NCBI GenBank assembly: GCA_947383005.1 | Contig: CANDBT010000030.1 | Location: 1-56,087, forward strand | Direction: 5' to 3' | Length of the DNA: 56,087 nt | DNA from: an uncultured bacterium | Lineage (GTDB): Bacteria; Bacillota; Clostridia; Lachnospirales; Lachnospiraceae | Shown here: positions 1 to 56,087 of the stretch, piece by piece | Layout of the letters: each line of letters opens with the position of its first letter | How positions within the stretch are numbered: the first letter of the stretch is position 1 | Translations under genes and position numbers: made by a program | Notes under the pieces: generated by a model | The model's database searches: none | What the model was told of the DNA's origin: nothing | The model's input: the letters and a program-made list of their open reading frames with translations, nothing else

Positions 1-141
1 CGTAAATCCGACTATAGGAAGCCGTTTTTGCTTCCTATAGTATAACTTATCGGAAATTGCGAAGCAAATTCTGATAAAAGGCGCGTCCTTAGCGCCGTAA
101 ATCCGACTATAGGAAGCCGTTTTTGCTTCCTATAGTATAAC
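1..141. repeat. Triple-hairpin dispersed repeat, copy 1 (family C)
   Basis: The window opens inside an array of three small hairpins. One (TATAGGAAGC paired with GCTTCCTATA) occurs twice, at about 10-41 and 105-136. Between them are TTATCGGAAATT/AATTCTGATAA around a GCGAAGC loop (about 47-77) and GGCGC/GCGCC (about 80-96). A related unit lies at 22770-22886 with changed but still complementary arms. The array ends immediately before the Shine-Dalgarno of the gene at 155 and probably continues upstream of the window. Confidence 0.75.
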
Positions 142-154
142 AAGGAGGCAGAAA

Positions 155-1039
155 ATGAATAAATCAAAAGTTTATTTTACGAAGGAAATCACACCGGAGA
201 GCTTGGTTCGTATTTATCAGGCGCTGGAAAAGAAGCTGAAAGGAAAGGTCGCCGTTAAAATATCTACGGGAGAGCCGGGCGGACACAATTTTCTTCAGCC
301 CGAACTGATTGGCAGGCTGGTTCAGATGCTGCAGGGGACGATTACGGAATGCTGCACGGCATACGAAGGAAAACGTTTGGAACCCGCTGCTCATTGGAAA
401 ACCATCGAAGATCATGGTTTTAAAGCTATTGCGCCTTGCGATATTTTAGATGAATTCGGGGAAATGGAGATCCCGGTTAAGAATGGCTTCCATTTAACGA
501 AAAATATTGTCGGGGAGCATTTGAAAGATTATGATTCTTTATTAATCCTTTCCCATTTCAAGGGCCATATTATGGGCGGTTTTGGCGGCGCATTGAAAAA
601 TATGAGTATCGGAATTGCCTCAACCAGGGGAAAGACCAACATTCATACGGCCCAGGTAACTACGGATTATACAAAGATGTTTGATCACCTCCCGCCTCAG
701 GATCACTTCCTTGAATCCATGGCGGATGCCTGCAAAGGGGTGATTGATTATGTAGGGGCAGAGAATATATTATATATCAATGTGGCGAACCGCTTGTCTG
801 TTGATTGTGACTGCGTTGCCCATCCTCTTGATCCGGAAATGGCTGACCTGGGTATTTTTGCCTCGGCCGATCCGGTGGCACTAGACCAGGCTTGCTATGA
901 TGCCGTGGTAAATGCCGATGATCCCGGGAAAAAGTCTTTAATCGAGCGCATGGATTCCAAACATGGGATTCATACAGTGGAAGCAGCCTGTCAGTTGGGG
1001 CTGGGAAACCGTGAGTATGAGATAGTATCGATTGATTAA
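155..1039 (+). CDS. DUF362 domain protein
   Basis: A 294-residue protein recognised as DUF362. Family features seen are an N-terminal segment with KISTGEPGG (about residues 35-43), a central SHFKGHIMGGFGGALKNMSI block (about 132-151) and a C-terminal ADPVALDQACYD block. Many clostridial DUF362 proteins carry a C-terminal 2[4Fe-4S] ferredoxin module; this one does not, so it is the short form. The biochemical role of DUF362 is not settled and none is assigned. The start is fixed by AAGGAGG about seven bases upstream of ATG. A repeat array abuts its ribosome-binding site, so its promoter is in or before the repeats. The GH13 gene follows 75 bases downstream and may be co-transcribed. Confidence 0.8.
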   Translation: MNKSKVYFTKEITPESLVRIYQALEKKLKGKVAVKISTGEPGGHNFLQPELIGRLVQMLQGTITECCTAYEGKRLEPAAHWKTIEDHGFKAIAPCDILDEFGEMEIPVKNGFHLTKNIVGEHLKDYDSLLILSHFKGHIMGGFGGALKNMSIGIASTRGKTNIHTAQVTTDYTKMFDHLPPQDHFLESMADACKGVIDYVGAENILYINVANRLSVDCDCVAHPLDPEMADLGIFASADPVALDQACYDAVVNADDPGKKSLIERMDSKHGIHTVEAACQLGLGNREYEIVSID

Positions 1040-1114
1040 TGCAATGCAGTACTAGCCAGCGTTTTGGCAGGCAGTCCATTAAGCAAAACACAATTAGAGG
1101 AGGTACGCAACATT

Positions 1115-2896
1115 ATGCCATGGTATGATGAAGCAGTCTTTTATCACATCTATCCGTTAGGGCTTACCGGTGCGCCCAAACAGAATGCTTATGAAGAACC
1201 GGTACATCGGCTGAGAAAGCTGATACCTTGGATTTCTCATATTAAAAAAATTGGCTGCAACGGAATTTATATCGGCCCGCTTTTTGAATCGGTGGGTCAT
1301 GGATATGAGACTACGGACTATAAAAAGCTGGACAGCCGTCTGGGTACCAATGAAGATTTGGCTGATTTTGTGACCGGGTGCCACAAAGAAGGTATCCGTG
1401 TTATTTTGGATGGCGTATTTAATCATACAGGCCGTGATTTTTTTGCTTTTCAGGACATCAAAAGGAATCGGGAAAATTCCCCTTATAAAGATTGGTATTG
1501 CAATGTGAATTTTTGGGGAAATAATGAATACAATGACGGTTTTACTTATGAAAATTGGGGCGGCTATAATCTTTTGGCGAAACTAAATCAAAAGAATCCG
1601 GCAGTGAGGGATTATATCGGAGATGTGGTCCGTTTTTGGGTCAGCGAGTTTGATATTGACGGCATTCGCCTGGATGCTGCAGATGTGCTGGATTTTGAAT
1701 TTATGAAGGCCCTCCGTCATGTGGCGAATGAGGTAAAACCGGATTTTTGGCTGATGGGTGAGGTGATCCACGGCGATTATACGCGTTGGGTCAATGAAGG
1801 CACTTTGCATTCTGTTACCAATTATCATTTGCATAAAGCATTGTATTCCGGCCATAATGACCATAATTATTTTGAGATTGCCCATACGGTAAAACGTCTA
1901 TATGCCATGGGAGGCAATCGGCCGGATGGATTAAAGCTTTATAATTTCGTGGATAATCATGATGTGGCACGGATTTACTCAAAACTGAATAATAAGGCCC
2001 ATTTTACTCCGGTTCATGTGCTGCTGTACACTTTGCCGGGGATTCCTTCTGTCTATTATGGTTCGGAATTTGGCATTGAAGGGAAAAAGGAAAAGTATTC
2101 CGATGATTCTTTGCGCCCGGCCTTGTCTCTGGCCGATTATGAGAATGCTTGCGAAGAGAATCCCTGTACCCGGTTAATCGCTGCCCTGGGGAAAATTCGC
2201 CAGAATACGCCTGCGCTTTCTTATGGGGACTATCAGGAGATGTTTTTGACGAATCGCCAGTATGCTTTTTCCAGAAATGCCCAGGGACAATCGGTTATCG
2301 TGACGGTAAATAATGATGACAGCGATTATGTTATGACTCTGTCAGCCGGGAACGGCGTTCACTATAAAGGCGCGCTGTCCGGTGAAACAGTATCGGCCGA
2401 TGACGGCAGATTTGTCGTCAATGTAAAGGCAAATTCCGGGGAAATATGGCTTCCTGTGGAAGACGGTCAAAGGCCCGTAGAAACGGGAGAGAACAAGGGG
2501 GCCGGGATAAAGGCAAAAGAAAAGAAAAAAATAAAAGAAGAGCCGGACAAAAGAACAAAGACCGGGATGCAGACAGAGATAGCACAGACAGAAGAGACAA
2601 AAACTAGGATAGTGGATGAGCCGGAGATGCAAGCAAAGAAGACGCAGACGGAGAAACCGGCAGAGACGGGAAAAAAAGCAGAAAAGACGCAGACGGAAAA
2701 GCCGGTAGAGACGATAAAAGAAGCAATAGAGACGCAAATGGAATCGGAAGCTTTTGAAAAAGGCAGGATATTTGGCCTTCAGGAAGCGATTCTGGCGATT
2801 ATGGAGAAAAAAGGTCCGGTTACAGATCAGATGAGAAAGGACGTCAGGGAGAACATATATCATGATTCTTTGATTACCTGGATTAAAAGTTTTTAG
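1115..2896 (+). CDS. GH13 alpha-amylase family glucosidase with charged C-terminal tail
   Basis: A 593-residue glycoside hydrolase family 13 enzyme, expected to hydrolyse or rearrange alpha-glucosidic bonds in the cytoplasm, since no signal peptide is seen. The barrel motifs are present: DGVFNH near residue 98, DGIRLDAAD with nucleophile Asp187, GEVIHG with acid/base Glu216, and VDNHD ending at Asp283. After the barrel and a short beta domain comes a low-complexity linker (about 455-545) rich in Lys, Glu, Thr and Gln with an imperfect KTQTEKP repeat. A helical C-terminus of about 50 residues follows. ATG 1115 is preferred over an in-frame ATG at 1064 because AGAGGAGGT lies about 11 bases upstream. 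Substrate preference cannot be read from sequence. Confidence 0.88.
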   Translation: MPWYDEAVFYHIYPLGLTGAPKQNAYEEPVHRLRKLIPWISHIKKIGCNGIYIGPLFESVGHGYETTDYKKLDSRLGTNEDLADFVTGCHKEGIRVILDGVFNHTGRDFFAFQDIKRNRENSPYKDWYCNVNFWGNNEYNDGFTYENWGGYNLLAKLNQKNPAVRDYIGDVVRFWVSEFDIDGIRLDAADVLDFEFMKALRHVANEVKPDFWLMGEVIHGDYTRWVNEGTLHSVTNYHLHKALYSGHNDHNYFEIAHTVKRLYAMGGNRPDGLKLYNFVDNHDVARIYSKLNNKAHFTPVHVLLYTLPGIPSVYYGSEFGIEGKKEKYSDDSLRPALSLADYENACEENPCTRLIAALGKIRQNTPALSYGDYQEMFLTNRQYAFSRNAQGQSVIVTVNNDDSDYVMTLSAGNGVHYKGALSGETVSADDGRFVVNVKANSGEIWLPVEDGQRPVETGENKGAGIKAKEKKKIKEEPDKRTKTGMQTEIAQTEETKTRIVDEPEMQAKKTQTEKPAETGKKAEKTQTEKPVETIKEAIETQMESEAFEKGRIFGLQEAILAIMEKKGPVTDQMRKDVRENIYHDSLITWIKSF

Positions 2897-2897
2897 C

Positions 2898-2926
2898 TTG
2901 ACAGCCTTTTTTACTTATGATACATT
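2898..2926 (+). promoter_or_regulatory. Promoter of the leuS T-box transcript
   Basis: TTGACA at 2898-2903, a 17-base spacer and TACATT at 2921-2926. It starts two bases after the GH13 stop codon and precedes the T-box leader, so leuS is an independent transcription unit. Confidence 0.75.
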
Positions 2927-2934
2927 TATACTCA

Positions 2935-3257
2935 TGGGTATATAAACATGTAAATGCAAGGAAGAGAAAGAGTATGCCGGGGGAACATACAGAGAGCTGC
3001 CGGGAGGTGTGAGGCAGATGGGAGGACGGCAGAACTGGTCTCGGAGCAGCCGGTTGAACGAAAGAATCCTTTTTAGTAAATCCGGACGGCATTCCACCGT
3101 TATGGGGAACAAAGCCAGCCACAATACAGAAGGACCGAGCGTTGAGTCCGGGTATTTGGAGGTGGCGCAGAGAGCATGTGAAAGCATGAATCAGAGTGGT
3201 ACCGCGCGAGGTTAGCCCCGCGTCTCTGGAATTTCCGGAGGCGCGGGTTATTTTTAT
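2935..3257 (+). promoter_or_regulatory. T-box riboswitch (leucine) upstream of leuS
   Basis: A leader of about 320 bases with the T-box landmarks. A stem I region begins with AGAGAAAGAGTA. The conserved T-box core GAATCAGAGTGGTACCGCG spans 3188-3206. A GC-rich intrinsic terminator (CCCGCG...CGCGGG then ATTTTTATT) lies at about 3216-3256. The T of TGGT fits pairing with a discriminator A, as in tRNA-Leu. In the likely specifier region both CTG (3035-3037) and CTC (3040-3042) are leucine codons; CTC seems the more usual choice, but the exact specifier was not folded. Uncharged tRNA-Leu should favour antitermination and leuS expression. Confidence 0.88.
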
Positions 3258-3300
3258 TCCATCGGGAAAATTCGTCCTATGGAATAAAAGCCCTCCGGGC
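3253..3300 (+). repeat. Family B repeat (stem + CCCTCCGGGC tail), copy 1
   Basis: A hairpin TTATTCCAT...ATGGAATAA enclosing a GGGAAAATTCGTCC centre, followed by AAAGCCCTCCGGGC. It lies directly after the T-box terminator. The family recurs at 3383, 25831, 35786, 39500 and, inverted, at 55331. Confidence 0.7.
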
Positions 3301-3339
3301 AAGATCGTACTGCGGCGGAGAGGGATTATGTCGCTAACG

Positions 3340-3428
3340 CGACCCGCCGCAGGCGGAGAATCCTGCGAAGCAGGATTCTCTTTTATCCATAGGGAAATTC
3401 GTTCTATGGAATAAAAGCCTTTCGGGCA
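3340..3428 (+). repeat. GCGAAGC hairpin followed by family B repeat, copy 2
   Basis: GAGAATCCTGC-GAA-GCAGGATTCTC (about 3357-3380) forms an 11-bp hairpin whose core also makes the top of the terminator at 50861-50911. It is followed by ATCCATAGGG...TTCTATGGAT-like arms and AAAGCCTTTCGGGC (about 3383-3428). These sit between the T-box terminator and leuS, lengthening the leader by more than 200 bases. Confidence 0.65.
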
Positions 3429-3479
3429 AGGGGGATTTCCCCCTGCCTAATTTTTCAAATATGCAAGGAGGCATTTGTC

Positions 3480-5891
3480 ATGGCAAATTATAATTTCAGC
3501 GCCATTGAGAAAAAATGGCGGGAAAATTGGGAGAAAAATCCGATCAATGTAAATGACGGCAAAAAACCTAAATATTATTGTCTGGATATGTTCCCGTATC
3601 CTTCCGGAAGCGGTCTTCATGTAGGCCATTGGAGGGGATATGTGATTTCGGACGTATGGAGCCGTTATCAGATCCTTAAAGGGCATTATGTCATTCACCC
3701 TATGGGATGGGACGCCTTTGGCCTGCCAGCCGAAAATTATGCAATTAAGATGGGGATTCATCCGTCTATTTCAACCGCGGAAAATATCAAAAATATAAAA
3801 AGGCAAATTAACCAAATTGCGGCTGTTTATGATTGGGATATGGAGGTCAACACCACCGATCCGGAATTTTATAAGTGGACACAATGGATTTTTGTAAAGA
3901 TGTTTAAAGCCGGGCTGGCTTATGAGAAGGAATTTCCGATTAACTGGTGCCCGTCCTGCAAGACCGGTTTGGCCAACGAGGAAGTAGTCGGCGGCGTATG
4001 TGAGCGCTGCGGCGCGGCAGTTACCAAGAAGAACCTGCGTCAGTGGATGCTGAAAATCACGGCTTATGGGGAGCGTTTGCTGAATGATTTGGACAAACTG
4101 GACTGGCCGGAAAAAGTGAAAAAGATGCAGACTGAATGGATTGGCAAATCCTACGGTGCGGAAGTGGATTTCCAGGTGGACGGAAGAGACGAAAAGATTA
4201 CCGTTTATACAACCAGGCCGGATACTTTGTATGGAGCTACTTTCATGGTACTGGCGCCGGAGCATGCTTTGGCAGCAGGGTTGGCTACGGAGGAGACGAA
4301 GGATGCGGTTGAGAAATACATCTATGATTCGTCGATGAAATCCAACGTGGACCGGATGCAGGATAAGGAAAAGACCGGCGTATTTACCGGCAGTTATGCG
4401 ATTAATCCGCTTAATGGCGCGAAGGTTCCTATTTGGTTGTCGGACTATGTGCTGGCGGATTACGGAACAGGCGCGATTATGTGCGTGCCTGCCCATGATG
4501 ACCGCGATTTTGAGTTCGCGAAAAAGTTTAATATTCCTATTATCCAGGTAATTGCCAAGGATGGGAAAGAAATCGAAAACATGACCGAGGCTTATACGGA
4601 AGCCAGCGGCACGATGATTAATTCCGGCGAGTGGAATGGTATGGAGTCTGCGGTATTGAAAAAAGAAGCGCCGGTTATGATTGAAAAGCGTGGTTTAGGT
4701 AAAAAAACGGTTAATTATAAGTTGAGGGATTGGGTATTTTCCCGTCAGCGTTATTGGGGCGAGCCGATTCCCATTATCCATTGTCCTCAGTGCGGCAATG
4801 TGGCGGTTCCGGAGGAACAACTGCCACTTACCCTGCCGGAAGTGGAAAGCTATCAGCCAACAGGTACCGGCGAGTCTCCTTTGGCGGCTATTGAAGAGTG
4901 GGTCAATTGTACTTGTCCCCAATGCGGCAGCCCGGCCAAGCGGGAAACCAATACCATGCCTCAGTGGGCCGGTTCTTCCTGGTATTTCCTTCGATATGTG
5001 GACAGCCATAATAAAGAGCAGCTGGTATCCAAAGAAAAAGCCAAAAAGTATCTGCCGGTGGATATGTATATCGGTGGTGTTGAGCATGCGGTGCTTCATT
5101 TGCTGTACTCCCGTTTTTACACCAAATTTCTTCATGATATCGGCGTGGTGGATTTTGATGAGCCGTTTATTAAGCTGTTCAACCAGGGGATGATTACCGG
5201 GAAAAACGGCACGAAGATGAGTAAATCCCAGGGGAATGTCGTTTCGCCGGATGATTTGGTCAGGGATTACGGTTGTGACTCCCTGCGGATGTACGAGCTG
5301 TTTGTGGGTCCGCCGGAGCTTGATGCCGAGTGGGATGAGCGGGGAATCGAAGGCGTTTCCCGTTTCCTGAACCGTTTCTGGAATTTAGTCCAGTCCAGCA
5401 AAGACAAGGAAGTGGAGCCGACCAGGGATATGCTCCGTCTGCGTCACAAACTGGTCTATGATATTGAGCAGAGGTTCAACCAGTTTAGTCTCAATACCGT
5501 GATATCCGGTTTTATGGAATACAACAATAAGCTGCTTGAGCTTGCCAAGAAAACGGATGGCATTGATAAGGAAACATTAAAGACGTTCACCATACTTTTG
5601 GCGCCTTTTGCCCCTCATATCAGCGAGGAAGTGTGGCAGTTGCTTGGCGGCACGGACAGCGTATTCCATGCCCAGTGGCCGGAGTGCGATGAGGAAGCGA
5701 TGAAGGACGACGAAATCGAGATTGGCGTGCAGATTAACGGAAAGGCCCGCGGGGTAGTGTCCCTGCCAGTTAATGCGTCCAAAGAGGAGGCTATTGCTGC
5801 AGGTAGGGCTGCCGTAGCCGGAAAACTTACCGGTACAATTATAAAGGAAATCTACGTACCGGGGAGAATTATCAATATCGTATGCAAATAA
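3480..5891 (+). CDS. leuS: Leucyl-tRNA synthetase
   Basis: An 803-residue class Ia aminoacyl-tRNA synthetase that charges tRNA-Leu in the cytoplasm. The HIGH-type signature FPYPSGSGLHVGHWRG lies at about residues 40-55 and KMSKS at 579-583. Between them is the CP1 editing domain with the TTRPDTLYGATFMV motif (about 249-262). The length is typical of bacterial LeuRS. The start follows AAGGAGG by about nine bases. Expression is controlled by the T-box at 2935-3257. A family A repeat begins five bases after the stop codon. Confidence 0.97.
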   Translation: MANYNFSAIEKKWRENWEKNPINVNDGKKPKYYCLDMFPYPSGSGLHVGHWRGYVISDVWSRYQILKGHYVIHPMGWDAFGLPAENYAIKMGIHPSISTAENIKNIKRQINQIAAVYDWDMEVNTTDPEFYKWTQWIFVKMFKAGLAYEKEFPINWCPSCKTGLANEEVVGGVCERCGAAVTKKNLRQWMLKITAYGERLLNDLDKLDWPEKVKKMQTEWIGKSYGAEVDFQVDGRDEKITVYTTRPDTLYGATFMVLAPEHALAAGLATEETKDAVEKYIYDSSMKSNVDRMQDKEKTGVFTGSYAINPLNGAKVPIWLSDYVLADYGTGAIMCVPAHDDRDFEFAKKFNIPIIQVIAKDGKEIENMTEAYTEASGTMINSGEWNGMESAVLKKEAPVMIEKRGLGKKTVNYKLRDWVFSRQRYWGEPIPIIHCPQCGNVAVPEEQLPLTLPEVESYQPTGTGESPLAAIEEWVNCTCPQCGSPAKRETNTMPQWAGSSWYFLRYVDSHNKEQLVSKEKAKKYLPVDMYIGGVEHAVLHLLYSRFYTKFLHDIGVVDFDEPFIKLFNQGMITGKNGTKMSKSQGNVVSPDDLVRDYGCDSLRMYELFVGPPELDAEWDERGIEGVSRFLNRFWNLVQSSKDKEVEPTRDMLRLRHKLVYDIEQRFNQFSLNTVISGFMEYNNKLLELAKKTDGIDKETLKTFTILLAPFAPHISEEVWQLLGGTDSVFHAQWPECDEEAMKDDEIEIGVQINGKARGVVSLPVNASKEEAIAAGRAAVAGKLTGTIIKEIYVPGRIINIVCK

Positions 5892-5895
5892 ATAC

Positions 5896-6015
5896 GTAAC
5901 CGTTCAGGCGGCGGGGAATTTGACAAGAATTTTAGGCGTCAAGCTTGCTTATAAACTAAAATTCTTGTTAAATTCCATATTGGATGGGCAAGAAGATACC
6001 TGTCTGAACTGTTAC
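5896..6015. repeat. Family A structured repeat, copy 1
   Basis: A 120-bp element bounded by inverted termini GTAACCGTTCAGGCGG and (complemented) GTAACAGTTCAGACAGG. Its core is a 21-bp stem (5915-5935 with 5956-5976, one G-U pair) closed by the loop CGTCAAGCTTGCTTATAAA. The loop is almost identical in the copies at 13361, 43864 and 48044 while the stem sequence is different in each. It lies between leuS and the convergent flagellin gene. Confidence 0.8.
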
Positions 6016-6065
6016 ATAGGCACCCGAGTCTTGTTGTGAGGCGGGTTTGACCGCATTGTGACAAG

Positions 6066-6106
6066 AAAATACGACCTCTTTGCCGGGAGCAAAGAGGTCG
6101 TATTTT
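6066..6106. terminator. Bidirectional terminator between leuS and flagellin
   Basis: A perfect 18-bp stem, AAAATACGACCTCTTTGC (6066-6083) with its complement at 6089-6106 and a five-base loop. A/T runs on both sides let it terminate transcription from both convergent genes. Confidence 0.85.
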
Positions 6107-6163
6107 ATGTGTTTGTCATGCGAGCCGCATGGAGGGGCAATAACAGCGGCCAGGGGGAACTCT

Positions 6164-7672
6164 TTACGGCAGCAGTGCCAATACCTGCTGCGGAAGGGTA
6201 TTCGCCTGGGAAAGCATGGATTGGGCAGCCTGCAGGATGATTTCATTTTTGGTATATTCGGTTACTTCTTCCGCCATATCGGTATCACGGATACGGCTTT
6301 CGGCTACGGATATGTTTTCGTGATTGACCGTGATGGAACGGAATGCGTGATCCAGCCGCTGTTGGTAGGCGCCCATACGGCCGCGTTCTTCACTGAGGTA
6401 ATTGAGCGCATGTTTGAATTTGGCGATGGAGCGGTTGGCCTCCTCCTGGGGGTCGACGGCGGCATCCTCGATACCCAGAAGCTTTTCATGGGTGCCGGGC
6501 AGCAGGATTTCCATCGTCTCTTCAGCGGACGGCCCGATCTGCAGTGTGAGGTCGCCTTTGATGGGGACGATGTCGCCGGGCGCCAGCGCCACACCAGAGC
6601 CGCATTTCCCTCGGGAAGAGGTTTTGTCGCTTATGCCCCATTGACCGTAGCCAATCGAATTCCAGGATGGCCAGGTGACGGTTTCCGTAGCCGCTAAAGC
6701 GGGCGGCTGCAATTCGGGCGGGCACGGATCGGCTGAACGGTTGTCATAGAGCCACAATACGTTTTTATCTGTCGCGTCCGGAATGAATTTTGTATAATGG
6801 CTTAACGGATTCCCCGGTATGTTCTGGCTAGCATTGCCGCCCAGCCCGTTGACGATAGCTTTTACCAGATCCTCCCCGTTGTTCACATTGTCAATGCCAA
6901 TTTCGTAGACATGGTGATTCCCACTGCTGATATGGTGAGAACCTGTCCCTGACACGAATTTGATGCTGTAATGGTTATCACAGGTGAAACAGGTGTTGTA
7001 GAAGCCGGTTCCCTGTCCCAGCAAATCTTTTTTATTGTCCGGGGTGAGCCTGCTGAAATCGAGGGAAGCGGCGGCGTGGCTGACGGTAAGCTGTCCGGTC
7101 CTGGTAGCGCTTGACTGGGTATCGGTTATGGTATAGTTCTCCGTTGTCGTATAGCGCTCTACTTGTTGCCCTTTAGCCATGGATTGCCCCAACTGCACCC
7201 AGGCGGGCAGATCCGATTTGGGGGCGATGATAGCGCTGCCGCTTGGCCTCCCTACGTCGCTTTTCAGCAGGGGAACCCCGTTAAAATCCGTAGAATCCGT
7301 GATTCTTTGAATCTCCTCGCGGAGCTGTTCGATTTCCTGCTGCATTGCCGAGCGGCTGATATCGTCATACGTGCCGTTGGCCGATTGTACGCAGAGCTGA
7401 TTCCCTCTCTGGAGCATGGCGCTGATTTCTTCCATAGCCCCGTCGGCAGTCTGGATCAGGCCGATTCCATCCTGGATGTTTTGTTCTGCCTGCTCCATTC
7501 CAGTGATGATCCTGCGCAGTCCCTCGGATATGGCAAGTCCTGCAGCATCATCCCCCGCGCGGTTAATCCGATAGCCGGAAGACAGTTTTTCCAGGTTTTT
7601 ATTGATTTTGTTTTTGTTTTTGTCCGCGTTTCGTTGTGCGTTGATACCGGGCAAGTTGTGACGGATAATCAA
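6164..7672 (-). CDS. Flagellin-like protein (orphan)
   Basis: A 502-residue protein with both conserved flagellin ends. The N-terminal D0/D1 region contains LEKLSSGYRINRAGDDAAGL (about residues 24-43) and SANGTYDD. The C-terminal D1/D0 region contains AESRIRDTDMAEEV and ends PQQVLALLP. The middle is the usual variable exposed domain. The start chosen is TTG (complement of 7670-7672), preceded by GAGAGGAG at seven bases; the reading frame remains open about 300 bases further upstream with no better start. No other flagellar gene is in the window, so it is either a distal member of a flagellar regulon or an orphan. A MITE-like repeat lies directly upstream and may contribute the TATACT-like promoter element. 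Confidence 0.9.
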   Translation of the reverse strand: MIIRHNLPGINAQRNADKNKNKINKNLEKLSSGYRINRAGDDAAGLAISEGLRRIITGMEQAEQNIQDGIGLIQTADGAMEEISAMLQRGNQLCVQSANGTYDDISRSAMQQEIEQLREEIQRITDSTDFNGVPLLKSDVGRPSGSAIIAPKSDLPAWVQLGQSMAKGQQVERYTTTENYTITDTQSSATRTGQLTVSHAAASLDFSRLTPDNKKDLLGQGTGFYNTCFTCDNHYSIKFVSGTGSHHISSGNHHVYEIGIDNVNNGEDLVKAIVNGLGGNASQNIPGNPLSHYTKFIPDATDKNVLWLYDNRSADPCPPELQPPALAATETVTWPSWNSIGYGQWGISDKTSSRGKCGSGVALAPGDIVPIKGDLTLQIGPSAEETMEILLPGTHEKLLGIEDAAVDPQEEANRSIAKFKHALNYLSEERGRMGAYQQRLDHAFRSITVNHENISVAESRIRDTDMAEEVTEYTKNEIILQAAQSMLSQANTLPQQVLALLP

Positions 7673-7702
7673 AATATTCTCCTCTCTTTCCCAAATTTGC
7701 GA

Positions 7703-7872
7703 TACCAGTATAACCCAATTTAAATACCTTGCTGTTTCGCTGAGGATGCTTTTTCGAGAGTGCACAGGAAAAAGCGAAGACGTAGTGGCGCTACGCTGAG
7801 CATTTTTCCTGTGTGCTATCGGGAAAGCAGACCAGCGAAACGTGAGGTTATTTAAATCGGGTTGTACCAGGG
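7703..7872. repeat. MITE-like element with long terminal inverted repeats, copy 1 (family D)
   Basis: About 170 bp bounded by imperfect inverted repeats of about 38 bases: CCAGTATAACCCAATTTAAA at the left and the complement of a CTGGTACAACCCGATTTAAA end at the right. Both continue into a GTTTCGCTG motif. It encodes nothing convincing. A second, diverged copy is at 11300-11545 and a half copy at 38035-38076. It fills the upstream region of the flagellin gene. Confidence 0.65.
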
Positions 7873-8018
7873 CTTTAAGGCTGAAAATCTGATGCAGGCT
7901 CGCTTGCAAAAGCATGAAATACGGAGCAATCCGTAGTATTATAGGGGTCAAAACACCTTTTGACCGCAACATCATTATGTATTATAATAGCAGAGATTTC
8001 TGATTAGGACAAGGGAAT

Positions 8019-8075
8019 GTTGCTGTTCACTCATGTTATGGTTAATTACTCCGCTGATTAGTCGTGAACAGCTAC
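8019..8075. repeat. GTTGCTGTTC hairpin repeat
   Basis: GTTGCTGTTCAC (8019-8030) is complementary, apart from one mismatch, to GTGAACAGCTAC (8064-8075). A related repeat at 26859-26911 has arms GTTGCTGTTCGC and GCGAACAGCAAC. It ends just before the Shine-Dalgarno of the YjbR-like gene. Confidence 0.6.
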
Positions 8076-8095
8076 AAGAGGGAGAGGATCGTGTA

Positions 8096-8482
8096 ATGGA
8101 CAGAGAAAAAATATTCATCCTGGTAAAGAAAAAATATGGCATTGACCCGGATTATCCCTGGAAAGATGAGAACGCGGTTTTGCGCCATCCGGAGAACAAA
8201 AAGTGGTTTGCCGTGATTTTGAAAGTGGGCCGGGAAAAACTGGGACTTTCAGAGAAAGGTATGATGGATGTGATTAATGTAAAATGCGAGCCGGTCCTGA
8301 TCGGTTCTTTGCGTACACAGCAAGGCTTTCATCCGGCTTATCACATGAATAAGGATCAGTGGATCAGCATACGGTTAGATGGCTGTGTGCCGGAAGAGCA
8401 GTTGGAAAATCTTATTGATTTGAGTTATCAGATGACGATGCCAAGGAAAAAGGGAAAGATGGACAAGCGGGAACAAAGGTGA
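8096..8482 (+). CDS. MmcQ/YjbR family protein
   Basis: A 128-residue protein recognised as MmcQ/YjbR (DUF419), a small double-wing family with a DNA-binding-like fold but no agreed function. Family features seen are the YGIDPDYPW segment (about residues 14-22), HPENKKWFAVILKV (about 32-45), LIGSLRTQQGFHPAYHMNKDQW, and the terminal LIDLSYQMT. The ATG at 8096 is preferred over an upstream in-frame ATG because GGGAGAGGA precedes it and the homology begins there. Its stop codon overlaps the AraC-family gene start, so the two are translationally coupled. Confidence 0.82.
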   Translation: MDREKIFILVKKKYGIDPDYPWKDENAVLRHPENKKWFAVILKVGREKLGLSEKGMMDVINVKCEPVLIGSLRTQQGFHPAYHMNKDQWISIRLDGCVPEEQLENLIDLSYQMTMPRKKGKMDKREQR

Positions 8483-9348
8483 AGATGAGAACAGATTTTA
8501 AACATGAATTGATTATTCCCAATGAGGATTTGCCGTTTAAAATGTTTGAGTTTGAGGGGAAGAACGGAAATTACCGGCGGGCGAAACACTGGCACCGGTC
8601 AGTGGAGATTTTTTTGGTTTTAGAGGGGCGTTTGGAGTTTTATATCGATAATCGGGCGTATCCCCTGGAAGCGCCCGATTTCAGAATTGTGAATTCTAAT
8701 GAGATCCATTCGATTGATGCGCCGGAACAAAACAGGACGATCGTCGTGCAGATTCCGGCCGGATGCTTGAGCGGGTATCTCGATGAACAGGAATATGCGG
8801 TGTTTTCCAAACAATCCGAGCTGCTTAACATGGAGCTGATTCGGCTGATTGCGCAGATGTATCAGGTTTATGAGGAGAAAAAAACAGCATATGAGCTGAA
8901 GGTGAGGGGATTGTTCTACCAGATGTTGTATTTGTTGGTTACGGAATTCATGACGAAGGAGGAAAACCAGGTCAGCCTCCGCCAGAAACGTCATTTGGAC
9001 AAATTGTCGAAAATCACTTCCTATATGAAAAATAATTATGACCAGGATATTACACTCGAAAGCGTGGCGGAAGAGTTTGGATTTTCGCCGACTTATCTGT
9101 CGCGGATGTTTAAGCGATATGCGGATATCAGCTACAAGACTTATTTGTTAAATTTGCGGACAGAATACGGACTGAGGGAGATGATGAATACCGATCATAG
9201 TCTCAGTGATGTGGCAATGAACAATGGTTTCCCCAACAGCCGTGCATTTGCAAAGGCATTTTTGAAACGATATGGAGCGCTGCCGAGCGAATACCGGAAT
9301 CAGATGAGGGACGTCAAAGCGGGGAAAAGCGGACAATCGGCAGGATAA
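8479..9348 (+). CDS. AraC family transcriptional regulator with cupin domain
   Basis: A regulator of about 289 residues. The N-terminal cupin sensor (about 1-140) includes HWHRSVEIFLVLEGRLEFYI and a SNEIHSI motif. The C-terminal AraC/XylS double helix-turn-helix (about 185-285) includes FGFSPTYLSRMFKRY and the second helix pair ending LPSEYRNQMR. The start is GTG 8479 or ATG 8485; both overlap or abut the preceding gene. Proteins of this type usually sense a sugar or related small molecule. The adjacent downstream xylB is a plausible target, but no operator was identified. Confidence 0.9.
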   Translation: MKMRTDFKHELIIPNEDLPFKMFEFEGKNGNYRRAKHWHRSVEIFLVLEGRLEFYIDNRAYPLEAPDFRIVNSNEIHSIDAPEQNRTIVVQIPAGCLSGYLDEQEYAVFSKQSELLNMELIRLIAQMYQVYEEKKTAYELKVRGLFYQMLYLLVTEFMTKEENQVSLRQKRHLDKLSKITSYMKNNYDQDITLESVAEEFGFSPTYLSRMFKRYADISYKTYLLNLRTEYGLREMMNTDHSLSDVAMNNGFPNSRAFAKAFLKRYGALPSEYRNQMRDVKAGKSGQSAG

Positions 9349-9439
9349 TATGTCAGCTTTCATGGATTTTTGCGGGTGCGGGAGGCGCCTGAGCGATAAA
9401 AAGGGCAAGAAAGTGCCATAAAATGCACAAGTTTTTATC

Positions 9440-9468
9440 TGGAAACGGACGGCAGAACAAGTTATACT
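9440..9468 (+). promoter_or_regulatory. Probable promoter of xylB
   Basis: TGGAAA (9440-9445), 17 bases, TATACT (9463-9468). The -35 matches consensus at four of six positions. It would give an untranslated leader of about 145 bases that includes the inverted-repeat region 9503-9601. Confidence 0.5.
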
Positions 9469-9502
9469 CAAAATAGAATAAGGACAGGAAGACGGCGTGC
9501 AG

Positions 9503-9604
9503 GTTTTTATACCCACGGGCATACTGATTTGCCAAATGATTGGGTGGTCCTACGGAAATAGGGGAGTTACATTGGCAAATCATTTGGCGCACAGGTATAA
9601 AATC
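9503..9604 (+). promoter_or_regulatory. Leader with alternative pairings upstream of xylB
   Basis: An outer pair TTTATACC (9506-9513) with GGTATAAA (9594-9601) encloses GATTTGCCAAATGATT (9526-9541). That segment can pair either with TTGGCAAATC (9572-9581) or with AATCATTTGGC (9578-9588); the two partners overlap, so the choices exclude each other. It could be a regulatory leader, an operator with dyad symmetry, or a dispersed repeat. Function unknown. Confidence 0.45.
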
Positions 9605-9621
9605 CGGAAAGGGGACAGGTT

Positions 9622-11145
9622 ATGAATTATTTGATTGGGATTGATGTGGGGACATCAGCGACAAAGACGGTGCTGTTTGACGAGCTGGGCAATGTTGTGA
9701 CATCGGCATCACAGGAGTACCCGCTCTATCAGCCGAGGAACGGCTGGGCGGAACAGAAGGCGGAGGATTGGGCGCATGCCGTGCTGGACACGGTGAGGAA
9801 GGTCGTGCAGGAATCGGGTGTGGCAGCGGCGGATGTGAAAGGAATTGGGATTTCCGGGCAGATGCATGGGCTTGTAATGCTGGATGGGGACGGGAAAGTG
9901 CTCCGTCCGTCTATTATCTGGTGTGATCAGCGTACAGGGGCGGAGGTGGAGGATATGCTCCGCATCATGCCGCGGGAGCGTTGGATCGAGATTACGGCAA
10001 ATCCGCCGCTGACCGGCTGGACAGCGGCGAAGATTTTGTGGGTAAGGAAAAATGAGCCGGAGGTGTATGGAAAATGCCGCCATATCCTGCTGCCCAAGGA
10101 TTATATCCGTTATGTGCTGACCGGGGAGTTCGCGACAGAGGTGTCGGATGCCAGCGGGATGCAGCTTTTGGATGTGCCGAACCGCTGCTGGTCGGAAGAG
10201 GTGCTGGAAAAGCTGAGTATTGACAGGGCTTTGCTTGGGCAGGTGTATGAGTCCTGCCAGGTGACCGGAACCTTGCTTCCTTCCGTGGCGGAAACGCTGG
10301 GTTTGTCGGTGGAGACGAAGGTAGTCGGCGGCGCCGGTGACAATGCGGCTGCCGCCGTGGGCACCGGGATTGTGCGGGATGGAACTGCGTTTACCACTAT
10401 CGGAACCTCTGGTGTGGTATTCGCCCACAGCAGCAAGGTTTTGATTGATCCCAAGGGACGGGTTCATACTTGCTGTTGTGCGGTGCCGGGATCGTGGCAT
10501 CTCATGGGGGTGACTCAGGGAGCGGGGTTGTCACTGAAATGGTTTAAAGATGAATTTTGTCAAGAGTATGTGGCTGCCGCAGAGGCACAAGGTTGTGATG
10601 TCTATGATCTGATCAACCAGGATATCGAGAAGATTCCTGTGGGCAGCGACAAGCTGATCTACCTTCCGTATCTGATGGGCGAGCGTACTCCTCATCTGGA
10701 TCCGGATTGCCGCGGCGTATTTTTTGGCCTGTCGGCCATTCACACGAAGAAGCATCTGATTCGGGCCGTGATGGAGGGTGTCTCCTACTCACTGTGCGAC
10801 TGCAATGAGATCCTTCAGGAGTTGGGGCTGGAAGTCAGGCAGATGATGGCATGCGGAGGCGGCGGTAAGAGCCCGATTTGGCGTCAGATGCTGGCGGATT
10901 TGTATCAGTGTACCGTCAAGACAGTAAAGCAGCAGGAAGGGCCGGCGCTGGGCGTGGCGATTCTTGCCGGGGTGGGCTGCGGCCTGTATCCCGGTGTGGA
11001 AGAAGCCTGCGGCCGGATGATCCAGGAGAAAGACAGCACAGAGCCGAATCAGGAGCATGCAAAAGTGTACAGATGTTACCATGCACTGTATCAGAAGCTG
11101 TATGCAAGCCTGAAAGAAAATTATAAGGAATTGGCTGCTCTGTGA
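9622..11145 (+). CDS. xylB: Xylulokinase
   Basis: A 507-residue FGGY-family carbohydrate kinase matching xylulokinase, which phosphorylates D-xylulose with ATP to feed the pentose phosphate pathway. The phosphate-1 motif IGIDVGTSATKTVLFDE is at residues 5-21. GISGQMHGLVMLD (about 75-87) and WCDQRT (about 101-106) are the substrate-region signatures. The second ATPase half has GGAGDNAAAAVGTG (about 236-249) and ACGGGGKSPIWRQMLADL (about 412-429). The start follows AAAGGGGACAGGTT. It lies after an AraC regulator and before a DUF4867 gene. No xylose isomerase or transporter is in the window. Confidence 0.93.
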   Translation: MNYLIGIDVGTSATKTVLFDELGNVVTSASQEYPLYQPRNGWAEQKAEDWAHAVLDTVRKVVQESGVAAADVKGIGISGQMHGLVMLDGDGKVLRPSIIWCDQRTGAEVEDMLRIMPRERWIEITANPPLTGWTAAKILWVRKNEPEVYGKCRHILLPKDYIRYVLTGEFATEVSDASGMQLLDVPNRCWSEEVLEKLSIDRALLGQVYESCQVTGTLLPSVAETLGLSVETKVVGGAGDNAAAAVGTGIVRDGTAFTTIGTSGVVFAHSSKVLIDPKGRVHTCCCAVPGSWHLMGVTQGAGLSLKWFKDEFCQEYVAAAEAQGCDVYDLINQDIEKIPVGSDKLIYLPYLMGERTPHLDPDCRGVFFGLSAIHTKKHLIRAVMEGVSYSLCDCNEILQELGLEVRQMMACGGGGKSPIWRQMLADLYQCTVKTVKQQEGPALGVAILAGVGCGLYPGVEEACGRMIQEKDSTEPNQEHAKVYRCYHALYQKLYASLKENYKELAAL

Positions 11146-11299
11146 AAAAGAAGGTTAATATTCTCAGGCAGTCTGAGAATGTCAGCCGTATTGCCCATTA
11201 ATAATTGTCTGCGGCAACAGGGCATACCTTATGAAACAGCTTTGCTGTTTCCCCGCCCTGAAAGGGCATGTATTGCGGTGTGCCCTCTGGGTATATGAA

Positions 11300-11545
11300 G
11301 ATACTAGTATAACCCACACTAATTGCCACTATGTTTCGCGCAGGATAAATTTTCAGCCTGCAAGGCGGAAGAGGGAGGCGATACCCTCGCTTCGCTGGGG
11401 CAGACTCTGCGGTGGCATCGTTGACCGATGGTGCTGTGTGCCAGTGGCACACGTTTAGCACGGACCGAAGCGGAGCGGAGACCAACGCGGCAGATGGAAA
11501 TTTAGACAAGTGAAACATATGGTTAATTAGTGTGGGTCGTACTAG
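11300..11545. repeat. MITE-like element, copy 2 (family D)
   Basis: About 246 bp with inverted ends CTAGTATAACCCACACTAAT (left) and, complemented, CTAGTACGACCCACACTAAT (right), both continuing to an ATGTTTC motif. The interior is GC-rich, contains short hairpins such as GTGTGCCAGTGGCACAC, and has no supported ORF. It separates xylB from the DUF4867 gene and ends about 10 bases before the latter's first ATG. Confidence 0.7.
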
Positions 11546-11575
11546 GGTCAAATGGAAGAAGGGATGGAAATGGAC

Positions 11576-12196
11576 ATGAAACAATACCAGGTGACTGATC
11601 CGGAATTTGTAAAATACGGACGGGTGATAAACGGATATGATTTGAGCGGGCTGCTGGCGGAAATGGAGAAGACTCCCCTGCCAGAGGATGTTGCCTATGT
11701 GGGGTCGGTGCCGGAGCTGGAGACATTGCCGGAGGCGGAAGAACTTGCGGAGGGAATTTATGGCCAGATGCCGATACAGATTGGCTACTGCAACGGCCAC
11801 AACCGGAAGCTGAACGCTTTGGAATATCATCGCGATTCGGAGATTGATGTAGCGGTGACGGATATGGTTTTACTGCTGGGCTGGCTGCCGGATGTGGAGC
11901 CGGATCATACTCTGGACACGGCCACGATAAAGGCATTTTATGTTCCGGCAGGAACGATGGTGGAGCTATATGGGACGACTCTCCATTATGCACCGTGCCA
12001 GACGGACGAAAGGGGTTTCCGCTGTGTGATCGTGCTGCCGCGGGGAACTAATGAGGAGCTGAAGAGAAAGCCGGAAGTGCATTGCGGAGAGGAAAAGTTG
12101 CTAACGGCGGTAAATAAGTGGCTGATCGGCCATGCGGAGGGCGGTCTGCCAGAGGGCAGCTTCCTTGGGCTGAAGGGCGAAAACCTGACCGTGTGA
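11576..12196 (+). CDS. DUF4867 family protein
   Basis: A protein of about 206 residues recognised with moderate confidence as DUF4867, a Firmicutes family of unknown function. Seen are the opening VTDPEFVKYGRVINGYD, a hydrophilic helical middle, IGYCNGHNRKLNALEYHRDSEI (about 68-87) and a cupin-like run with VPAGTMVELYGTTLHYAPC (about 118-136), which hints at a sugar- or metal-binding beta barrel. Four in-frame ATGs lie at 11552, 11564, 11570 and 11576; AAGAAGGGA at 11557-11564 best serves 11570 or 11576. It follows xylB, so a role in pentose use is possible but is an inference from position. Confidence 0.7.
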   Translation: MKQYQVTDPEFVKYGRVINGYDLSGLLAEMEKTPLPEDVAYVGSVPELETLPEAEELAEGIYGQMPIQIGYCNGHNRKLNALEYHRDSEIDVAVTDMVLLLGWLPDVEPDHTLDTATIKAFYVPAGTMVELYGTTLHYAPCQTDERGFRCVIVLPRGTNEELKRKPEVHCGEEKLLTAVNKWLIGHAEGGLPEGSFLGLKGENLTV

Positions 12197-12253
12197 CAGG
12201 CGCAAACCGCGGTTGCGGCAACAGCCATTTCCCATTTTCTATGAATCAAAATA

Positions 12254-12292
12254 TCTGCCATAACCGCCGGTATACAGGAGGGTTATGGCAGA
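12254..12292. terminator. Terminator between DUF4867 gene and sigG
   Basis: TCTGCCATAACC (12254-12265) and GGTTATGGCAGA (12281-12292) form a perfect 12-bp stem. On the minus strand it is followed by ATATTTTG, so it most likely ends the sigG transcript. Confidence 0.65.
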
Positions 12293-12297
12293 CTGTG

Positions 12298-13074
12298 TCA
12301 ATTCAAATAATTTCTCATACTTTTCAGCGCATTCTTCTCCAGGCGGGATACCTGGGCTTGGCTGATATGGATTTCTTCCGCTACTTCTGTCTGGGTCTTT
12401 CCCTCAAAAAAGCGCAGGTCAATAATATGCCTTTCCCGCTGAGGCAGTCGGTCCATGGCCTCTTTCAGAGAAATTTCTTCCACCCAATTCTCTTCAAGAT
12501 TCTTTTTATCGCTTATTTGATCCATAACATAGAGCGGGTCCCCGCCGTCGGTATAAACCGGTTCGTAAAGGCTTACCGGACTTTGAATCGCATCCAGCGC
12601 ATAAGTAATTTCTTCTTTGCTGATGCCGATTTCATCAGCGATTTCCATTAGTGTAGGTTCCTTGGCATTTTTCCGCATAAGCCCCTCTTTTGCATAAATG
12701 GCTTTATAAGCAGTATCGCGCAGGGAACGGCTGACACGGATAGAATTGTTATCACGCAGATAGCGCCGCACTTCACCCATAATCATGGGGACGGCATAGG
12801 TGGAAAAGCGGACGTTTTGCGTGATGTCAAAGTTGTCGATAGCTTTGATCAGGCCGATACAGCCAATTTGAAACAAGTCGTCCACATTTTCCGTGCTGGA
12901 CGAAAAGCGCTGAATGACGCTTAAAACCAGGCGAAGATTACCTTTGATATATTGTTCCCGGGCTTCCATGTCGCCCTCTAAAATTCGCTTGAACAGCTCA
13001 TCCTTTTCCTCGTTGGTCAGCAAGGGAAGCTTGGCCGTGTTGACGCCACAGATTTCCACTTTGTATCCAGCCAT
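12298..13074 (-). CDS. sigG: Forespore sigma factor SigG
   Basis: A 258-residue sigma-70 family protein matching sporulation sigma-G, which directs late gene expression in the forespore. The opening VEICGVNTAKLPLLTNEE is diagnostic of SigG. Region 2 carries DLFQIGCIGLIKAIDNFD and RFSTYAVPMIMGEVRR. Region 4 has LPQRERHIIDLRFFEGKTQ followed by the helix-turn-helix IHISQAQVSRLEK. ATG 13074 is used rather than an upstream in-frame ATG because GGAGGT lies seven bases before it. In Bacillus sigG follows sigE and is near ylmC; here it stands alone between repeats. It shows that the organism belongs to a spore-forming lineage. Confidence 0.95.
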   Translation of the reverse strand: MAGYKVEICGVNTAKLPLLTNEEKDELFKRILEGDMEAREQYIKGNLRLVLSVIQRFSSSTENVDDLFQIGCIGLIKAIDNFDITQNVRFSTYAVPMIMGEVRRYLRDNNSIRVSRSLRDTAYKAIYAKEGLMRKNAKEPTLMEIADEIGISKEEITYALDAIQSPVSLYEPVYTDGGDPLYVMDQISDKKNLEENWVEEISLKEAMDRLPQRERHIIDLRFFEGKTQTEVAEEIHISQAQVSRLEKNALKSMRNYLN

Positions 13075-13089
13075 AGTATATACCTCCAT

Positions 13090-13360
13090 GTTCGAGATTC
13101 ATTTCGGAAAATTTTGATATCCCATGAAAATGATTCACGAAAAGCCAAAGGTTTATACTTCCAAATTTTTGTAACTGTGGCGCCAATGGGCAAAAGCATT
13201 GTCAACCCCTATCGGAATGAGTGTTGGAACAGAGACACCTATTTTTATGGAATCATGCCCTTGGCAATTGAACTGGGAGAAGCTTACTATGGATATCTAA
13301 GAGAACCTTATTGTATAAAAGGGATTTGACAAGATGTGTCTGTCAATTTAGAATATGATT
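13090..13360. other. Intergenic region upstream of sigG, no gene supported
   Basis: About 270 bases between sigG and the next repeat. A 71-codon plus-strand ORF exists here (13114-13329), but it has no ribosome-binding site and no recognisable motif, so no gene is called. It should contain the sigG promoter, which I could not identify with confidence. Confidence 0.5.
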
Positions 13361-13490
13361 GTAACCGTTTAGACGGCGGGAAATTTGATATAAATTGAGG
13401 CGTCAAGCTTGCTTGTAAGCCCCAATTTATATCAAATTTCCCATCGGATGAACATCCGATGCTTCTTGCCCGCCATAGGCGGGCAAGAAG
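13361..13490. repeat. Family A structured repeat, copy 2
   Basis: Opens with GTAACCGTTTAGACGG. The main stem pairs 13378-13400 with 13420-13442 around the loop CGTCAAGCTTGCTTGTAAG. It is followed by the hairpins CATCGGATG-AA-CATCCGATG and CTTCTTGCCCGCC-ATA-GGCGGGCAAGAAG. The right end has been replaced by, or expanded into, the tandem array that begins at 13491. Confidence 0.8.
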
Positions 13491-13789
13491 ATGCCCACCG
13501 CATATGGGCAAGAAGATGCCCACTGCATATGGGCAAGAAGATGCCCACCGCATATGGGCAAGAAGATGCCCACTGCATATGGGCAAGAAGATGCCCACCG
13601 CATACGGGCAAGAAGATGCCCACCGCATATGGGCAAGAAGATGCCCACCGTATATGGGCAAGAAGATGCCCACCGCATATGGGCAAGAAGATGCCCACCG
13701 TATATGGGCAAGAAGATGCCCACCGTATATAGGCAAGAAGAGCCCACCGCATATGGGCAAGAAGATGCCCATCGCAAACAGACAAGAAA
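13491..13789. repeat. Tandem array, 12 units of about 25 bp, each a mini-hairpin
   Basis: Twelve contiguous units: ten of 25 bp, one of 24 bp and a diverged last one. Each contains GGGCAAGAAGATGCCC (a 5-bp stem GGGCA/TGCCC) plus the spacer ACCGCATAT, with substitutions mainly at two spacer positions (ACCG/ACTG, CATAT/TATAT/CATAC). The unit derives from the third hairpin of the adjoining family A repeat. It is a contiguous satellite without unique spacers, hence not CRISPR. It lies 67 bases before the MATE start codon. Confidence 0.92.
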
Positions 13790-13856
13790 ATATCCGCCGC
13801 GCTACCAGGGGAGGAAACTCCCCCTGCTCGGTTCGGTGAATAATAAGGAGGGAAAA

Positions 13857-15233
13857 ATGCAAAATAGTAAATCTTTTTTTCGGCTTGAAGTGAATTTGTT
13901 AGACGGCCCTATATTTCGTGCCCTGGTTATTTTTGCTTTGCCGCTGTTTGTTTCCAATATTTTCCAGCAGCTTTACAACACGGTCGATACCATGATTGTG
14001 GGCAAATATCTGGGAGCCATGTCCCTGGCCGCGGTCGGGGCATGTACGGCGATATTTGATTTGATGGTGGGATTTGCGCTGGGAATCGGAAACGGGCTTT
14101 CTATTGTATCGGCCAGGTGTTTCGGCTCAGGAGACGAGGAGCTTTTGAAAAAATCCGTGGCGTGTTCCGTAGTAATAGGCGTTGTTTCTTCCCTTGTGAT
14201 TACCATGGCGGGACTTTTGGTTTTACGGCCACTTCTCATGGTGTTGAACACGCCGAAGGAAATTATCCAGGAAGCTTATCGTTATATTGCGGTGATTTGC
14301 GGCTGCGGCTGTATTTTTGTTATGTTTGCTTATAATCTATGTGCCGGGTTGATGCGGGCAATCGGAAACAGCATTATCCCGCTTTTCTTTCTGGTGTTTT
14401 CTTCTTTGGTAAACATTTGGCTCGATATTCTTCTGATTACCCGGTTTGGGATGGGAGTGCAGGGGGCGGCGGTAGCGACGGTTTTGTCCCAGGCAATATC
14501 CGTTGTCCTTTGCCTGCTTTACATAAAGATAAGAGTGCCGTTGCTTGTGCCGGGAAGGGAACATTTTCGGTTTGACGTCGCCCTGTATAAGGAAATGCTG
14601 GGACAGGGGCTGTCTATGGGATTTATGAACAGTATTGTTTCCATCGGCTCGGTGATTTTGCAGTATGGCATCAATGGGCTGGGAGTTTTCATCATTGCGG
14701 GGCATGCGGTGGCGAGAAGGCTGTATATGTTTTTTAATATGCCCTTTATGGCCATGGCCATGGCGATCTCTACTTTTGTTTCCCAGAATAAAGGGGCGGG
14801 CCGGGGCGACAGGGTCCGCCGGGCGCTGAAATGCAGTTTTATTTTCGATGTGGTGGCGGCAGGTGCGATCACCGTATTTTTATTGTTTGCCGCGCCGACG
14901 CTGGTAAAATTGATTTCGCGGTCCAGCGAACCGGAGATACTTCGCAACGGAAGTTTGTATTTGATGATTGTCGGTCCGTTTTATGCGGTTTTGGGCGTGC
15001 TGATGCAGAGCAGATGCGCCCTGCAGGGAATAGGGGAAAAGGTGCTGCCATTGATTTCAAGTTTGATTGAACTGGTGGGGAAGATTTTGTTTGTCATAAT
15101 TTTTATTCCTTTGTTTCAATATATGGCGGTCATTTTCTGCGAGCCGGTGATATGGTGCGTTATGACTGCACAGCTTTTGTTTTCGCTTTACCATGATCCG
15201 TTTATCCGGAAAGCGGGCGCATTGCCGCGCTGA
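13857..15233 (+). CDS. MATE family efflux transporter
   Basis: A 458-residue multi-spanning membrane protein of the MATE (NorM/DinF-like) exporter superfamily, predicted to expel cationic drugs or metabolites using an ion gradient. It has about 12 hydrophobic segments and two homologous halves. Family-like stretches include ALPLFVSNIFQQLYNTVDTM (about residues 25-44), VGKYLGAMSLAAVGA, LCAGLMRAIGNSIIPL and FVSQNKGAGRGDRVRR. The frame stays open into the upstream tandem array, which would add about 122 repetitive residues. ATG 13857 is chosen because GGAGG sits four bases upstream and membrane homology begins soon after. The hairpin array lies in its probable leader. Confidence 0.9.
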   Translation: MQNSKSFFRLEVNLLDGPIFRALVIFALPLFVSNIFQQLYNTVDTMIVGKYLGAMSLAAVGACTAIFDLMVGFALGIGNGLSIVSARCFGSGDEELLKKSVACSVVIGVVSSLVITMAGLLVLRPLLMVLNTPKEIIQEAYRYIAVICGCGCIFVMFAYNLCAGLMRAIGNSIIPLFFLVFSSLVNIWLDILLITRFGMGVQGAAVATVLSQAISVVLCLLYIKIRVPLLVPGREHFRFDVALYKEMLGQGLSMGFMNSIVSIGSVILQYGINGLGVFIIAGHAVARRLYMFFNMPFMAMAMAISTFVSQNKGAGRGDRVRRALKCSFIFDVVAAGAITVFLLFAAPTLVKLISRSSEPEILRNGSLYLMIVGPFYAVLGVLMQSRCALQGIGEKVLPLISSLIELVGKILFVIIFIPLFQYMAVIFCEPVIWCVMTAQLLFSLYHDPFIRKAGALPR

Positions 15234-15235
15234 AC

Positions 15236-15300
15236 GGGATTCTCAGCCTCCGCGTCAGCAAGGTTCCGTCATAGATGATTTTATGCCGCCATGCAGGCGC
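15236..15300 (-). pseudogene. Decayed copy of the coaX 3' end
   Basis: About 60 bases that match the 3' end of coaX at 15467-15530 with roughly eight differences. In one minus-strand frame it reads HKIIYDGTLLTRRLRIP, against HKIIYDETLLMRGLRIL in the intact gene. The rest of the gene is missing. It lies between the MATE stop codon and coaX. Confidence 0.8.
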
Positions 15301-15447
15301 CGGCCAGCATTTTTGCGGTTAGGTAAGGGTCAACTGCTGCTTCAAGGCGTCCTGGAGGACTTGTGAAAATTCAGTCCGGCAGCAATGGCGGAATCATTCA
15401 GCCAGAAGAGAATGGAAAGCCTGTTACCGCCTCGTGAACTGTAACGT

Positions 15448-16212
15448 TTAAAGATTCTTGTCATAAAGGATTCTTAGCCCCCGCATCAGCAAGGTTTCGT
15501 CATAAATGATTTTATGCCGGCATAAAGGCACGACGAAGCGCGACAGGCCCCCGGTGGCGATTACGGTGGCGGGCTGTTCGAGCTCGGCTTCCATCCGGTC
15601 TAAGATACCGTCAATCATCCCGGCATTGCCGTACATGATACCGCTGCGCATGCAGTCGATGGTATTTTTGCCGATGACTTTCCGGGGGATGTCCAGGCTG
15701 ATGGAGGGGAGCTGGGCCGTTTTGCTGCTGAGGGAATCAAGGGAGACTCTCAGCCCCGGAAGGATTACGCCGCCGATATAGTTCCCTTTGGGGTCGACTA
15801 CGGACATGGTGGTGGCGGTGCCCATATCAATAATAACAGCGGGGAGAGGATATTCGTTTACCGCGGCTACGGCGTCGACAATCATATCGCTGCCCACGGT
15901 TTTGGGGTTATCCATAAGGATATTCAATCCGGTTTTGATCCCCGGGCCGACCAGCTTGGGTCGGAAACCAAAGATTTTTTTAACCGCGGAAGAAATAGCG
16001 GCATTCAGGGGGGGAACGACGGAGGACATGATAGCGCCGTTGATTTGTTCTTTCCGGATATTGTGGATTTCCAGGATATTTTTTATATTTATGGCGTATT
16101 CCAGGCCTGTTTTAATATGGTTGGTGGTAATGCGCTCGAGGAAGTAGGTCTGTTGGGAATCGATAGCGCCAATGACAATATTGGTGTTGCCCATATCAAT
16201 AGCTAAAATCAT
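15448..16212 (-). CDS. coaX: Type III pantothenate kinase
   Basis: A 254-residue acetate-kinase/hsp70-fold enzyme that phosphorylates pantothenate, the first step of coenzyme A synthesis. Seen are the N-terminal phosphate motif AIDMGNTNIVIGAID (residues 4-18), the central PKTVGSDMIVDAVAA (about 99-113), the IDMGTATTMSVVD motif (about 125-137) and GGVILPGLRVSLDSL (about 144-158), all hallmarks of CoaX. The start is ATG 16212 with AAAGGAG six bases before; an ORF extension of 42 codons upstream lacks a ribosome-binding site. It is divergent from coaBC, which acts later in the same pathway. Confidence 0.95.
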   Translation of the reverse strand: MILAIDMGNTNIVIGAIDSQQTYFLERITTNHIKTGLEYAINIKNILEIHNIRKEQINGAIMSSVVPPLNAAISSAVKKIFGFRPKLVGPGIKTGLNILMDNPKTVGSDMIVDAVAAVNEYPLPAVIIDMGTATTMSVVDPKGNYIGGVILPGLRVSLDSLSSKTAQLPSISLDIPRKVIGKNTIDCMRSGIMYGNAGMIDGILDRMEAELEQPATVIATGGLSRFVVPLCRHKIIYDETLLMRGLRILYDKNL

Positions 16213-16221
16213 AAGAACTCC

Positions 16222-16250
16222 TTTCAAATGGGGAAAAGGTATGTTATACT
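16222..16250 (+). promoter_or_regulatory. Probable coaBC promoter
   Basis: Extended -10 TGTTATACT with TATACT at 16245-16250 and a weak -35 TTTCAA at 16222-16227, spacing 17. It reads toward coaBC from within the divergent coaX/coaBC intergenic region. Confidence 0.4.
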
Positions 16251-16423
16251 GTGCGAAAGCAGGGTCGCTCAGATTCCGGCCATTACGAGCATCCTTCCGG
16301 TTGGTCAGTGTAGTGGCTAATTGGGGCGTGAAAAGCAACCCGGATCAAGGGGCAGATATTATTTGCCGTTTACTATAGCATATTTTCAGGGAAAAGACAA
16401 TGGATTGGGAAAAGGAGGAGCTT

Positions 16424-17665
16424 ATGTTACAGGGAAAGACGGTTGTGTTGGGGGTTTCGGGCGGGATTGCCGCTTACAAAATCCCCAATTTGGCCAGCAG
16501 GCTGAAAAAGCTGGGAGCGGATGTGGAAGTCATTCTGACTGAGAACGCAGGCAATTTCATTACACCGATTACTTTTGAAGCATTAACGGGGAACAGGTGC
16601 CTGATCAATACCTTTGACCGGAATTTCCGTTTTCAAGTAGAGCATGTGGAATTAGCCAAACGGGCGGACTTGTTTATGATTGCTCCGGCTACAGCCAATG
16701 TCATAGCCAAAATTGCGCATGGCTTGGCCGATGACATGCTGACTACAGTTTTTTTGGCTTGTCAGGCGCCGAAGTTTGTGGTGCCCGCCATGAATACCAG
16801 GATGTATGAAAATCCCGTCACGCAGGATAATCTGGATATATGCCGCCGTTACGGGATGAAGGTTATTGAGCCGGCCAGAGGATATCTGGCTTGCGGGGAT
16901 ACGGGGGCGGGAAAGATGCCGGAGCCGGATATATTGGCGGAACATATTTTGCTGGAGCTGGCTTGTGAAAAGGATTTGGCCGGAAAAAAGGTTTTGGTGA
17001 CAGCCGGGCCTACTTGCGAAGCTATCGATCCGGTTCGTTATATCACCAACCATTCTACGGGGAAAATGGGATATGCGATAGCTCAGGCAGCGGCTTTTCG
17101 GGGCGCTCAGGTGACTTTGGTCAGCGGGCCGACAGCCCTTGCCGCTCCTTTAGGAGTAAAATTGGTGGAGGTAGTCAGCGCCAGGGAGATGTTTGAGGAA
17201 GTAACCAAAGCTGCCGGAGAGCAGGATGCGATTATCAAAGCCGCCGCGGTGGCAGATTACCGCCCGGCGTATGTAAGGGATGAGAAGACGAAAAAGAGCG
17301 GCGGGCAAGTGAGCCTCGAATTGGAACGTACGGACGATATTTTGGCGTGGCTGGGGGAACACAGGCAGCCGGGGCAGTTTTTGTGCGGTTTTTCCATGGA
17401 AACGCAGAATGTGCTGGAAAATTCCAGGGAAAAGCTGCTGAAAAAGCATGTGGACATGATCGTGGCCAACAGCCTGAGAGAGGAAGGAGCCGGATTCGGA
17501 ACGGATACGAATGTGGTAACATTGATTACCCAAGATGGCGCAGAGCAATGGGAAAAAATGACGAAATTCCAGGTAGCCCACCGGCTGTTGGACAGGGTTT
17601 TTAAAGACAGTGGGAAAAATGGCGGAATCCCGGACAGCCCGCCGGATATGGGGGCGGATTTTTAA
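16424..17665 (+). CDS. coaBC: Bifunctional phosphopantothenoylcysteine decarboxylase/phosphopantothenate-cysteine ligase
   Basis: A 413-residue fusion that catalyses two successive steps of CoA synthesis. The N-terminal flavoprotein decarboxylase has VLGVSGGIAAYKIPNLASRL (about residues 8-27), the active-site region FQVEHVELAKRADL with a histidine, PAMNTRMYENP and ACGDTGAGKMPEP. The C-terminal ligase has VTAGPTCEAIDPVRYITNHS (about 192-211) and AAAVADYRP. ATG 16424 is preferred to ATG 16400 because AAAGGAGG lies seven bases before it. The last 20 residues (KDSGKNGGIPDSPPDMGADF) look appended and are followed after the stop by an in-frame diverged duplicate. Confidence 0.95.
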   Translation: MLQGKTVVLGVSGGIAAYKIPNLASRLKKLGADVEVILTENAGNFITPITFEALTGNRCLINTFDRNFRFQVEHVELAKRADLFMIAPATANVIAKIAHGLADDMLTTVFLACQAPKFVVPAMNTRMYENPVTQDNLDICRRYGMKVIEPARGYLACGDTGAGKMPEPDILAEHILLELACEKDLAGKKVLVTAGPTCEAIDPVRYITNHSTGKMGYAIAQAAAFRGAQVTLVSGPTALAAPLGVKLVEVVSAREMFEEVTKAAGEQDAIIKAAAVADYRPAYVRDEKTKKSGGQVSLELERTDDILAWLGEHRQPGQFLCGFSMETQNVLENSREKLLKKHVDMIVANSLREEGAGFGTDTNVVTLITQDGAEQWEKMTKFQVAHRLLDRVFKDSGKNGGIPDSPPDMGADF

Positions 17666-17725
17666 AAACAGGAAAAAAATGACGGTACATTAGACAGCCC
17701 GCCGATTACTGAAGCAGATTTTTAA
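17666..17725 (+). repeat. In-frame tandem duplicate of the coaBC 3' tail
   Basis: The 60 bases after the stop repeat the preceding 60 bases at clearly recognisable identity. Read in the coaBC frame they encode KQEKNDGTLDSPPITEADF and end with TAA at 17723-17725, mirroring the coaBC tail KDSGKNGGIPDSPPDMGADF followed by TAA. Confidence 0.85.
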
Positions 17726-17728
17726 AGC

Positions 17729-17790
17729 AGGAGGAAACACCCTTCGGGTGTACCATAATGTCCAAAAAGCGTGGACGAAAAGGAGGAAAA
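17729..17790 (+). promoter_or_regulatory. Two-hairpin double-Shine-Dalgarno leader module, copy 1
   Basis: AGGAGGAAA, a six-pair hairpin (ACACCC-TTC-GGGTGT), a short hairpin (GTCCA...TGGAC), then AAAAGGAGGAAA. The same module recurs at 45301-45363 with three or so substitutions, again directly before a start codon (aroE). The second AGGAGG serves the hydrolase start at 17796. Confidence 0.7.
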
Positions 17791-17795
17791 AAGCG

Positions 17796-18620
17796 ATGGA
17801 AAACAGGCTGATTGAATTGTCAGTGGAGGGGCAAAAAGAGGGGGCAGCAAAGCTTCGGCTATATTTGCTTGATCCAGTCAGCGCAGCGCCCCAGAAAGAG
17901 CGTCCCATGGTGATTGTGGTGCCGGGAGGGGGCTATGAATTTTGTTCGGACAGGGAAGAGGAGCCGGTGGCAATGCGGTTTCTGGCTATGGGATGCCATG
18001 CCTGCGTGTTGGATTACAGTGTGGCGCCCAATCGTTTTCCGGTGGCTCTCAGGGAATTGTCTCTGGCCATAGCGATTATCCGGGAGAATGCAAAAGCGTG
18101 GCATGTGGACAGCAATTCCCTTTTGCTGTGCGGCTTTTCGGCGGGCGCGCATCTGGCGCTGAGCGCAGGAGTTTTTTGGCATCGTTCGGTGGCTTATGAG
18201 TCTATTGGCAGGAAGGCCGCGGATGTACGCCCGGACGGATTGATTCTCTGTTATCCGGTGGTTACTTCGGGCCAGTATGGCCATCGGGGTTCTTTTGAAG
18301 CGCTTTTAGGGAAAGAAGCGCAAAAAGAGCTGCTGGAAACCGTTTCCCTGGAACGGCAGGTGACTCCCCAGGCACCGCCGGTATTTTTATGGCATACCGT
18401 GACGGACAACAGCGTACCTGTGGAAAACAGCCTTTTGCTGGCAGAAGCCCTGAGAAAGAGCCAGGTTAATTTTGAACTTCATATCTATCCTTCCGGCGGC
18501 CATGGCTTGTCTTTGGCTTCGGAGGAGACGGGCGGGGAAAAGGAGTATCTGATTGAACCCTGTTGTCAAAGCTGGATTTCTCTGGTACAATCTTGGATTG
18601 AGAACCGAAGCTGGAAATGA
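17796..18620 (+). CDS. Alpha/beta hydrolase (acetyl-esterase/xylan-esterase like)
   Basis: A 274-residue alpha/beta hydrolase of the BD-FAE/Aes-like group, expected to cleave short acyl esters in the cytoplasm; no signal peptide is seen. The oxyanion motif VPGGGYEFCS is at about residues 41-50. The nucleophile elbow GFSAGAH is at about 110-116. The acid-region motif HTVTDNSVPVENS and the late histidine in PSGGHGLSLA complete the catalytic triad. The start is ATG 17796 with AAGGAGG seven or more bases upstream. The stop codon overlaps an ATG of the next frame, so it is probably coupled to prfC. The natural substrate is unknown. Confidence 0.88.
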   Translation: MENRLIELSVEGQKEGAAKLRLYLLDPVSAAPQKERPMVIVVPGGGYEFCSDREEEPVAMRFLAMGCHACVLDYSVAPNRFPVALRELSLAIAIIRENAKAWHVDSNSLLLCGFSAGAHLALSAGVFWHRSVAYESIGRKAADVRPDGLILCYPVVTSGQYGHRGSFEALLGKEAQKELLETVSLERQVTPQAPPVFLWHTVTDNSVPVENSLLLAEALRKSQVNFELHIYPSGGHGLSLASEETGGEKEYLIEPCCQSWISLVQSWIENRSWK

Positions 18621-18634
18621 AGGAGGATAAACCT

Positions 18635-20227
18635 TTGATTGACAAGAACGAAGAAATTAAAAAGCGGAGGACTTTTGCCATAATTTCCCATCCGGATGCC
18701 GGGAAGACGACGCTGACGGAGAAATTTCTGTTGTATGGAGGCGCTATCAATCTGGCCGGAACGGTAAAAGGCCGCAAAGCAGCGAAATATGCCGTATCGG
18801 ATTGGATGGAAATCGAGAAAGAGAGGGGGATTTCCGTCACCTCTTCGGTAATGCAGTTTGAGTATGGCGGATTCTGTATCAATATTTTGGATACTCCGGG
18901 GCATCAGGATTTTTCGGAGGATACTTACCGGACATTGATGGCGGCGGACAGCGCGGTTATGGTCATCGACGGCTCAAAAGGTGTGGAGGCGCAGACGATC
19001 AAACTGTTTAAAGTATGCGTGATGCGGGGGATCCCGATTTTTACTTTTATTAACAAGATGGACCGGGAGGCCAGAGATCCTTTCGAATTGATGGACGAGA
19101 TTGAACAGGTGCTTGGTATCCGCACTTGTCCGGTCAATTGGCCGATTGGCTGCGGAAAGAACTTTAAAGGCGTATACGACCGGAATACGAGGAAGATTAC
19201 TACCTTTGCGGCAGCTATGGGCGGTCAGAAGGAAGTGGATTCGAAAACGTTTGGCTTGGGGGAGGAAAATGCCAAAGAAGCCGTGGGGGTATCGAATTAC
19301 CAACAGCTTTTGGAGGAGATTGAGCTGCTGGATGGGGCCAGTGACGAGTTTGACCAGGAAAGGGTCAGCCGTGGCAATTTATCGCCGGTATTTTTTGGTT
19401 CAGCACTGACGAATTTCGGCGTGGAGACGTTTTTGCAGCATTTTCTTGAGATGACAACCTCGCCCTTGCCCAGGAAGACCCTTACCGGGGAGATAGATCC
19501 GTTTACGGAAGATTTTTCCGCGTTTGTGTTTAAAATCCAGGCGAATATGAATAAGGCCCATCGGGACAGGATTGCTTTTATGCGTATCGTATCGGGTAAA
19601 TTTGAGGCAGGTATGGAGGTCAATCATGTACAGGGCGGAAAGAAGCTGCGTCTGTCCCAGCCGCAGCAGATGATGGCCCAGGACCGGAAAATCGTAGAGG
19701 AAGCTTTTGCCGGCGATATTATCGGGGTGTTTGATCCGGGGATTTTTTCTATCGGAGATACGTTGTGCCTGTCCAATGAAAAGTTTGCTTTTGAGGGGAT
19801 ACCCACCTTTGCGCCGGAACATTTTGCCCGGGTGAGGCAGTTGGATACCATGAAGCGGAAACAATTTTTAAAAGGAGTCAGCCAGATCGCTCAGGAAGGC
19901 GCTATTCAAATTTTTCAGGAATATAATACCGGCATGGAAGAGATAATTGTAGGTGTGGTGGGCGAGCTGCAGTTCGAAGTCCTGACTTACCGGCTGAAAA
20001 ATGAATATAACGTGGAGGTAAAGCTGGAGCGGCTGCCCTATGAATATATCCGCTGGATAGAGAATAAAGAGGAGATTGACCCGGCTAAAATCCAGGGAAC
20101 ATCGGATATGAAACGGATTAAGGATTTGAAGGATAATCCGCTTTTGCTGTTCGTCAACAGTTGGAGTATCGGTATGGTGCAGGAGAGGAATCCGGGGCTT
20201 GTGCTGAGCGATTTCGGAAAGGGCTGA
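18635..20227 (+). CDS. prfC: Peptide chain release factor 3
   Basis: A translational GTPase of 530 residues (536 if ATG 18617 is used) that recycles class I release factors. Motifs seen are the P-loop SHPDAGKTTLTEKFLL (about residues 18-33), switch II DTPGHQDFSEDTYRTLMAAD (about 91-110), NKMDREARDP and the RF3-specific C-terminal domain. TTG 18635 is preferred because AAGGAGG (18620-18626) is spaced eight bases before it and the protein then begins MIDKNEEIKKRRTFAI. The alternative ATG overlaps the upstream stop and lacks a good ribosome-binding site. Confidence 0.94.
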   Translation: MIDKNEEIKKRRTFAIISHPDAGKTTLTEKFLLYGGAINLAGTVKGRKAAKYAVSDWMEIEKERGISVTSSVMQFEYGGFCINILDTPGHQDFSEDTYRTLMAADSAVMVIDGSKGVEAQTIKLFKVCVMRGIPIFTFINKMDREARDPFELMDEIEQVLGIRTCPVNWPIGCGKNFKGVYDRNTRKITTFAAAMGGQKEVDSKTFGLGEENAKEAVGVSNYQQLLEEIELLDGASDEFDQERVSRGNLSPVFFGSALTNFGVETFLQHFLEMTTSPLPRKTLTGEIDPFTEDFSAFVFKIQANMNKAHRDRIAFMRIVSGKFEAGMEVNHVQGGKKLRLSQPQQMMAQDRKIVEEAFAGDIIGVFDPGIFSIGDTLCLSNEKFAFEGIPTFAPEHFARVRQLDTMKRKQFLKGVSQIAQEGAIQIFQEYNTGMEEIIVGVVGELQFEVLTYRLKNEYNVEVKLERLPYEYIRWIENKEEIDPAKIQGTSDMKRIKDLKDNPLLLFVNSWSIGMVQERNPGLVLSDFGKG

Positions 20228-20256
20228 TAAGCACAAAGGGAAAGGAGAAGACACAT

Positions 20257-21696
20257 ATGGGAAACGAAGGGAATAGGACGGGAACGATTGAGAGGAAACA
20301 GCAGATCAGCGCATATATTGATAGCCACAGAGAAGAGATGATCGAGGATATCTGCAGGCTTTGCCGCATTAACAGTGAGCGGACGGACAGGAAAGAGGGT
20401 GCGCCATTTGGAGAGGGGGCGGCCAGGTGCCTGGAGACTGCTTTGGATATAGCCAAGGGGTATGGATTTGCTGTAAAGAATTATGATTATTATGCAGGAT
20501 GTGCGGATATGGATGGCAGCCTGCCGCAAAATCTCGATATCCTGGCCCATTTGGATGTAGTGCCTGCGGGGGAAGGATGGAAGGTGACGGAGCCGTTTGC
20601 CCCACGGGTAAAGGACGGCCGGCTTTATGGAAGAGGGACTGCCGATGACAAAGGGCCGGCCATAGCGGCTTTGTATGCGATGAGGGCGGTCAAGGAACTG
20701 GGGATTCCCCTGCAGAAAAACGTACGGCTGATTTTAGGGACAGATGAGGAATGCGGCAGTTCTGACATTGACTATTATTACGGCAAAGAACAGCCGGCGC
20801 CGATGACCTTTTCTCCCGATGCGTCGTACCCGGTGGTAAATGTAGAAAAAGGCGGCCTTAACGGTCATTTTACGGCCGAGTTCATCCCTTCCGGCAAGCT
20901 GCCGCGGTTGGTAAGCCTGCAGGCAGGGACAAAGATTAATGTTGTTCCCGGCAAAGCGGAAGCGGTTGTGGAGGGGATGGAGCAGTCTTTGCTGGGGCAA
21001 AAGGCTAAAGAAGCAGAACAAGAAACAGGTATCCGGTTTTTGCTGGAACAGAAAGGGGAGTTTTGCAGCGTTACGGCTGTGGGAACCAGCGCCCATGCTT
21101 CCAAGCCGGAGGATGGCAACAATGCCATAACGGGCCTCCTGTCTTTGCTGGTCCGTCTGCCGTTTGCTCCCTGTGAACAGATCGAAAGGCTTAAGGGGGC
21201 CGTTGCTTTATTCCCTCATGGCGACGTTAATGGCACTGCGTTGGGGGTCGATATGGAAGATGAGGTGTCCGGGCGCATAACCGTAGCTTTTTCCATGCTG
21301 AAGGTGGATGAACGCGGGATGGACGGGCAGTTTGACAGCCGTGTGCCGGTATGCGGAAATAAAGATAATGTGCTGGCGGTGGCCAAGGAAAAAATGGCCG
21401 GTTGTGGATTTGCGCTGCTCAACGATTCCATGCGCCCGCCGCACCATGTGCCGGCGGATTCCGATTTTGTCCGCACGCTGCTGAAAGCTTACGAAACCTA
21501 TACCGGAAGAGAGGGAAAATGCCTGTCTATGGGGGGCGCGACTTATGTTCATAATCTGGAAAACGGCGTGGCTTTTGGAGCGGCGATGCCGGAGACAGAT
21601 AATAAGATGCACGGTGCAGATGAATTTGCGGTTATTGACGAGCTGCTGACCAGCGCGAAGATTTTTGCCCAGGTAATTGCGGATTTATGCGGCTGA
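20257..21696 (+). CDS. M20 family dipeptidase (Sapep/PepV-like)
   Basis: A 479-residue zinc metallopeptidase of the M20 PepV/Sapep group, which cleaves dipeptides in the cytoplasm. Metal and catalytic motifs are LAHLDVVPAGEGW (about residues 93-105), GRGTADDKGP (about 126-135) and GTDEECGSSD (about 163-172). The C-terminal MGGATYVHNLENGVAFGAAM segment supplies the last ligand region. ATG 20257 follows AAAGGAGA by nine bases; the frame is open further upstream inside prfC but with no start signal. It lies 29 bases after prfC and is probably read from the same transcript. Confidence 0.92.
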   Translation: MGNEGNRTGTIERKQQISAYIDSHREEMIEDICRLCRINSERTDRKEGAPFGEGAARCLETALDIAKGYGFAVKNYDYYAGCADMDGSLPQNLDILAHLDVVPAGEGWKVTEPFAPRVKDGRLYGRGTADDKGPAIAALYAMRAVKELGIPLQKNVRLILGTDEECGSSDIDYYYGKEQPAPMTFSPDASYPVVNVEKGGLNGHFTAEFIPSGKLPRLVSLQAGTKINVVPGKAEAVVEGMEQSLLGQKAKEAEQETGIRFLLEQKGEFCSVTAVGTSAHASKPEDGNNAITGLLSLLVRLPFAPCEQIERLKGAVALFPHGDVNGTALGVDMEDEVSGRITVAFSMLKVDERGMDGQFDSRVPVCGNKDNVLAVAKEKMAGCGFALLNDSMRPPHHVPADSDFVRTLLKAYETYTGREGKCLSMGGATYVHNLENGVAFGAAMPETDNKMHGADEFAVIDELLTSAKIFAQVIADLCG

Positions 21697-21756
21697 ACGG
21701 ATTTCGGACAATGAACACATTATTCCGGGTCATACTAGATAGGAAGGGGAGGAAAG

Positions 21757-22698
21757 ATGACGCTAAAAGAACAGTTGTATGTCTGTACCTTGGCCAGATG
21801 CAAGACAATAACCAAGGCATCCGAAGAGCTTTTTATCAGCCAGCCGGCTCTTAGCGTCTATATCAGCAGTCTGGAAAAATACTTGAAGGTGAAACTTTTC
21901 GTGCGGACAGGCAAGGAATTTGTGCTGACCCGTGCGGGTGAGGAGTATGTTAAGCGGGCTTTAAAAATGCTGGAGATGAAAGACGAATTCGATCAGATCA
22001 TCAAAGAGCTTAATTGCAGCTATACTCACCAATTGCGAGTAGGGATCCAGCATCGGAGGGCCGTAGGGCTGATACCTCCCATCGTGCCTGTTTTTATGAA
22101 CGAATATCCTCAGGTGGAGCTGATTATCCGCGAAGGAATTCATGCCGAATTGGTGGAAATGTATGAAAAACATGAGATCGATTTGTTTGTGGGCGTTTTT
22201 AAAGATGAGCTGTCCAATGCCCGGTATACGACGATTGCCAACGATCATGTACTGATCGTATTGCCGTCAAATCACCCGGCCAACAAATTTTGCTATTCCA
22301 TAGAAGGCGGGAAGAGTCAAATCAGGCATTTGGATCTGTGCCATCTCAATCAGGAAAACTTTATTCTTCCCACAAAAGAGCAAAGCCTGAGAATGTCCAT
22401 TGACCGGATTATGGAACAGCAGCAGGTTGTTCCCGGAAAAATCATGGAATTGTCTTATTTTGAAACGATAATGGCTCTAATCGAACAAGGGGTAGGGATT
22501 GGGTTCAATCGGGAGAGTTATCTGGATTCGATGATTAAGACCCAAAATCTGTGTTATTACCGGATAGGAAACCATTCGTATACATCCAGGATTGTCGTTG
22601 CCCATCGGAAAGAAGAGTATCCGGATCATGTGAAGCGGTTTGAAGAGCTGATAGCTTTTCAGGCCAGGAAGCAAATGCCGGAAGATTCGCTGCCTTAG
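21757..22698 (+). CDS. LysR family transcriptional regulator
   Basis: A 313-residue LysR-type regulator. The N-terminal winged helix-turn-helix (about 1-65) includes TITKASEELFISQPALSVYI, and the effector-binding domain spans about 90-300. The start follows GGAAGGGGAGGAAAG. It precedes, in the same orientation, a YfcC-type transporter and an M20 amidohydrolase, separated from them by about 400 bases of repeats and promoter. It is therefore a candidate activator of that pair, although most LysR genes are divergent from their targets. The effector is unknown. Confidence 0.9.
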   Translation: MTLKEQLYVCTLARCKTITKASEELFISQPALSVYISSLEKYLKVKLFVRTGKEFVLTRAGEEYVKRALKMLEMKDEFDQIIKELNCSYTHQLRVGIQHRRAVGLIPPIVPVFMNEYPQVELIIREGIHAELVEMYEKHEIDLFVGVFKDELSNARYTTIANDHVLIVLPSNHPANKFCYSIEGGKSQIRHLDLCHLNQENFILPTKEQSLRMSIDRIMEQQQVVPGKIMELSYFETIMALIEQGVGIGFNRESYLDSMIKTQNLCYYRIGNHSYTSRIVVAHRKEEYPDHVKRFEELIAFQARKQMPEDSLP

Positions 22699-22769
22699 TC
22701 ACCATATTATTGAAGAAGATGGATGTATCATGTATCTTGTCTGACATATGATGATAATTCGAACGGATA

Positions 22770-22886
22770 TTTTTGGTTCCTGCAATATAACTTATCAGAA
22801 TTTGCGAAGCAAATTTTGATAAAAGGCACAGCTATTCGTGCCGTAAATCCGATTACAGGGTTCGCGAAGCGGTTCCTGTAATATGG
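22770..22886. repeat. Triple-hairpin dispersed repeat, copy 2 (family C)
   Basis: Matches the repeat at the start of the window over the sequence TATAACTTATC...TGATAAAAGGC...GCCGTAAATCCGA. The stems change in a compensated manner: GGCGC/GCGCC becomes GGCAC/GTGCC, and TATAGGAAGC/GCTTCCTATA becomes TTACAGGGTTC/GGTTCCTGTAA. The GCGAAGC loop is present twice. Confidence 0.75.
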
Positions 22887-23037
22887 CAATATTTCTATAT
22901 GTAAAGATGCTTGAGTCAAAAAGAGTTCATAAATCTGCATATTTTTTTGTGGAAAACGGCTGTTTTTTTGATACTTTTTGCCTACGGAATACTGGCGTTC
23001 TATAAAAAATGATTAACATGCCTTAGCTTTTTTAAAA

Positions 23038-23066
23038 TAGACAAATAACTCCCAATATTTTATAAT
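23038..23066 (+). promoter_or_regulatory. Promoter of the YfcC-amidohydrolase operon
   Basis: TAGACA (23038-23043), a 17-base spacer and TATAAT (23061-23066), in an A/T-rich region 32 bases before the GTG start of the transporter. Confidence 0.75.
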
Positions 23067-23097
23067 TTGTTTATAAAATTTTAAGGAGGATATTATT

Positions 23098-24498
23098 GTG
23101 AGCGAAAAACCCAAAAAGGCATTTAAGATGCCCCACACCTTTGTTATCATAATCAGCATTGTTTTGCTGGCGACTTTGATGACATGGATTATCCCGGCGG
23201 GTCAGTATGAGCGGATTGAAAATGCCCAGGGAATTAAGGTTATTGATCCCGCTCAATTTAATTTTATTGAGCGGACTCCGGTAAACCCGTTTAAGATTCC
23301 CCTGTACATTGTCAACGCTATCTGCAGCCGGATTGCCCTTATGCTGGTTATTTTATTTTCCGGCGGCGCTTTTGACATGATTACAAAATCGGGTTCTTTG
23401 CAGGCTGCGGTAGCCAAAGTGGCTAAGGTATTTCAGGACAGGCTGTATATCTTCATCCCTATTATGACTACGGTTTTTGCCCTGATCTGTACAACACAAG
23501 GGGTGAACCAATTTATCGCCTTTGCGCCAGTTACGGTGATGATTACTCTGGCTATGGGCCTGGATTCCCTTACGGGGGCGGCGATTATCTTGTTGGGCGG
23601 CGCCGTGGGATTTGCTACGGGTACGTTAAATCCCAGTACAACCGTAGTAGCCCAGGAGATAGCGGAGCTGCCTATCTATTCCGGCATTCAGTATCGTGCC
23701 GTTTGCTTTGTCGTATTTTTGATTGTGACCAATATCTATTTGGTACGCTATGCCATGAAGATTAAAAAAGATCCGGAGGCCAGCCCGATGTATGAACTGG
23801 ATGCCCAAAATGAGCAGAAAAAGCTGGATATTGATTCTTTTGGCAGTCTGACCGGGCGGAAGGTTTTGATTGTGGCGGCTTTGATCGTGGCTATGGGGGC
23901 TATGGTATTCGGTTGTGTGAAATTGGATTGGGATATGGAAGAGATGGCGGCCGTGTTCATCGGCCTGGCTGTAGTGGTGGGTATTATCGATGGCAAGACG
24001 CCTTCCCAGATGTCTGTGATTTTTGTGGATGGCTGTAAGAAAATGATAACGGCAGCGTTGATTATCGGCTTGGCGACGGCTATTGCCAATGTTATGTCGG
24101 CAGGAAAAATCGTGGATACCGTGGTTTACGGTCTGGCTCAGGTGCTTAACCATACGCCTAAGTTCCTTTTGGCGCCTGCCATGTATGTGGCCAATACGCT
24201 GATCAACCTTGTACTGGTATCAGGCAGCGGACAGGCAGCGGCGGTTATGCCGATTATGGTTCCGTTGTCGGATTTGCTGGGAGTCACCAGACAGACGGGC
24301 GTGCTGGCATATAACTTCGGCGACGGCTTCTGCAATTATATCCTGCCTCACTCCACGGCGCTTATGGGGATTATCAGCGCGGTCAACATTCCTTATGACC
24401 GTTGGATGAAATTTATGTGGAAATTGTTCCTGATTTGGGGAGCGGTTTCTTGTGTAATGGTATTTATCGCGCAGATGATGAATTACGGTCCGATGTAA
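23098..24498 (+). CDS. YfcC family transporter
   Basis: A 466-residue polytopic membrane protein of the YfcC family, related to C4-dicarboxylate and arginine/ornithine carriers, with about 12 hydrophobic segments. The N-terminus MPHTFVIIISIVLLATLMTW with IIPAGQYER (about residues 25-45) is typical, as are CTTQGVNQFIAFAPVT, GTLNPSTTVVAQEIA and the C-terminal VSGSGQAAAVMPIM and NYILPHSTALMG. The start is GTG 23098 with AAGGAGG nine bases upstream. An M20 amidohydrolase follows 13 bases after the stop, so the transporter most likely imports a peptide or acyl-amino-acid conjugate for that enzyme. The substrate itself is inferred only from the pairing. Confidence 0.88.
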   Translation: MSEKPKKAFKMPHTFVIIISIVLLATLMTWIIPAGQYERIENAQGIKVIDPAQFNFIERTPVNPFKIPLYIVNAICSRIALMLVILFSGGAFDMITKSGSLQAAVAKVAKVFQDRLYIFIPIMTTVFALICTTQGVNQFIAFAPVTVMITLAMGLDSLTGAAIILLGGAVGFATGTLNPSTTVVAQEIAELPIYSGIQYRAVCFVVFLIVTNIYLVRYAMKIKKDPEASPMYELDAQNEQKKLDIDSFGSLTGRKVLIVAALIVAMGAMVFGCVKLDWDMEEMAAVFIGLAVVVGIIDGKTPSQMSVIFVDGCKKMITAALIIGLATAIANVMSAGKIVDTVVYGLAQVLNHTPKFLLAPAMYVANTLINLVLVSGSGQAAAVMPIMVPLSDLLGVTRQTGVLAYNFGDGFCNYILPHSTALMGIISAVNIPYDRWMKFMWKLFLIWGAVSCVMVFIAQMMNYGPM

Positions 24499-24511
24499 AG
24501 GAGGGGAAGAG

Positions 24512-25681
24512 ATGAAAGAGCGGCTTTTTGCTTTGATTGATGAGAAAAAAGAGCGTTTATGGGAAATGGCTGATTTCATTTTTGATCATCCTGAGTATAA
24601 AGGAAAGGAATATCAGGCGGTAGGACTGCTGACCGGATATCTGGAAGAAAACGGTTTTCAGGTAGAGCAGGGGCTGGCCGGGTTTGAGACAGCTTTCCGA
24701 GGCGTATACAGGCACGGAGAAGGGGGGCCGGTTATCGGAATTCTCTGCGAATACGACGCGTTGGAAGGATTAGGCCATGGCTGCGGCCATCATATGCAGG
24801 GGCCGTCCTGCCTGGGGGCGGCTGTGGCACTGTCCCGGATGGAGACGGACAAGCCCTTTACTCTGGTGGTATACGGGACTCCCGCAGAAGAAACTCTGAG
24901 CGCGAAATGTGCTATGGTAGAACAGGGATGTTTTAAAGAGCTGGATGTCGCCTTTATGATGCACGGAGGGCCGAATACCTGTACGGATGTAAAATGTATG
25001 GCTTCGGATGTTTATCATGTGATTTTTCACGGGAAACGGGCGCATGCGGCGCTTGCTCCGGATAAAGGGAGAAGCGCCCTGGACGGCCTTTTGGTCGCTT
25101 TTCAGGGGGTGGAATTTATGAGGGAGCATGTGCCGGATGACGTGAGGATGCACTATACCATTTCTCAGCTTCCCGGCCCGGCCAACATAGTTCCGTCAAA
25201 AGCCTGCGGGACCTTTTACCTTCGTTCTTTTTCCAAAAAGACACTGGATGATTTGAGCGGATGGTTTGAAAATATTGTCAAGGGAGCTGCCCTGATTGGC
25301 GATGTCTCTTATGAAATTCAGAAGGAAAAGCAGTTATTTAATAAAATCCCGGTGCTTTTATTGAATCAGCTTCTCATGGATAACGCCCGTTTGGCGGGAG
25401 CGCCGCAGTTGGCGCCTCCAAGGGAAAAGACTGGTTCTACCGATTTTGGGAACGTCATGTATCACATTCCCGGCTCCTGTATCCGTGTGGCGTTTGTGCC
25501 GGAGGGCACGTCTTCTCATTCGGCAGAGTTTGTGGAGGCGGGGAAAACCCAGGCGGCGCATGATTGTGTGATTTACGGCGCCAAAGCGATTGCGGGCGCA
25601 TCCTGGGATCTGATTGTCCAGGATGGCCTGATGGAGCAGGTAAAGGAAGAATTTGCCGAGAATAAGAAAAAGCACGCGTGA
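24512..25681 (+). CDS. M20D family amidohydrolase
   Basis: A 389-residue metal-dependent amidohydrolase of the M20D group (AbgB, aminoacylase and IAA-amino acid hydrolase relatives). It is expected to release an amino acid or aromatic amine from an N-acyl conjugate. Metal motifs are LCEYDALEGLGHGCGHHMQG (about residues 78-97), YGTPAEE (about 124-130) and MMHGGPNT. The bacterial dimerisation domain is in the middle and HSAEFVEAG near the C-terminus. The start follows GGAGGGGAAGAG. It is in an operon with the YfcC transporter and probably answers to the LysR gene upstream. Confidence 0.9.
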   Translation: MKERLFALIDEKKERLWEMADFIFDHPEYKGKEYQAVGLLTGYLEENGFQVEQGLAGFETAFRGVYRHGEGGPVIGILCEYDALEGLGHGCGHHMQGPSCLGAAVALSRMETDKPFTLVVYGTPAEETLSAKCAMVEQGCFKELDVAFMMHGGPNTCTDVKCMASDVYHVIFHGKRAHAALAPDKGRSALDGLLVAFQGVEFMREHVPDDVRMHYTISQLPGPANIVPSKACGTFYLRSFSKKTLDDLSGWFENIVKGAALIGDVSYEIQKEKQLFNKIPVLLLNQLLMDNARLAGAPQLAPPREKTGSTDFGNVMYHIPGSCIRVAFVPEGTSSHSAEFVEAGKTQAAHDCVIYGAKAIAGASWDLIVQDGLMEQVKEEFAENKKKHA

Positions 25682-25707
25682 AGAACTGAGGGAACATACG
25701 TAAAAGG

Positions 25708-25736
25708 AAAAGGCAGGGGCATGGTTCCTGCTTTTT
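25708..25736 (+). terminator. Terminator after the amidohydrolase
   Basis: AAAAGGCAGG (25708-25717) pairs with CCTGCTTTTT (25727-25736), one G-U pair, with the T run forming the 3' arm and tail. Confidence 0.65.
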
Positions 25737-25830
25737 CTGTGCACAGGCCCGCATAAGGAAGTTTGCTGCTGGTGCAGCATACGGGCCGTGCGGCGAGAAG
25801 GGGAAGATGGCTCTTCCCTGATCGATTTTT

Positions 25831-25875
25831 TTCCATTAGGAAATCTGTCCTATGGAATAAAAAGCCCTCCGGGCA
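25831..25875 (+). repeat. Family B repeat, copy 3
   Basis: TTCCATTAGGA...TCCTATGGAA hairpin followed by TAAAAAGCCCTCCGGGC, the same tail as the copies before leuS. It lies just before the YitT gene. Confidence 0.7.
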
Positions 25876-25923
25876 GGAGTGCATATGATAACGGATATTA
25901 TTTTTGGAAGGAGAAGAAAGAAG

Positions 25924-26787
25924 ATGGATAAAAGATTCATGGTGATAGAACGGGCAAAAGATCTGTCCTATGATTTTGCCGGGGCATTTTTGCAGGCATT
26001 GGGGATATGGTGTTTTATTGAGCCGTGCCGGATTGCTCCGGGAGGTGTTTCCGGTATGGCGCTGCTGATAAACCATCTGGTTAATGTGCCTGTAGGTATA
26101 ATGACCCTGGCTTTGAATATTCCTCTTTTAATCAGTTCCTACCTTATGCTGGATCGAAAAATGACATTTAAAACAATCCAGACCGTGCTGATTATGTCGC
26201 TGGTGCTGGATGGGCTGGTGACCCCTTTCTTCCCCCAATATATAGGCGACAGGCTTATTTCTTCGGCATTTGGCGGGATTTTGGCAGGTGTGGGCATGGC
26301 ATTGATTTTTATGAGGGATTCCACAACCGGAGGCGGAGATATTATGGCCAAGCTTTTACAGAAAAAATTCCCTTATATGCACACCGGGTATGCGCTGATG
26401 CTTACGGATATGGTGGTAATCGGGACGTCCATCCTGGTTTTTAAAGATTTGGAGTCGGCCCTTTATGGTTTGATTTCCATGGTGGCATGTACGCAGACGA
26501 TTGACGCGATTTTATACGGAATGAATAAAGGAACCATGGTGATGATCCATTCGGCCAAAAACCGTATGATTGCCGACGACATTATGGAGCAGTTGGGCAG
26601 AGGAACTACTTTTTTTAAAAGTATCGGTGGGTTCAGCAAAAAGGACAGTGAAACACTAATCTGTATTGTAGACCGGAAGCAATTTTATCTGGTAAAGGAA
26701 ATTATCAATAATCATGACCCGGAAGCTTTTGTGGTGGTGGCGGAGACAAAGGAAACTTATGGGGAAGGTTTTTTGCGTATGAGGTGA
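25924..26787 (+). CDS. YitT family membrane protein
   Basis: A 287-residue YitT-family protein with about five or six transmembrane segments and a C-terminal cytoplasmic DUF2179 domain (about 215-285). Family motifs seen are the N-terminal FIEPCRIAPGGVSGMALLI (about 31-49), MRDSTTGGGDIMAKLL, and the last-domain TTFFKSIGGFSKKDSETLIC with VDRKQFYLVKEII. ATG 25924 has GGAAGGAGAAG before it; the longer ORF from 25879 starts in repeat sequence. The physiological role of YitT proteins in clostridia is not established. Confidence 0.88.
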   Translation: MDKRFMVIERAKDLSYDFAGAFLQALGIWCFIEPCRIAPGGVSGMALLINHLVNVPVGIMTLALNIPLLISSYLMLDRKMTFKTIQTVLIMSLVLDGLVTPFFPQYIGDRLISSAFGGILAGVGMALIFMRDSTTGGGDIMAKLLQKKFPYMHTGYALMLTDMVVIGTSILVFKDLESALYGLISMVACTQTIDAILYGMNKGTMVMIHSAKNRMIADDIMEQLGRGTTFFKSIGGFSKKDSETLICIVDRKQFYLVKEIINNHDPEAFVVVAETKETYGEGFLRMR

Positions 26788-26858
26788 GTTGCCCGGTCGG
26801 TGCTAAACAAGCGCCACTGACGCTTAGAACCCGCAAGCGATTTTAAATGGCGGTTTGA

Positions 26859-26911
26859 GTTGCTGTTCGCTGGGTACCAGTGAAACGTAACGAACGCATG
26901 CGAACAGCAAC
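26859..26911. repeat. GTTGCTGTTCGC hairpin repeat
   Basis: A perfect 12-bp inverted repeat, GTTGCTGTTCGC (26859-26870) and GCGAACAGCAAC (26900-26911), with an internal GTACCAGTGAAACGTAACG segment. It is related to the hairpin at 8019-8075. Confidence 0.65.
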
Positions 26912-26929
26912 AAGATTCCCGGACTTGGA

Positions 26930-26958
26930 TTGAAAAGCCGGAAAATTTATAGTATACT
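26930..26958 (+). promoter_or_regulatory. Promoter of the restriction-modification genes
   Basis: TTGAAA (26930-26935), spacer 17, TATACT (26953-26958), 38 bases before the start codon. It reads toward both RM genes. Confidence 0.8.
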
Positions 26959-26996
26959 ATGATAAACGATGATAACGGACAGCCAGGAGGCAGACT

Positions 26997-29900
26997 ATGA
27001 CCGGCAGTTTATGCAGAGGTGCTTTTGGAAGCAAAGAAGAGGCCAGGGCTGATATCCTCTGGCGGATACAGCGCTACAGAGAGGGCTTAAAGCAGTACAG
27101 AAGCCCTCTTTATAATGAGACTCAGGTGCGGGTGGATTTTATCAACCCTTTTTTCCGGGCGCTCGGCTGGGATGTGGATAATTCTGCCGGATTGCCGCAG
27201 CATTTTCGCGAGGTAACTCATGAAGCGGTGGTGTCGGTGGAGGAAAACGGCAGGAGAAGGACCAAAAAGCCGGATTATTCGTTTAGAGTCGGTACGGAGA
27301 CGTTGTTCTATTTGGAAGCAAAAAAACCGTATGTGGATATTACCTCCGATCCGGCCCCGGCTTTTCAGCTTCGCCGTTATGGGTGGAGCGGCAATTTGAA
27401 AATATCGGTATTGACAAATTATCATGATCTTTATCTGTATGATTGTACGGTTCGTCCGATGGAGTATGACGACGTAGGAACGGCGTTGATCGCACATTAT
27501 ACTTATGAAGAATACGGAGAAAAATTTGACGAGATTTATTCTCTGCTATCGAAGGAAGCCGTGCTGTCCGGGGAGTTTGAACAGCGGTTTTTGCATGTGC
27601 AGGGCGCGTTTAAAAGGGAGCCTTTTGACGAATATTTCCTCAGGCAGATTCAGGAATGGAGGATTTTGCTGGGGGAGGATATTGCGGCGGCAAATCCCCG
27701 GATTGACGAGGCAACGCTGAATATATGTGTGCAGAGGATTATCAACCGGATTATTTTTTTGCGTATTTGCGAGGACAGGAGTTTTGAACATTACGAAACA
27801 TTGAAGGAAATTGACAGTTATGAGGAGCTGAAAGCTTTATTTGCCATAGCGGATAAAAAGTATGATTCGGGTTTGTTCGGGCTCTTGGAAGAGGATTCCC
27901 TGAGTTTGTCTGATCATGTGCTGATTGAGATTTTCCGAAGCCTTTATTATCCCAGTAATTCTTATGAATTCAGTGTGGTTGATCCTTATATTATCGGACA
28001 GATTTATGAGTTGTTTCTCGAAGAAAAGCTGGTTATCGAACCGGGAGGAAAGATTGCCTGCGAAAGAAAACAGGAAGTCGTGGATTCTCAGGGAGTCGTG
28101 AATACGCCTAAAAACGTGACGGATATTATTGTAGAACAGACACTGGTTTTGCTGTATAGAGGGAAGACGATCGAGGAGGTAAAAGATTATCGCATTGCGG
28201 ATATTTGCTGTGGTTCCGGAAATTTTCTTTTATCGGCATATGAATATATCATGAATTTTTATCTGGAAAAATTTATCACAGATGAGAAGGAAGAGGCTCT
28301 GGAGCAGGGGAAGATTTACCAGATTCCCGGCGGCAGCCAATATGGTCTTTCCTATGCTGTGCGCAGAGAGATTTTGACCAACAATATCTGGGGGACGGAT
28401 ATTGATCCGCTGGCGGTCGAAGTGACAAAATTCAGTTTGTTTTTAAAGGCTTTGGAAGGGGCAACCGCCGGGGAGCTTGATACATTTTCCGGCAGCAATA
28501 CCGCCAAAGTGCTGCCTGATCTTGAACGGAATATTAAGAATGGCAACAGCCTGGTAGACACATCATATGCCCATTTTGACCAGGGGGTTTATCGGAACTT
28601 AGAGAAACTCGGCCGTATCCGGATGTTCGATTGGAAGTACGAATTCGGCGGTCATGGATTCGATGCGGTTATCGGGAATCCGCCGTATATACGTGTGCAA
28701 AATATGGTCCATTATTCTCCGGAAGAGTATTCTTTTTATAAAAGTGAGTACGCCGAATATCAGACGGCATCTTCCGATTTGCTGGATAAATATTATCTGT
28801 TTATGGAAAAGGGACTTTCTCTGCTCAATCCCAAAGGCTTTTTGGGATATATTGTGCCTCACAAATTTATGACTATCCGCTCGGGTGAAGGTCTGAGAAG
28901 ACTCTTGTCTGACAAGAAGAGCGTCAGGAAAATTATCCATTTCGGTACGATTCAGGTATTCAAAGCCAGAAGTACCTATACCTGTATCCTAATTTTGGGA
29001 AAAGCGCCGACGGATAGTTTTTCCATCGGATTTGTCCAGGACTGGAACAGGTTTTTGTTTGAGCATGATCTGGAATGCAGCACATATCCGGCGGATTTTA
29101 TCGGTGCGCCGCCATGGATTTTCCTGCCTCAGTCCATAGATAAAAAGCTGGTGGATTTGGAGGATTCCTGCTCGGAATTGGAGCAGTTGGCGGATATATT
29201 TGTGGGAGTACAGACCAGCGCCGATAAGCTATATATTATCCAGGAAAACCAGGAAGATGAGCAGTATATTTATTTTACGGACAAGGATAATAATGCCCGG
29301 AAAATTGAAAAGGGCATACTGCGAAAGAGCGTTTATGATGCCAGGCTGACCAGGTATGAGCCGATAGAGGCCAACAGTTATATTATTTATCCGTATCGGG
29401 AGATAAAGGGGAAGCCGGTACTTTACCCATTGTCGGAAATGGAGGAGAAGTATCCTTTTGCGTGGGAATATCTGTGTAGCTATAAGGCCGAGCTGGAAAG
29501 GCGGAATATGCCGGGGCGGAATGAAGAAAACTGGTATGCTTATGGACGGAGCCAGAGCATAAAACGTTTCATGAAGGGGGAGCATTTGATTTGGCCGGTG
29601 TTGTCATTGGCGGCGAATTATGTTTATGATCGGGAAATGGTGGTATTTACCGGCGGGGGAAATGGCCCGTTTTATGGACTGGAGCTGAAAAAAGATGTCA
29701 GGGAGTCGATTTTTTACGTGCAGGCTGTTTTGAATCACTGGCTTTTGGAGACGTTGGTGAAAAGCAGGGCAAGCACTTTCAGAGGAGGTTATTATTCTCA
29801 TGGCAAGCAATTTATTGCCAAATTGCCCATCTATCGTATTGATTTTTCCAATCGGGAGCAGGTCAGGCTGCATGACGAGATTGTGGAAAAGGTTCATATC

Positions 29901-30050
29901 CTGGAAAATTTGTCTCTTCAGAGGCGGATGGCAGGAAATCATGCCCAGGCTGGTTTGTTCGCCCGTTCAGTTCAGGCGGTTGAACAGGAACTGAATGCGG
30001 TTATTGACCGGCTTTATGGAGTACAAGATATAAGGGAAGGGCAGCGGTAA
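26997..30050 (+). CDS. Type IIG restriction endonuclease-methyltransferase (Eco57I-like)
   Basis: A 1017-residue fusion of an endonuclease with an N6-adenine DNA methyltransferase. The N-terminal nuclease shows a PD-(D/E)xK pattern: Asp93 in KPDYSF and Glu107-x-Lys109 in YLEAKKP. Methylase motif I is ADICCGSGNFLLSAYEY from residue 401 and motif IV is NPPY at 561-564. A C-terminal target-recognition region of the TaqI-C/Eco57I kind follows from about residue 690. The start follows AGGAGG by six bases. A separate methyltransferase lies 54 bases downstream. A 1000-residue RM protein plus a 540-residue methylase is the known Eco57I/AcuI architecture, so cleavage at a fixed distance from an asymmetric site is expected. 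The recognition sequence cannot be read from this sequence. Confidence 0.92.
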   Translation: MTGSLCRGAFGSKEEARADILWRIQRYREGLKQYRSPLYNETQVRVDFINPFFRALGWDVDNSAGLPQHFREVTHEAVVSVEENGRRRTKKPDYSFRVGTETLFYLEAKKPYVDITSDPAPAFQLRRYGWSGNLKISVLTNYHDLYLYDCTVRPMEYDDVGTALIAHYTYEEYGEKFDEIYSLLSKEAVLSGEFEQRFLHVQGAFKREPFDEYFLRQIQEWRILLGEDIAAANPRIDEATLNICVQRIINRIIFLRICEDRSFEHYETLKEIDSYEELKALFAIADKKYDSGLFGLLEEDSLSLSDHVLIEIFRSLYYPSNSYEFSVVDPYIIGQIYELFLEEKLVIEPGGKIACERKQEVVDSQGVVNTPKNVTDIIVEQTLVLLYRGKTIEEVKDYRIADICCGSGNFLLSAYEYIMNFYLEKFITDEKEEALEQGKIYQIPGGSQYGLSYAVRREILTNNIWGTDIDPLAVEVTKFSLFLKALEGATAGELDTFSGSNTAKVLPDLERNIKNGNSLVDTSYAHFDQGVYRNLEKLGRIRMFDWKYEFGGHGFDAVIGNPPYIRVQNMVHYSPEEYSFYKSEYAEYQTASSDLLDKYYLFMEKGLSLLNPKGFLGYIVPHKFMTIRSGEGLRRLLSDKKSVRKIIHFGTIQVFKARSTYTCILILGKAPTDSFSIGFVQDWNRFLFEHDLECSTYPADFIGAPPWIFLPQSIDKKLVDLEDSCSELEQLADIFVGVQTSADKLYIIQENQEDEQYIYFTDKDNNARKIEKGILRKSVYDARLTRYEPIEANSYIIYPYREIKGKPVLYPLSEMEEKYPFAWEYLCSYKAELERRNMPGRNEENWYAYGRSQSIKRFMKGEHLIWPVLSLAANYVYDREMVVFTGGGNGPFYGLELKKDVRESIFYVQAVLNHWLLETLVKSRASTFRGGYYSHGKQFIAKLPIYRIDFSNREQVRLHDEIVEKVHILENLSLQRRMAGNHAQAGLFARSVQAVEQELNAVIDRLYGVQDIREGQR

Positions 30051-30104
30051 AAGCAAAGGATAATCAGGGAAACGCAAAAAAGCTCGGAAGGACAGAGGAA
30101 AAAT

Positions 30105-31724
30105 ATGAAAGCAGCGGATGGTTATAATAAATTGAGGGGCGGCTATTATACTCCCGTGGATATTGCGCGGTTTATTGTCGATTGGGCCGTTCGGTCCGGT
30201 GAGGAACAAATTTTAGAGCCAAGCTGCGGGGACGGAAGTTTCCTTGGGGCAATCAGGGGAAAACTGCAGGCGGCCGGCAGAAAGGCGGAACAAATCCGCA
30301 GCCAGGTGATGGGGATAGAGCTGGATAAAGATGAGGCCGCTAAAGCAGCCGCCTGGGAAACTACCGTGGTCAATGAAGACTTTTTTACTTACTATAAATC
30401 CGACATTGAGGGAAAGAAAAAATTTGATGTCATTGTCGGTAATCCTCCTTTTATCCGTTATCAGAATTTTAATGAAGAATACCGGACAATCGCGTTTGCC
30501 CTTTTGAAAGAGCATGGTTTCCATCCCAACAGATTGACGAATATCTGGCTGCCTTTTCTTGTCCTTTCCGCCAAGGCGCTAAAGGAAAACGGCAGGATCG
30601 GCATGGTCATCCCGGCGGAATTGTTTCAGGTGGATTATGCGGCGGAGGCCCGTCTGTTCTTAAGCGAATATTTTGAGAGCCTGACCCTGATTACGTTTAA
30701 GCGGTTGATTTTTGAGGATATTCAGCAGGAAGTGGTGCTTTTGTTAGGGGAAAAATCTTACGGACGGAAGGGTATCCGGGTGGTTGAACTGGAAAGTTTG
30801 GAAGAGCTGGCAAACCGGGGCCTTTCCTGCCTTATGGATGCGGAAGTGAAGGTGTTGGATCATAGCCGGGAAAAGTGGGTGAAGTATTATCTGACCAATG
30901 AAGAGCTTAAGCTGCTGAACAGGCTGAATCATGACGAACGGATTACCGGCGTGGAAGAGCTTTACGAGGTGAATGTGGGCCTGGTCAGCGGGGAGAATGA
31001 TTTTTTCCTGACGAATAAGGATACCGTATGCCGTTATGGCCTGGAAGCGGATACCACGCCGGTAATCAGCCGTGCGGAGCAGGTCCGGGGCATCCTCCTT
31101 ATGGAGGAGGACTATGTGAATCTGGCCAATATGGGAAAGCGGGTTTATATTTTTACTCCCGGTAATGAACCGCTTGAGCAGCTCAGCGAGAGCGCCAGGA
31201 GATATATCGAGTGGGGGGAAGGGCAGGGATTTGACAAAAATTATAAATGCCGGGTGCGGAAACGGTGGTACCATGTCCCTCAGTCCTGGCAGGCCGACGC
31301 TTTTTTAATCCGGCAGGCGAACTTGTATCCCAAGATGATTGTCAATTGTGCGGGAGCATTGGTGACTGACACGCTGCATAAAGTCCGTTTTCGGGAAGGA
31401 GTGGACGGAAAAGCGGTGGCAAGCGCTTTTTTAAACAGTTATACCCTGGCGCTGAGTGAAACCTTGGGGCGCAGTTATGGCGGTGGGGTATTGACTTTCG
31501 AGCCGGGGGAGATGCGCAGGATGCGTATACCCATGGCCGGCGCCTCCCGGCTTGAGCCGGAGAAAATCGACGGGCTTCAGCGGCAGGGAAAGTATGAGGA
31601 GATTCTTGATTATACCGATTCCGTTTTGCTGCTGGAGGGTCTGGGGCTAAGCCGGGAGGAAGCGGGAATGCTGCGCCGGATCTGGGAAAAAATGAGAAAC
31701 CGGCGCCTGAGCCGTAAAAAATAG
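30105..31724 (+). CDS. N6-adenine DNA methyltransferase of the Eco57I-like system
   Basis: A 539-residue class I SAM-dependent methyltransferase. An opening LRGGYYTPVDIARFIVDWAV is typical of Eco57I/TaqI-type enzymes. Motif I LEPSCGDGSFL starts at residue 37 and motif IV NPPF is at 113-116. The C-terminal half carries the recognition domain, with TLGRSYGGGVLTFEPGEMRR near residues 454-473. It has no nuclease motif, so it should protect host DNA at the site cut by the upstream fusion enzyme. It lies 54 bases after that gene and has a modest GAGGAAAAAT ribosome-binding site. It ends eight bases before the convergent LysR gene. Confidence 0.9.
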   Translation: MKAADGYNKLRGGYYTPVDIARFIVDWAVRSGEEQILEPSCGDGSFLGAIRGKLQAAGRKAEQIRSQVMGIELDKDEAAKAAAWETTVVNEDFFTYYKSDIEGKKKFDVIVGNPPFIRYQNFNEEYRTIAFALLKEHGFHPNRLTNIWLPFLVLSAKALKENGRIGMVIPAELFQVDYAAEARLFLSEYFESLTLITFKRLIFEDIQQEVVLLLGEKSYGRKGIRVVELESLEELANRGLSCLMDAEVKVLDHSREKWVKYYLTNEELKLLNRLNHDERITGVEELYEVNVGLVSGENDFFLTNKDTVCRYGLEADTTPVISRAEQVRGILLMEEDYVNLANMGKRVYIFTPGNEPLEQLSESARRYIEWGEGQGFDKNYKCRVRKRWYHVPQSWQADAFLIRQANLYPKMIVNCAGALVTDTLHKVRFREGVDGKAVASAFLNSYTLALSETLGRSYGGGVLTFEPGEMRRMRIPMAGASRLEPEKIDGLQRQGKYEEILDYTDSVLLLEGLGLSREEAGMLRRIWEKMRNRRLSRKK

Positions 31725-31732
31725 CGTTTTGT

Positions 31733-32644
31733 TCAGGTGAAGTTTTTTACAATGGTAATATATTCCCTGGCATGATAGGGAAGATAGCTGCCGCGGCGGA
31801 AGGCAGCTACAAAATCCACAGTGGTGCAAGGATGGCCGACAGAAAAACAGGCGATGTCATTTTTGACCATACGGATATGTTTTAAATGGGTTTCTGTCAC
31901 AAAACAACAGCCATATCCGCTTGCAGCCAGCATAACGGCTGCGGGGATATTGCTGCTTTGAAGTTTGATTTGAGGGGCAAAACCGTATTCTTTAAAAAGC
32001 TGGTCTACCGTCTGGCGGGTCCGCTGCCCGGGAATCTGCATGAGGAATGCTTCATCGGCGAGGAGCTGCAGATCCATCCAGGGGTATTTACATTCCTCCC
32101 GGGGCACGCCGAGCCCGGCAAGCGGATGACGGCCGGGCATGACCAGGAGCACTTCTTCATGGCTGATAATTTCATAGTCGATATCTGGGCTTTTGACTGG
32201 AAGGTTAAAAAATGCCAGGTCAGCCTCCCCATTTAAAATCATGCCTTCCAGCAGGCTGGAATGTTCCTCAAGGATATCAAGATTTACATTTGGATATCTT
32301 TGGTGGAAAACAGGAAGCGTACAGGGAAGCATATAGGTTCCGCGCATAGTAGGGAAGGCGATTTTTAGGGAACCATGATTGTTCCGTATGATATCGTTCA
32401 TTTCTTGATCCAATTCTTTTTTCAAATTTAAAATTTCTGTGGCTTTCGCCACATACCGTTCCCCGGCATAAGTCAGGATAAAGCGGTGTCCCAATTTCCG
32501 AAATAATTTCTGCCCCAATGTTTTTTCCAGATTTTGAAGAAATTTCGTTAAAGTTGGCTGCGTGAGGTATAAGGAATCCGCAGCCTTTGTGATATTCTGA
32601 TATTTGGCTATTGCCAGCACATAGGATAAGTCTTTAAAATCCAT
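31733..32644 (-). CDS. LysR family transcriptional regulator
   Basis: A 303-residue LysR-type regulator. The DNA-binding domain (about 1-65) contains QNITKAADSLYLTQPTLTKF, followed by the periplasmic-binding-like effector domain. ATG 32644 (MDFKDL) is preferred over a GTG nine bases upstream because GAGGTGA lies six bases before it. It is divergent from a prpF-like gene and an organic-acid carrier across about 230 bases of A/T-rich DNA, the usual arrangement for a LysR regulator and its target. The inducer is probably a di- or tricarboxylate. Confidence 0.92.
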   Translation of the reverse strand: MDFKDLSYVLAIAKYQNITKAADSLYLTQPTLTKFLQNLEKTLGQKLFRKLGHRFILTYAGERYVAKATEILNLKKELDQEMNDIIRNNHGSLKIAFPTMRGTYMLPCTLPVFHQRYPNVNLDILEEHSSLLEGMILNGEADLAFFNLPVKSPDIDYEIISHEEVLLVMPGRHPLAGLGVPREECKYPWMDLQLLADEAFLMQIPGQRTRQTVDQLFKEYGFAPQIKLQSSNIPAAVMLAASGYGCCFVTETHLKHIRMVKNDIACFSVGHPCTTVDFVAAFRRGSYLPYHAREYITIVKNFT

Positions 32645-32875
32645 GGCAGTCACCTCATATAGTAAGATTCCTTAAGTGTACAATAAAAAATAAAAAAAAT
32701 CTATAGTTTAAATAAAAATAATGAATTTCATTTCTGCCATTGTCTGTGTTATGATAAAACCATCAAAAAAAGAAACCCAATGCCGGTATTGGAGCAGGAA
32801 ATCAGCGGTTTGGCCAACTGCTATTCCCCAAATTTTAATCAACGTTTTCATCAGCGATATGAGGAGGAATATTTC

Positions 32876-34033
32876 ATGGAAAGCAAAAACCAGAATTTTT
32901 ATAAGCTCCCGGTTACGATTATGCGTGGCGGAACCAGCAAGGGTGTATATATGTTAAAAGAGGATCTCCCTGAAGACCAGGGGAAATGGGAATCTCTGCT
33001 GTTAAGAATGATGGGGAGCCCGGACAAGAAACAGATTGACGGGCTTGGCGGTTCACAGTCCGTGACCAGCAAGGTTGCCATCGTCAGCCGTTCGTCCCGC
33101 CCGGATGCGGATGTGGATTATACATTTGCCCAGGTGTCGGTAGATAAACCATTAGTCAGCTATAAAGGGAATTGCGGGAATATTTCCTCGGGAGTCGGGC
33201 CTTTTGCCATAGAAAAAGGGCTGGTAGAAGCAAAGGAAGGAAAGACTACGGTCAGGATTTACAATACCAATACAGATAAAATAATCGCTGCAGAAGTAAA
33301 TACCGCAGATGGGGAAGTAGTATATGATGGGGATTTTTGTATTGCCGGGGTGCCGGGGACGGCATCGCCGATACGCCTGAAATTTGTAGATCCGGCAGGG
33401 ACTTTGGGAAAGGGCCTCCTGCCGACCGGAAATGCCGTCGATATTTTGGAGATCCCCGGTTTTGGCCCGGTTCAGGCGTCGATTATCGATGCGGCCAACC
33501 CCCTGGTCTTTGTAAGGGCAAAAGACTTAGGGCTGACCGGCTTAGAACTGCCGGATGATTTGAATGCAAATCAGGAAAAATTGTCCCTCTTGGAAGCAGT
33601 AAGAGGTATGGCGGCGGTGAAACTCGGATTGATTGAGGATTATACCCGCTCCGCATGGGAAACGCCGGGAATCCCCAAAATGACTTTTGTCTCGGAGGCG
33701 GAAGATTATATGACCTCTGACGGACGGGAACTCAAAAAAGAGAGCATAGATTTGCTGTCGAGGATGATGTCCATGCAGAAAGCGCATCCCAGTTATGCGA
33801 TGACAGGGGCTATGTGTACGGCAGCGGCGGCGGTGGTTCCGGGAAGCATTGTCAACCAGGTTCTGGCAGAAGATGTAGATACGGGCTTCATCCATATCGG
33901 CCATCCCGGCGGAGTGCTTGAGTGTGGCGTTGATTACCAGGAAAATGGCGGAATGCCGCTTATCGAAGATACTTTTGGTTTCCGTACGGCAAACCTTTTG
34001 CTGGAAGGAAACGCAAAAATCCGGTGGAAATGA
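32876..34033 (+). CDS. PrpF family isomerase
   Basis: A 385-residue PrpF-family protein with the diaminopimelate-epimerase fold. The family interconverts double-bond isomers of unsaturated di/tricarboxylates (methylaconitate, 4-oxalomesaconate, methylitaconate). Motifs seen are IMRGGTSKGVYMLKEDLP (about residues 15-32), GLGGSQSVTSKVAIV, YKGNCGNISSGVGPFAIEKG with the catalytic-region cysteine (about 97-116), and MTGAMCTAAAAVVPGS with a second cysteine (about 309-324). The start follows GAGGAGG by nine bases. With a divergent LysR regulator and a downstream MatC-like carrier it suggests use of an imported unsaturated carboxylate. The exact substrate is not determined. Confidence 0.9.
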   Translation: MESKNQNFYKLPVTIMRGGTSKGVYMLKEDLPEDQGKWESLLLRMMGSPDKKQIDGLGGSQSVTSKVAIVSRSSRPDADVDYTFAQVSVDKPLVSYKGNCGNISSGVGPFAIEKGLVEAKEGKTTVRIYNTNTDKIIAAEVNTADGEVVYDGDFCIAGVPGTASPIRLKFVDPAGTLGKGLLPTGNAVDILEIPGFGPVQASIIDAANPLVFVRAKDLGLTGLELPDDLNANQEKLSLLEAVRGMAAVKLGLIEDYTRSAWETPGIPKMTFVSEAEDYMTSDGRELKKESIDLLSRMMSMQKAHPSYAMTGAMCTAAAAVVPGSIVNQVLAEDVDTGFIHIGHPGGVLECGVDYQENGGMPLIEDTFGFRTANLLLEGNAKIRWK

Positions 34034-34092
34034 TTTTGGATGTTTTTAGGGTTGCGGGACAACATTTATTTTATATACAGGAGGATAAGGTT

Positions 34093-35358
34093 ATGAACCT
34101 TGCTATACTATCGTTGATTGTGCTGGCTATTGTGGTCGCTATCGGTTTTATCAAAAAAGTAAACCTTGGTTTCCTTTCCCTTGGCGTAGCTTTTCTTTTG
34201 GGAACGGCAGGAGGCATGACGGCAAAAGAGATTACTGCCGGATTCAGCAGCTCCATGTTTGTTACTTTGGTTGGCGTAACTTTTCTGTTTGGCATGGCGT
34301 CCAACAACGGGACATTGGATCTCTTTTCCAAAAAAATTGTAGCGCTGGTCGGCAAACATACGATTTTGATACCGATTTTGATGTTCTTTCTTTCTGCATT
34401 TATTTCTGCTATCGGCCCAGGTCATATTGCAGCAGGGATTTTGATGACGACTTTTGCCATGTATCTTGCCTTTGAAATGGACATTAACCCCATGGCAACG
34501 GCACTTTATGCGAAACTCGGGGCCAATGCAGGCTGTGCTTCGGTGCTTTCCCTGACGGGGATTTTGGCGAGAAACTTGTCGGAACCACTTGGCTACAGCG
34601 GTTTCGGGCTGCACCTGTTCTTATCTACTTTAGTGTCCGGATTTTTGTTTACACTTGTTGTATATGTCCTTTATAAAGGTTATCGGGTTAAAGCGGACAA
34701 CCGGCTGAAATTTTCGGATATCCCCAAATTTAACCGCGACCAGCTTTTTACGATTGGTGCAATTATTGTGATGGTGGTTTGTTGTATCGGCTTTAAGCTG
34801 GATACAGGATTGTTTGCCTTTGCAGCGGCCGGAGTACTGATTCTGCTGGGCGTTGTGGACGAGAAGAAAGCCATCAAGGGAATTCCCTGGGGAACGCTTG
34901 TCTTTATCTGCGGGGTTGGGGCTTTGGTCAATGTAATCGACAATCTTGGGGGAATTACCTTGGTTTCAGACCTGCTGACCGGTATGATGAGCGCCCGTAC
35001 GGCGACCCCGATTCTTGCGGCAACATCCGGCATCCTTTCCTGGGTCAGTTCGACAACGGGAGTAGTTATGCCGGCGCTCTATCCGATTGCGGCAAGCGTT
35101 TGTGAAACATTTGGGGAAGGAGTCCGCTATGTTGAGCTGATTTCTGCGATAACGGCTACATCCTTCGCCGCCGCGATCAGCCCGCTTTCTACGGGAGGCG
35201 CGATTATCATGTCTTCATATTCTGCCGCTAGAGAAACTTCGACAGAAGAGTTAAATAAGATGTTCCGGACGCTGTTTCTCTTGTCTGTCGGGAATGTATG
35301 CCTGAATGTGCTGCTGTCAGCGTTGGGAGTGTTTAATTTGGGGGGATTGTTTTATTAA
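34093..35358 (+). CDS. SLC13/MatC-like organic acid transporter
   Basis: A 421-residue hydrophobic protein of the ion-transporter superfamily, resembling the MatC N-terminal/DASS type of dicarboxylate carriers. It has about 11-12 transmembrane helices. Conserved stretches are GVTFLFGMASNNGTLDLFSK (about residues 63-82), SAIGPGHIAAGILMTTF, WVSSTTGVVMPALYPIA and AAISPLSTGGAIIMSSYS, the last two resembling the paired substrate-site turns of this superfamily. ATG 34093 follows GGAGGATAAGG. It lies 59 bases after prpF and is predicted to be co-transcribed, supplying the carboxylate acted on by PrpF. Confidence 0.86.
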   Translation: MNLAILSLIVLAIVVAIGFIKKVNLGFLSLGVAFLLGTAGGMTAKEITAGFSSSMFVTLVGVTFLFGMASNNGTLDLFSKKIVALVGKHTILIPILMFFLSAFISAIGPGHIAAGILMTTFAMYLAFEMDINPMATALYAKLGANAGCASVLSLTGILARNLSEPLGYSGFGLHLFLSTLVSGFLFTLVVYVLYKGYRVKADNRLKFSDIPKFNRDQLFTIGAIIVMVVCCIGFKLDTGLFAFAAAGVLILLGVVDEKKAIKGIPWGTLVFICGVGALVNVIDNLGGITLVSDLLTGMMSARTATPILAATSGILSWVSSTTGVVMPALYPIAASVCETFGEGVRYVELISAITATSFAAAISPLSTGGAIIMSSYSAARETSTEELNKMFRTLFLLSVGNVCLNVLLSALGVFNLGGLFY

Positions 35359-35785
35359 TAGTAAGAGAAATAGGAAAATCCGACCAAACGCGTTACTGGC
35401 GTGTTTTGCTGGATACTTCGTAATAACAGGGTACGGTGCGGACCGTATCCTGTTTTGGCGAACAGGGTGTCTTTGTTGGTCAAATTATCATATCTGGTGG
35501 CTTTGTCAGCCCCAAAATCTGAACAGCCATACTTTGCCACAAAGGATGAAACCGAAGGTGAGTTGCTGCGATGTGGCGCTGAAAAACATTGTTGGAGTGA
35601 TTTGTCCGAAAAGTTAGATATGAAGGGAGTTAGTATGTATCAGGCTATGGAAGATAATTGAAAATTTGTTTTGCCGGATATGCAGTTCATGGCATAAAAC
35701 AGGTTATTTGTCAAAAACAGAGACAAAAGGCGGTAATTATGGTATACTGTAAAATGACGGAGCAAAGCGGGAATTTTTGCGGAGC
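35359..35785. other. Intergenic region with palindrome, no gene supported
   Basis: About 430 bases. AACAGG-GTACGGT...ACCGTAT-CCTGTT (35425-35454) is a strong palindrome. An 86-codon ORF (35401-35661) crosses it without a convincing ribosome-binding site or recognisable domain, and could be a gene remnant. An extended -10 promoter (TGGTATACT, 35740-35748, with GAGACA at 35720-35725) reads toward the secreted protein gene at 35890. Confidence 0.5.
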
Positions 35786-35840
35786 TATAGTAAACGACAA
35801 ATAAATTTGCCGTTTACTATAAGCCCTCCGGGTGATGCGC
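35786..35840 (+). repeat. Family B repeat, copy 4
   Basis: TATAGTAAACG (35786-35796) and CGTTTACTATA (35811-35821) form an 11-bp stem unlike that of other copies. The tail AAGCCCTCCGGGTGATGCGCA is the family B tail. Confidence 0.65.
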
Positions 35841-35889
35841 ACGATTTTTGTATAGGAATAATTTTAATGGAGAAAGGTTGGGAGAGAAG

Positions 35890-36807
35890 ATGTTGCAAAG
35901 AAAAATGAAAACGAGGATAGGGAGAAGCTTATGGATAATCGGATTGGCGGGAACGATGGCGGCAGGGCTGGCGATGACGAGTTTTGCCGGGGAATGGCGG
36001 CAGAACAGCGTTGGCCGCTGGTGGCAGAACGATGACGGGACTTATCTTCCGTCAGAGTCCTGGCAATGGCTGGACGACAACCGGGACGGGGTGGCGGAGT
36101 GCTATTATACCAGGCCGGACGGCTATGTGGCAGCCAATACAGAGATAGACGGCTATCAAGTCAACGCCAGCGGGGCATGGGTGGTAGACGGCGTGGTACA
36201 GCAGAAAGCGATAGCTGTTGAGGCAGCACAGGAGAATAAGAAAGCGAAAGAGGCGTACAAGAAAGTGCTGGAAGGCGAAGGCATGGATGGAGGGTCTTTT
36301 TGCCTCCTGGATATTAATAAAGACGGGATAGATGAGATGTTGTTTACGATGGATTGGCTGCCAGCCAGGACTACGATTTACGCTTATCAGGATGGGCAGG
36401 CGAATGTAGTCGAGCATGTAACGAATGACGCCCGTTATTATGACAGAAAGAAAAAATGGATTATTGCTGGTTATCTCAATAATGGAGTAGAGAACCGCAG
36501 CGTCCATTTCCATGACGGGACGAAATGGGTAAATGATCATGCAAGCTGGTATCATGACCATTGGGGGGATCTTCCAAAGGAACCGCTTTCTTATGACGCT
36601 TTTTACAGCAAGATGCAGTCAGAACGGCCATGGGTGTATGAAAAGATTACGGATAAGGAAGGAGAGTACCGTTCATATAAAAATTCATGGAAAGAAATGA
36701 GTGTTTTCCTTCAAAAATATGGCGGTTTAGGGGGCGTAGAGTATGATGCCCGGGATACAGAAAGTGTGAAGAATACTCCGGAGAACAGACAGGCTTTATT
36801 ATCATGA
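35890..36807 (+). CDS. Secreted protein with cell-wall-binding-like repeats and EF-hand-like loop (paralogue 1)
   Basis: A 305-residue protein with a signal peptide (basic start, hydrophobic IIGLAGTMAAGLAMTSFAG, cleavage after about residue 33). Then come aromatic repeats resembling choline/cell-wall-binding modules (GEWRQNSVGRWWQNDDG, SWQWLDDNRDGVAECYY, YVAANTEIDGYQVNASGAWV, about 34-110). The C-terminal domain (about 125-305) starts with AKEAYKKVLEGEG and a DINKDGIDEM loop that resembles a calcium-binding EF-hand or VCBS-type motif. It is clearly paralogous to the protein at 38162. Expected location is the cell surface. Function unknown. Confidence 0.82.
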   Translation: MLQRKMKTRIGRSLWIIGLAGTMAAGLAMTSFAGEWRQNSVGRWWQNDDGTYLPSESWQWLDDNRDGVAECYYTRPDGYVAANTEIDGYQVNASGAWVVDGVVQQKAIAVEAAQENKKAKEAYKKVLEGEGMDGGSFCLLDINKDGIDEMLFTMDWLPARTTIYAYQDGQANVVEHVTNDARYYDRKKKWIIAGYLNNGVENRSVHFHDGTKWVNDHASWYHDHWGDLPKEPLSYDAFYSKMQSERPWVYEKITDKEGEYRSYKNSWKEMSVFLQKYGGLGGVEYDARDTESVKNTPENRQALLS

Positions 36808-36900
36808 TTTCGTAGGAGAACTTGTTGTGCGGCCCAGGTAGATAATTTCCCGGCATTGCCGCGTATGCTGGTGGAAAAGATTATAGTATGGGAGGCTTTT

Positions 36901-38037
36901 ATGTATTGCCCGAAATGCAAAAGACAGGTAAAGGACGGCGCGAAATTTTGCCCTGGCTGCGGTACGCCGTTGAAAAAGAATGCAAAGACTAACCGTTTAT
37001 TTGCCCAAATTGCCGCGGTAACAGCCGGTGGAGTGGTTTTGATCCTGCTTGTGTGCGGAACCATGTTCTGGGTTTCGCGCCACTTGCGGCAGGACGATCC
37101 ATCTTCTGCGGATATCGTGGAGGAGGAAACAAAAAAATCCGCTTCCAAAGACAAAGGAGAAAGCGGGGGAACGGGCAGGGAAACGGATGGCCAGCCGGAA
37201 GAAGGGCCAGAAGATAATAACCGTGAAACGGCGGCTGTTCCCGAAGAAAGTGAAGAAGCGCCGGAGACAATAACCGGATGGCAGATGGCCGGAGGCAAAT
37301 GGTATTATTATGATGAGCAGGGAAATATGCTGGCAGATACCTGGGTGGGGAATTATTATGTCGGCCAGGATGGGGTTATGCTGGCGAATACGCTTACAGC
37401 GGACGGTTATTGGCTGGATGAGGACGGTTTGGCCAGCGAGGACAGAAGAATTTACGGAATTTGTGTGTTCTGTCCGCAGAGCCACCAGATAGAAGGCGAT
37501 AAGATTGTGATGACAGGCGTAATTTGTGACACGGGGTATGCGCCGCAGGAATACATTGATTCCCTGAAAGTCGGAGATAAAGTTTTGGAGCCGGACGGAG
37601 AGGGATGGGGAACGGTGGTAAGAATCAAGACGCCGGAGATGAAAGCTGTTTTTGATGATTATGACCCGGAGGCGGATGGAGGAAATACGGTCAGCATAGA
37701 AAACAGGCAAGCGGATTGGCCGGAAGATTATGAGTGTGGTTATGCCCTGCATTCCCAATATATCGTCGGCTATGAATCCGGAAGCATGGAAGTGCCGGTA
37801 TATCGCCCGATAAAAGAAAATGTGTTGCTAACTGCTGACGGAAATACAGAATTTGTGCCCGCTTGTGGCGAAAATGGATATTGCTATGGCCCTGGTTCCC
37901 TGCTGGAATTTGTGGAAATGGCAGAAATGAGGTATGAATGGTATGGATCTGGTGGGTGGTATGGATGCCTGGAGGTTGAATTGGGCGGCAGCCACATTAA
38001 TCAGGCGAGAGATATTGTACGCAATTATGTAGGGTAG
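36901..38037 (+). CDS. Zinc-ribbon membrane protein with cell-wall-binding repeats
   Basis: A 378-residue protein. An N-terminal zinc ribbon (CPKCKRQVKDGAKFCPGCG, residues 3-21) is followed by one transmembrane helix (about 37-59). Next is an acidic, low-complexity linker (about 65-120), then aromatic wall-binding-type repeats (GWQMAGGKWYYYDEQGNML, about 123-141, and related) and a C-terminal domain with no family I recognise. The topology is therefore a cytosolic metal-binding tip and an external wall-interacting region. ATG 36901 follows GGGAGG by five bases; the longer ORF start at 36856 is less likely. It lies between the two paralogous secreted proteins and may work with them. No function is assigned. 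Confidence 0.78.
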   Translation: MYCPKCKRQVKDGAKFCPGCGTPLKKNAKTNRLFAQIAAVTAGGVVLILLVCGTMFWVSRHLRQDDPSSADIVEEETKKSASKDKGESGGTGRETDGQPEEGPEDNNRETAAVPEESEEAPETITGWQMAGGKWYYYDEQGNMLADTWVGNYYVGQDGVMLANTLTADGYWLDEDGLASEDRRIYGICVFCPQSHQIEGDKIVMTGVICDTGYAPQEYIDSLKVGDKVLEPDGEGWGTVVRIKTPEMKAVFDDYDPEADGGNTVSIENRQADWPEDYECGYALHSQYIVGYESGSMEVPVYRPIKENVLLTADGNTEFVPACGENGYCYGPGSLLEFVEMAEMRYEWYGSGGWYGCLEVELGGSHINQARDIVRNYVG

Positions 38038-38076
38038 TATAAGCCGATTGATATACCTTGCTGTTTCGCAGCGGGT
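38035..38076. repeat. Half copy of MITE-like element (family D)
   Basis: AGTATAAGCCGATTGATATACCTTGC then TGTTTCGC matches one end of the element at 7703 (AGTATAACCCAATTTAAATA and onward) at most positions. The other end is absent. Confidence 0.55.
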
Positions 38077-38161
38077 TGGTTTAGCTTTTGTTGAACCATA
38101 TGGCATCAAAAATCGGGTGGGCTGCTATAAATACTCATGGGAGAAAAGAAAGGGGAACGTG

Positions 38162-39040
38162 ATGAAAAGAAGTTTATGGACAATCGGATTGGCAGGGGTG
38201 ATGGCAGCAGGGCTGGCGATGACGAGCTTTGCCGGGGAATGGCGGCAGGACAGCGTCGGTTACTGGTGGCGGAATGATGACGGCAGTTATCCGGCGTCGT
38301 CCTGGCAATGGCTGGACGGCAACCGTGACGGGGTGGCGGAGTGCTACTATTTCGGGCCGGACGGCTACATGGCAGCCAATACGGAGATAGACGGTTATCA
38401 GGTCAACAGCGACGGAGCCTGGGTGGCAAACGGCGTGGTGCAGAAGAAGACAGAGGCCGGGACGGTTGATAAAACGCAGGAGAATAAGAGGGCGAAAGAG
38501 GCTTATAAGAAAGTATTGGAAGGTGAAAATATAAATGGGTATTTTTGTCTTTTAGATATTAATCAGGACGGGGTAGAGGAAATGATATCATCGAGTTGGC
38601 AGACTGTTATTTACGCGTACCAGAATGGACAGGTAATGGAAATTGGAACGACAAGGGATGAAGGCCGTATATATGATAAAAAGAATAAACGACTGATCAT
38701 TAACTATGCCCATTATGGTATAGAAAATCGTATTGCCTATTTTTATGACGGAACACAATGGATAGAAGATTCTGCAAATTGGTACAATGACCACTGGGGG
38801 GATTTCAGCAGGCATCTGCTTTCCTATGATGCTTTTTATCAAGAGATGAGAATAGAAAGAGCATCAGTGTATAAGGATATTACGGATAAAGAAAGCGAAT
38901 ACCAATCCTATAAAGATTCATGGGAGGAATGGAATGCTTTTATAGAGAAATATGGGGATTGGGAGGATATAGAACATGATGACCGTGATACGGAAAATGT
39001 AGAAAATACTCCGGCAAACAGGGAAGCCTTATTGCGGTGA
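38162..39040 (+). CDS. Secreted protein with cell-wall-binding-like repeats (paralogue 2)
   Basis: A 292-residue paralogue of the protein at 35890. It has a signal peptide (MKRSLWTIGLAGVMAAGLAM then TSFAG), aromatic repeats (GEWRQDSVGYWWRNDDGSYP, SWQWLDGNRDGVAECYYFGP, YQVNSDGAWV) and a C-terminal domain with AKEAYKKVLEGENINGYFCL and a DINQDGVEEM loop. The first hundred residues are highly similar to paralogue 1 while the C-terminal domain is much more diverged, suggesting duplication followed by change in the ligand-binding part. ATG 38162 is preceded by AAAGGGGAACGTG. Expected at the cell surface; function unknown. Confidence 0.82.
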   Translation: MKRSLWTIGLAGVMAAGLAMTSFAGEWRQDSVGYWWRNDDGSYPASSWQWLDGNRDGVAECYYFGPDGYMAANTEIDGYQVNSDGAWVANGVVQKKTEAGTVDKTQENKRAKEAYKKVLEGENINGYFCLLDINQDGVEEMISSSWQTVIYAYQNGQVMEIGTTRDEGRIYDKKNKRLIINYAHYGIENRIAYFYDGTQWIEDSANWYNDHWGDFSRHLLSYDAFYQEMRIERASVYKDITDKESEYQSYKDSWEEWNAFIEKYGDWEDIEHDDRDTENVENTPANREALLR

Positions 39041-39178
39041 TTTGTGTGGCACGTGATCAGGCTGCCTGGTTGGAATTGATGAAGATGGAATAGTTCAAGG
39101 ATCATTTGAACTGTTACAACGGAACAGTAACAAATTGCCTTTGGCAATAGGGGAATGGGGAATCCGTTAAAGAAAAAC

Positions 39179-39207
39179 TTGACAAACGGAACAGTTTGGC
39201 GTAAAAT
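39179..39207 (+). promoter_or_regulatory. Consensus promoter of the metNIQ leader
   Basis: TTGACA (39179-39184), spacer of exactly 17, TAAAAT (39202-39207). The predicted transcript starts near 39214 and carries the Met-rich leader peptide, a terminator and then metNIQ. Confidence 0.88.
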
Positions 39208-39291
39208 ACGCCCATAGAGTTGAAAATTATATTTTGATGAATATTGTTTTGGCTGCTGTGCTTTAAGCGGCTGAAGAAATGGAGAACGATA

Positions 39292-39390
39292 ATGAGCTAC
39301 CAGAATAACCTGCAGATGGATATGGCTATGATGAGCGGCATGATGATGTGCATGTGCCGCATGTTCGTATGCTTAAAAAACCGAATATAA
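39292..39390 (+). CDS. Met/Cys-rich 32-residue leader peptide of metNIQ
   Basis: A 32-codon ORF starting ATG 39292 with GGAGA six bases upstream and ending TAA 39388-39390. Ten of 32 residues are Met. Codons 9-24 read MDMAMMSGMMMCMCRM, that is nine Met and two Cys in 16 codons, with a third Cys at 27. It follows a consensus promoter and precedes a Rho-independent terminator and the methionine ABC transporter genes. This is the layout expected of a translated leader peptide in which ribosome stalling at Met codons controls termination. An alternative is a small Met-rich metal-binding protein, but position and the pairing options (see the attenuator feature) favour a leader. Confidence 0.75.
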   Translation: MSYQNNLQMDMAMMSGMMMCMCRMFVCLKNRI

Positions 39391-39504
39391 CTGCAGGGAT
39401 TGTGAAAAGCCGAAGATAAGCTTGAAGCTGGGTAGAGAGTTGTGTGAATCGTTCGCTAGAGATAGTATAGCTAATCGCAAACCTGTATGGTTTGCGATTT
39501 TTTT
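39309..39504 (+). promoter_or_regulatory. Putative transcription attenuator of metNIQ (methionine-responsive)
   Basis: Segment 1 CCTGCAG (39309-39315) ends one base before the first internal Met codon. It can pair perfectly with segment 2 CTGCAGG (39391-39397), which starts right after the stop codon. Segment 2 continuing to 39405 can instead pair with the 5' arm of the terminator: 39392-39397 with 39482-39487 (one G-U pair), and 39400-39405 (TTGTGA) with 39475-39480 (TCGCAA, one G-U pair). That arm otherwise forms the terminator AATCGCAAACC (39473-39483) with GGTTTGCGATT (39489-39499) plus a T run to 39504. A hairpin GCGGCA/TGCCGC (39335-39340 with 39355-39360) lies among the Met codons. A ribosome stalled at codons 9-11 would cover segment 1 and favour antitermination; one at the stop codon would cover segment 2 and favour termination. 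Confidence 0.65.
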
Positions 39505-39552
39505 ATAGGAAAGTGCGTCCTATAAAGCAAAAACGCTCTGCGAGGATGCGCA
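39500..39552 (+). repeat. Family B repeat, copy 5
   Basis: TTTTATAGGA...TCCTATAAAG hairpin with a GTGCG centre, then AAAACGCTCTGCGAGGATGCGCA. It follows directly on the attenuator terminator and overlaps its T run. Confidence 0.65.
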
Positions 39553-39606
39553 TTTTGTTCTTTGTATTGTATTTTTAAGCATAACACCAAAAAGGAGGGA
39601 TGAGCA

Positions 39607-40626
39607 ATGGCGTCAGAGGAACCAATCATCCGTTTGCGGAATGTAGGAAAGAAGTTTGCGACGGCCAATGGCACGGTGGTGGCTTTGGAGGACATCAATC
39701 TGGATATCCAAAAGGGAGAGATATTCGGGATTATCGGCCTGTCGGGAGCGGGCAAGAGTACCTTGGTGCGGTGCATCAATATGCTGGAGACACCTACAGC
39801 TGGGGAGGTGATTTTTGAAGGAGAGGATTTGGCTGTACAGAATAACCGGCAAAAGAGGATGGCCAGGCGTTCTATGGGAATGATTTTCCAGCAGTTCAAT
39901 CTGCTTGCCCAGCGCAATGTGCTGAGGAATGTCTGTTTCCCGCTGGAAATTGCGGGGGTGTCCCGTCAGGAAGGGAAAAAACGGGCGATGGAGCTTTTGG
40001 AGCTGGTGGGATTGGCCGACCGGTCAGGGGCTTATCCGGCTCAGCTTTCCGGCGGGCAGAAGCAGCGGGTAGCGATTGCCAGGGCCTTGGCGACTAACCC
40101 CAAAGTGATTTTGTGTGATGAGGCTACCAGCGCCTTGGATCCCAACACCACGAAATCAATTTTGGCTCTCTTGAAAGAGATTAATAAAAATCTGGGAGTT
40201 ACCGTGATTGTGATTACTCATGAAATGTCGGTGATTGAGGCGATTTGCGACCGGGTGGCGATTATTGACCAGAGCCATATTGCGGAGATCGGCACGGTGG
40301 CGGAGATTTTCTCCGAGCCGAAGTCGAAAATCGGGCGGCAGCTAATCTTAGGAGATGCCGTCAACCAGGTGAGCTTCAGTGATTCCCGGCAGATCAGGAT
40401 TATTTTTGACGGACGGGAGTCCACGGAACCGGTGATTTCCAATCTGGTCCTGGCCTGTAAAGTCCCAGTAAACATTATGTATGCGGCTACCAGGGATATC
40501 AAGGGAAAGGCCATGGGCCAGATGATTATTCAGCTACCAGAGGATGAGGCGGACGGGCAGCGGGTACTTAATTATCTGAAAACGGTAAAGATACCTTTTG
40601 AGGAGGTGGATAAAGATGCAATTTGA
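39607..40626 (+). CDS. metN: Methionine ABC transporter ATP-binding protein
   Basis: A 339-residue ABC ATPase that powers import of methionine through MetI, with MetQ as binding protein. Walker A GLSGAGKST is at about residues 43-51, the signature LSGGQKQRVAIARAL at about 145-159 and Walker B VILCDEATSALDP at about 166-178. The C-terminal NIL domain (about 265-339), which senses intracellular methionine in MetN proteins, is present. Start follows AAAGGAGGGATGAGCA. It overlaps metI by 11 bases. A Met-rich leader and attenuator precede it. Confidence 0.94.
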   Translation: MASEEPIIRLRNVGKKFATANGTVVALEDINLDIQKGEIFGIIGLSGAGKSTLVRCINMLETPTAGEVIFEGEDLAVQNNRQKRMARRSMGMIFQQFNLLAQRNVLRNVCFPLEIAGVSRQEGKKRAMELLELVGLADRSGAYPAQLSGGQKQRVAIARALATNPKVILCDEATSALDPNTTKSILALLKEINKNLGVTVIVITHEMSVIEAICDRVAIIDQSHIAEIGTVAEIFSEPKSKIGRQLILGDAVNQVSFSDSRQIRIIFDGRESTEPVISNLVLACKVPVNIMYAATRDIKGKAMGQMIIQLPEDEADGQRVLNYLKTVKIPFEEVDKDAI

Positions 40627-41281
40627 TGCGGTAACGGCAGAGCTTTTAAAGACGGCAGTATGGGAGACGTTTTATATGGTGGCGTTGTCTTCTTTTCTGG
40701 CTTATGTGATTGGGCTTCCCTTGGGAATTATCCTGGTGGTGACCGATAACGGCGGGATTTATCCGATTCCCTGGCTGCAAAAGGCTTTGGGGTTGGTGAT
40801 CAACCTGCTCCGTTCTGTTCCCTTTTTGATTTTGTTGTTTATCGTGCTGCCTCTTTCCAAAATCGTTATCGGCACACGTATCGGTTCCCCGGCGATCGTG
40901 ATTCCCCTGACGATTGCGGCGGCGCCTTATATCGCCCGGGTGGTGGAATCTTCTTTTCGGGAGATTGATCCGGGAGTCATTGAGGCGGCTCAGTCTATGG
41001 GGGCGTCGGTCTGGCAGATTATCTGGAAAGTCCTTTTGCCGGAGTCGAAGCCGTCGCTTTTGCTGGGCGGTGCGCTGGCGGTGACGACGATACTCAGCTA
41101 TTCGGCTATGGCTGGTTTTACCGGTGGCGGCGGACTGGGAGCGGTGGCGATTAATTATGGCTATTATCGGTATGAACCGGGCCTTATGTGGATTGCCGTG
41201 GTTTTGTTGGTGGTGATGGTGCAGATTATCCAGGAGGCCGGAAACTGGATGTCCAAAAAAGGGGATAAACGGATACGGTAA
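40616..41281 (+). CDS. metI: Methionine ABC transporter permease
   Basis: A 221-residue inner-membrane permease with about five transmembrane helices and the MetI pattern: ETFYMVALSSFLAYVIGLPL (about residues 17-36), NLLRSVPFLILLF, and the EAA-loop VIEAAQSMGASVWQIIWKVL (about 122-141) that contacts MetN. ATG 40616 lies inside the end of metN, preceded by GAGGAGG, and gives translational coupling. It carries methionine (probably both D- and L-, as in the family) across the membrane. Confidence 0.94.
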   Translation: MQFDAVTAELLKTAVWETFYMVALSSFLAYVIGLPLGIILVVTDNGGIYPIPWLQKALGLVINLLRSVPFLILLFIVLPLSKIVIGTRIGSPAIVIPLTIAAAPYIARVVESSFREIDPGVIEAAQSMGASVWQIIWKVLLPESKPSLLLGGALAVTTILSYSAMAGFTGGGGLGAVAINYGYYRYEPGLMWIAVVLLVVMVQIIQEAGNWMSKKGDKRIR

Positions 41282-41304
41282 TTATAGTCATAGTTACGAA
41301 AAGC

Positions 41305-41351
41305 ATGGGTTCACACTATGGCTAATCACTTCGCTGGTTAGCTATGGGCGG
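41305..41351. repeat. Small imperfect palindrome between metI and metQ
   Basis: CTATGGCTAAT (41316-41326) pairs with wobbles to GGTTAGCTATGG, enclosing CACTTCGCT. The run TTCACACTATGGCTAATCAC resembles TTCACTCATGTTATGGTTAA in the hairpin at 8019-8075, so it is probably a partial copy. It lies in the 146-base metI-metQ spacer. Confidence 0.45.
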
Positions 41352-41427
41352 AATATGGATTTATCAGCCGGGAGGCTGTTGGCGAAAAGCCAGATAAATC
41401 AAATTTATTTTGAGGAGGAAATGAACT

Positions 41428-42336
41428 ATGAAAAAATCAATTCTTATTACGGTGGCAGCTTTGGCCGCCTTATCGTTGACGGCCTGCGGGGGAGGCAGCA
41501 GCGAAACTACGGTTGCGTCTACGGAAGCGGCATCATCCGCGGAAAAGGCGGATGACGGTGAGACGAAGGAAGAAAAAGAGGCAGAGAAGCCGGAAGCGCC
41601 GGCAGAGCTGAAAAAGATTGTGGTGGGAGCCAGCCCGGCGCCTCATGCAGAGATTTTAAGGGCGGCTGCGGATGTCCTGGCCGAGAAAGGGTACGAGCTG
41701 GATATTAAAGAATATGTGGATTACATTCAGCCGAATCTGGCTTTGGAATCAGGGGATTTGGATGCCAACTATTTCCAGCATTTGCCGTATCTGGAGTCTT
41801 TCAATGAGGAAAACAATACTAAACTGGTCTCTGCGGCGGCTATCCATTATGAGCCATTCGGTATTTATGCCGGCAAAACCGCTTCTCTGGACAAGTTGGC
41901 GGACGGCGCCAGAGTAGCCGTCCCCAATGATACCACCAATGAAGCCAGGGCTTTGCTGCTTCTGGAGGCCCAGGGGCTGATCAAGCTGAAAGAGGGGGCA
42001 GATTTAACCGTAACCAAAAATGATATCGTGGAAAATCCCAAGAACCTGGATTTATATGAAGTAGAGGCTGCGCAGATTCCGCGGGTAGTTGAAGATGTGG
42101 ATATCGCGGTAATCAACGGGAATTATGCTATTGAAGCAGGATTTAAAGTATCGGAAGCTTTGGCAGCGGAAGATTCCGAGTCGATTGCGGCAACTACTTA
42201 TGGCAATGTCCTGGCAGTCCGGGAAGGCCACGAGAATGACGAGGCTATTCAGGCGTTGGTTGAAGCATTGACCAGCGATGAAGTGAAAGCTTATATTGAG
42301 AGCACCTATGACGGAGCCGTGGTGCCGCTGTTCTGA
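41428..42336 (+). CDS. metQ: Methionine ABC transporter substrate-binding lipoprotein
   Basis: A 302-residue NlpA/MetQ-family lipoprotein, anchored outside the membrane, that delivers methionine to MetNI. A lipoprotein signal ends LSLTAC with Cys20 as the lipidated residue. A charged Glu/Lys-rich spacer (about 25-55) is followed by the mature domain, which starts LKKIVVGASPAPHAEILRAA and includes YVDYIQPNLALESGDLDANY and FQHLPYLESFN, characteristic of MetQ. The start follows GAGGAGGAAATGAACT. It completes the metNIQ operon, separated from metI by a 146-base spacer that contains a hairpin. Confidence 0.94.
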   Translation: MKKSILITVAALAALSLTACGGGSSETTVASTEAASSAEKADDGETKEEKEAEKPEAPAELKKIVVGASPAPHAEILRAAADVLAEKGYELDIKEYVDYIQPNLALESGDLDANYFQHLPYLESFNEENNTKLVSAAAIHYEPFGIYAGKTASLDKLADGARVAVPNDTTNEARALLLLEAQGLIKLKEGADLTVTKNDIVENPKNLDLYEVEAAQIPRVVEDVDIAVINGNYAIEAGFKVSEALAAEDSESIAATTYGNVLAVREGHENDEAIQALVEALTSDEVKAYIESTYDGAVVPLF

Positions 42337-42446
42337 CTGTGAGTGGGAGTGTGTCTGAAAATTCGTTTTGTCAGCTAAAGATGACGGGTGTCCGGCGCGG
42401 CGGGTAGGAGGAAAATCTTTCCTACTCGATTGAACAGTTGCCGAGG

Positions 42447-42498
42447 AATGCGCATAAGATATACCATACGCAAAGGAGGGGGATATCTTATGCGCATT
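42447..42498 (+). promoter_or_regulatory. 16-bp hairpin sequestering the ylmC-like start codon
   Basis: AATGCGCATAAGATAT (42447-42462) and ATATCTTATGCGCATT (42483-42498) are perfect complements. The ATG (42490-42492) is within the 3' arm and the strong Shine-Dalgarno AAAGGAGGGGG (42472-42482) is in the 20-base loop. The fold should limit initiation unless it is melted or bound. Confidence 0.75.
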
Positions 42499-42758
42499 TT
42501 TGATTTAAAAAAAAAGAAGTGATCAACATTTGCGATTGTAAAAGACTGGGATTTGTGGGAGACGTGGAATTTGACGAAAAGACCGGCTGCATTACGCATT
42601 TGATTATCCCAGGTCCGGGCTGTTGTTTTTGCGGAATATTCGGCAGGGAAAAAGAGTTCGTGATCCCTTTTTGTGATGTGAAGCAAATCGGCGAGGATAT
42701 TATCCTGGTGGAGGTAAAAAAATTGAAGGACGCGGAAAAAGCTTGTAAGGTAGGCTGA
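42490..42758 (+). CDS. YlmC/YmxH-family sporulation protein, apparent frameshift at an A9 run
   Basis: A PRC-barrel protein of about 89 residues of the YlmC/YmxH family. The expected start, with an ideal Shine-Dalgarno, is ATG 42490: MRIFDLKKK then EVINICDCKRLGFVGDVEFD. Nine A residues (42507-42515) leave the frame one base short, so the literal translation from 42490 stops at TGA 42520. The body of the protein is open from GTG 42519 to 42758. Ten A's would restore the frame. Transcriptional slippage at the A run, a sequencing error or a true frameshift could explain it. Initiation at GTG 42519 is possible but has only a weak A-rich upstream signal. Role in sporulation is by family only. Confidence 0.75.
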
Positions 42759-42805
42759 ATTGTTACGAAATATGTTTGTTTTCCGGACAGACCGGCAAAA
42801 ATAAG

Positions 42806-42834
42806 TTGCAAAAATACATGTGGTAAGGTATAAT
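42806..42834 (+). promoter_or_regulatory. nrdR promoter
   Basis: TTGCAA (42806-42811), spacer 17, TATAAT (42829-42834), about 100 bases upstream of nrdR. Confidence 0.8.
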
Positions 42835-42931
42835 TTTCCTATATTGTAACTTAACGAACGGCAACGTTAAGGACGTGCCTGGCCAGGGAAGGCAGTACAG
42901 GAGAGTCCTTGGAAAATGGGGGGGAGAGACA

Positions 42932-43384
42932 GTGAAGTGTCCATATTGCAACGAAGAAGATACGAAAGTGATTGATTCCCGGCCTGCAGATGAAAACAGT
43001 TCTATTCGCCGCCGGCGTCAGTGCGGAAAATGCGGAAAGCGCTTTACCACATACGAGAAGCTGGAAACTATGCCTTTGATGGTCATTAAAAAGGATTGTT
43101 CCCGGGAGGTTTATGACCGGTCCAAGATTGAGGACGGGGTGCTGCGTTCGTGCCATAAGCGTCCGGTATCGACGGAGCAGATTGACCGGATGTTAGATGA
43201 AATTGAGAATCTGATTTTCAATATGGAAGCGCGGGAGGTGGAGACTTCCGTAATCGGAGAGTTGGTTATGGAGAAGCTGAAGGAGCTGGACGAAGTGGCT
43301 TATGTTCGCTTTGCATCTGTCTATCGTGAATTTAAGGATGTAAATACCTTTATGGAGGAGCTGGGCAAGCTGTTGAAAAAATGA
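42932..43384 (+). CDS. nrdR: Transcriptional repressor NrdR
   Basis: A 150-residue regulator of ribonucleotide reductase genes. A zinc ribbon with Cys3, Cys6, Cys31 and Cys34 ([20 protein letters not shown] and [17 protein letters not shown]) is followed by the ATP-cone domain (about 49-139), including [20 protein letters not shown]. The start is GTG 42932 with GGGGGGAGAGACA before it; the length matches the family. Its stop codon overlaps the next gene's start (ATGA), so yqeG is translationally coupled. Confidence 0.95.
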
Positions 43385-43896
43385 TTATTGAACGTTTTTA
43401 TCCGAAGGAATGGATAGACAGTACCTATGAAATTGACTGGGAAAGCTGGTATGACAAAGGAATTCGGGGAGCGATTTTTGATGTAGACAACACCCTGGTC
43501 CCTCATGGGGCGCCGGCGGATAAGCGGGCTAAGGAGCTGTTTGCGCGGTTGCACCGGCTGGGCATGGCAACTTGTCTATTGTCTAACAATAAGCGGGAGC
43601 GGGTGGAGCCTTTTGCCAAAGAGGTGGACTCTCTTTATATTGAAAAAGCAGGAAAACCGAAAACCAGGAACTATCGAAAGGCCATGGAGCAGATGCATAC
43701 CGTTCCGGATACGACGCTGTTTGTCGGGGATCAGTTGTTTACGGATGTTTATGGAGCCAATCGGGCAGGGATATACGCAATATTGGTAAAACCGATCCAC
43801 CCCAAGGAGGAGATTCAAATTGTGCTGAAGCGGTATCTGGAAGCCGTGGTGCTACATTTTTATGTTACCGTTCGCGGGGCGGGGAAAAACGGATAA
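43381..43896 (+). CDS. yqeG: YqeG family HAD-type phosphatase
   Basis: A 171-residue protein of the YqeG subgroup of HAD-IIIA phosphatases. Motif I is [11 protein letters not shown] (about residues 36-46), motif [14 protein letters not shown] and motif [19 protein letters not shown] (about 119-135). The final residues [11 protein letters not shown] are encoded by the left end of a family A repeat (from 43864), so the C-terminus appears to be supplied by the insertion. The start overlaps the nrdR stop. The biological substrate of YqeG proteins is not known. Confidence 0.9.
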
Positions 43897-44000
43897 AGAC
43901 AGGCGTCAAGCTTGCTTGTAAGACTGTCTTTATCCGTTTTTCCCCATCGGGCGAACGCCCGATGCTTCTTGTCCGGCAAAGCCGGGCAAGAAGATGCCCC
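43864..44000. repeat. Family A structured repeat, copy 3
   Basis: Starts GTTACCGTTCGCGGGG inside the end of yqeG. A perfect 22-bp stem pairs 43881-43902 with 43924-43945 around CGTCAAGCTTGCTTGTAAG. Two further hairpins follow: CATCGGGCG-AA-CGCCCGATG and CTTCTTGTCCGGC-AAA-GCCGGGCAAGAAG. Compared with copy 2 the stems differ but remain paired. Confidence 0.82.
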
Positions 44001-44038
44001 GCGAAGAGCAACATTTTTATCGCCATCAAAAAAAGAGG

Positions 44039-44067
44039 TTGAAAAAAAAGAGTATTTATTATAGAAT
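44039..44067 (+). promoter_or_regulatory. efp promoter
   Basis: TTGAAA (44039-44044), spacer 17, TAGAAT (44062-44067), 46 bases before the efp start codon. Confidence 0.7.
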
Positions 44068-44112
44068 AAGATAGATTAAGGGCGAGTATGCAAATTCAAG
44101 GAGGAATATCAC

Positions 44113-44670
44113 ATGATTTCAGCAGGTGATTTTAGAAACGGCATTACCCTGGAGATTGAAGGCGCAGTATATCAGATTATTGAGTTTCAGCATGTAAAAC
44201 CGGGGAAAGGTGCAGCTTTTGTAAGAACAAAAATTAAAAATGTCATGACTGGGTCAGTTGTGGAGCGGACATTCCGTCCTACCGAGAAATTCCCGGCAGC
44301 CAGGATTGACCGTGTAGATATGCAGTATTTGTACGCAGACGGTGATTTGTTCAATTTTATGAATATGGAGAATTATGAGCAGATCGCATTGGCTCAGGAT
44401 GTTATCGGGGACGCGCTCAAGTTCGTTAAGGAAAATGAGAGCGTGAAGGTATGTTCTTACAATGGTAAGGTGTTTTCCGTAGAGCCGCCTCTGTTCGTAG
44501 AGTTAGAGATTACCAATACCGAGCCGGGATTTAAAGGAGATACTGCCCAGGGCGCGACTAAGCCGGCTACTGTAGAGACAGGAGCGACGGTGTATGTGCC
44601 GTTGTTTGTGGATAATGGGGACAAGATTAAGATTGACACCCGTACAGGCGAGTATCTGTCCAGAGCGTGA
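44113..44670 (+). CDS. efp: Elongation factor P
   Basis: A 185-residue translation factor that relieves ribosome stalling at polyproline stretches. The KOW-like N-terminal domain has [20 protein letters not shown], with Lys32 at the loop tip that is modified in many bacteria. Two OB-fold domains follow, ending with the conserved [20 protein letters not shown] signature (about 162-181). The start follows AAGGAGGAATATCAC. A strong terminator lies after the gene. Confidence 0.96.
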
Positions 44671-44692
44671 GAATCGGACAAGATAAAGGAAT

Positions 44693-44744
44693 AGGGGGCT
44701 GTCGCAAAATAGAAATTATATTTCTTTTTGCTACAGCCCTTTTG
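44693..44744 (+). terminator. efp terminator
   Basis: AGGGGGCTGTCGCAAAA pairs with TTTTTGCTACAGCCCTTTT across a 15-base A/T-rich loop; two imperfect pairs. It separates efp from aroK. Confidence 0.8.
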
Positions 44745-44777
44745 CCATAAAGAGGAGAAAATAAAAGAGGACAAATT

Positions 44778-45296
44778 ATGGAAGCAAACGGAAATATTGC
44801 CTTGATTGGCTTTATGGGGGCGGGGAAAAGCACCGTATCCCATTATTTAAGAGACAAGCTGGGTATGGATGAAGTGGAAACGGACGAAATGATTGTCGAG
44901 GCGGAGGGTATGGCGATTACCGAAATTTTTGATCGGTATAAAGAGCCGTACTTTCGGGACTGTGAAAGCAGGGCGGTCAAGGCGCTGCAACATCGCAGCC
45001 GTGTGGTGATTTCCTGCGGCGGCGGACTTGTGCTCCGTCAGGAAAACGTGACGAATTTAAAAAAGAACAGCCGGATTGTATTGCTGACGGCTTCGCCGGA
45101 GACGATATTGGAGCGGGTAAAAGATTCTTCGGAACGGCCGGTGCTTAATGGACATATGAATACGGAATATATTGCCCAGCTTATGGAAAAACGGCGGGAA
45201 GCTTATGAGGCAGCCGCTGATTTGGTGATTTCCACAGACGGAAAGACGGTGGAGGAAATAGGGGAAGAGCTTATTCATAAGCTCAGTCTTAGATAA
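44778..45296 (+). CDS. aroK: Shikimate kinase
   Basis: A 172-residue kinase that phosphorylates shikimate at O-3 in aromatic amino acid synthesis. The P-loop is GFMGAGKST (residues 11-19), the shikimate-binding DEMI...YFRDCE region spans about 35-60, and SCGGGLVLRQEN (about 77-88) is the glycine-rich substrate motif. A LID arginine lies in DSSERPVLNG. The ribosome-binding site (GAGGACAAATT) is moderate. aroE follows 71 bases downstream, so two adjacent steps of the shikimate pathway are together. Confidence 0.94.
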   Translation: MEANGNIALIGFMGAGKSTVSHYLRDKLGMDEVETDEMIVEAEGMAITEIFDRYKEPYFRDCESRAVKALQHRSRVVISCGGGLVLRQENVTNLKKNSRIVLLTASPETILERVKDSSERPVLNGHMNTEYIAQLMEKRREAYEAAADLVISTDGKTVEEIGEELIHKLSLR

Positions 45297-45300
45297 TAAC

Positions 45301-45363
45301 AAGGAGGAAACACCCTTCGGGTGTACCATGATGTCCAAAAAGCATGGACAAAAAGGAGGAAAC
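45301..45363 (+). promoter_or_regulatory. Two-hairpin double-Shine-Dalgarno leader module, copy 2
   Basis: Nearly identical to 17729-17790: AAGGAGGAAA, hairpin ACACCC-TTC-GGGTGT, TACCATGATGTCC...TGGAC, then AAAAGGAGGAAA just before aroE. The first AGGAGG is followed by ATG codons at 45328 and 45331 that open a different frame. Confidence 0.7.
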
Positions 45364-45367
45364 GATA

Positions 45368-46255
45368 ATGGATATCAGCGGATATACACAGTTGCTTTGC
45401 CTGATTGGCAGTCCGGTAGGACATTCCGGTTCGCCGGCGATGTATAATTATTGTTTCGAGAAGCAGGGAATGGATTATGCTTATCTGGCTTTTGACATAA
45501 AAAAGGAAGAGACAGCCGAGGCGATTCGTGCGTTAAAGCTTTTGCACGTCAAGGGATTTAACGTGACTATGCCGTGTAAGACGGCAGCAAAAGACTGTTG
45601 CGACGAGCTGTCCCAGGCAGCGGAATTAATTGGGGCGGTCAATACGGTGGTCAATGATCAGGGACGGCTGGTGGGACATAATACCGATGGTTTGGGCTGG
45701 GTACAAGGCTGCCGCGCTAACGGCATTGAGATAAAAGGGAAGAAAATGACGATTGCCGGATCAGGCGGAGCCGCTACGGCAATAACCATAACCAGCGCCC
45801 TGGAAGGGATACGGGAGATGTCGGTTTTTGCTATGAAGGATTCTTTTTATAGCAATGCGGAGGCTACGGTAGAAAAAATCCGAAGCCATGTTCCCGGCTG
45901 CCGGGTCAATTTATATGACTTGTCGGATAAGGCAAAGTTTTACGAGGAGATAGGGGACAGCGAATTGTTTACCAATGCTACCCGCGTGGGAATGAAGCCG
46001 TTGGACGGGGAGAGCCTGATCGGGGATCTGCATGTATTCAGGAAAGGACTGGCAGTTTCCGATGTGGTTTATAATCCTCAGATGACGAAGCTGCTGGCAG
46101 ATGCCAGGGCAGCGGGGTGCCGGATAGTGACGGGGCTTGATATGCTGGTTTGGCAGGGGGCGGAAGCTTTCCGTCTGTATACCGGCCAGGAAATGCCGGT
46201 GGCAGAAGTGATGGAAGGCGTAAAAGGAGGCTGGAAGCATGGAAAAAATTCTTGA
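45368..46255 (+). CDS. aroE: Shikimate dehydrogenase
   Basis: A 295-residue NADP-dependent enzyme reducing 3-dehydroshikimate to shikimate. The substrate site has GSPVGHSGSPAMYN (about residues 13-26), GFNVTMPCKTAA with the catalytic lysine (about 65-76) and AVNTVVN with NTDGLGW (about 90-112). The cofactor glycine loop is IAGSGGAATAI (about 130-140). ATG 45368 has AAAGGAGGAAA upstream; an in-frame ATG at 45344 would place the Shine-Dalgarno inside the gene. It overlaps argS by 17 bases. A repeated leader module precedes it. Confidence 0.94.
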   Translation: MDISGYTQLLCLIGSPVGHSGSPAMYNYCFEKQGMDYAYLAFDIKKEETAEAIRALKLLHVKGFNVTMPCKTAAKDCCDELSQAAELIGAVNTVVNDQGRLVGHNTDGLGWVQGCRANGIEIKGKKMTIAGSGGAATAITITSALEGIREMSVFAMKDSFYSNAEATVEKIRSHVPGCRVNLYDLSDKAKFYEEIGDSELFTNATRVGMKPLDGESLIGDLHVFRKGLAVSDVVYNPQMTKLLADARAAGCRIVTGLDMLVWQGAEAFRLYTGQEMPVAEVMEGVKGGWKHGKNS

Positions 46256-48020
46256 TTTGATCACTGCGGAGATGAGTAAGGCATTCGCCGCATGCGGGTA
46301 TGATGAATCCTATGCACGGGTGGTGCTGTCAAACCGTCCGGATCTGTGCGAATACCAATGTAACGGAGCTATGGCGGCGGCCAAGGCATACAAAAAGAGG
46401 CCCTTTGATATTGCCAGCGAGGTAGTGACAAAACTGCAGGGCTCTCGGGAGCAGAGTCCTTTGTTTTCCCTGATTGAGGCGGCCATGCCGGGGTTTATTA
46501 ACCTTCGCCTTAACGGGGAGTTTTTAGCGGGATATTTAAATGGCATGAGCCGGGAGGAAAAGCTGGGACTTGAGGAACCGGGCCGTGGGGAGACGATTAT
46601 TGTGGATTATGGCGGCGCCAACGTGGCGAAACCTCTGCACGTGGGCCATTTGCGGTCGGCGGTTATCGGAGAAAGCGTCAAGCGGATGGGCAGTTTCCTG
46701 GGCTATCATATGATCGGCGATGTGCATTTGGGGGACTGGGGCCTGCAGATGGGCCTGATTATTGAGGAGCTTCGCGACAGGAAGCCGGATCTGGTTTACT
46801 TTGATGAAAGTTACACCGGTGAATATCCGCAGGAACCGCCCTTTACCATCGGAGAGCTGGAGGAGATTTATCCGGCGGCCAGCAAGAAATCCAAGGAGGA
46901 TGGGAACTTTAAAGAACGTGCGCAGACAGCCACATTCAAGCTGCAGAATGGCTACAAACCTTTTCATGCTATTTGGGAGCACATTATGGCAGTGTCCCTG
47001 GCCGATTTAAAGAAAAATTATGATCGTTTGGACGTGCATTTTGAGTTGTGGAAAGGAGAAAGCGACGCGGAAGCATATATTCCCTGGCTGATTGAGGATT
47101 TGCAGAAGAAAGGGCTGGCTTACGAGAGCCAGGGGGCCTTGGTGGTGGATATTACCCAGGAATCTGATTCGAAAGAGCTTCCGCCCTGCATTATCCGCAA
47201 ATCGGACGGCGCGGCCCTTTATGCAACTTCTGACTTGGGGACGATCTTGGAGAGGGAGAAGTTGTACTCTCCCCGGAAGTATATTTATATTACGGATAAA
47301 CGGCAGGAGCTGCATTTCATCCAGGTGTTCCGGGTGGCTAAGATGGCCGGATATATCAAAGAAGAGACGCCGATGGTTCATATTGGTTTTGGCACCATGA
47401 ACGGCAAAGACGGCAAACCCTTCAAGACCCGGGACGGCGGGATTATGCGTCTGGAGCATTTGATTGCCGATATTGACGAGGCGGTGTATAACCGTATTCG
47501 GGAGAATCGCACCATGACGGATGAAGAGGCGGAAAAGACGGCGAAAATCGTAGGCTTGGCAGCGCTTAAATATGGAGATTTGTCAAATCAGGCAGCAAAA
47601 GATTATATATTTGACCTGGAACGTTTTTCCTCTTTTGAGGGGAATACGGGTCCTTATATTTTGTATACTATTGTAAGAATAAAATCAATTTTGAAAAAAT
47701 ATCAGGAGGCATCTGGTGGCCAGGCTGTTTCCGGGGAGATTCTGGAGGCGGCGGGAGATACGGAGAAGATGCTGATGCTGGAGCTAGCAAATTACAATGA
47801 AGTGCTGGAGAATGCTTTTGCGGAGACGGCTCCTCACAAGTTATGCCAGTATATTTATGACCTGGCTAACGCGTTTAACGGATTTTACCGTGATAATAAG
47901 ATTCTGGCCCAGCAGGATAAGACCAGGCAGGCCGGTTGGATTCATCTGATTATATTGGCCAAAGATGTGTTGTCTGTCTGCATTCATCTGCTGGGGTTTG
48001 ACGCGCCGGAACAGATGTAG
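46239..48020 (+). CDS. argS: Arginyl-tRNA synthetase
   Basis: A 593-residue class Ia synthetase charging tRNA-Arg. The N-terminal Add-1 domain (about 1-110) is followed by the catalytic signature VDYGGANVAKPLHVGHLRSA (about residues 122-141) containing HVGH. The family LGDWGLQMGLIIEEL motif follows, and the DALR anticodon-binding domain lies at about 470-593 with EGNTGPYILYTIVRIKSILK. A KMSKS-like site is replaced by the GKPFKTRDGG stretch (about 390-399), as is usual in this family. It starts inside the end of aroE. A family A repeat begins 24 bases after its stop. Confidence 0.95.
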   Translation: MEKILDLITAEMSKAFAACGYDESYARVVLSNRPDLCEYQCNGAMAAAKAYKKRPFDIASEVVTKLQGSREQSPLFSLIEAAMPGFINLRLNGEFLAGYLNGMSREEKLGLEEPGRGETIIVDYGGANVAKPLHVGHLRSAVIGESVKRMGSFLGYHMIGDVHLGDWGLQMGLIIEELRDRKPDLVYFDESYTGEYPQEPPFTIGELEEIYPAASKKSKEDGNFKERAQTATFKLQNGYKPFHAIWEHIMAVSLADLKKNYDRLDVHFELWKGESDAEAYIPWLIEDLQKKGLAYESQGALVVDITQESDSKELPPCIIRKSDGAALYATSDLGTILEREKLYSPRKYIYITDKRQELHFIQVFRVAKMAGYIKEETPMVHIGFGTMNGKDGKPFKTRDGGIMRLEHLIADIDEAVYNRIRENRTMTDEEAEKTAKIVGLAALKYGDLSNQAAKDYIFDLERFSSFEGNTGPYILYTIVRIKSILKKYQEASGGQAVSGEILEAAGDTEKMLMLELANYNEVLENAFAETAPHKLCQYIYDLANAFNGFYRDNKILAQQDKTRQAGWIHLIILAKDVLSVCIHLLGFDAPEQM

Positions 48021-48043
48021 TGTGCTGATCATAGTGAATGAAG

Positions 48044-48192
48044 GTAACAGTTCAAAGGGCGGGGAATTTAACATGGATTTTGGGCGTCAAGCTTGCTTGT
48101 AAGCCAAAATTCATGTTAAACTCCACATCGGATGGATATTCCAGCTTATGTCCGGCGTAGACGGGCAAGAAGATACCCGTCTGAACTGTTAC
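48044..48192. repeat. Family A structured repeat, copy 4
   Basis: A complete element with termini GTAACAGTTCAAAGGG and CCCGTCTGAACTGTTAC. The main stem pairs about 48063-48083 with 48104-48124 (several G-U pairs) around CGTCAAGCTTGCTTGTAAG. The later hairpins are more decayed than in copies 2 and 3. Confidence 0.8.
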
Positions 48193-48231
48193 GAATGAAG
48201 AGTATGTGAGTGCGAAAGGGAGGATTGTGGA

Positions 48232-50178
48232 ATGGCATTATATGATTACAATAATGCTCTGCGCCAAGGAAAAAAACGATATCAGGAGGCGGTATCAAAA
48301 GGCGAGTATCCCTATTTGCCGGTGCTGGATGATATTTTAGCCAACACAGATATCGTTTCCGAAGTGAATTTGGGTTTGCTCGATGTGCCTTTGGATCGGA
48401 TTGTGGGGACAAAGACACAAGGACGCACACAGGCATTTGCCAGTAATTTTATGCCTCTTTTGGGAGAAAAGTCGGAGTTTGGAGCTAAATGGGCATATTT
48501 GTATGATCATCAGGTTGATGAAGGGATTCATGACCCGATTATTGCTTATGAGCTGATGAACCGGTATTATGTACAAGAGGGGAATAAGCGGGTCAGCGTA
48601 CTGAAATACCTTCATGCTTACAGTATTACCGCGTCGGTAATTCGTCTGATTCCCCGCAGGAACGATAATCACGAAAATAAACTGTATTATGAATTCCTGG
48701 ATTTTTACCAGGTATCGTTTAATTGTGATGTATGGTTCAGCCAGGAGGGAAGCTATAACCGGTTATTGGAGGCGATGGGGAAGGAGCCGGGCGAGGTTTG
48801 GGATGAAGAGGAACAGCAGTATTTTAAAGCTATTCATGACCGGTTCTGTAAGGTTTTCCAGAGTGCCAGGACGGCGGAGTTGGAATTGACGGCCTCCGAT
48901 GCTTTCCTGAAATATGTGGAATTTTTCGGTTATGATGAGATAAAAGATCGGACGACGGAACAGATTAAAAAGGATTTAGCCCGTATCAAAGACGAACTTT
49001 TATTGGTTTCCCGGGGAAGCGAGATAGCTTTGGTGGAAAAACCGGAGGTCAAAGAGAGTTCGTCGCCAAAGCTGTTGAACTGGCTGATTTCCGATGATGC
49101 CATTGAGCCGGAAATGCTGAAGCTGGCTTTTATTTACCCCAGCAACAAAGATGATTCCAGTTGGGTGTATGCTCATGAACTGGGAAGGTTGTATTTGGGC
49201 CAATGCTTTGGGGGAAAGCTTCGGACGCAGGTTTTTGAGGATGCCAAGACGGAGGAGCAGGCTATGAAAGCTATTGAACAGGCGGTAGCAGATGGCTGCA
49301 ACGTAATCTTTACTGTGGCTCCGCAGATGGCGGCTACCAGTGTGAAGGCCGTGCTGAAATATCCTAAACTCCGGGTATTCAACTGTTCAGTCAATATGTC
49401 CTATTCTTCTATCCGCACTTATTATGCGCGGATGTACGAATCAAAATTCCTGATGGGCGCTCTGGCGGCAGCGATGAGTGTGGGGGAAAAGCTGGGTTAT
49501 ATTGCCGATTATCCGATTTATGGTATGGTTTCCAATATCAATGCTTTTGCCATGGGGGCAAAGATGATTAATCCCCGGGCAAAAGTTTATCTGAAATGGT
49601 CCGGCCTCAAGGAACATCATTGCCGCCAGGAACTGGAAGAGGAAGGAATCACCCATATTTCCGGTGAAGATATTATTGCACCGGTGAAAGCTTCCCGGGA
49701 GTATGGTTTGTATTGCAAATGCCTGGATGGCACGGTGGAAAACCTGGCAACGTCTCTGTGCAATTGGGGGAAATTCTATGAGCAGTTAGTGAATCAGATT
49801 TGCCGGAGAGACCAGGAGGATAAAAGCCTGAAGGGAAAGAAAGCGATTAATTACTGGTGGGGGATGTCGGCTGATGTGATCGATGTTATCTGTTCAAAAA
49901 ACCTTCCCTCCAGTACGAACCGGCTGATTGAGTTTTTGAAATGGTCTATCCGATGCGGTTCTTTCCATCCCTTTGACGGAAAAATCTATGCCCAGAAAGG
50001 CCGGATCGTGGGAGAAGAAGGGCGTGGCCTGGCGCCGGAAGAGATTATTCGTATGGGATGGCTGTGTGATAATGTGATTGGGGAGATTCCGCCCATTGAA
50101 TTGTTTAAGCCGGAATCCCAGGCTATGATACGGAGAAGCGGAGTAAAAGACACAGAAATATCTACGGAGGATAAATAG
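48232..50178 (+). CDS. Cytoplasmic BMP-domain protein with N-terminal ParB-like region
   Basis: A 648-residue protein lacking a signal peptide. The N-terminal third contains YYVQEGNKRVSVLKYL (about residues 111-126), which resembles the ParB/Srx-type nuclease-like motif. A helical region follows. The second half (about 295-640) matches the BMP/Med substrate-binding fold normally found in secreted nucleoside-binding lipoproteins: LKLAFIYPSNKDDSSWVYAH, GCNVIFTVAPQMAATSVKAV, YYARMYESKFLMGALAAAMS, and INYWWGMSADVID. Because it is cytoplasmic it is more likely an intracellular ligand sensor than a transporter component. A metallophosphoesterase gene starts one base after its stop. Function is unknown; the domain calls are by recognition. 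Confidence 0.75.
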   Translation: MALYDYNNALRQGKKRYQEAVSKGEYPYLPVLDDILANTDIVSEVNLGLLDVPLDRIVGTKTQGRTQAFASNFMPLLGEKSEFGAKWAYLYDHQVDEGIHDPIIAYELMNRYYVQEGNKRVSVLKYLHAYSITASVIRLIPRRNDNHENKLYYEFLDFYQVSFNCDVWFSQEGSYNRLLEAMGKEPGEVWDEEEQQYFKAIHDRFCKVFQSARTAELELTASDAFLKYVEFFGYDEIKDRTTEQIKKDLARIKDELLLVSRGSEIALVEKPEVKESSSPKLLNWLISDDAIEPEMLKLAFIYPSNKDDSSWVYAHELGRLYLGQCFGGKLRTQVFEDAKTEEQAMKAIEQAVADGCNVIFTVAPQMAATSVKAVLKYPKLRVFNCSVNMSYSSIRTYYARMYESKFLMGALAAAMSVGEKLGYIADYPIYGMVSNINAFAMGAKMINPRAKVYLKWSGLKEHHCRQELEEEGITHISGEDIIAPVKASREYGLYCKCLDGTVENLATSLCNWGKFYEQLVNQICRRDQEDKSLKGKKAINYWWGMSADVIDVICSKNLPSSTNRLIEFLKWSIRCGSFHPFDGKIYAQKGRIVGEEGRGLAPEEIIRMGWLCDNVIGEIPPIELFKPESQAMIRRSGVKDTEISTEDK

Positions 50179-50179
50179 G

Positions 50180-50821
50180 TTGAAGATCCTGGTACTAGCC
50201 GATTGTGAATCGAAATCACTGTATGAATACTTTACTCCGGAGAAACTGGCGGGAGTGGATTTAATTCTTGCCTGCGGGGATCTGAAATGGAATTATCTTG
50301 ACTTTTATGCCAGCATGTGCAGCGCGCCGGTATTGTTTGTCATGGGGAACCACGACCCTTCTTATGATTCGAAGGCTTGCAGCGGCTGTATCTGCATTGA
50401 AAACGATATTTATGTCTATAAAGGGGTGCGGATACTTGGCCTGGGAGGCTCCATGCGTTATCGTCCCGAAGCCTGCAACCAATACACGGAAAGAGAAATG
50501 AAACGCAGAATAAAAAAACTCTGGTGGAAGCTATGGCGAAAAAAAGGGTTTGATATTTTGGTTACTCACGCGCCTGCAGCCGGCCTCAATGATCTGGAAG
50601 ACCTTCCCCATCGAGGTTTTGCCTGTTTTCGCCAGCTTTTGGAAATTTATAAGCCCAAATTATTTGTCCATGGCCATGTCCACGCCAATTACGGCAGCGG
50701 CTTTAAACGCGTGGATCGTTTTGGGGATACGACGGTAGTCAATGCCTATGATTATTATTATATCGAATACCCGGAGAAAAATGGCAACGATGCGGATGGG
50801 ACATCCTCTTGTCCGGCGTAG
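50180..50821 (+). CDS. Metallophosphoesterase
   Basis: A 213-residue calcineurin-like phosphoesterase. Metal motifs are ACGDLKWNY (about residues 31-39), MGNHDPSY (about 55-62), THAPAAG (about 132-138) and HGHVHANY (about 165-172). The first motif is LADCES rather than the usual D-x-H, so Glu replaces His at that position. The start is TTG 50180, one base after the preceding stop, with GGAGG ten bases upstream, so it is coupled to the BMP-domain gene. The last residues (GTSSCPA) come from a fragment of a family A repeat. The substrate is unknown; a nucleotide or phosphodiester would fit the partner gene. Confidence 0.85.
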   Translation: MKILVLADCESKSLYEYFTPEKLAGVDLILACGDLKWNYLDFYASMCSAPVLFVMGNHDPSYDSKACSGCICIENDIYVYKGVRILGLGGSMRYRPEACNQYTEREMKRRIKKLWWKLWRKKGFDILVTHAPAAGLNDLEDLPHRGFACFRQLLEIYKPKLFVHGHVHANYGSGFKRVDRFGDTTVVNAYDYYYIEYPEKNGNDADGTSSCPA

Positions 50822-50860
50822 GCGGATAAAATTATTAGGGGAATTTTCTTGAGTTTATTG

Positions 50861-50911
50861 CCCGCCGATAACAAAGAATCCTGCGAAGCAGGATTCTTTG
50901 TTATCGGCGGG
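50861..50911. terminator. Bidirectional terminator, perfect 24-bp hairpin
   Basis: A 24-bp perfect stem (50861-50884 with 50888-50911) with the three-base loop GAA, between convergent genes. The top of the stem, AGAATCCTGC-GAA-GCAGGATTCT, is identical to the hairpin at about 3358-3379. Confidence 0.85.
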
Positions 50912-50952
50912 TCGTTTCAGCGACAGGATTCCTTTCCGTCGCAGGCATTAGC

Positions 50953-53900
50953 TCACTTTAATTCTTTTTCTTTCAAATTTTTCTGTGCCGTAGCCAGCAT
51001 CAGTTTAATCCGGTTTAATTGATTGACTTCGCTGGCTCCCGGGTCATAATCCACGGCGATGATATTTGCTCCCGGGTGTTTCCGCCGCAATTCCTTGATC
51101 ACTCCTTTTCCCACGATGTGGTTGGGCAGGCATCCGAAAGGCTGGGCACAGACGATATTTTCCACGCCGCTATGAAGTAATTCCAGCATTTCCCCGGTTA
51201 AAAACCATCCTTCCCCGGTCTGGTTGCCCAAAGAGACGAATTCTTTTGCCATGTTCGCAAGTTCGCCGATTCGCGAGGGCGGGGTAAAGTGGATGCTTTT
51301 GGCCAATTCCTTGCGGGCGGTCTTTCTTAAGTATTCCAGCAGGGAGATTCCCATATTGCATAGCCAGGCCGTAGATTGCTTTCCTCCCAGATGTTCCGCC
51401 TTGAAATTGCTGTTGTAAAAACAGTAAAGCAGGAAATCCATTAAATCCGGCATAACTGCTTCGGCGCCTTCCGATTCCAGCAGTTCGACAATGTGATTGT
51501 TGGCCAGAGGGGAAAATTTCACAAGGATTTCCCCTACAATGCCTACCTTCGGTTTTTTTCCGTCTATCCGGGGAAGACGGTCAAAATCCTGGACAATGCC
51601 CCGGACTGTCCGGCCGAATTCCATCATATTGACGGATTTGACAGACAGGTTTTTGATACAGCGTTTTTTCCATTTTTCATGCAGGGCATTGGCGGAACCG
51701 GGGATCTTTTCATAGGGGCGGGTAGCGTATAAAACCCGCATAAAGACATCCCCGTATACGATGGACTGCATAGCTTTGGCTACCAGTGCCGGCGTCATGG
51801 TAAAGCCGGGGTTTGTCTCCATGCCGTTGGCATTGACGGAAATTACTGGTATCTGCTTCATGCCGGCTTTTTCCAATGCCCGGCGGATAAAACCTATGTA
51901 ATTGGAAGCCCGGCAGCCGCCTCCGGTCTGGGTGATCATGACAGCGGTGTGGTCCAGGTCGTATTTGCCGGACAGCAGGGCATCCATAATCTGTCCGATG
52001 ACGATCAGGGAGGGATAGCAGGCGTCATTATTTACGTATTGAAGCCCTGTGTCAATAGCCGAACGGTTGTGGTTTTGCAATACTTCCATATGATAGCCGA
52101 AGCTGCAGATTGCCGGTTCAAGCAATTCAAAATGAATCGGCGACATCTGGGGGCACAGCAGAGTGTATTCCTTTTTCATCTCCTTGGTGAAGACGATCCG
52201 GTTATAGGCGCTGGAAACTACCCGCCGCTCATAATGTTTTTGATGGCGGACCCGCAGCGCGGCGATTAAAGAGCGTATCCGGATACGGGCAGCTCCCAGA
52301 TTGCTTACCTCGTCAATTTTTAATACCGTATAAATTTTCCCGGCTTTGGTCAGAATATCATGGACCTGGTCGGTAGTCACCGCGTCAAGCCCGCAGCCAA
52401 AGGAGTTGAGTTGGATTAAATCCAGGCAGTCGGTATTACGGATATAAGAGGCGGCCCGGTACAGCCGGGAATGGTACATCCATTGGTCGGTGACGACTAA
52501 AGGCCGTTCGGTGTCGGCCAAATGGGAGACGGAGTCTTCCGTCAGCACAGCCAGCCCGTAAGAGGTAATCAGCTCCGGGATACCGTGGTGGATTTCCGGG
52601 TCAATGTGGTATGGCCGGCCAGCCAGTACGATACCGTGGCGGTCATGTTCTTTCAGCCAGGCGATGGTTTCTTCTCCCTTTTTTTCAATATCTCTCCGGC
52701 AGCGGGCCAATTCTTTCCAGCCGGCATGGGCGGCTTTTTGGATTTCTATGGAGGAAATCTGGTATTCTTTGCCGATTTCCACGATGAGCTGCTTGGTTAG
52801 TACTTCTTCGTCCGTAAAAGCGATAAAAGGATTCATGAAACGGACGTTGAATTCAGTCAGCTCTTCCATATTGTTTTTGATATTTTCCGCATAGGAAGTG
52901 ACCATGGGACAGTTGAAATGATTGCCGGCCTGAGGGGTTTCATTGCGCTCATAAGGGATACAAGGGTAAAAGATATCTCGTATGCCTTGCTTGATTAGCC
53001 ACATGATATGGCCATGGACCAGTTTGGCGGGATAACATTCCGACTCGCTGGGGATAGACTCAATACCCAGCTCGTAAAGCTTCTTTGTGGATTGGGGCGA
53101 CAGAGCCAGGCTAAAGCCCAGTTCCCGAAAAAACACCGCCCAAAAAGGAAAATTCTCATACATATTTAATACCCGGGGGATACCGATGGTTCCCCGGGGG
53201 GCCAAATCGGGAGTCAGGGGCTCATAATCAAATACCCGGTGGTACTTAAAGTCAAACAAGTTGGGGATTTCTTTTTTGGTCCGTTCTTTTCCCAGGCCCC
53301 GTTCACAGCGGTTGCCGCTGATAAATTGCCGGCCGCTGCCAAACCGGTTGACAGTCAGCACGCAGTGGTTGGTGCAGCCTTTGCAGCGGGTCATGGACGT
53401 ATCATACTGAAGGGTAATGATTTTGTCCAGCGGAAGCATGGAAGTCTTTTTTTCCGGGGAGGAAGAAACCCGGTGGTGATAGCGTTCCCTGGCTATCAGC
53501 GCCGCACCGAAGGCGCCCATGATGCCGGCAATGTCCGGACGGACAGCCTGACAGCCGGAAATTTTTTCAAAACTGCGCAGTACGGCATCATTGTAAAAAG
53601 TGCCGCCTTGAACGACGATATGTTTGCCAAGGTCAGCGGCGTTGGTGATTTTGATTACTTTAAACAGGGCGTTTTTTATAACCGAATAAGCCAGCCCGGC
53701 AGAAATATCAGCCACGGATGCGCCTTCCTTTTGGGCTTGTTTGACGTTGGAATTCATAAATACCGTGCAGCGGGTGCCGAGATCGGTGGGATTTTGGGCA
53801 AAAAGAGCCTCTTTTGCGAAACTTTCCACTTCGTAATTCAGAGATTTGGCGAAGGTTTCGATAAAGGAGCCGCAGCCGGAGGAGCAGGCTTCGTTGAGCT

Positions 53901-55239
53901 GAACGCTGTCCACGGTTTTATCCTTAATTTTAATGCATTTCATGTCTTGTCCGCCGATATCCAGTATACAGTCGACTTCCGGCTCAAAAAACGCGGCGGC
54001 ATAGTAGTGGGAAATCGTCTCCACTTCCCCCTCGTCCAACATCAGGGCCGCCTTTAAAAGGGCTTCCCCATAACCGGTGGAGCAAGACCAGGCGATGCAA
54101 GCCTCCGGCGGAAGCAAAGCCTTGATTTCACGTATAGCCCTGATGGCTGTGGCCAGAGGGCTTCCGTTATTGTTGGAGTAAAAATGGTATAAAAGGCTGC
54201 CGTCCTCTCCGACCATGGCCAGCTTGGTCGTGGTGGAGCCGGCATCGATACCCAGATAGCAGTTGCCCTGGTAAGAACGCAGGTCGGCGGTTTTTACCCG
54301 ATGGCTGTCATGGCGGCGCCGGAAAACATCGTATTCCTCCTGGGAGGCAAAAAGCGGCTCCATGCGTTTGATCTCCGTCTCCATTCGTACACCGGATTGG
54401 AGAAGGGAGATAAAATCGGTAAGAGATGTCGGGAAAGAGGTTTCCCCGGCGGCTTCACGGGCGCTCAGGGCGGCGCCCGTGGCGGCGAACAAATGCGAGT
54501 GGCCCGGCGCCACAATATGCTGGCTGTCCAGATTTAACGTGCGGATAAAAGCCCGGCGCAGTTCGGGCAAAAAATGCAGAGGGCCGCCCAAAAACGCGAC
54601 GGTGCCCCGTATGGGCTTGCCGCAGGCCAGCCCGCTGATGGTCTGATTGACGACTGCCTGAAAAATGGACGCCGCCAGGTCTTCCCTGGTGGCGCCTTCA
54701 TTAATCAGCGGCTGGATGTCGGATTTGGCAAACACGCCGCAGCGCGCCGCGATGGGATAGATCATCTGGTAATCCCTGGCGTATTCGTTGAGCCCGGCGG
54801 CGTCTGTCTGCAAAAGAGCCGCCATCTGGTCAATAAAGGAACCCGTGCCACCGGCACAGATGCCGTTCATCCGCTGGTCAATACCGCCGGTAAAATAGAT
54901 GATCTTGGCGTCTTCACCACCAAGCTCGATAGCCACATCGGTTTGGGGCGCTTCCTTTTGCAGGGCCGTGGCTACGGCCACAACCTCCTGGATAAAAGGA
55001 ATTTCCAGATGGCGGGATAAAGCCAGGCCGCCGGAACCGGTGATGCCGGGGCAAACATGGATTTCCCCGGTCTGTTCTTTTGCCCGCGATAATAAAACGG
55101 CGAGCGTCTCTTGTATATTGGCATAGTGACGCTCGTAATCGGTGAATATTATATGGTTATGGTAATCTAGGACTGCGATTTTCACTGTAGTGGAACCGAT
55201 ATCGATTCCCAAAGTATAACATTGGTTTGATAAACTCAT
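50953..55239 (-). CDS. Giant 2-hydroxyacyl-CoA dehydratase activase/dehydratase-like fusion
   Basis: A 1428-residue protein. Two BcrAD/BadFG (HgdC-type) ASKHA ATPase domains come first: [16 protein letters not shown] near residue 10 with [13 protein letters not shown] and RCGVFAKSD; then [19 protein letters not shown] near 325 with [18 protein letters not shown] and [10 protein letters not shown] cysteine cluster [10 protein letters not shown] lies near 618, followed by a DUF2229 region ([16 protein letters not shown], about 682) and a C-terminal HgdB-like part. Single-domain relatives are [4Fe-4S] activators that energise an electron for radical dehydratases. Such fusions are common in Lachnospiraceae but their reaction is unknown. 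The nearest AAGGAGG is unusually far (about 19 bases) from the ATG. Confidence 0.85.
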
Positions 55240-55330
55240 ATAAGCGGGATTATCCTTGCCTCCTTTATCTTTGTGAAAACTTTTTGTAATTGTTCACTAC
55301 CGGACAGTTACAATTTCTGAAATAAAAAAG

Positions 55331-55382
55331 TGCGCATCCACGCGGAGCGTTTTGTATCATAGAACGCATTTTCCTATGATAC
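55331..55382 (-). repeat. Family B repeat, copy 6 (inverted)
   Basis: On the minus strand: GTATCATAGGA...TTCTATGATAC hairpin with an AATGCG centre, then AAAACGCTCCGCGTGGATGCGCA. The stem differs from other copies but the tail is shared. Confidence 0.7.
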
Positions 55383-55521
55383 GAAAAGAAAGATATGCTC
55401 TGAACGCGCATATCTCCTGTATTTTAACATAAAACCACAAAGAATACCAGTTATTATCCCATAAAAAAACGGTTAAGAAAGATAAAGATTATGGAAGTTT
55501 TGGCAAAAGAGCGCAATCTGT

Positions 55522-55550
55522 TTGACAAAAGAGCGGCCAGAAATTATAAT
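55522..55550 (+). promoter_or_regulatory. Perfect consensus promoter without an obvious gene
   Basis: TTGACA (55522-55527), spacer of exactly 17, TATAAT (55545-55550). It reads rightward into a degenerate family A repeat, a short ORF at 55697 and a terminator-like hairpin. Confidence 0.85.
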
Positions 55551-55557
55551 GTGAATG

Positions 55558-55656
55558 TAGCAGTTCAGACGGCGGGGAATTTGACATGGATTTTGAATAT
55601 TCGAGCTTTTGTCCGGCGTAGGCGGACAAGAAAATGCTCCGTATGAGCTGTTATCT
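55558..55656. repeat. Family A structured repeat, copy 5 (core deleted)
   Basis: Left end GCAGTTCAGACGGCGGGGAA and a third-hairpin remnant TTGTCCGGCGTAGGCGGACAA are present, but the main-stem 3' arm and the conserved loop are missing. It lies eight bases after the perfect promoter. Confidence 0.7.
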
Positions 55657-55696
55657 GTGAATGGCAGATATTTAAGCGGGAAAGGGGGAAACAGTA

Positions 55697-55792
55697 ATGG
55701 ACGGTGGTTCTGCATACCACACGGAACCTGACGACATACGAAAGCGGATACCTGTACTGCTGTTTCCCGAAACCAGAAGGAAGCCTTTCTGA
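55697..55792 (+). CDS. Possible 31-residue peptide or small-RNA transcript
   Basis: An ORF ATG 55697 to TGA 55792 with GGGGGAAACAGTA upstream. It encodes a basic peptide ending RKRIPVLLFPETRRKPF. Its stop codon lies within a terminator-like hairpin (55769-55805). It follows a perfect promoter. It could be a leader for a gene beyond the window, a small protein or chance coding within a small RNA. No family was recognised. Confidence 0.3.
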   Translation: MDGGSAYHTEPDDIRKRIPVLLFPETRRKPF

Positions 55793-55805
55793 CGGTTTCT
55801 TTTTT
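55769..55805 (+). terminator. Terminator-like hairpin
   Basis: GAAACC (55769-55774) with GGTTTC (55794-55799), inner AGAAGG with CCTTTCT, then a run of T to 55805. With the promoter at 55522 it would define a transcript of about 250 bases. Confidence 0.55.
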
Positions 55806-56087
55806 ACCAGGGGAAATTGCGGATTGCTGCCTGCACCTGCCGTGCGCCTATGGCCGGGGCGGGGCGTTTGCGGCTGCGCCTGCCAGGCGTCTATAGGCAG
55901 CAGCGAAGGCAGTACGGGAATCAGGACATACGCAAAAGTACAATGGGGAGCGGTCCCGGAAACTCCCTTGCACCCATCTTTGTGGCTGATTTTCCGCCAG
56001 AAGCACCCAAATTTAATCAACGTACGTTCCACGTACGCCTCATAAATTTGTGCACTTCTGACAAAAAATCATCTCACAAATCTGGGC
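55806..56087. other. Window-end region, no gene supported
   Basis: GC-rich DNA with self-complementary stretches (GCTGCCTGC...GGCAGC), then a long imperfect palindrome at about 56001-56064 (CAGAAGCACCCAAATTTAAT against its complement) with ACGTACGTTCCACGTACG at its tip. ORFs of 113 (plus) and 155 (minus) codons cross it but neither has a convincing start or known domain. Confidence 0.45.

Follow-up and report, generated by a model that had tools for sequence, protein, structure and literature searches.

The metNIQ genes of an uncultured Lachnospiraceae bacterium are very probably controlled by a ribosome-mediated transcription attenuator, which senses methionine through the charging of elongator tRNA-Met. 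The window, i.e. the whole stretch of 56,087 nucleotides that was analyzed (contig CANDBT010000030.1 of assembly GCA_947383005.1, with promoter, leader and metNIQ on the forward strand), contains a short, methionine-rich open reading frame (ORF) upstream of metN. By its predicted anatomy, with an ORF, alternative pairings and a terminator that can be read from the DNA and are conserved together with the link to metN, we file this leader as a leader-peptide attenuator. When methionine is ample, the ribosome would reach the leader stop codon and cover segment 2, and the terminator would form. When charged tRNA-Met is scarce, the ribosome would come to wait at the internal Met codons that it meets earliest, where a wait should be productive, covering segment 1 and opening a hairpin termed P1. 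The freed segment 2 could then pair with segment 3 before the 3′ arm of the terminator exists, and RNA polymerase would proceed into metN. In the case of no translation at all, segments 1 and 2 would pair and transcription would terminate. We infer from this arrangement which signal is sensed, in which direction control acts and that read-through occurs in the cell.

Methionine is an awkward case for an attenuator, since it also starts every peptide. Starvation may therefore halt initiation, to which this RNA would respond with termination, and a working switch should require initiation to persist. The leader poses a testable question, namely whether charged elongator tRNA-Met can be lacking while initiation still suffices to read the leader.

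The leader ORF and the metNIQ locus

The putative promoter consists of TTGACA (39179–39184), a 17-base spacer and TAAAAT (39202–39207); a scan recovered it at 39179–39207 with 11/12 consensus matches, where an earlier, sequence-only reading had placed it. Shuffles of the region contained on average 1.7 promoter-like sites (at least 9/12 matches), so the scan alone is little proof; promoters that look alike by eye occur in many of 31 leaders inspected. The −10 element is spanned by a near-palindrome, GGCGTA-AAA-TACGCC (39198–39212), which could be an operator or merely a constrained promoter. In 13/43 leaders, a loose form is present no more than 90 bases before the ORF, in some with matched changes (AGCGTA-AAA-TACGCT in L024 and L028). 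The element was rejected as the mark of a regulon: the exact copy is the sole one in its own genome, and a one-mismatch copy (L083) has no evident methionine gene among the ORFs judged by eye.

The ORF itself (39292–39390) comprises 32 codons and TAA (MSYQNNLQMDMAMMSGMMMCMCRMFVCLKNRI) and follows a Shine-Dalgarno-like TGGAGA (39280–39285); purine-rich sites alike precede the ORFs of relatives, as judged by eye. Codons 9–24 contain nine Met and two Cys, in full agreement with the sequence-only reading of length, Shine-Dalgarno and composition, and translation of this short ORF with its excess of regulatory codons (9 Met/16 codons) is predicted. Its methionine content is beyond chance: among 1544 six-frame open stretches of at least 20 codons in the window, the leader ORF alone exceeds five Met per 16 codons, and the maximum in 30 Markov-simulated windows was never above 5.

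For comparison, 43 leaders were collected (the window's included), 35 from genomes of the window's family and 8 from named records; L118 (with the same peptide as L117), L107 and L111 are not among them. All 43 share the peptide pattern, lie upstream of metN and have 6–11 internal Met each. The majority pattern of 31 aligned peptides reads MxxxxxMQMNMxMMxGMMMxMCRMFVC, with M14, M21 and C22 invariant and C27 nearly so, while both termini vary, the C-terminal tail in a clade-dependent manner. Met is kept at codon 11 in 39/42 leaders and at codon 14 in 35/42 (codon 9 was fixed by the anchor used for these counts and is uncounted). Since both positions lie outside segment 1 and the seven pairs of P1, their retention points to selection on the Met codons in their own right.

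Family searches identified the genes downstream of the leader as MetN/MetI/MetQ, so that the operon appears to serve the leader's own amino acid. The gene metN (39607–40626) encodes a methionine ABC transporter ATPase with a C-terminal NIL domain and matches TIGR02314 (E 8e-104, under the curated cut-off) and PF09383 (NIL, over its cut-off). It is followed by the permease gene metI (40616–41281), which matches NF008049 (E 9e-59; 198.8 bits, cut-off 212) and PF00528, and by metQ (41428–42336) for a substrate-binding lipoprotein, which matches PF03180 (E 4e-88, over its cut-off) and TIGR00363 (under its cut-off). Because the NCBIfam cut-offs were missed although the family matches are clear, methionine as the substrate of metNIQ is what we infer from homology.

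Alternative pairings and ribosome-placed folding

The fold of positions 39220–39510, terminator included, beat those of 200/200 dinucleotide shuffles (z −3.3). Between the ORF and the first gene lies an intrinsic terminator with its T run (39473–39504), consisting of an 11-bp stem with a loop of 5 (39473–39499) and seven T (39498–39504), two of which are shared with the stem. The scan located a terminator-like hairpin in 43/43 leaders, with that of L094 placed by hand and that of L099 having 7 pairs when ungapped. Segment 1 (CCTGCAG, 39309–39315) stands directly 5′ of the Met codon at 39316, and segment 2 (CTGCAGGGATTGTGA, 39391–39405) directly 3′ of the stop codon. Segment 2 can pair either with segment 1 or with segment 3 (39473–39488), i.e. 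the terminator 5′ arm and loop, and its pairing with the 5′ arm comprises two blocks of six pairs with a small loop between them. The sequence-only reading had described both adjacencies, the two blocks and the terminator in these terms, and the coordinates bear it out apart from the overlap of two T with the stem; the 1:2, 2:3 and 3:4 pairings of the attenuator anatomy it had proposed also recur in relatives.

Segment 2 has the consensus TGYATGGATTGTGA. Its pairing with segment 3 holds in 496/574 cells from 41 of the 43 leaders (L065 and L122 have a segment 2 or terminator too diverged and were excluded here, from the 1:2 counts and from the ribosome-placed folds); the set includes the near-duplicates L092/L096, L058/L091 and L117/L120, and cell counts do not represent independent events. 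Compared with shuffled segment-2 regions, the 2:3 duplex energies have a mean z of −2.1 (range −5.4 to 0.7). Segment 1 corresponds to codons 7–8, mostly ATGCAG or CTGCAG, and pairs with segment 2 in 224/246 cells, compared to 33–119 after sliding by 1–3 bases. In the free RNA, segment 1 is predicted to mask segment 2, with a modelled 1:2 pairing above 0.5 in 28/41 leaders; for this figure, as for the codon profile and the shuffle control given below, the position assigned to segment 2 was wrong in a few leaders (clearly so in L059), with the window's leader unaffected.

Swap tests between species gave p 0.028 by energy and 2227/20000 by pair counts for the 2:3 antiterminator, which is exclusive with the terminator (coevolution test non-significant), and 1496/20000 for 1:2, a weak or absent sign of coevolution. 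The tests are weak for both pairings because both sides hardly vary, and the two predicted pairings therefore rest on conserved complementarity and hardly on covariation. A comparison of related Lachnospiraceae, as the sequence-only reading had suggested, revealed conservation of Met codons and pairings, but hardly any covariation in 1:2 and 2:3. Segment 2 is kept after the stop codon, across it, or within the ORF in three reading frames (CMDC, VWIV and LYGL), which implies that it is kept as RNA. Its core starts between 23 bases before and 12 after the ORF end in 40/41 leaders and 23 after in L110, and the stop codon is placed such that a terminating ribosome would hide it; in 7/41 leaders, segment 2 begins past the modelled footprint of that ribosome.

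Within the Met codons, we found the additional hairpin P1 (39335–39360, with arms at 39335–39341 and 39354–39360), which was absent from the sequence-only reading and which joins codons 15–17 with codons 21–23. In 35 of the 43 leaders, 242/245 cells pair, and three of the seven pairs show two-sided exchanges between G-C and A-U. Only 9/20000 shuffles of 13 distinct stems match the observed pairing, a figure that ignores relatedness and concerns a stem chosen from the same sequences. An eighth, outermost position pairs in 8/35 only and is uncounted. The eight leaders omitted from the count (L040, L061, L062, L063, L092, L096, L099 and L110), whose arms are unmatched by codon, all form another hairpin there. 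The covariation implies that RNA structure accounts for much of the conservation seen at residues 15, 16, 22 and 23, and the predicted hairpin thereby explains part of the conservation of non-Met residues. As to its role, our guess is a polymerase pause or the bringing together of segments 1 and 2.

Whether the switch depends on the position of the ribosome was addressed by folding each transcript as far as the last base of the terminator loop while keeping the bases under the ribosome unpaired, which gives the equilibrium fold of a partial transcript rather than its kinetics. The antiterminator score is the summed pairing probability between segments 2 and 3 divided by 14 positions, and may slightly exceed 1. 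Its mean was 0.14 with no ribosome (above 0.5 in 4/41 leaders) and rose to 0.61, 0.57 and 0.55 when the A site was placed on the first, second and third internal Met codon (above 0.5 in 27, 25 and 24 of 41), compared to 0.15 with the ribosome at the stop codon (above 0.5 in 6/41). Two further footprint sizes left this picture unchanged. For the window's leader, the scores were 0.00 when free, 0.76–0.83 at Met 9–14 and 0.01 at the stop. When the ORF was shuffled, the mean gain at the second Met dropped from 0.38 to 0.04 (12 control sets, −0.02 to 0.11), and a gain above 0.3 was seen in 21/41 native leaders versus 53/492 shuffled ORFs. In the codon profile, scores were mostly low for waits further along the ORF, where 1:2 presumably re-forms once the ribosome has passed. 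Altogether, these models support a switch that depends on ribosome position.

The full logic (free and stop scores below 0.3, and one of the first three Met above 0.5) was found in 21/41 leaders, including that of the window, and 20/41 deviate from the attenuation model somewhere. Depending on the footprint, the score at the first internal Met is at most 0.5 in 12–16/41. None of the first three Met exceeds 0.5 in 11/41, with all values below 0.2 in L023, L030, L058, L062 and L091. A score of at least 0.3 without ribosome was obtained for L034, L055, L068, L092, L099 and L110, and one above 0.5 at the stop for L056, L068, L092, L094, L096 and L110. These deviations may reflect model error or real drift.

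The same folds bear on a role of cysteine, which could be sensed alone or together with methionine and would be compatible with a methionine attenuator. Each leader has 1–7 Cys, with C22 invariant and C27 nearly so among the 31 aligned peptides, and cysteine is a precursor of methionine. However, C22 lies within a P1 arm, and a ribosome waiting at the first Cys at or after codon 15 gave a mean score of only 0.20, above 0.5 in 6/41 leaders versus 27/41 at the first Met. The antiterminator would thus stay mostly off during a wait at this codon, contrary to the co-signal suggested in the sequence-only reading; cysteine as the main signal was rejected on the basis of the folds, and we consider cysteine sensing in either form unlikely. 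This estimate overlaps with that for methionine attenuation, as the mechanism would be the same, and the likelihoods given for the alternatives need not sum to one.

The strong peptide pattern QMNMxMMxGM..MCRMxxC, with its invariant M14, M21 and C22 (31 aligned), could also indicate a nascent-peptide arrest, in which methionine, SAM or a different ligand causes the Met/Cys-rich peptide to stall the ribosome from within the tunnel, the stall being read by the same RNA switch. Part of this pattern can be traced to the RNA: residues 15–16 and 22–23 are covered by P1 and change together (G16/R23 to S16/C23 with G-C to A-U), and Q8 is accounted for by segment 1. Moreover, the N and C termini vary, and a modelled wait near the conserved C-terminal part does not free segment 2 in most leaders. 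We therefore regard arrest as quite unlikely and favor a wait for charged tRNA-Met.

Distribution among relatives and other RNA regulators

We read the upstream regions of 30 of the 65 metN matches listed, and a leader with the same peptide pattern was present in 18/30. It precedes 18/19 metN genes of at least 70% identity and 0/11 of at most 63% identity (one of these eleven, L045, has 272 upstream bases only). Orthologs with no such ORF or pairings in the leader had been named by the sequence-only reading as evidence against itself; 18/19 keep the Met-rich ORF and the pairings recur. The exception, L039 from the same genus, has a promoter and a terminator-like hairpin recognizable by eye at 1340–1480, without the Met-rich ORF and segment 2, and is a natural loss of the leader.

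A peptide profile searched against 299 genomes of the family returned 17 loci at E up to 0.0141, i.e. the window and 16 others, all 16 directly 5′ of metN. Weaker hits (E at least 0.017) were rejected as leaders, with 0/13 of those fetched adjoining metN and one lying near an ABC ATPase of 23% identity. Across the order (392 genomes), 10 hits within the family precede metN, and six hits outside the family, none near metN, were judged to be chance. A DNA pattern searched against a species genome collection (84,980 species by its description) matched 30 places, 27 of them with metN; of the remaining three, two lie at the edge of the retrieved DNA and one is chance-like. Named carriers include Hungatella hathewayi, Hungatella effluvii, Enterocloster hominis and Candidatus Ventrimonas merdavium, with Hungatella and Ventrimonas belonging to the Lachnospiraceae.

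This distribution, in which the confident matches precede metN, also speaks against the view that the ORF encodes a small protein with a function of its own, such as a metal binder rich in Met/Cys, and stands before metNIQ through operon structure alone. The spacing of Met and Cys may resemble that of copper-binding peptides, but the ORF is separated from metN by a terminator, conservation of segment 2 extends over three frames and the C-terminal tail varies by clade, which renders such a protein very unlikely.

Established RNA regulators of methionine genes are the S-box (SAM-I) and the T-box, in which RNA alone senses SAM or uncharged tRNA without a leader peptide. The leader had no match in Rfam (E up to 1), none to the SAM covariance models and none to the T-box model RF00230. 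A translation-independent riboswitch or plain constitutive terminator is scarcely credible: the leader is structured and 6/41 leaders score at least 0.3 for the antiterminator without a ribosome, but Rfam gives no match at E up to 1, and the ORF, the Shine-Dalgarno-like site and Met codons fixed relative to segment 1 are conserved. The window's sole T-box (2950–3230, RF00230, 108.8 bits) is followed by an ORF at 3480 that reads by eye as leucyl-tRNA synthetase. The one SAM-I riboswitch found in the window's own genome (L001, 1501–1698) lies 5′ of an ORF that reads by eye as metK.

S-box and T-box do control the same kind of gene as the Met leader would. Among 12 leaderless metN loci searched against Rfam, SAM-I precedes metN in L044 and a T-box in L049, with no match in the other 10. 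As these are 2/11 of the distant metN loci, with S-box or T-box instead of the leader, they hint at regulatory replacement. On balance, we lean slightly towards a broader interpretation, in which the leader represents a complete methionine attenuator class confined to one Lachnospiraceae branch, apparently inherited with metN and replacing S-box/T-box control of metNIQ. Such a class would read a shortage of elongator tRNA-Met while fMet-tRNA initiation continues, and its Met codons would double as P1, which may time or arm the switch.

Known attenuators and minor features of the locus

Leader-peptide attenuators are textbook systems. Those of enterobacteria (trp, his, leu, thr, phe, ilv) combine an ORF rich in regulatory codons, 1:2/2:3/3:4 pairings, a stop codon beside segment 2 and an intrinsic terminator. 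The Lachnospiraceae leader shows the same anatomy but differs in using Met, over codons 7–24 that overlap a covarying hairpin, and in that it would control an importer.

The sequence-only reading had considered attenuation by leader peptides best known from proteobacteria, which requires correction, as Firmicute cases are published (PMC2965389, PMC5794164, PMC9413887, here and below as far as their available text goes). For the ilv-leu operon of S. aureus, Leu/Ile ribosome-mediated attenuation has been proposed with supporting mutants; likened here by its description, it differs in amino acids and operon (PMC5794164). His leader peptides with a terminator have been predicted comparatively in Bacilli, Eubacteriales and Erysipelotrichales (PMC2965389, PMC9413887), with an antiterminator also predicted (PMC9413887); these differ in the amino acid, histidine, and in their His-codon runs (PMC2965389, PMC9413887). 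The surprise is therefore the amino acid, not the phylum.

Partial precedents exist for methionine as well. A Met-bearing leader before metNIQ of Streptomyces lividans TK24, metL (MSTTSDRTPATEATTTPGARCMCRRMCAF), is termed an attenuator by its authors (PMC8079986). In contrast to the present leader, its transcript is leaderless with two internal Met and three Cys, and in the available text the authors report no typical Rho-independent terminator and describe no antiterminator (PMC8079986). For a Streptococcus fthC uORF with a terminator-like stem, indirect sensing of methionine has been proposed (PMC11109978). There, the speed of initiation via tRNA-fMet is the mechanism put forward, and the available text describes no Met-rich ORF (PMC11109978). 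A 2005 survey of Actinobacteria, in its available portion, reports no conserved RNA regulatory structures 5′ of methionine operons (PMC1262725). Within the open-access literature, which leaves subscription journals largely outside, the matches listed contained no full methionine attenuator and no account of this leader. What appears new is methionine as the regulatory amino acid together with a hairpin within the regulatory codons, the published precedents being partial. Some gut Lachnospiraceae, for example Hungatella, thereby gain a predicted control of methionine uptake that is absent from Rfam.

Two further observations concern the surroundings of the leader. The stretch between the terminator and metN (39498–39555) recurs dozens of times, both in its own genome and in those of other members of the genus. 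A 451-base query gave 35 own-genome matches including itself and, among the matches listed, all were to this stretch, which contains the inverted repeat TTTATAGGA/TCCTATAAA at 39502–39526. On the other side of the leader, the upstream neighbor (38048–39040) carries a choline-binding repeat (PF19085).
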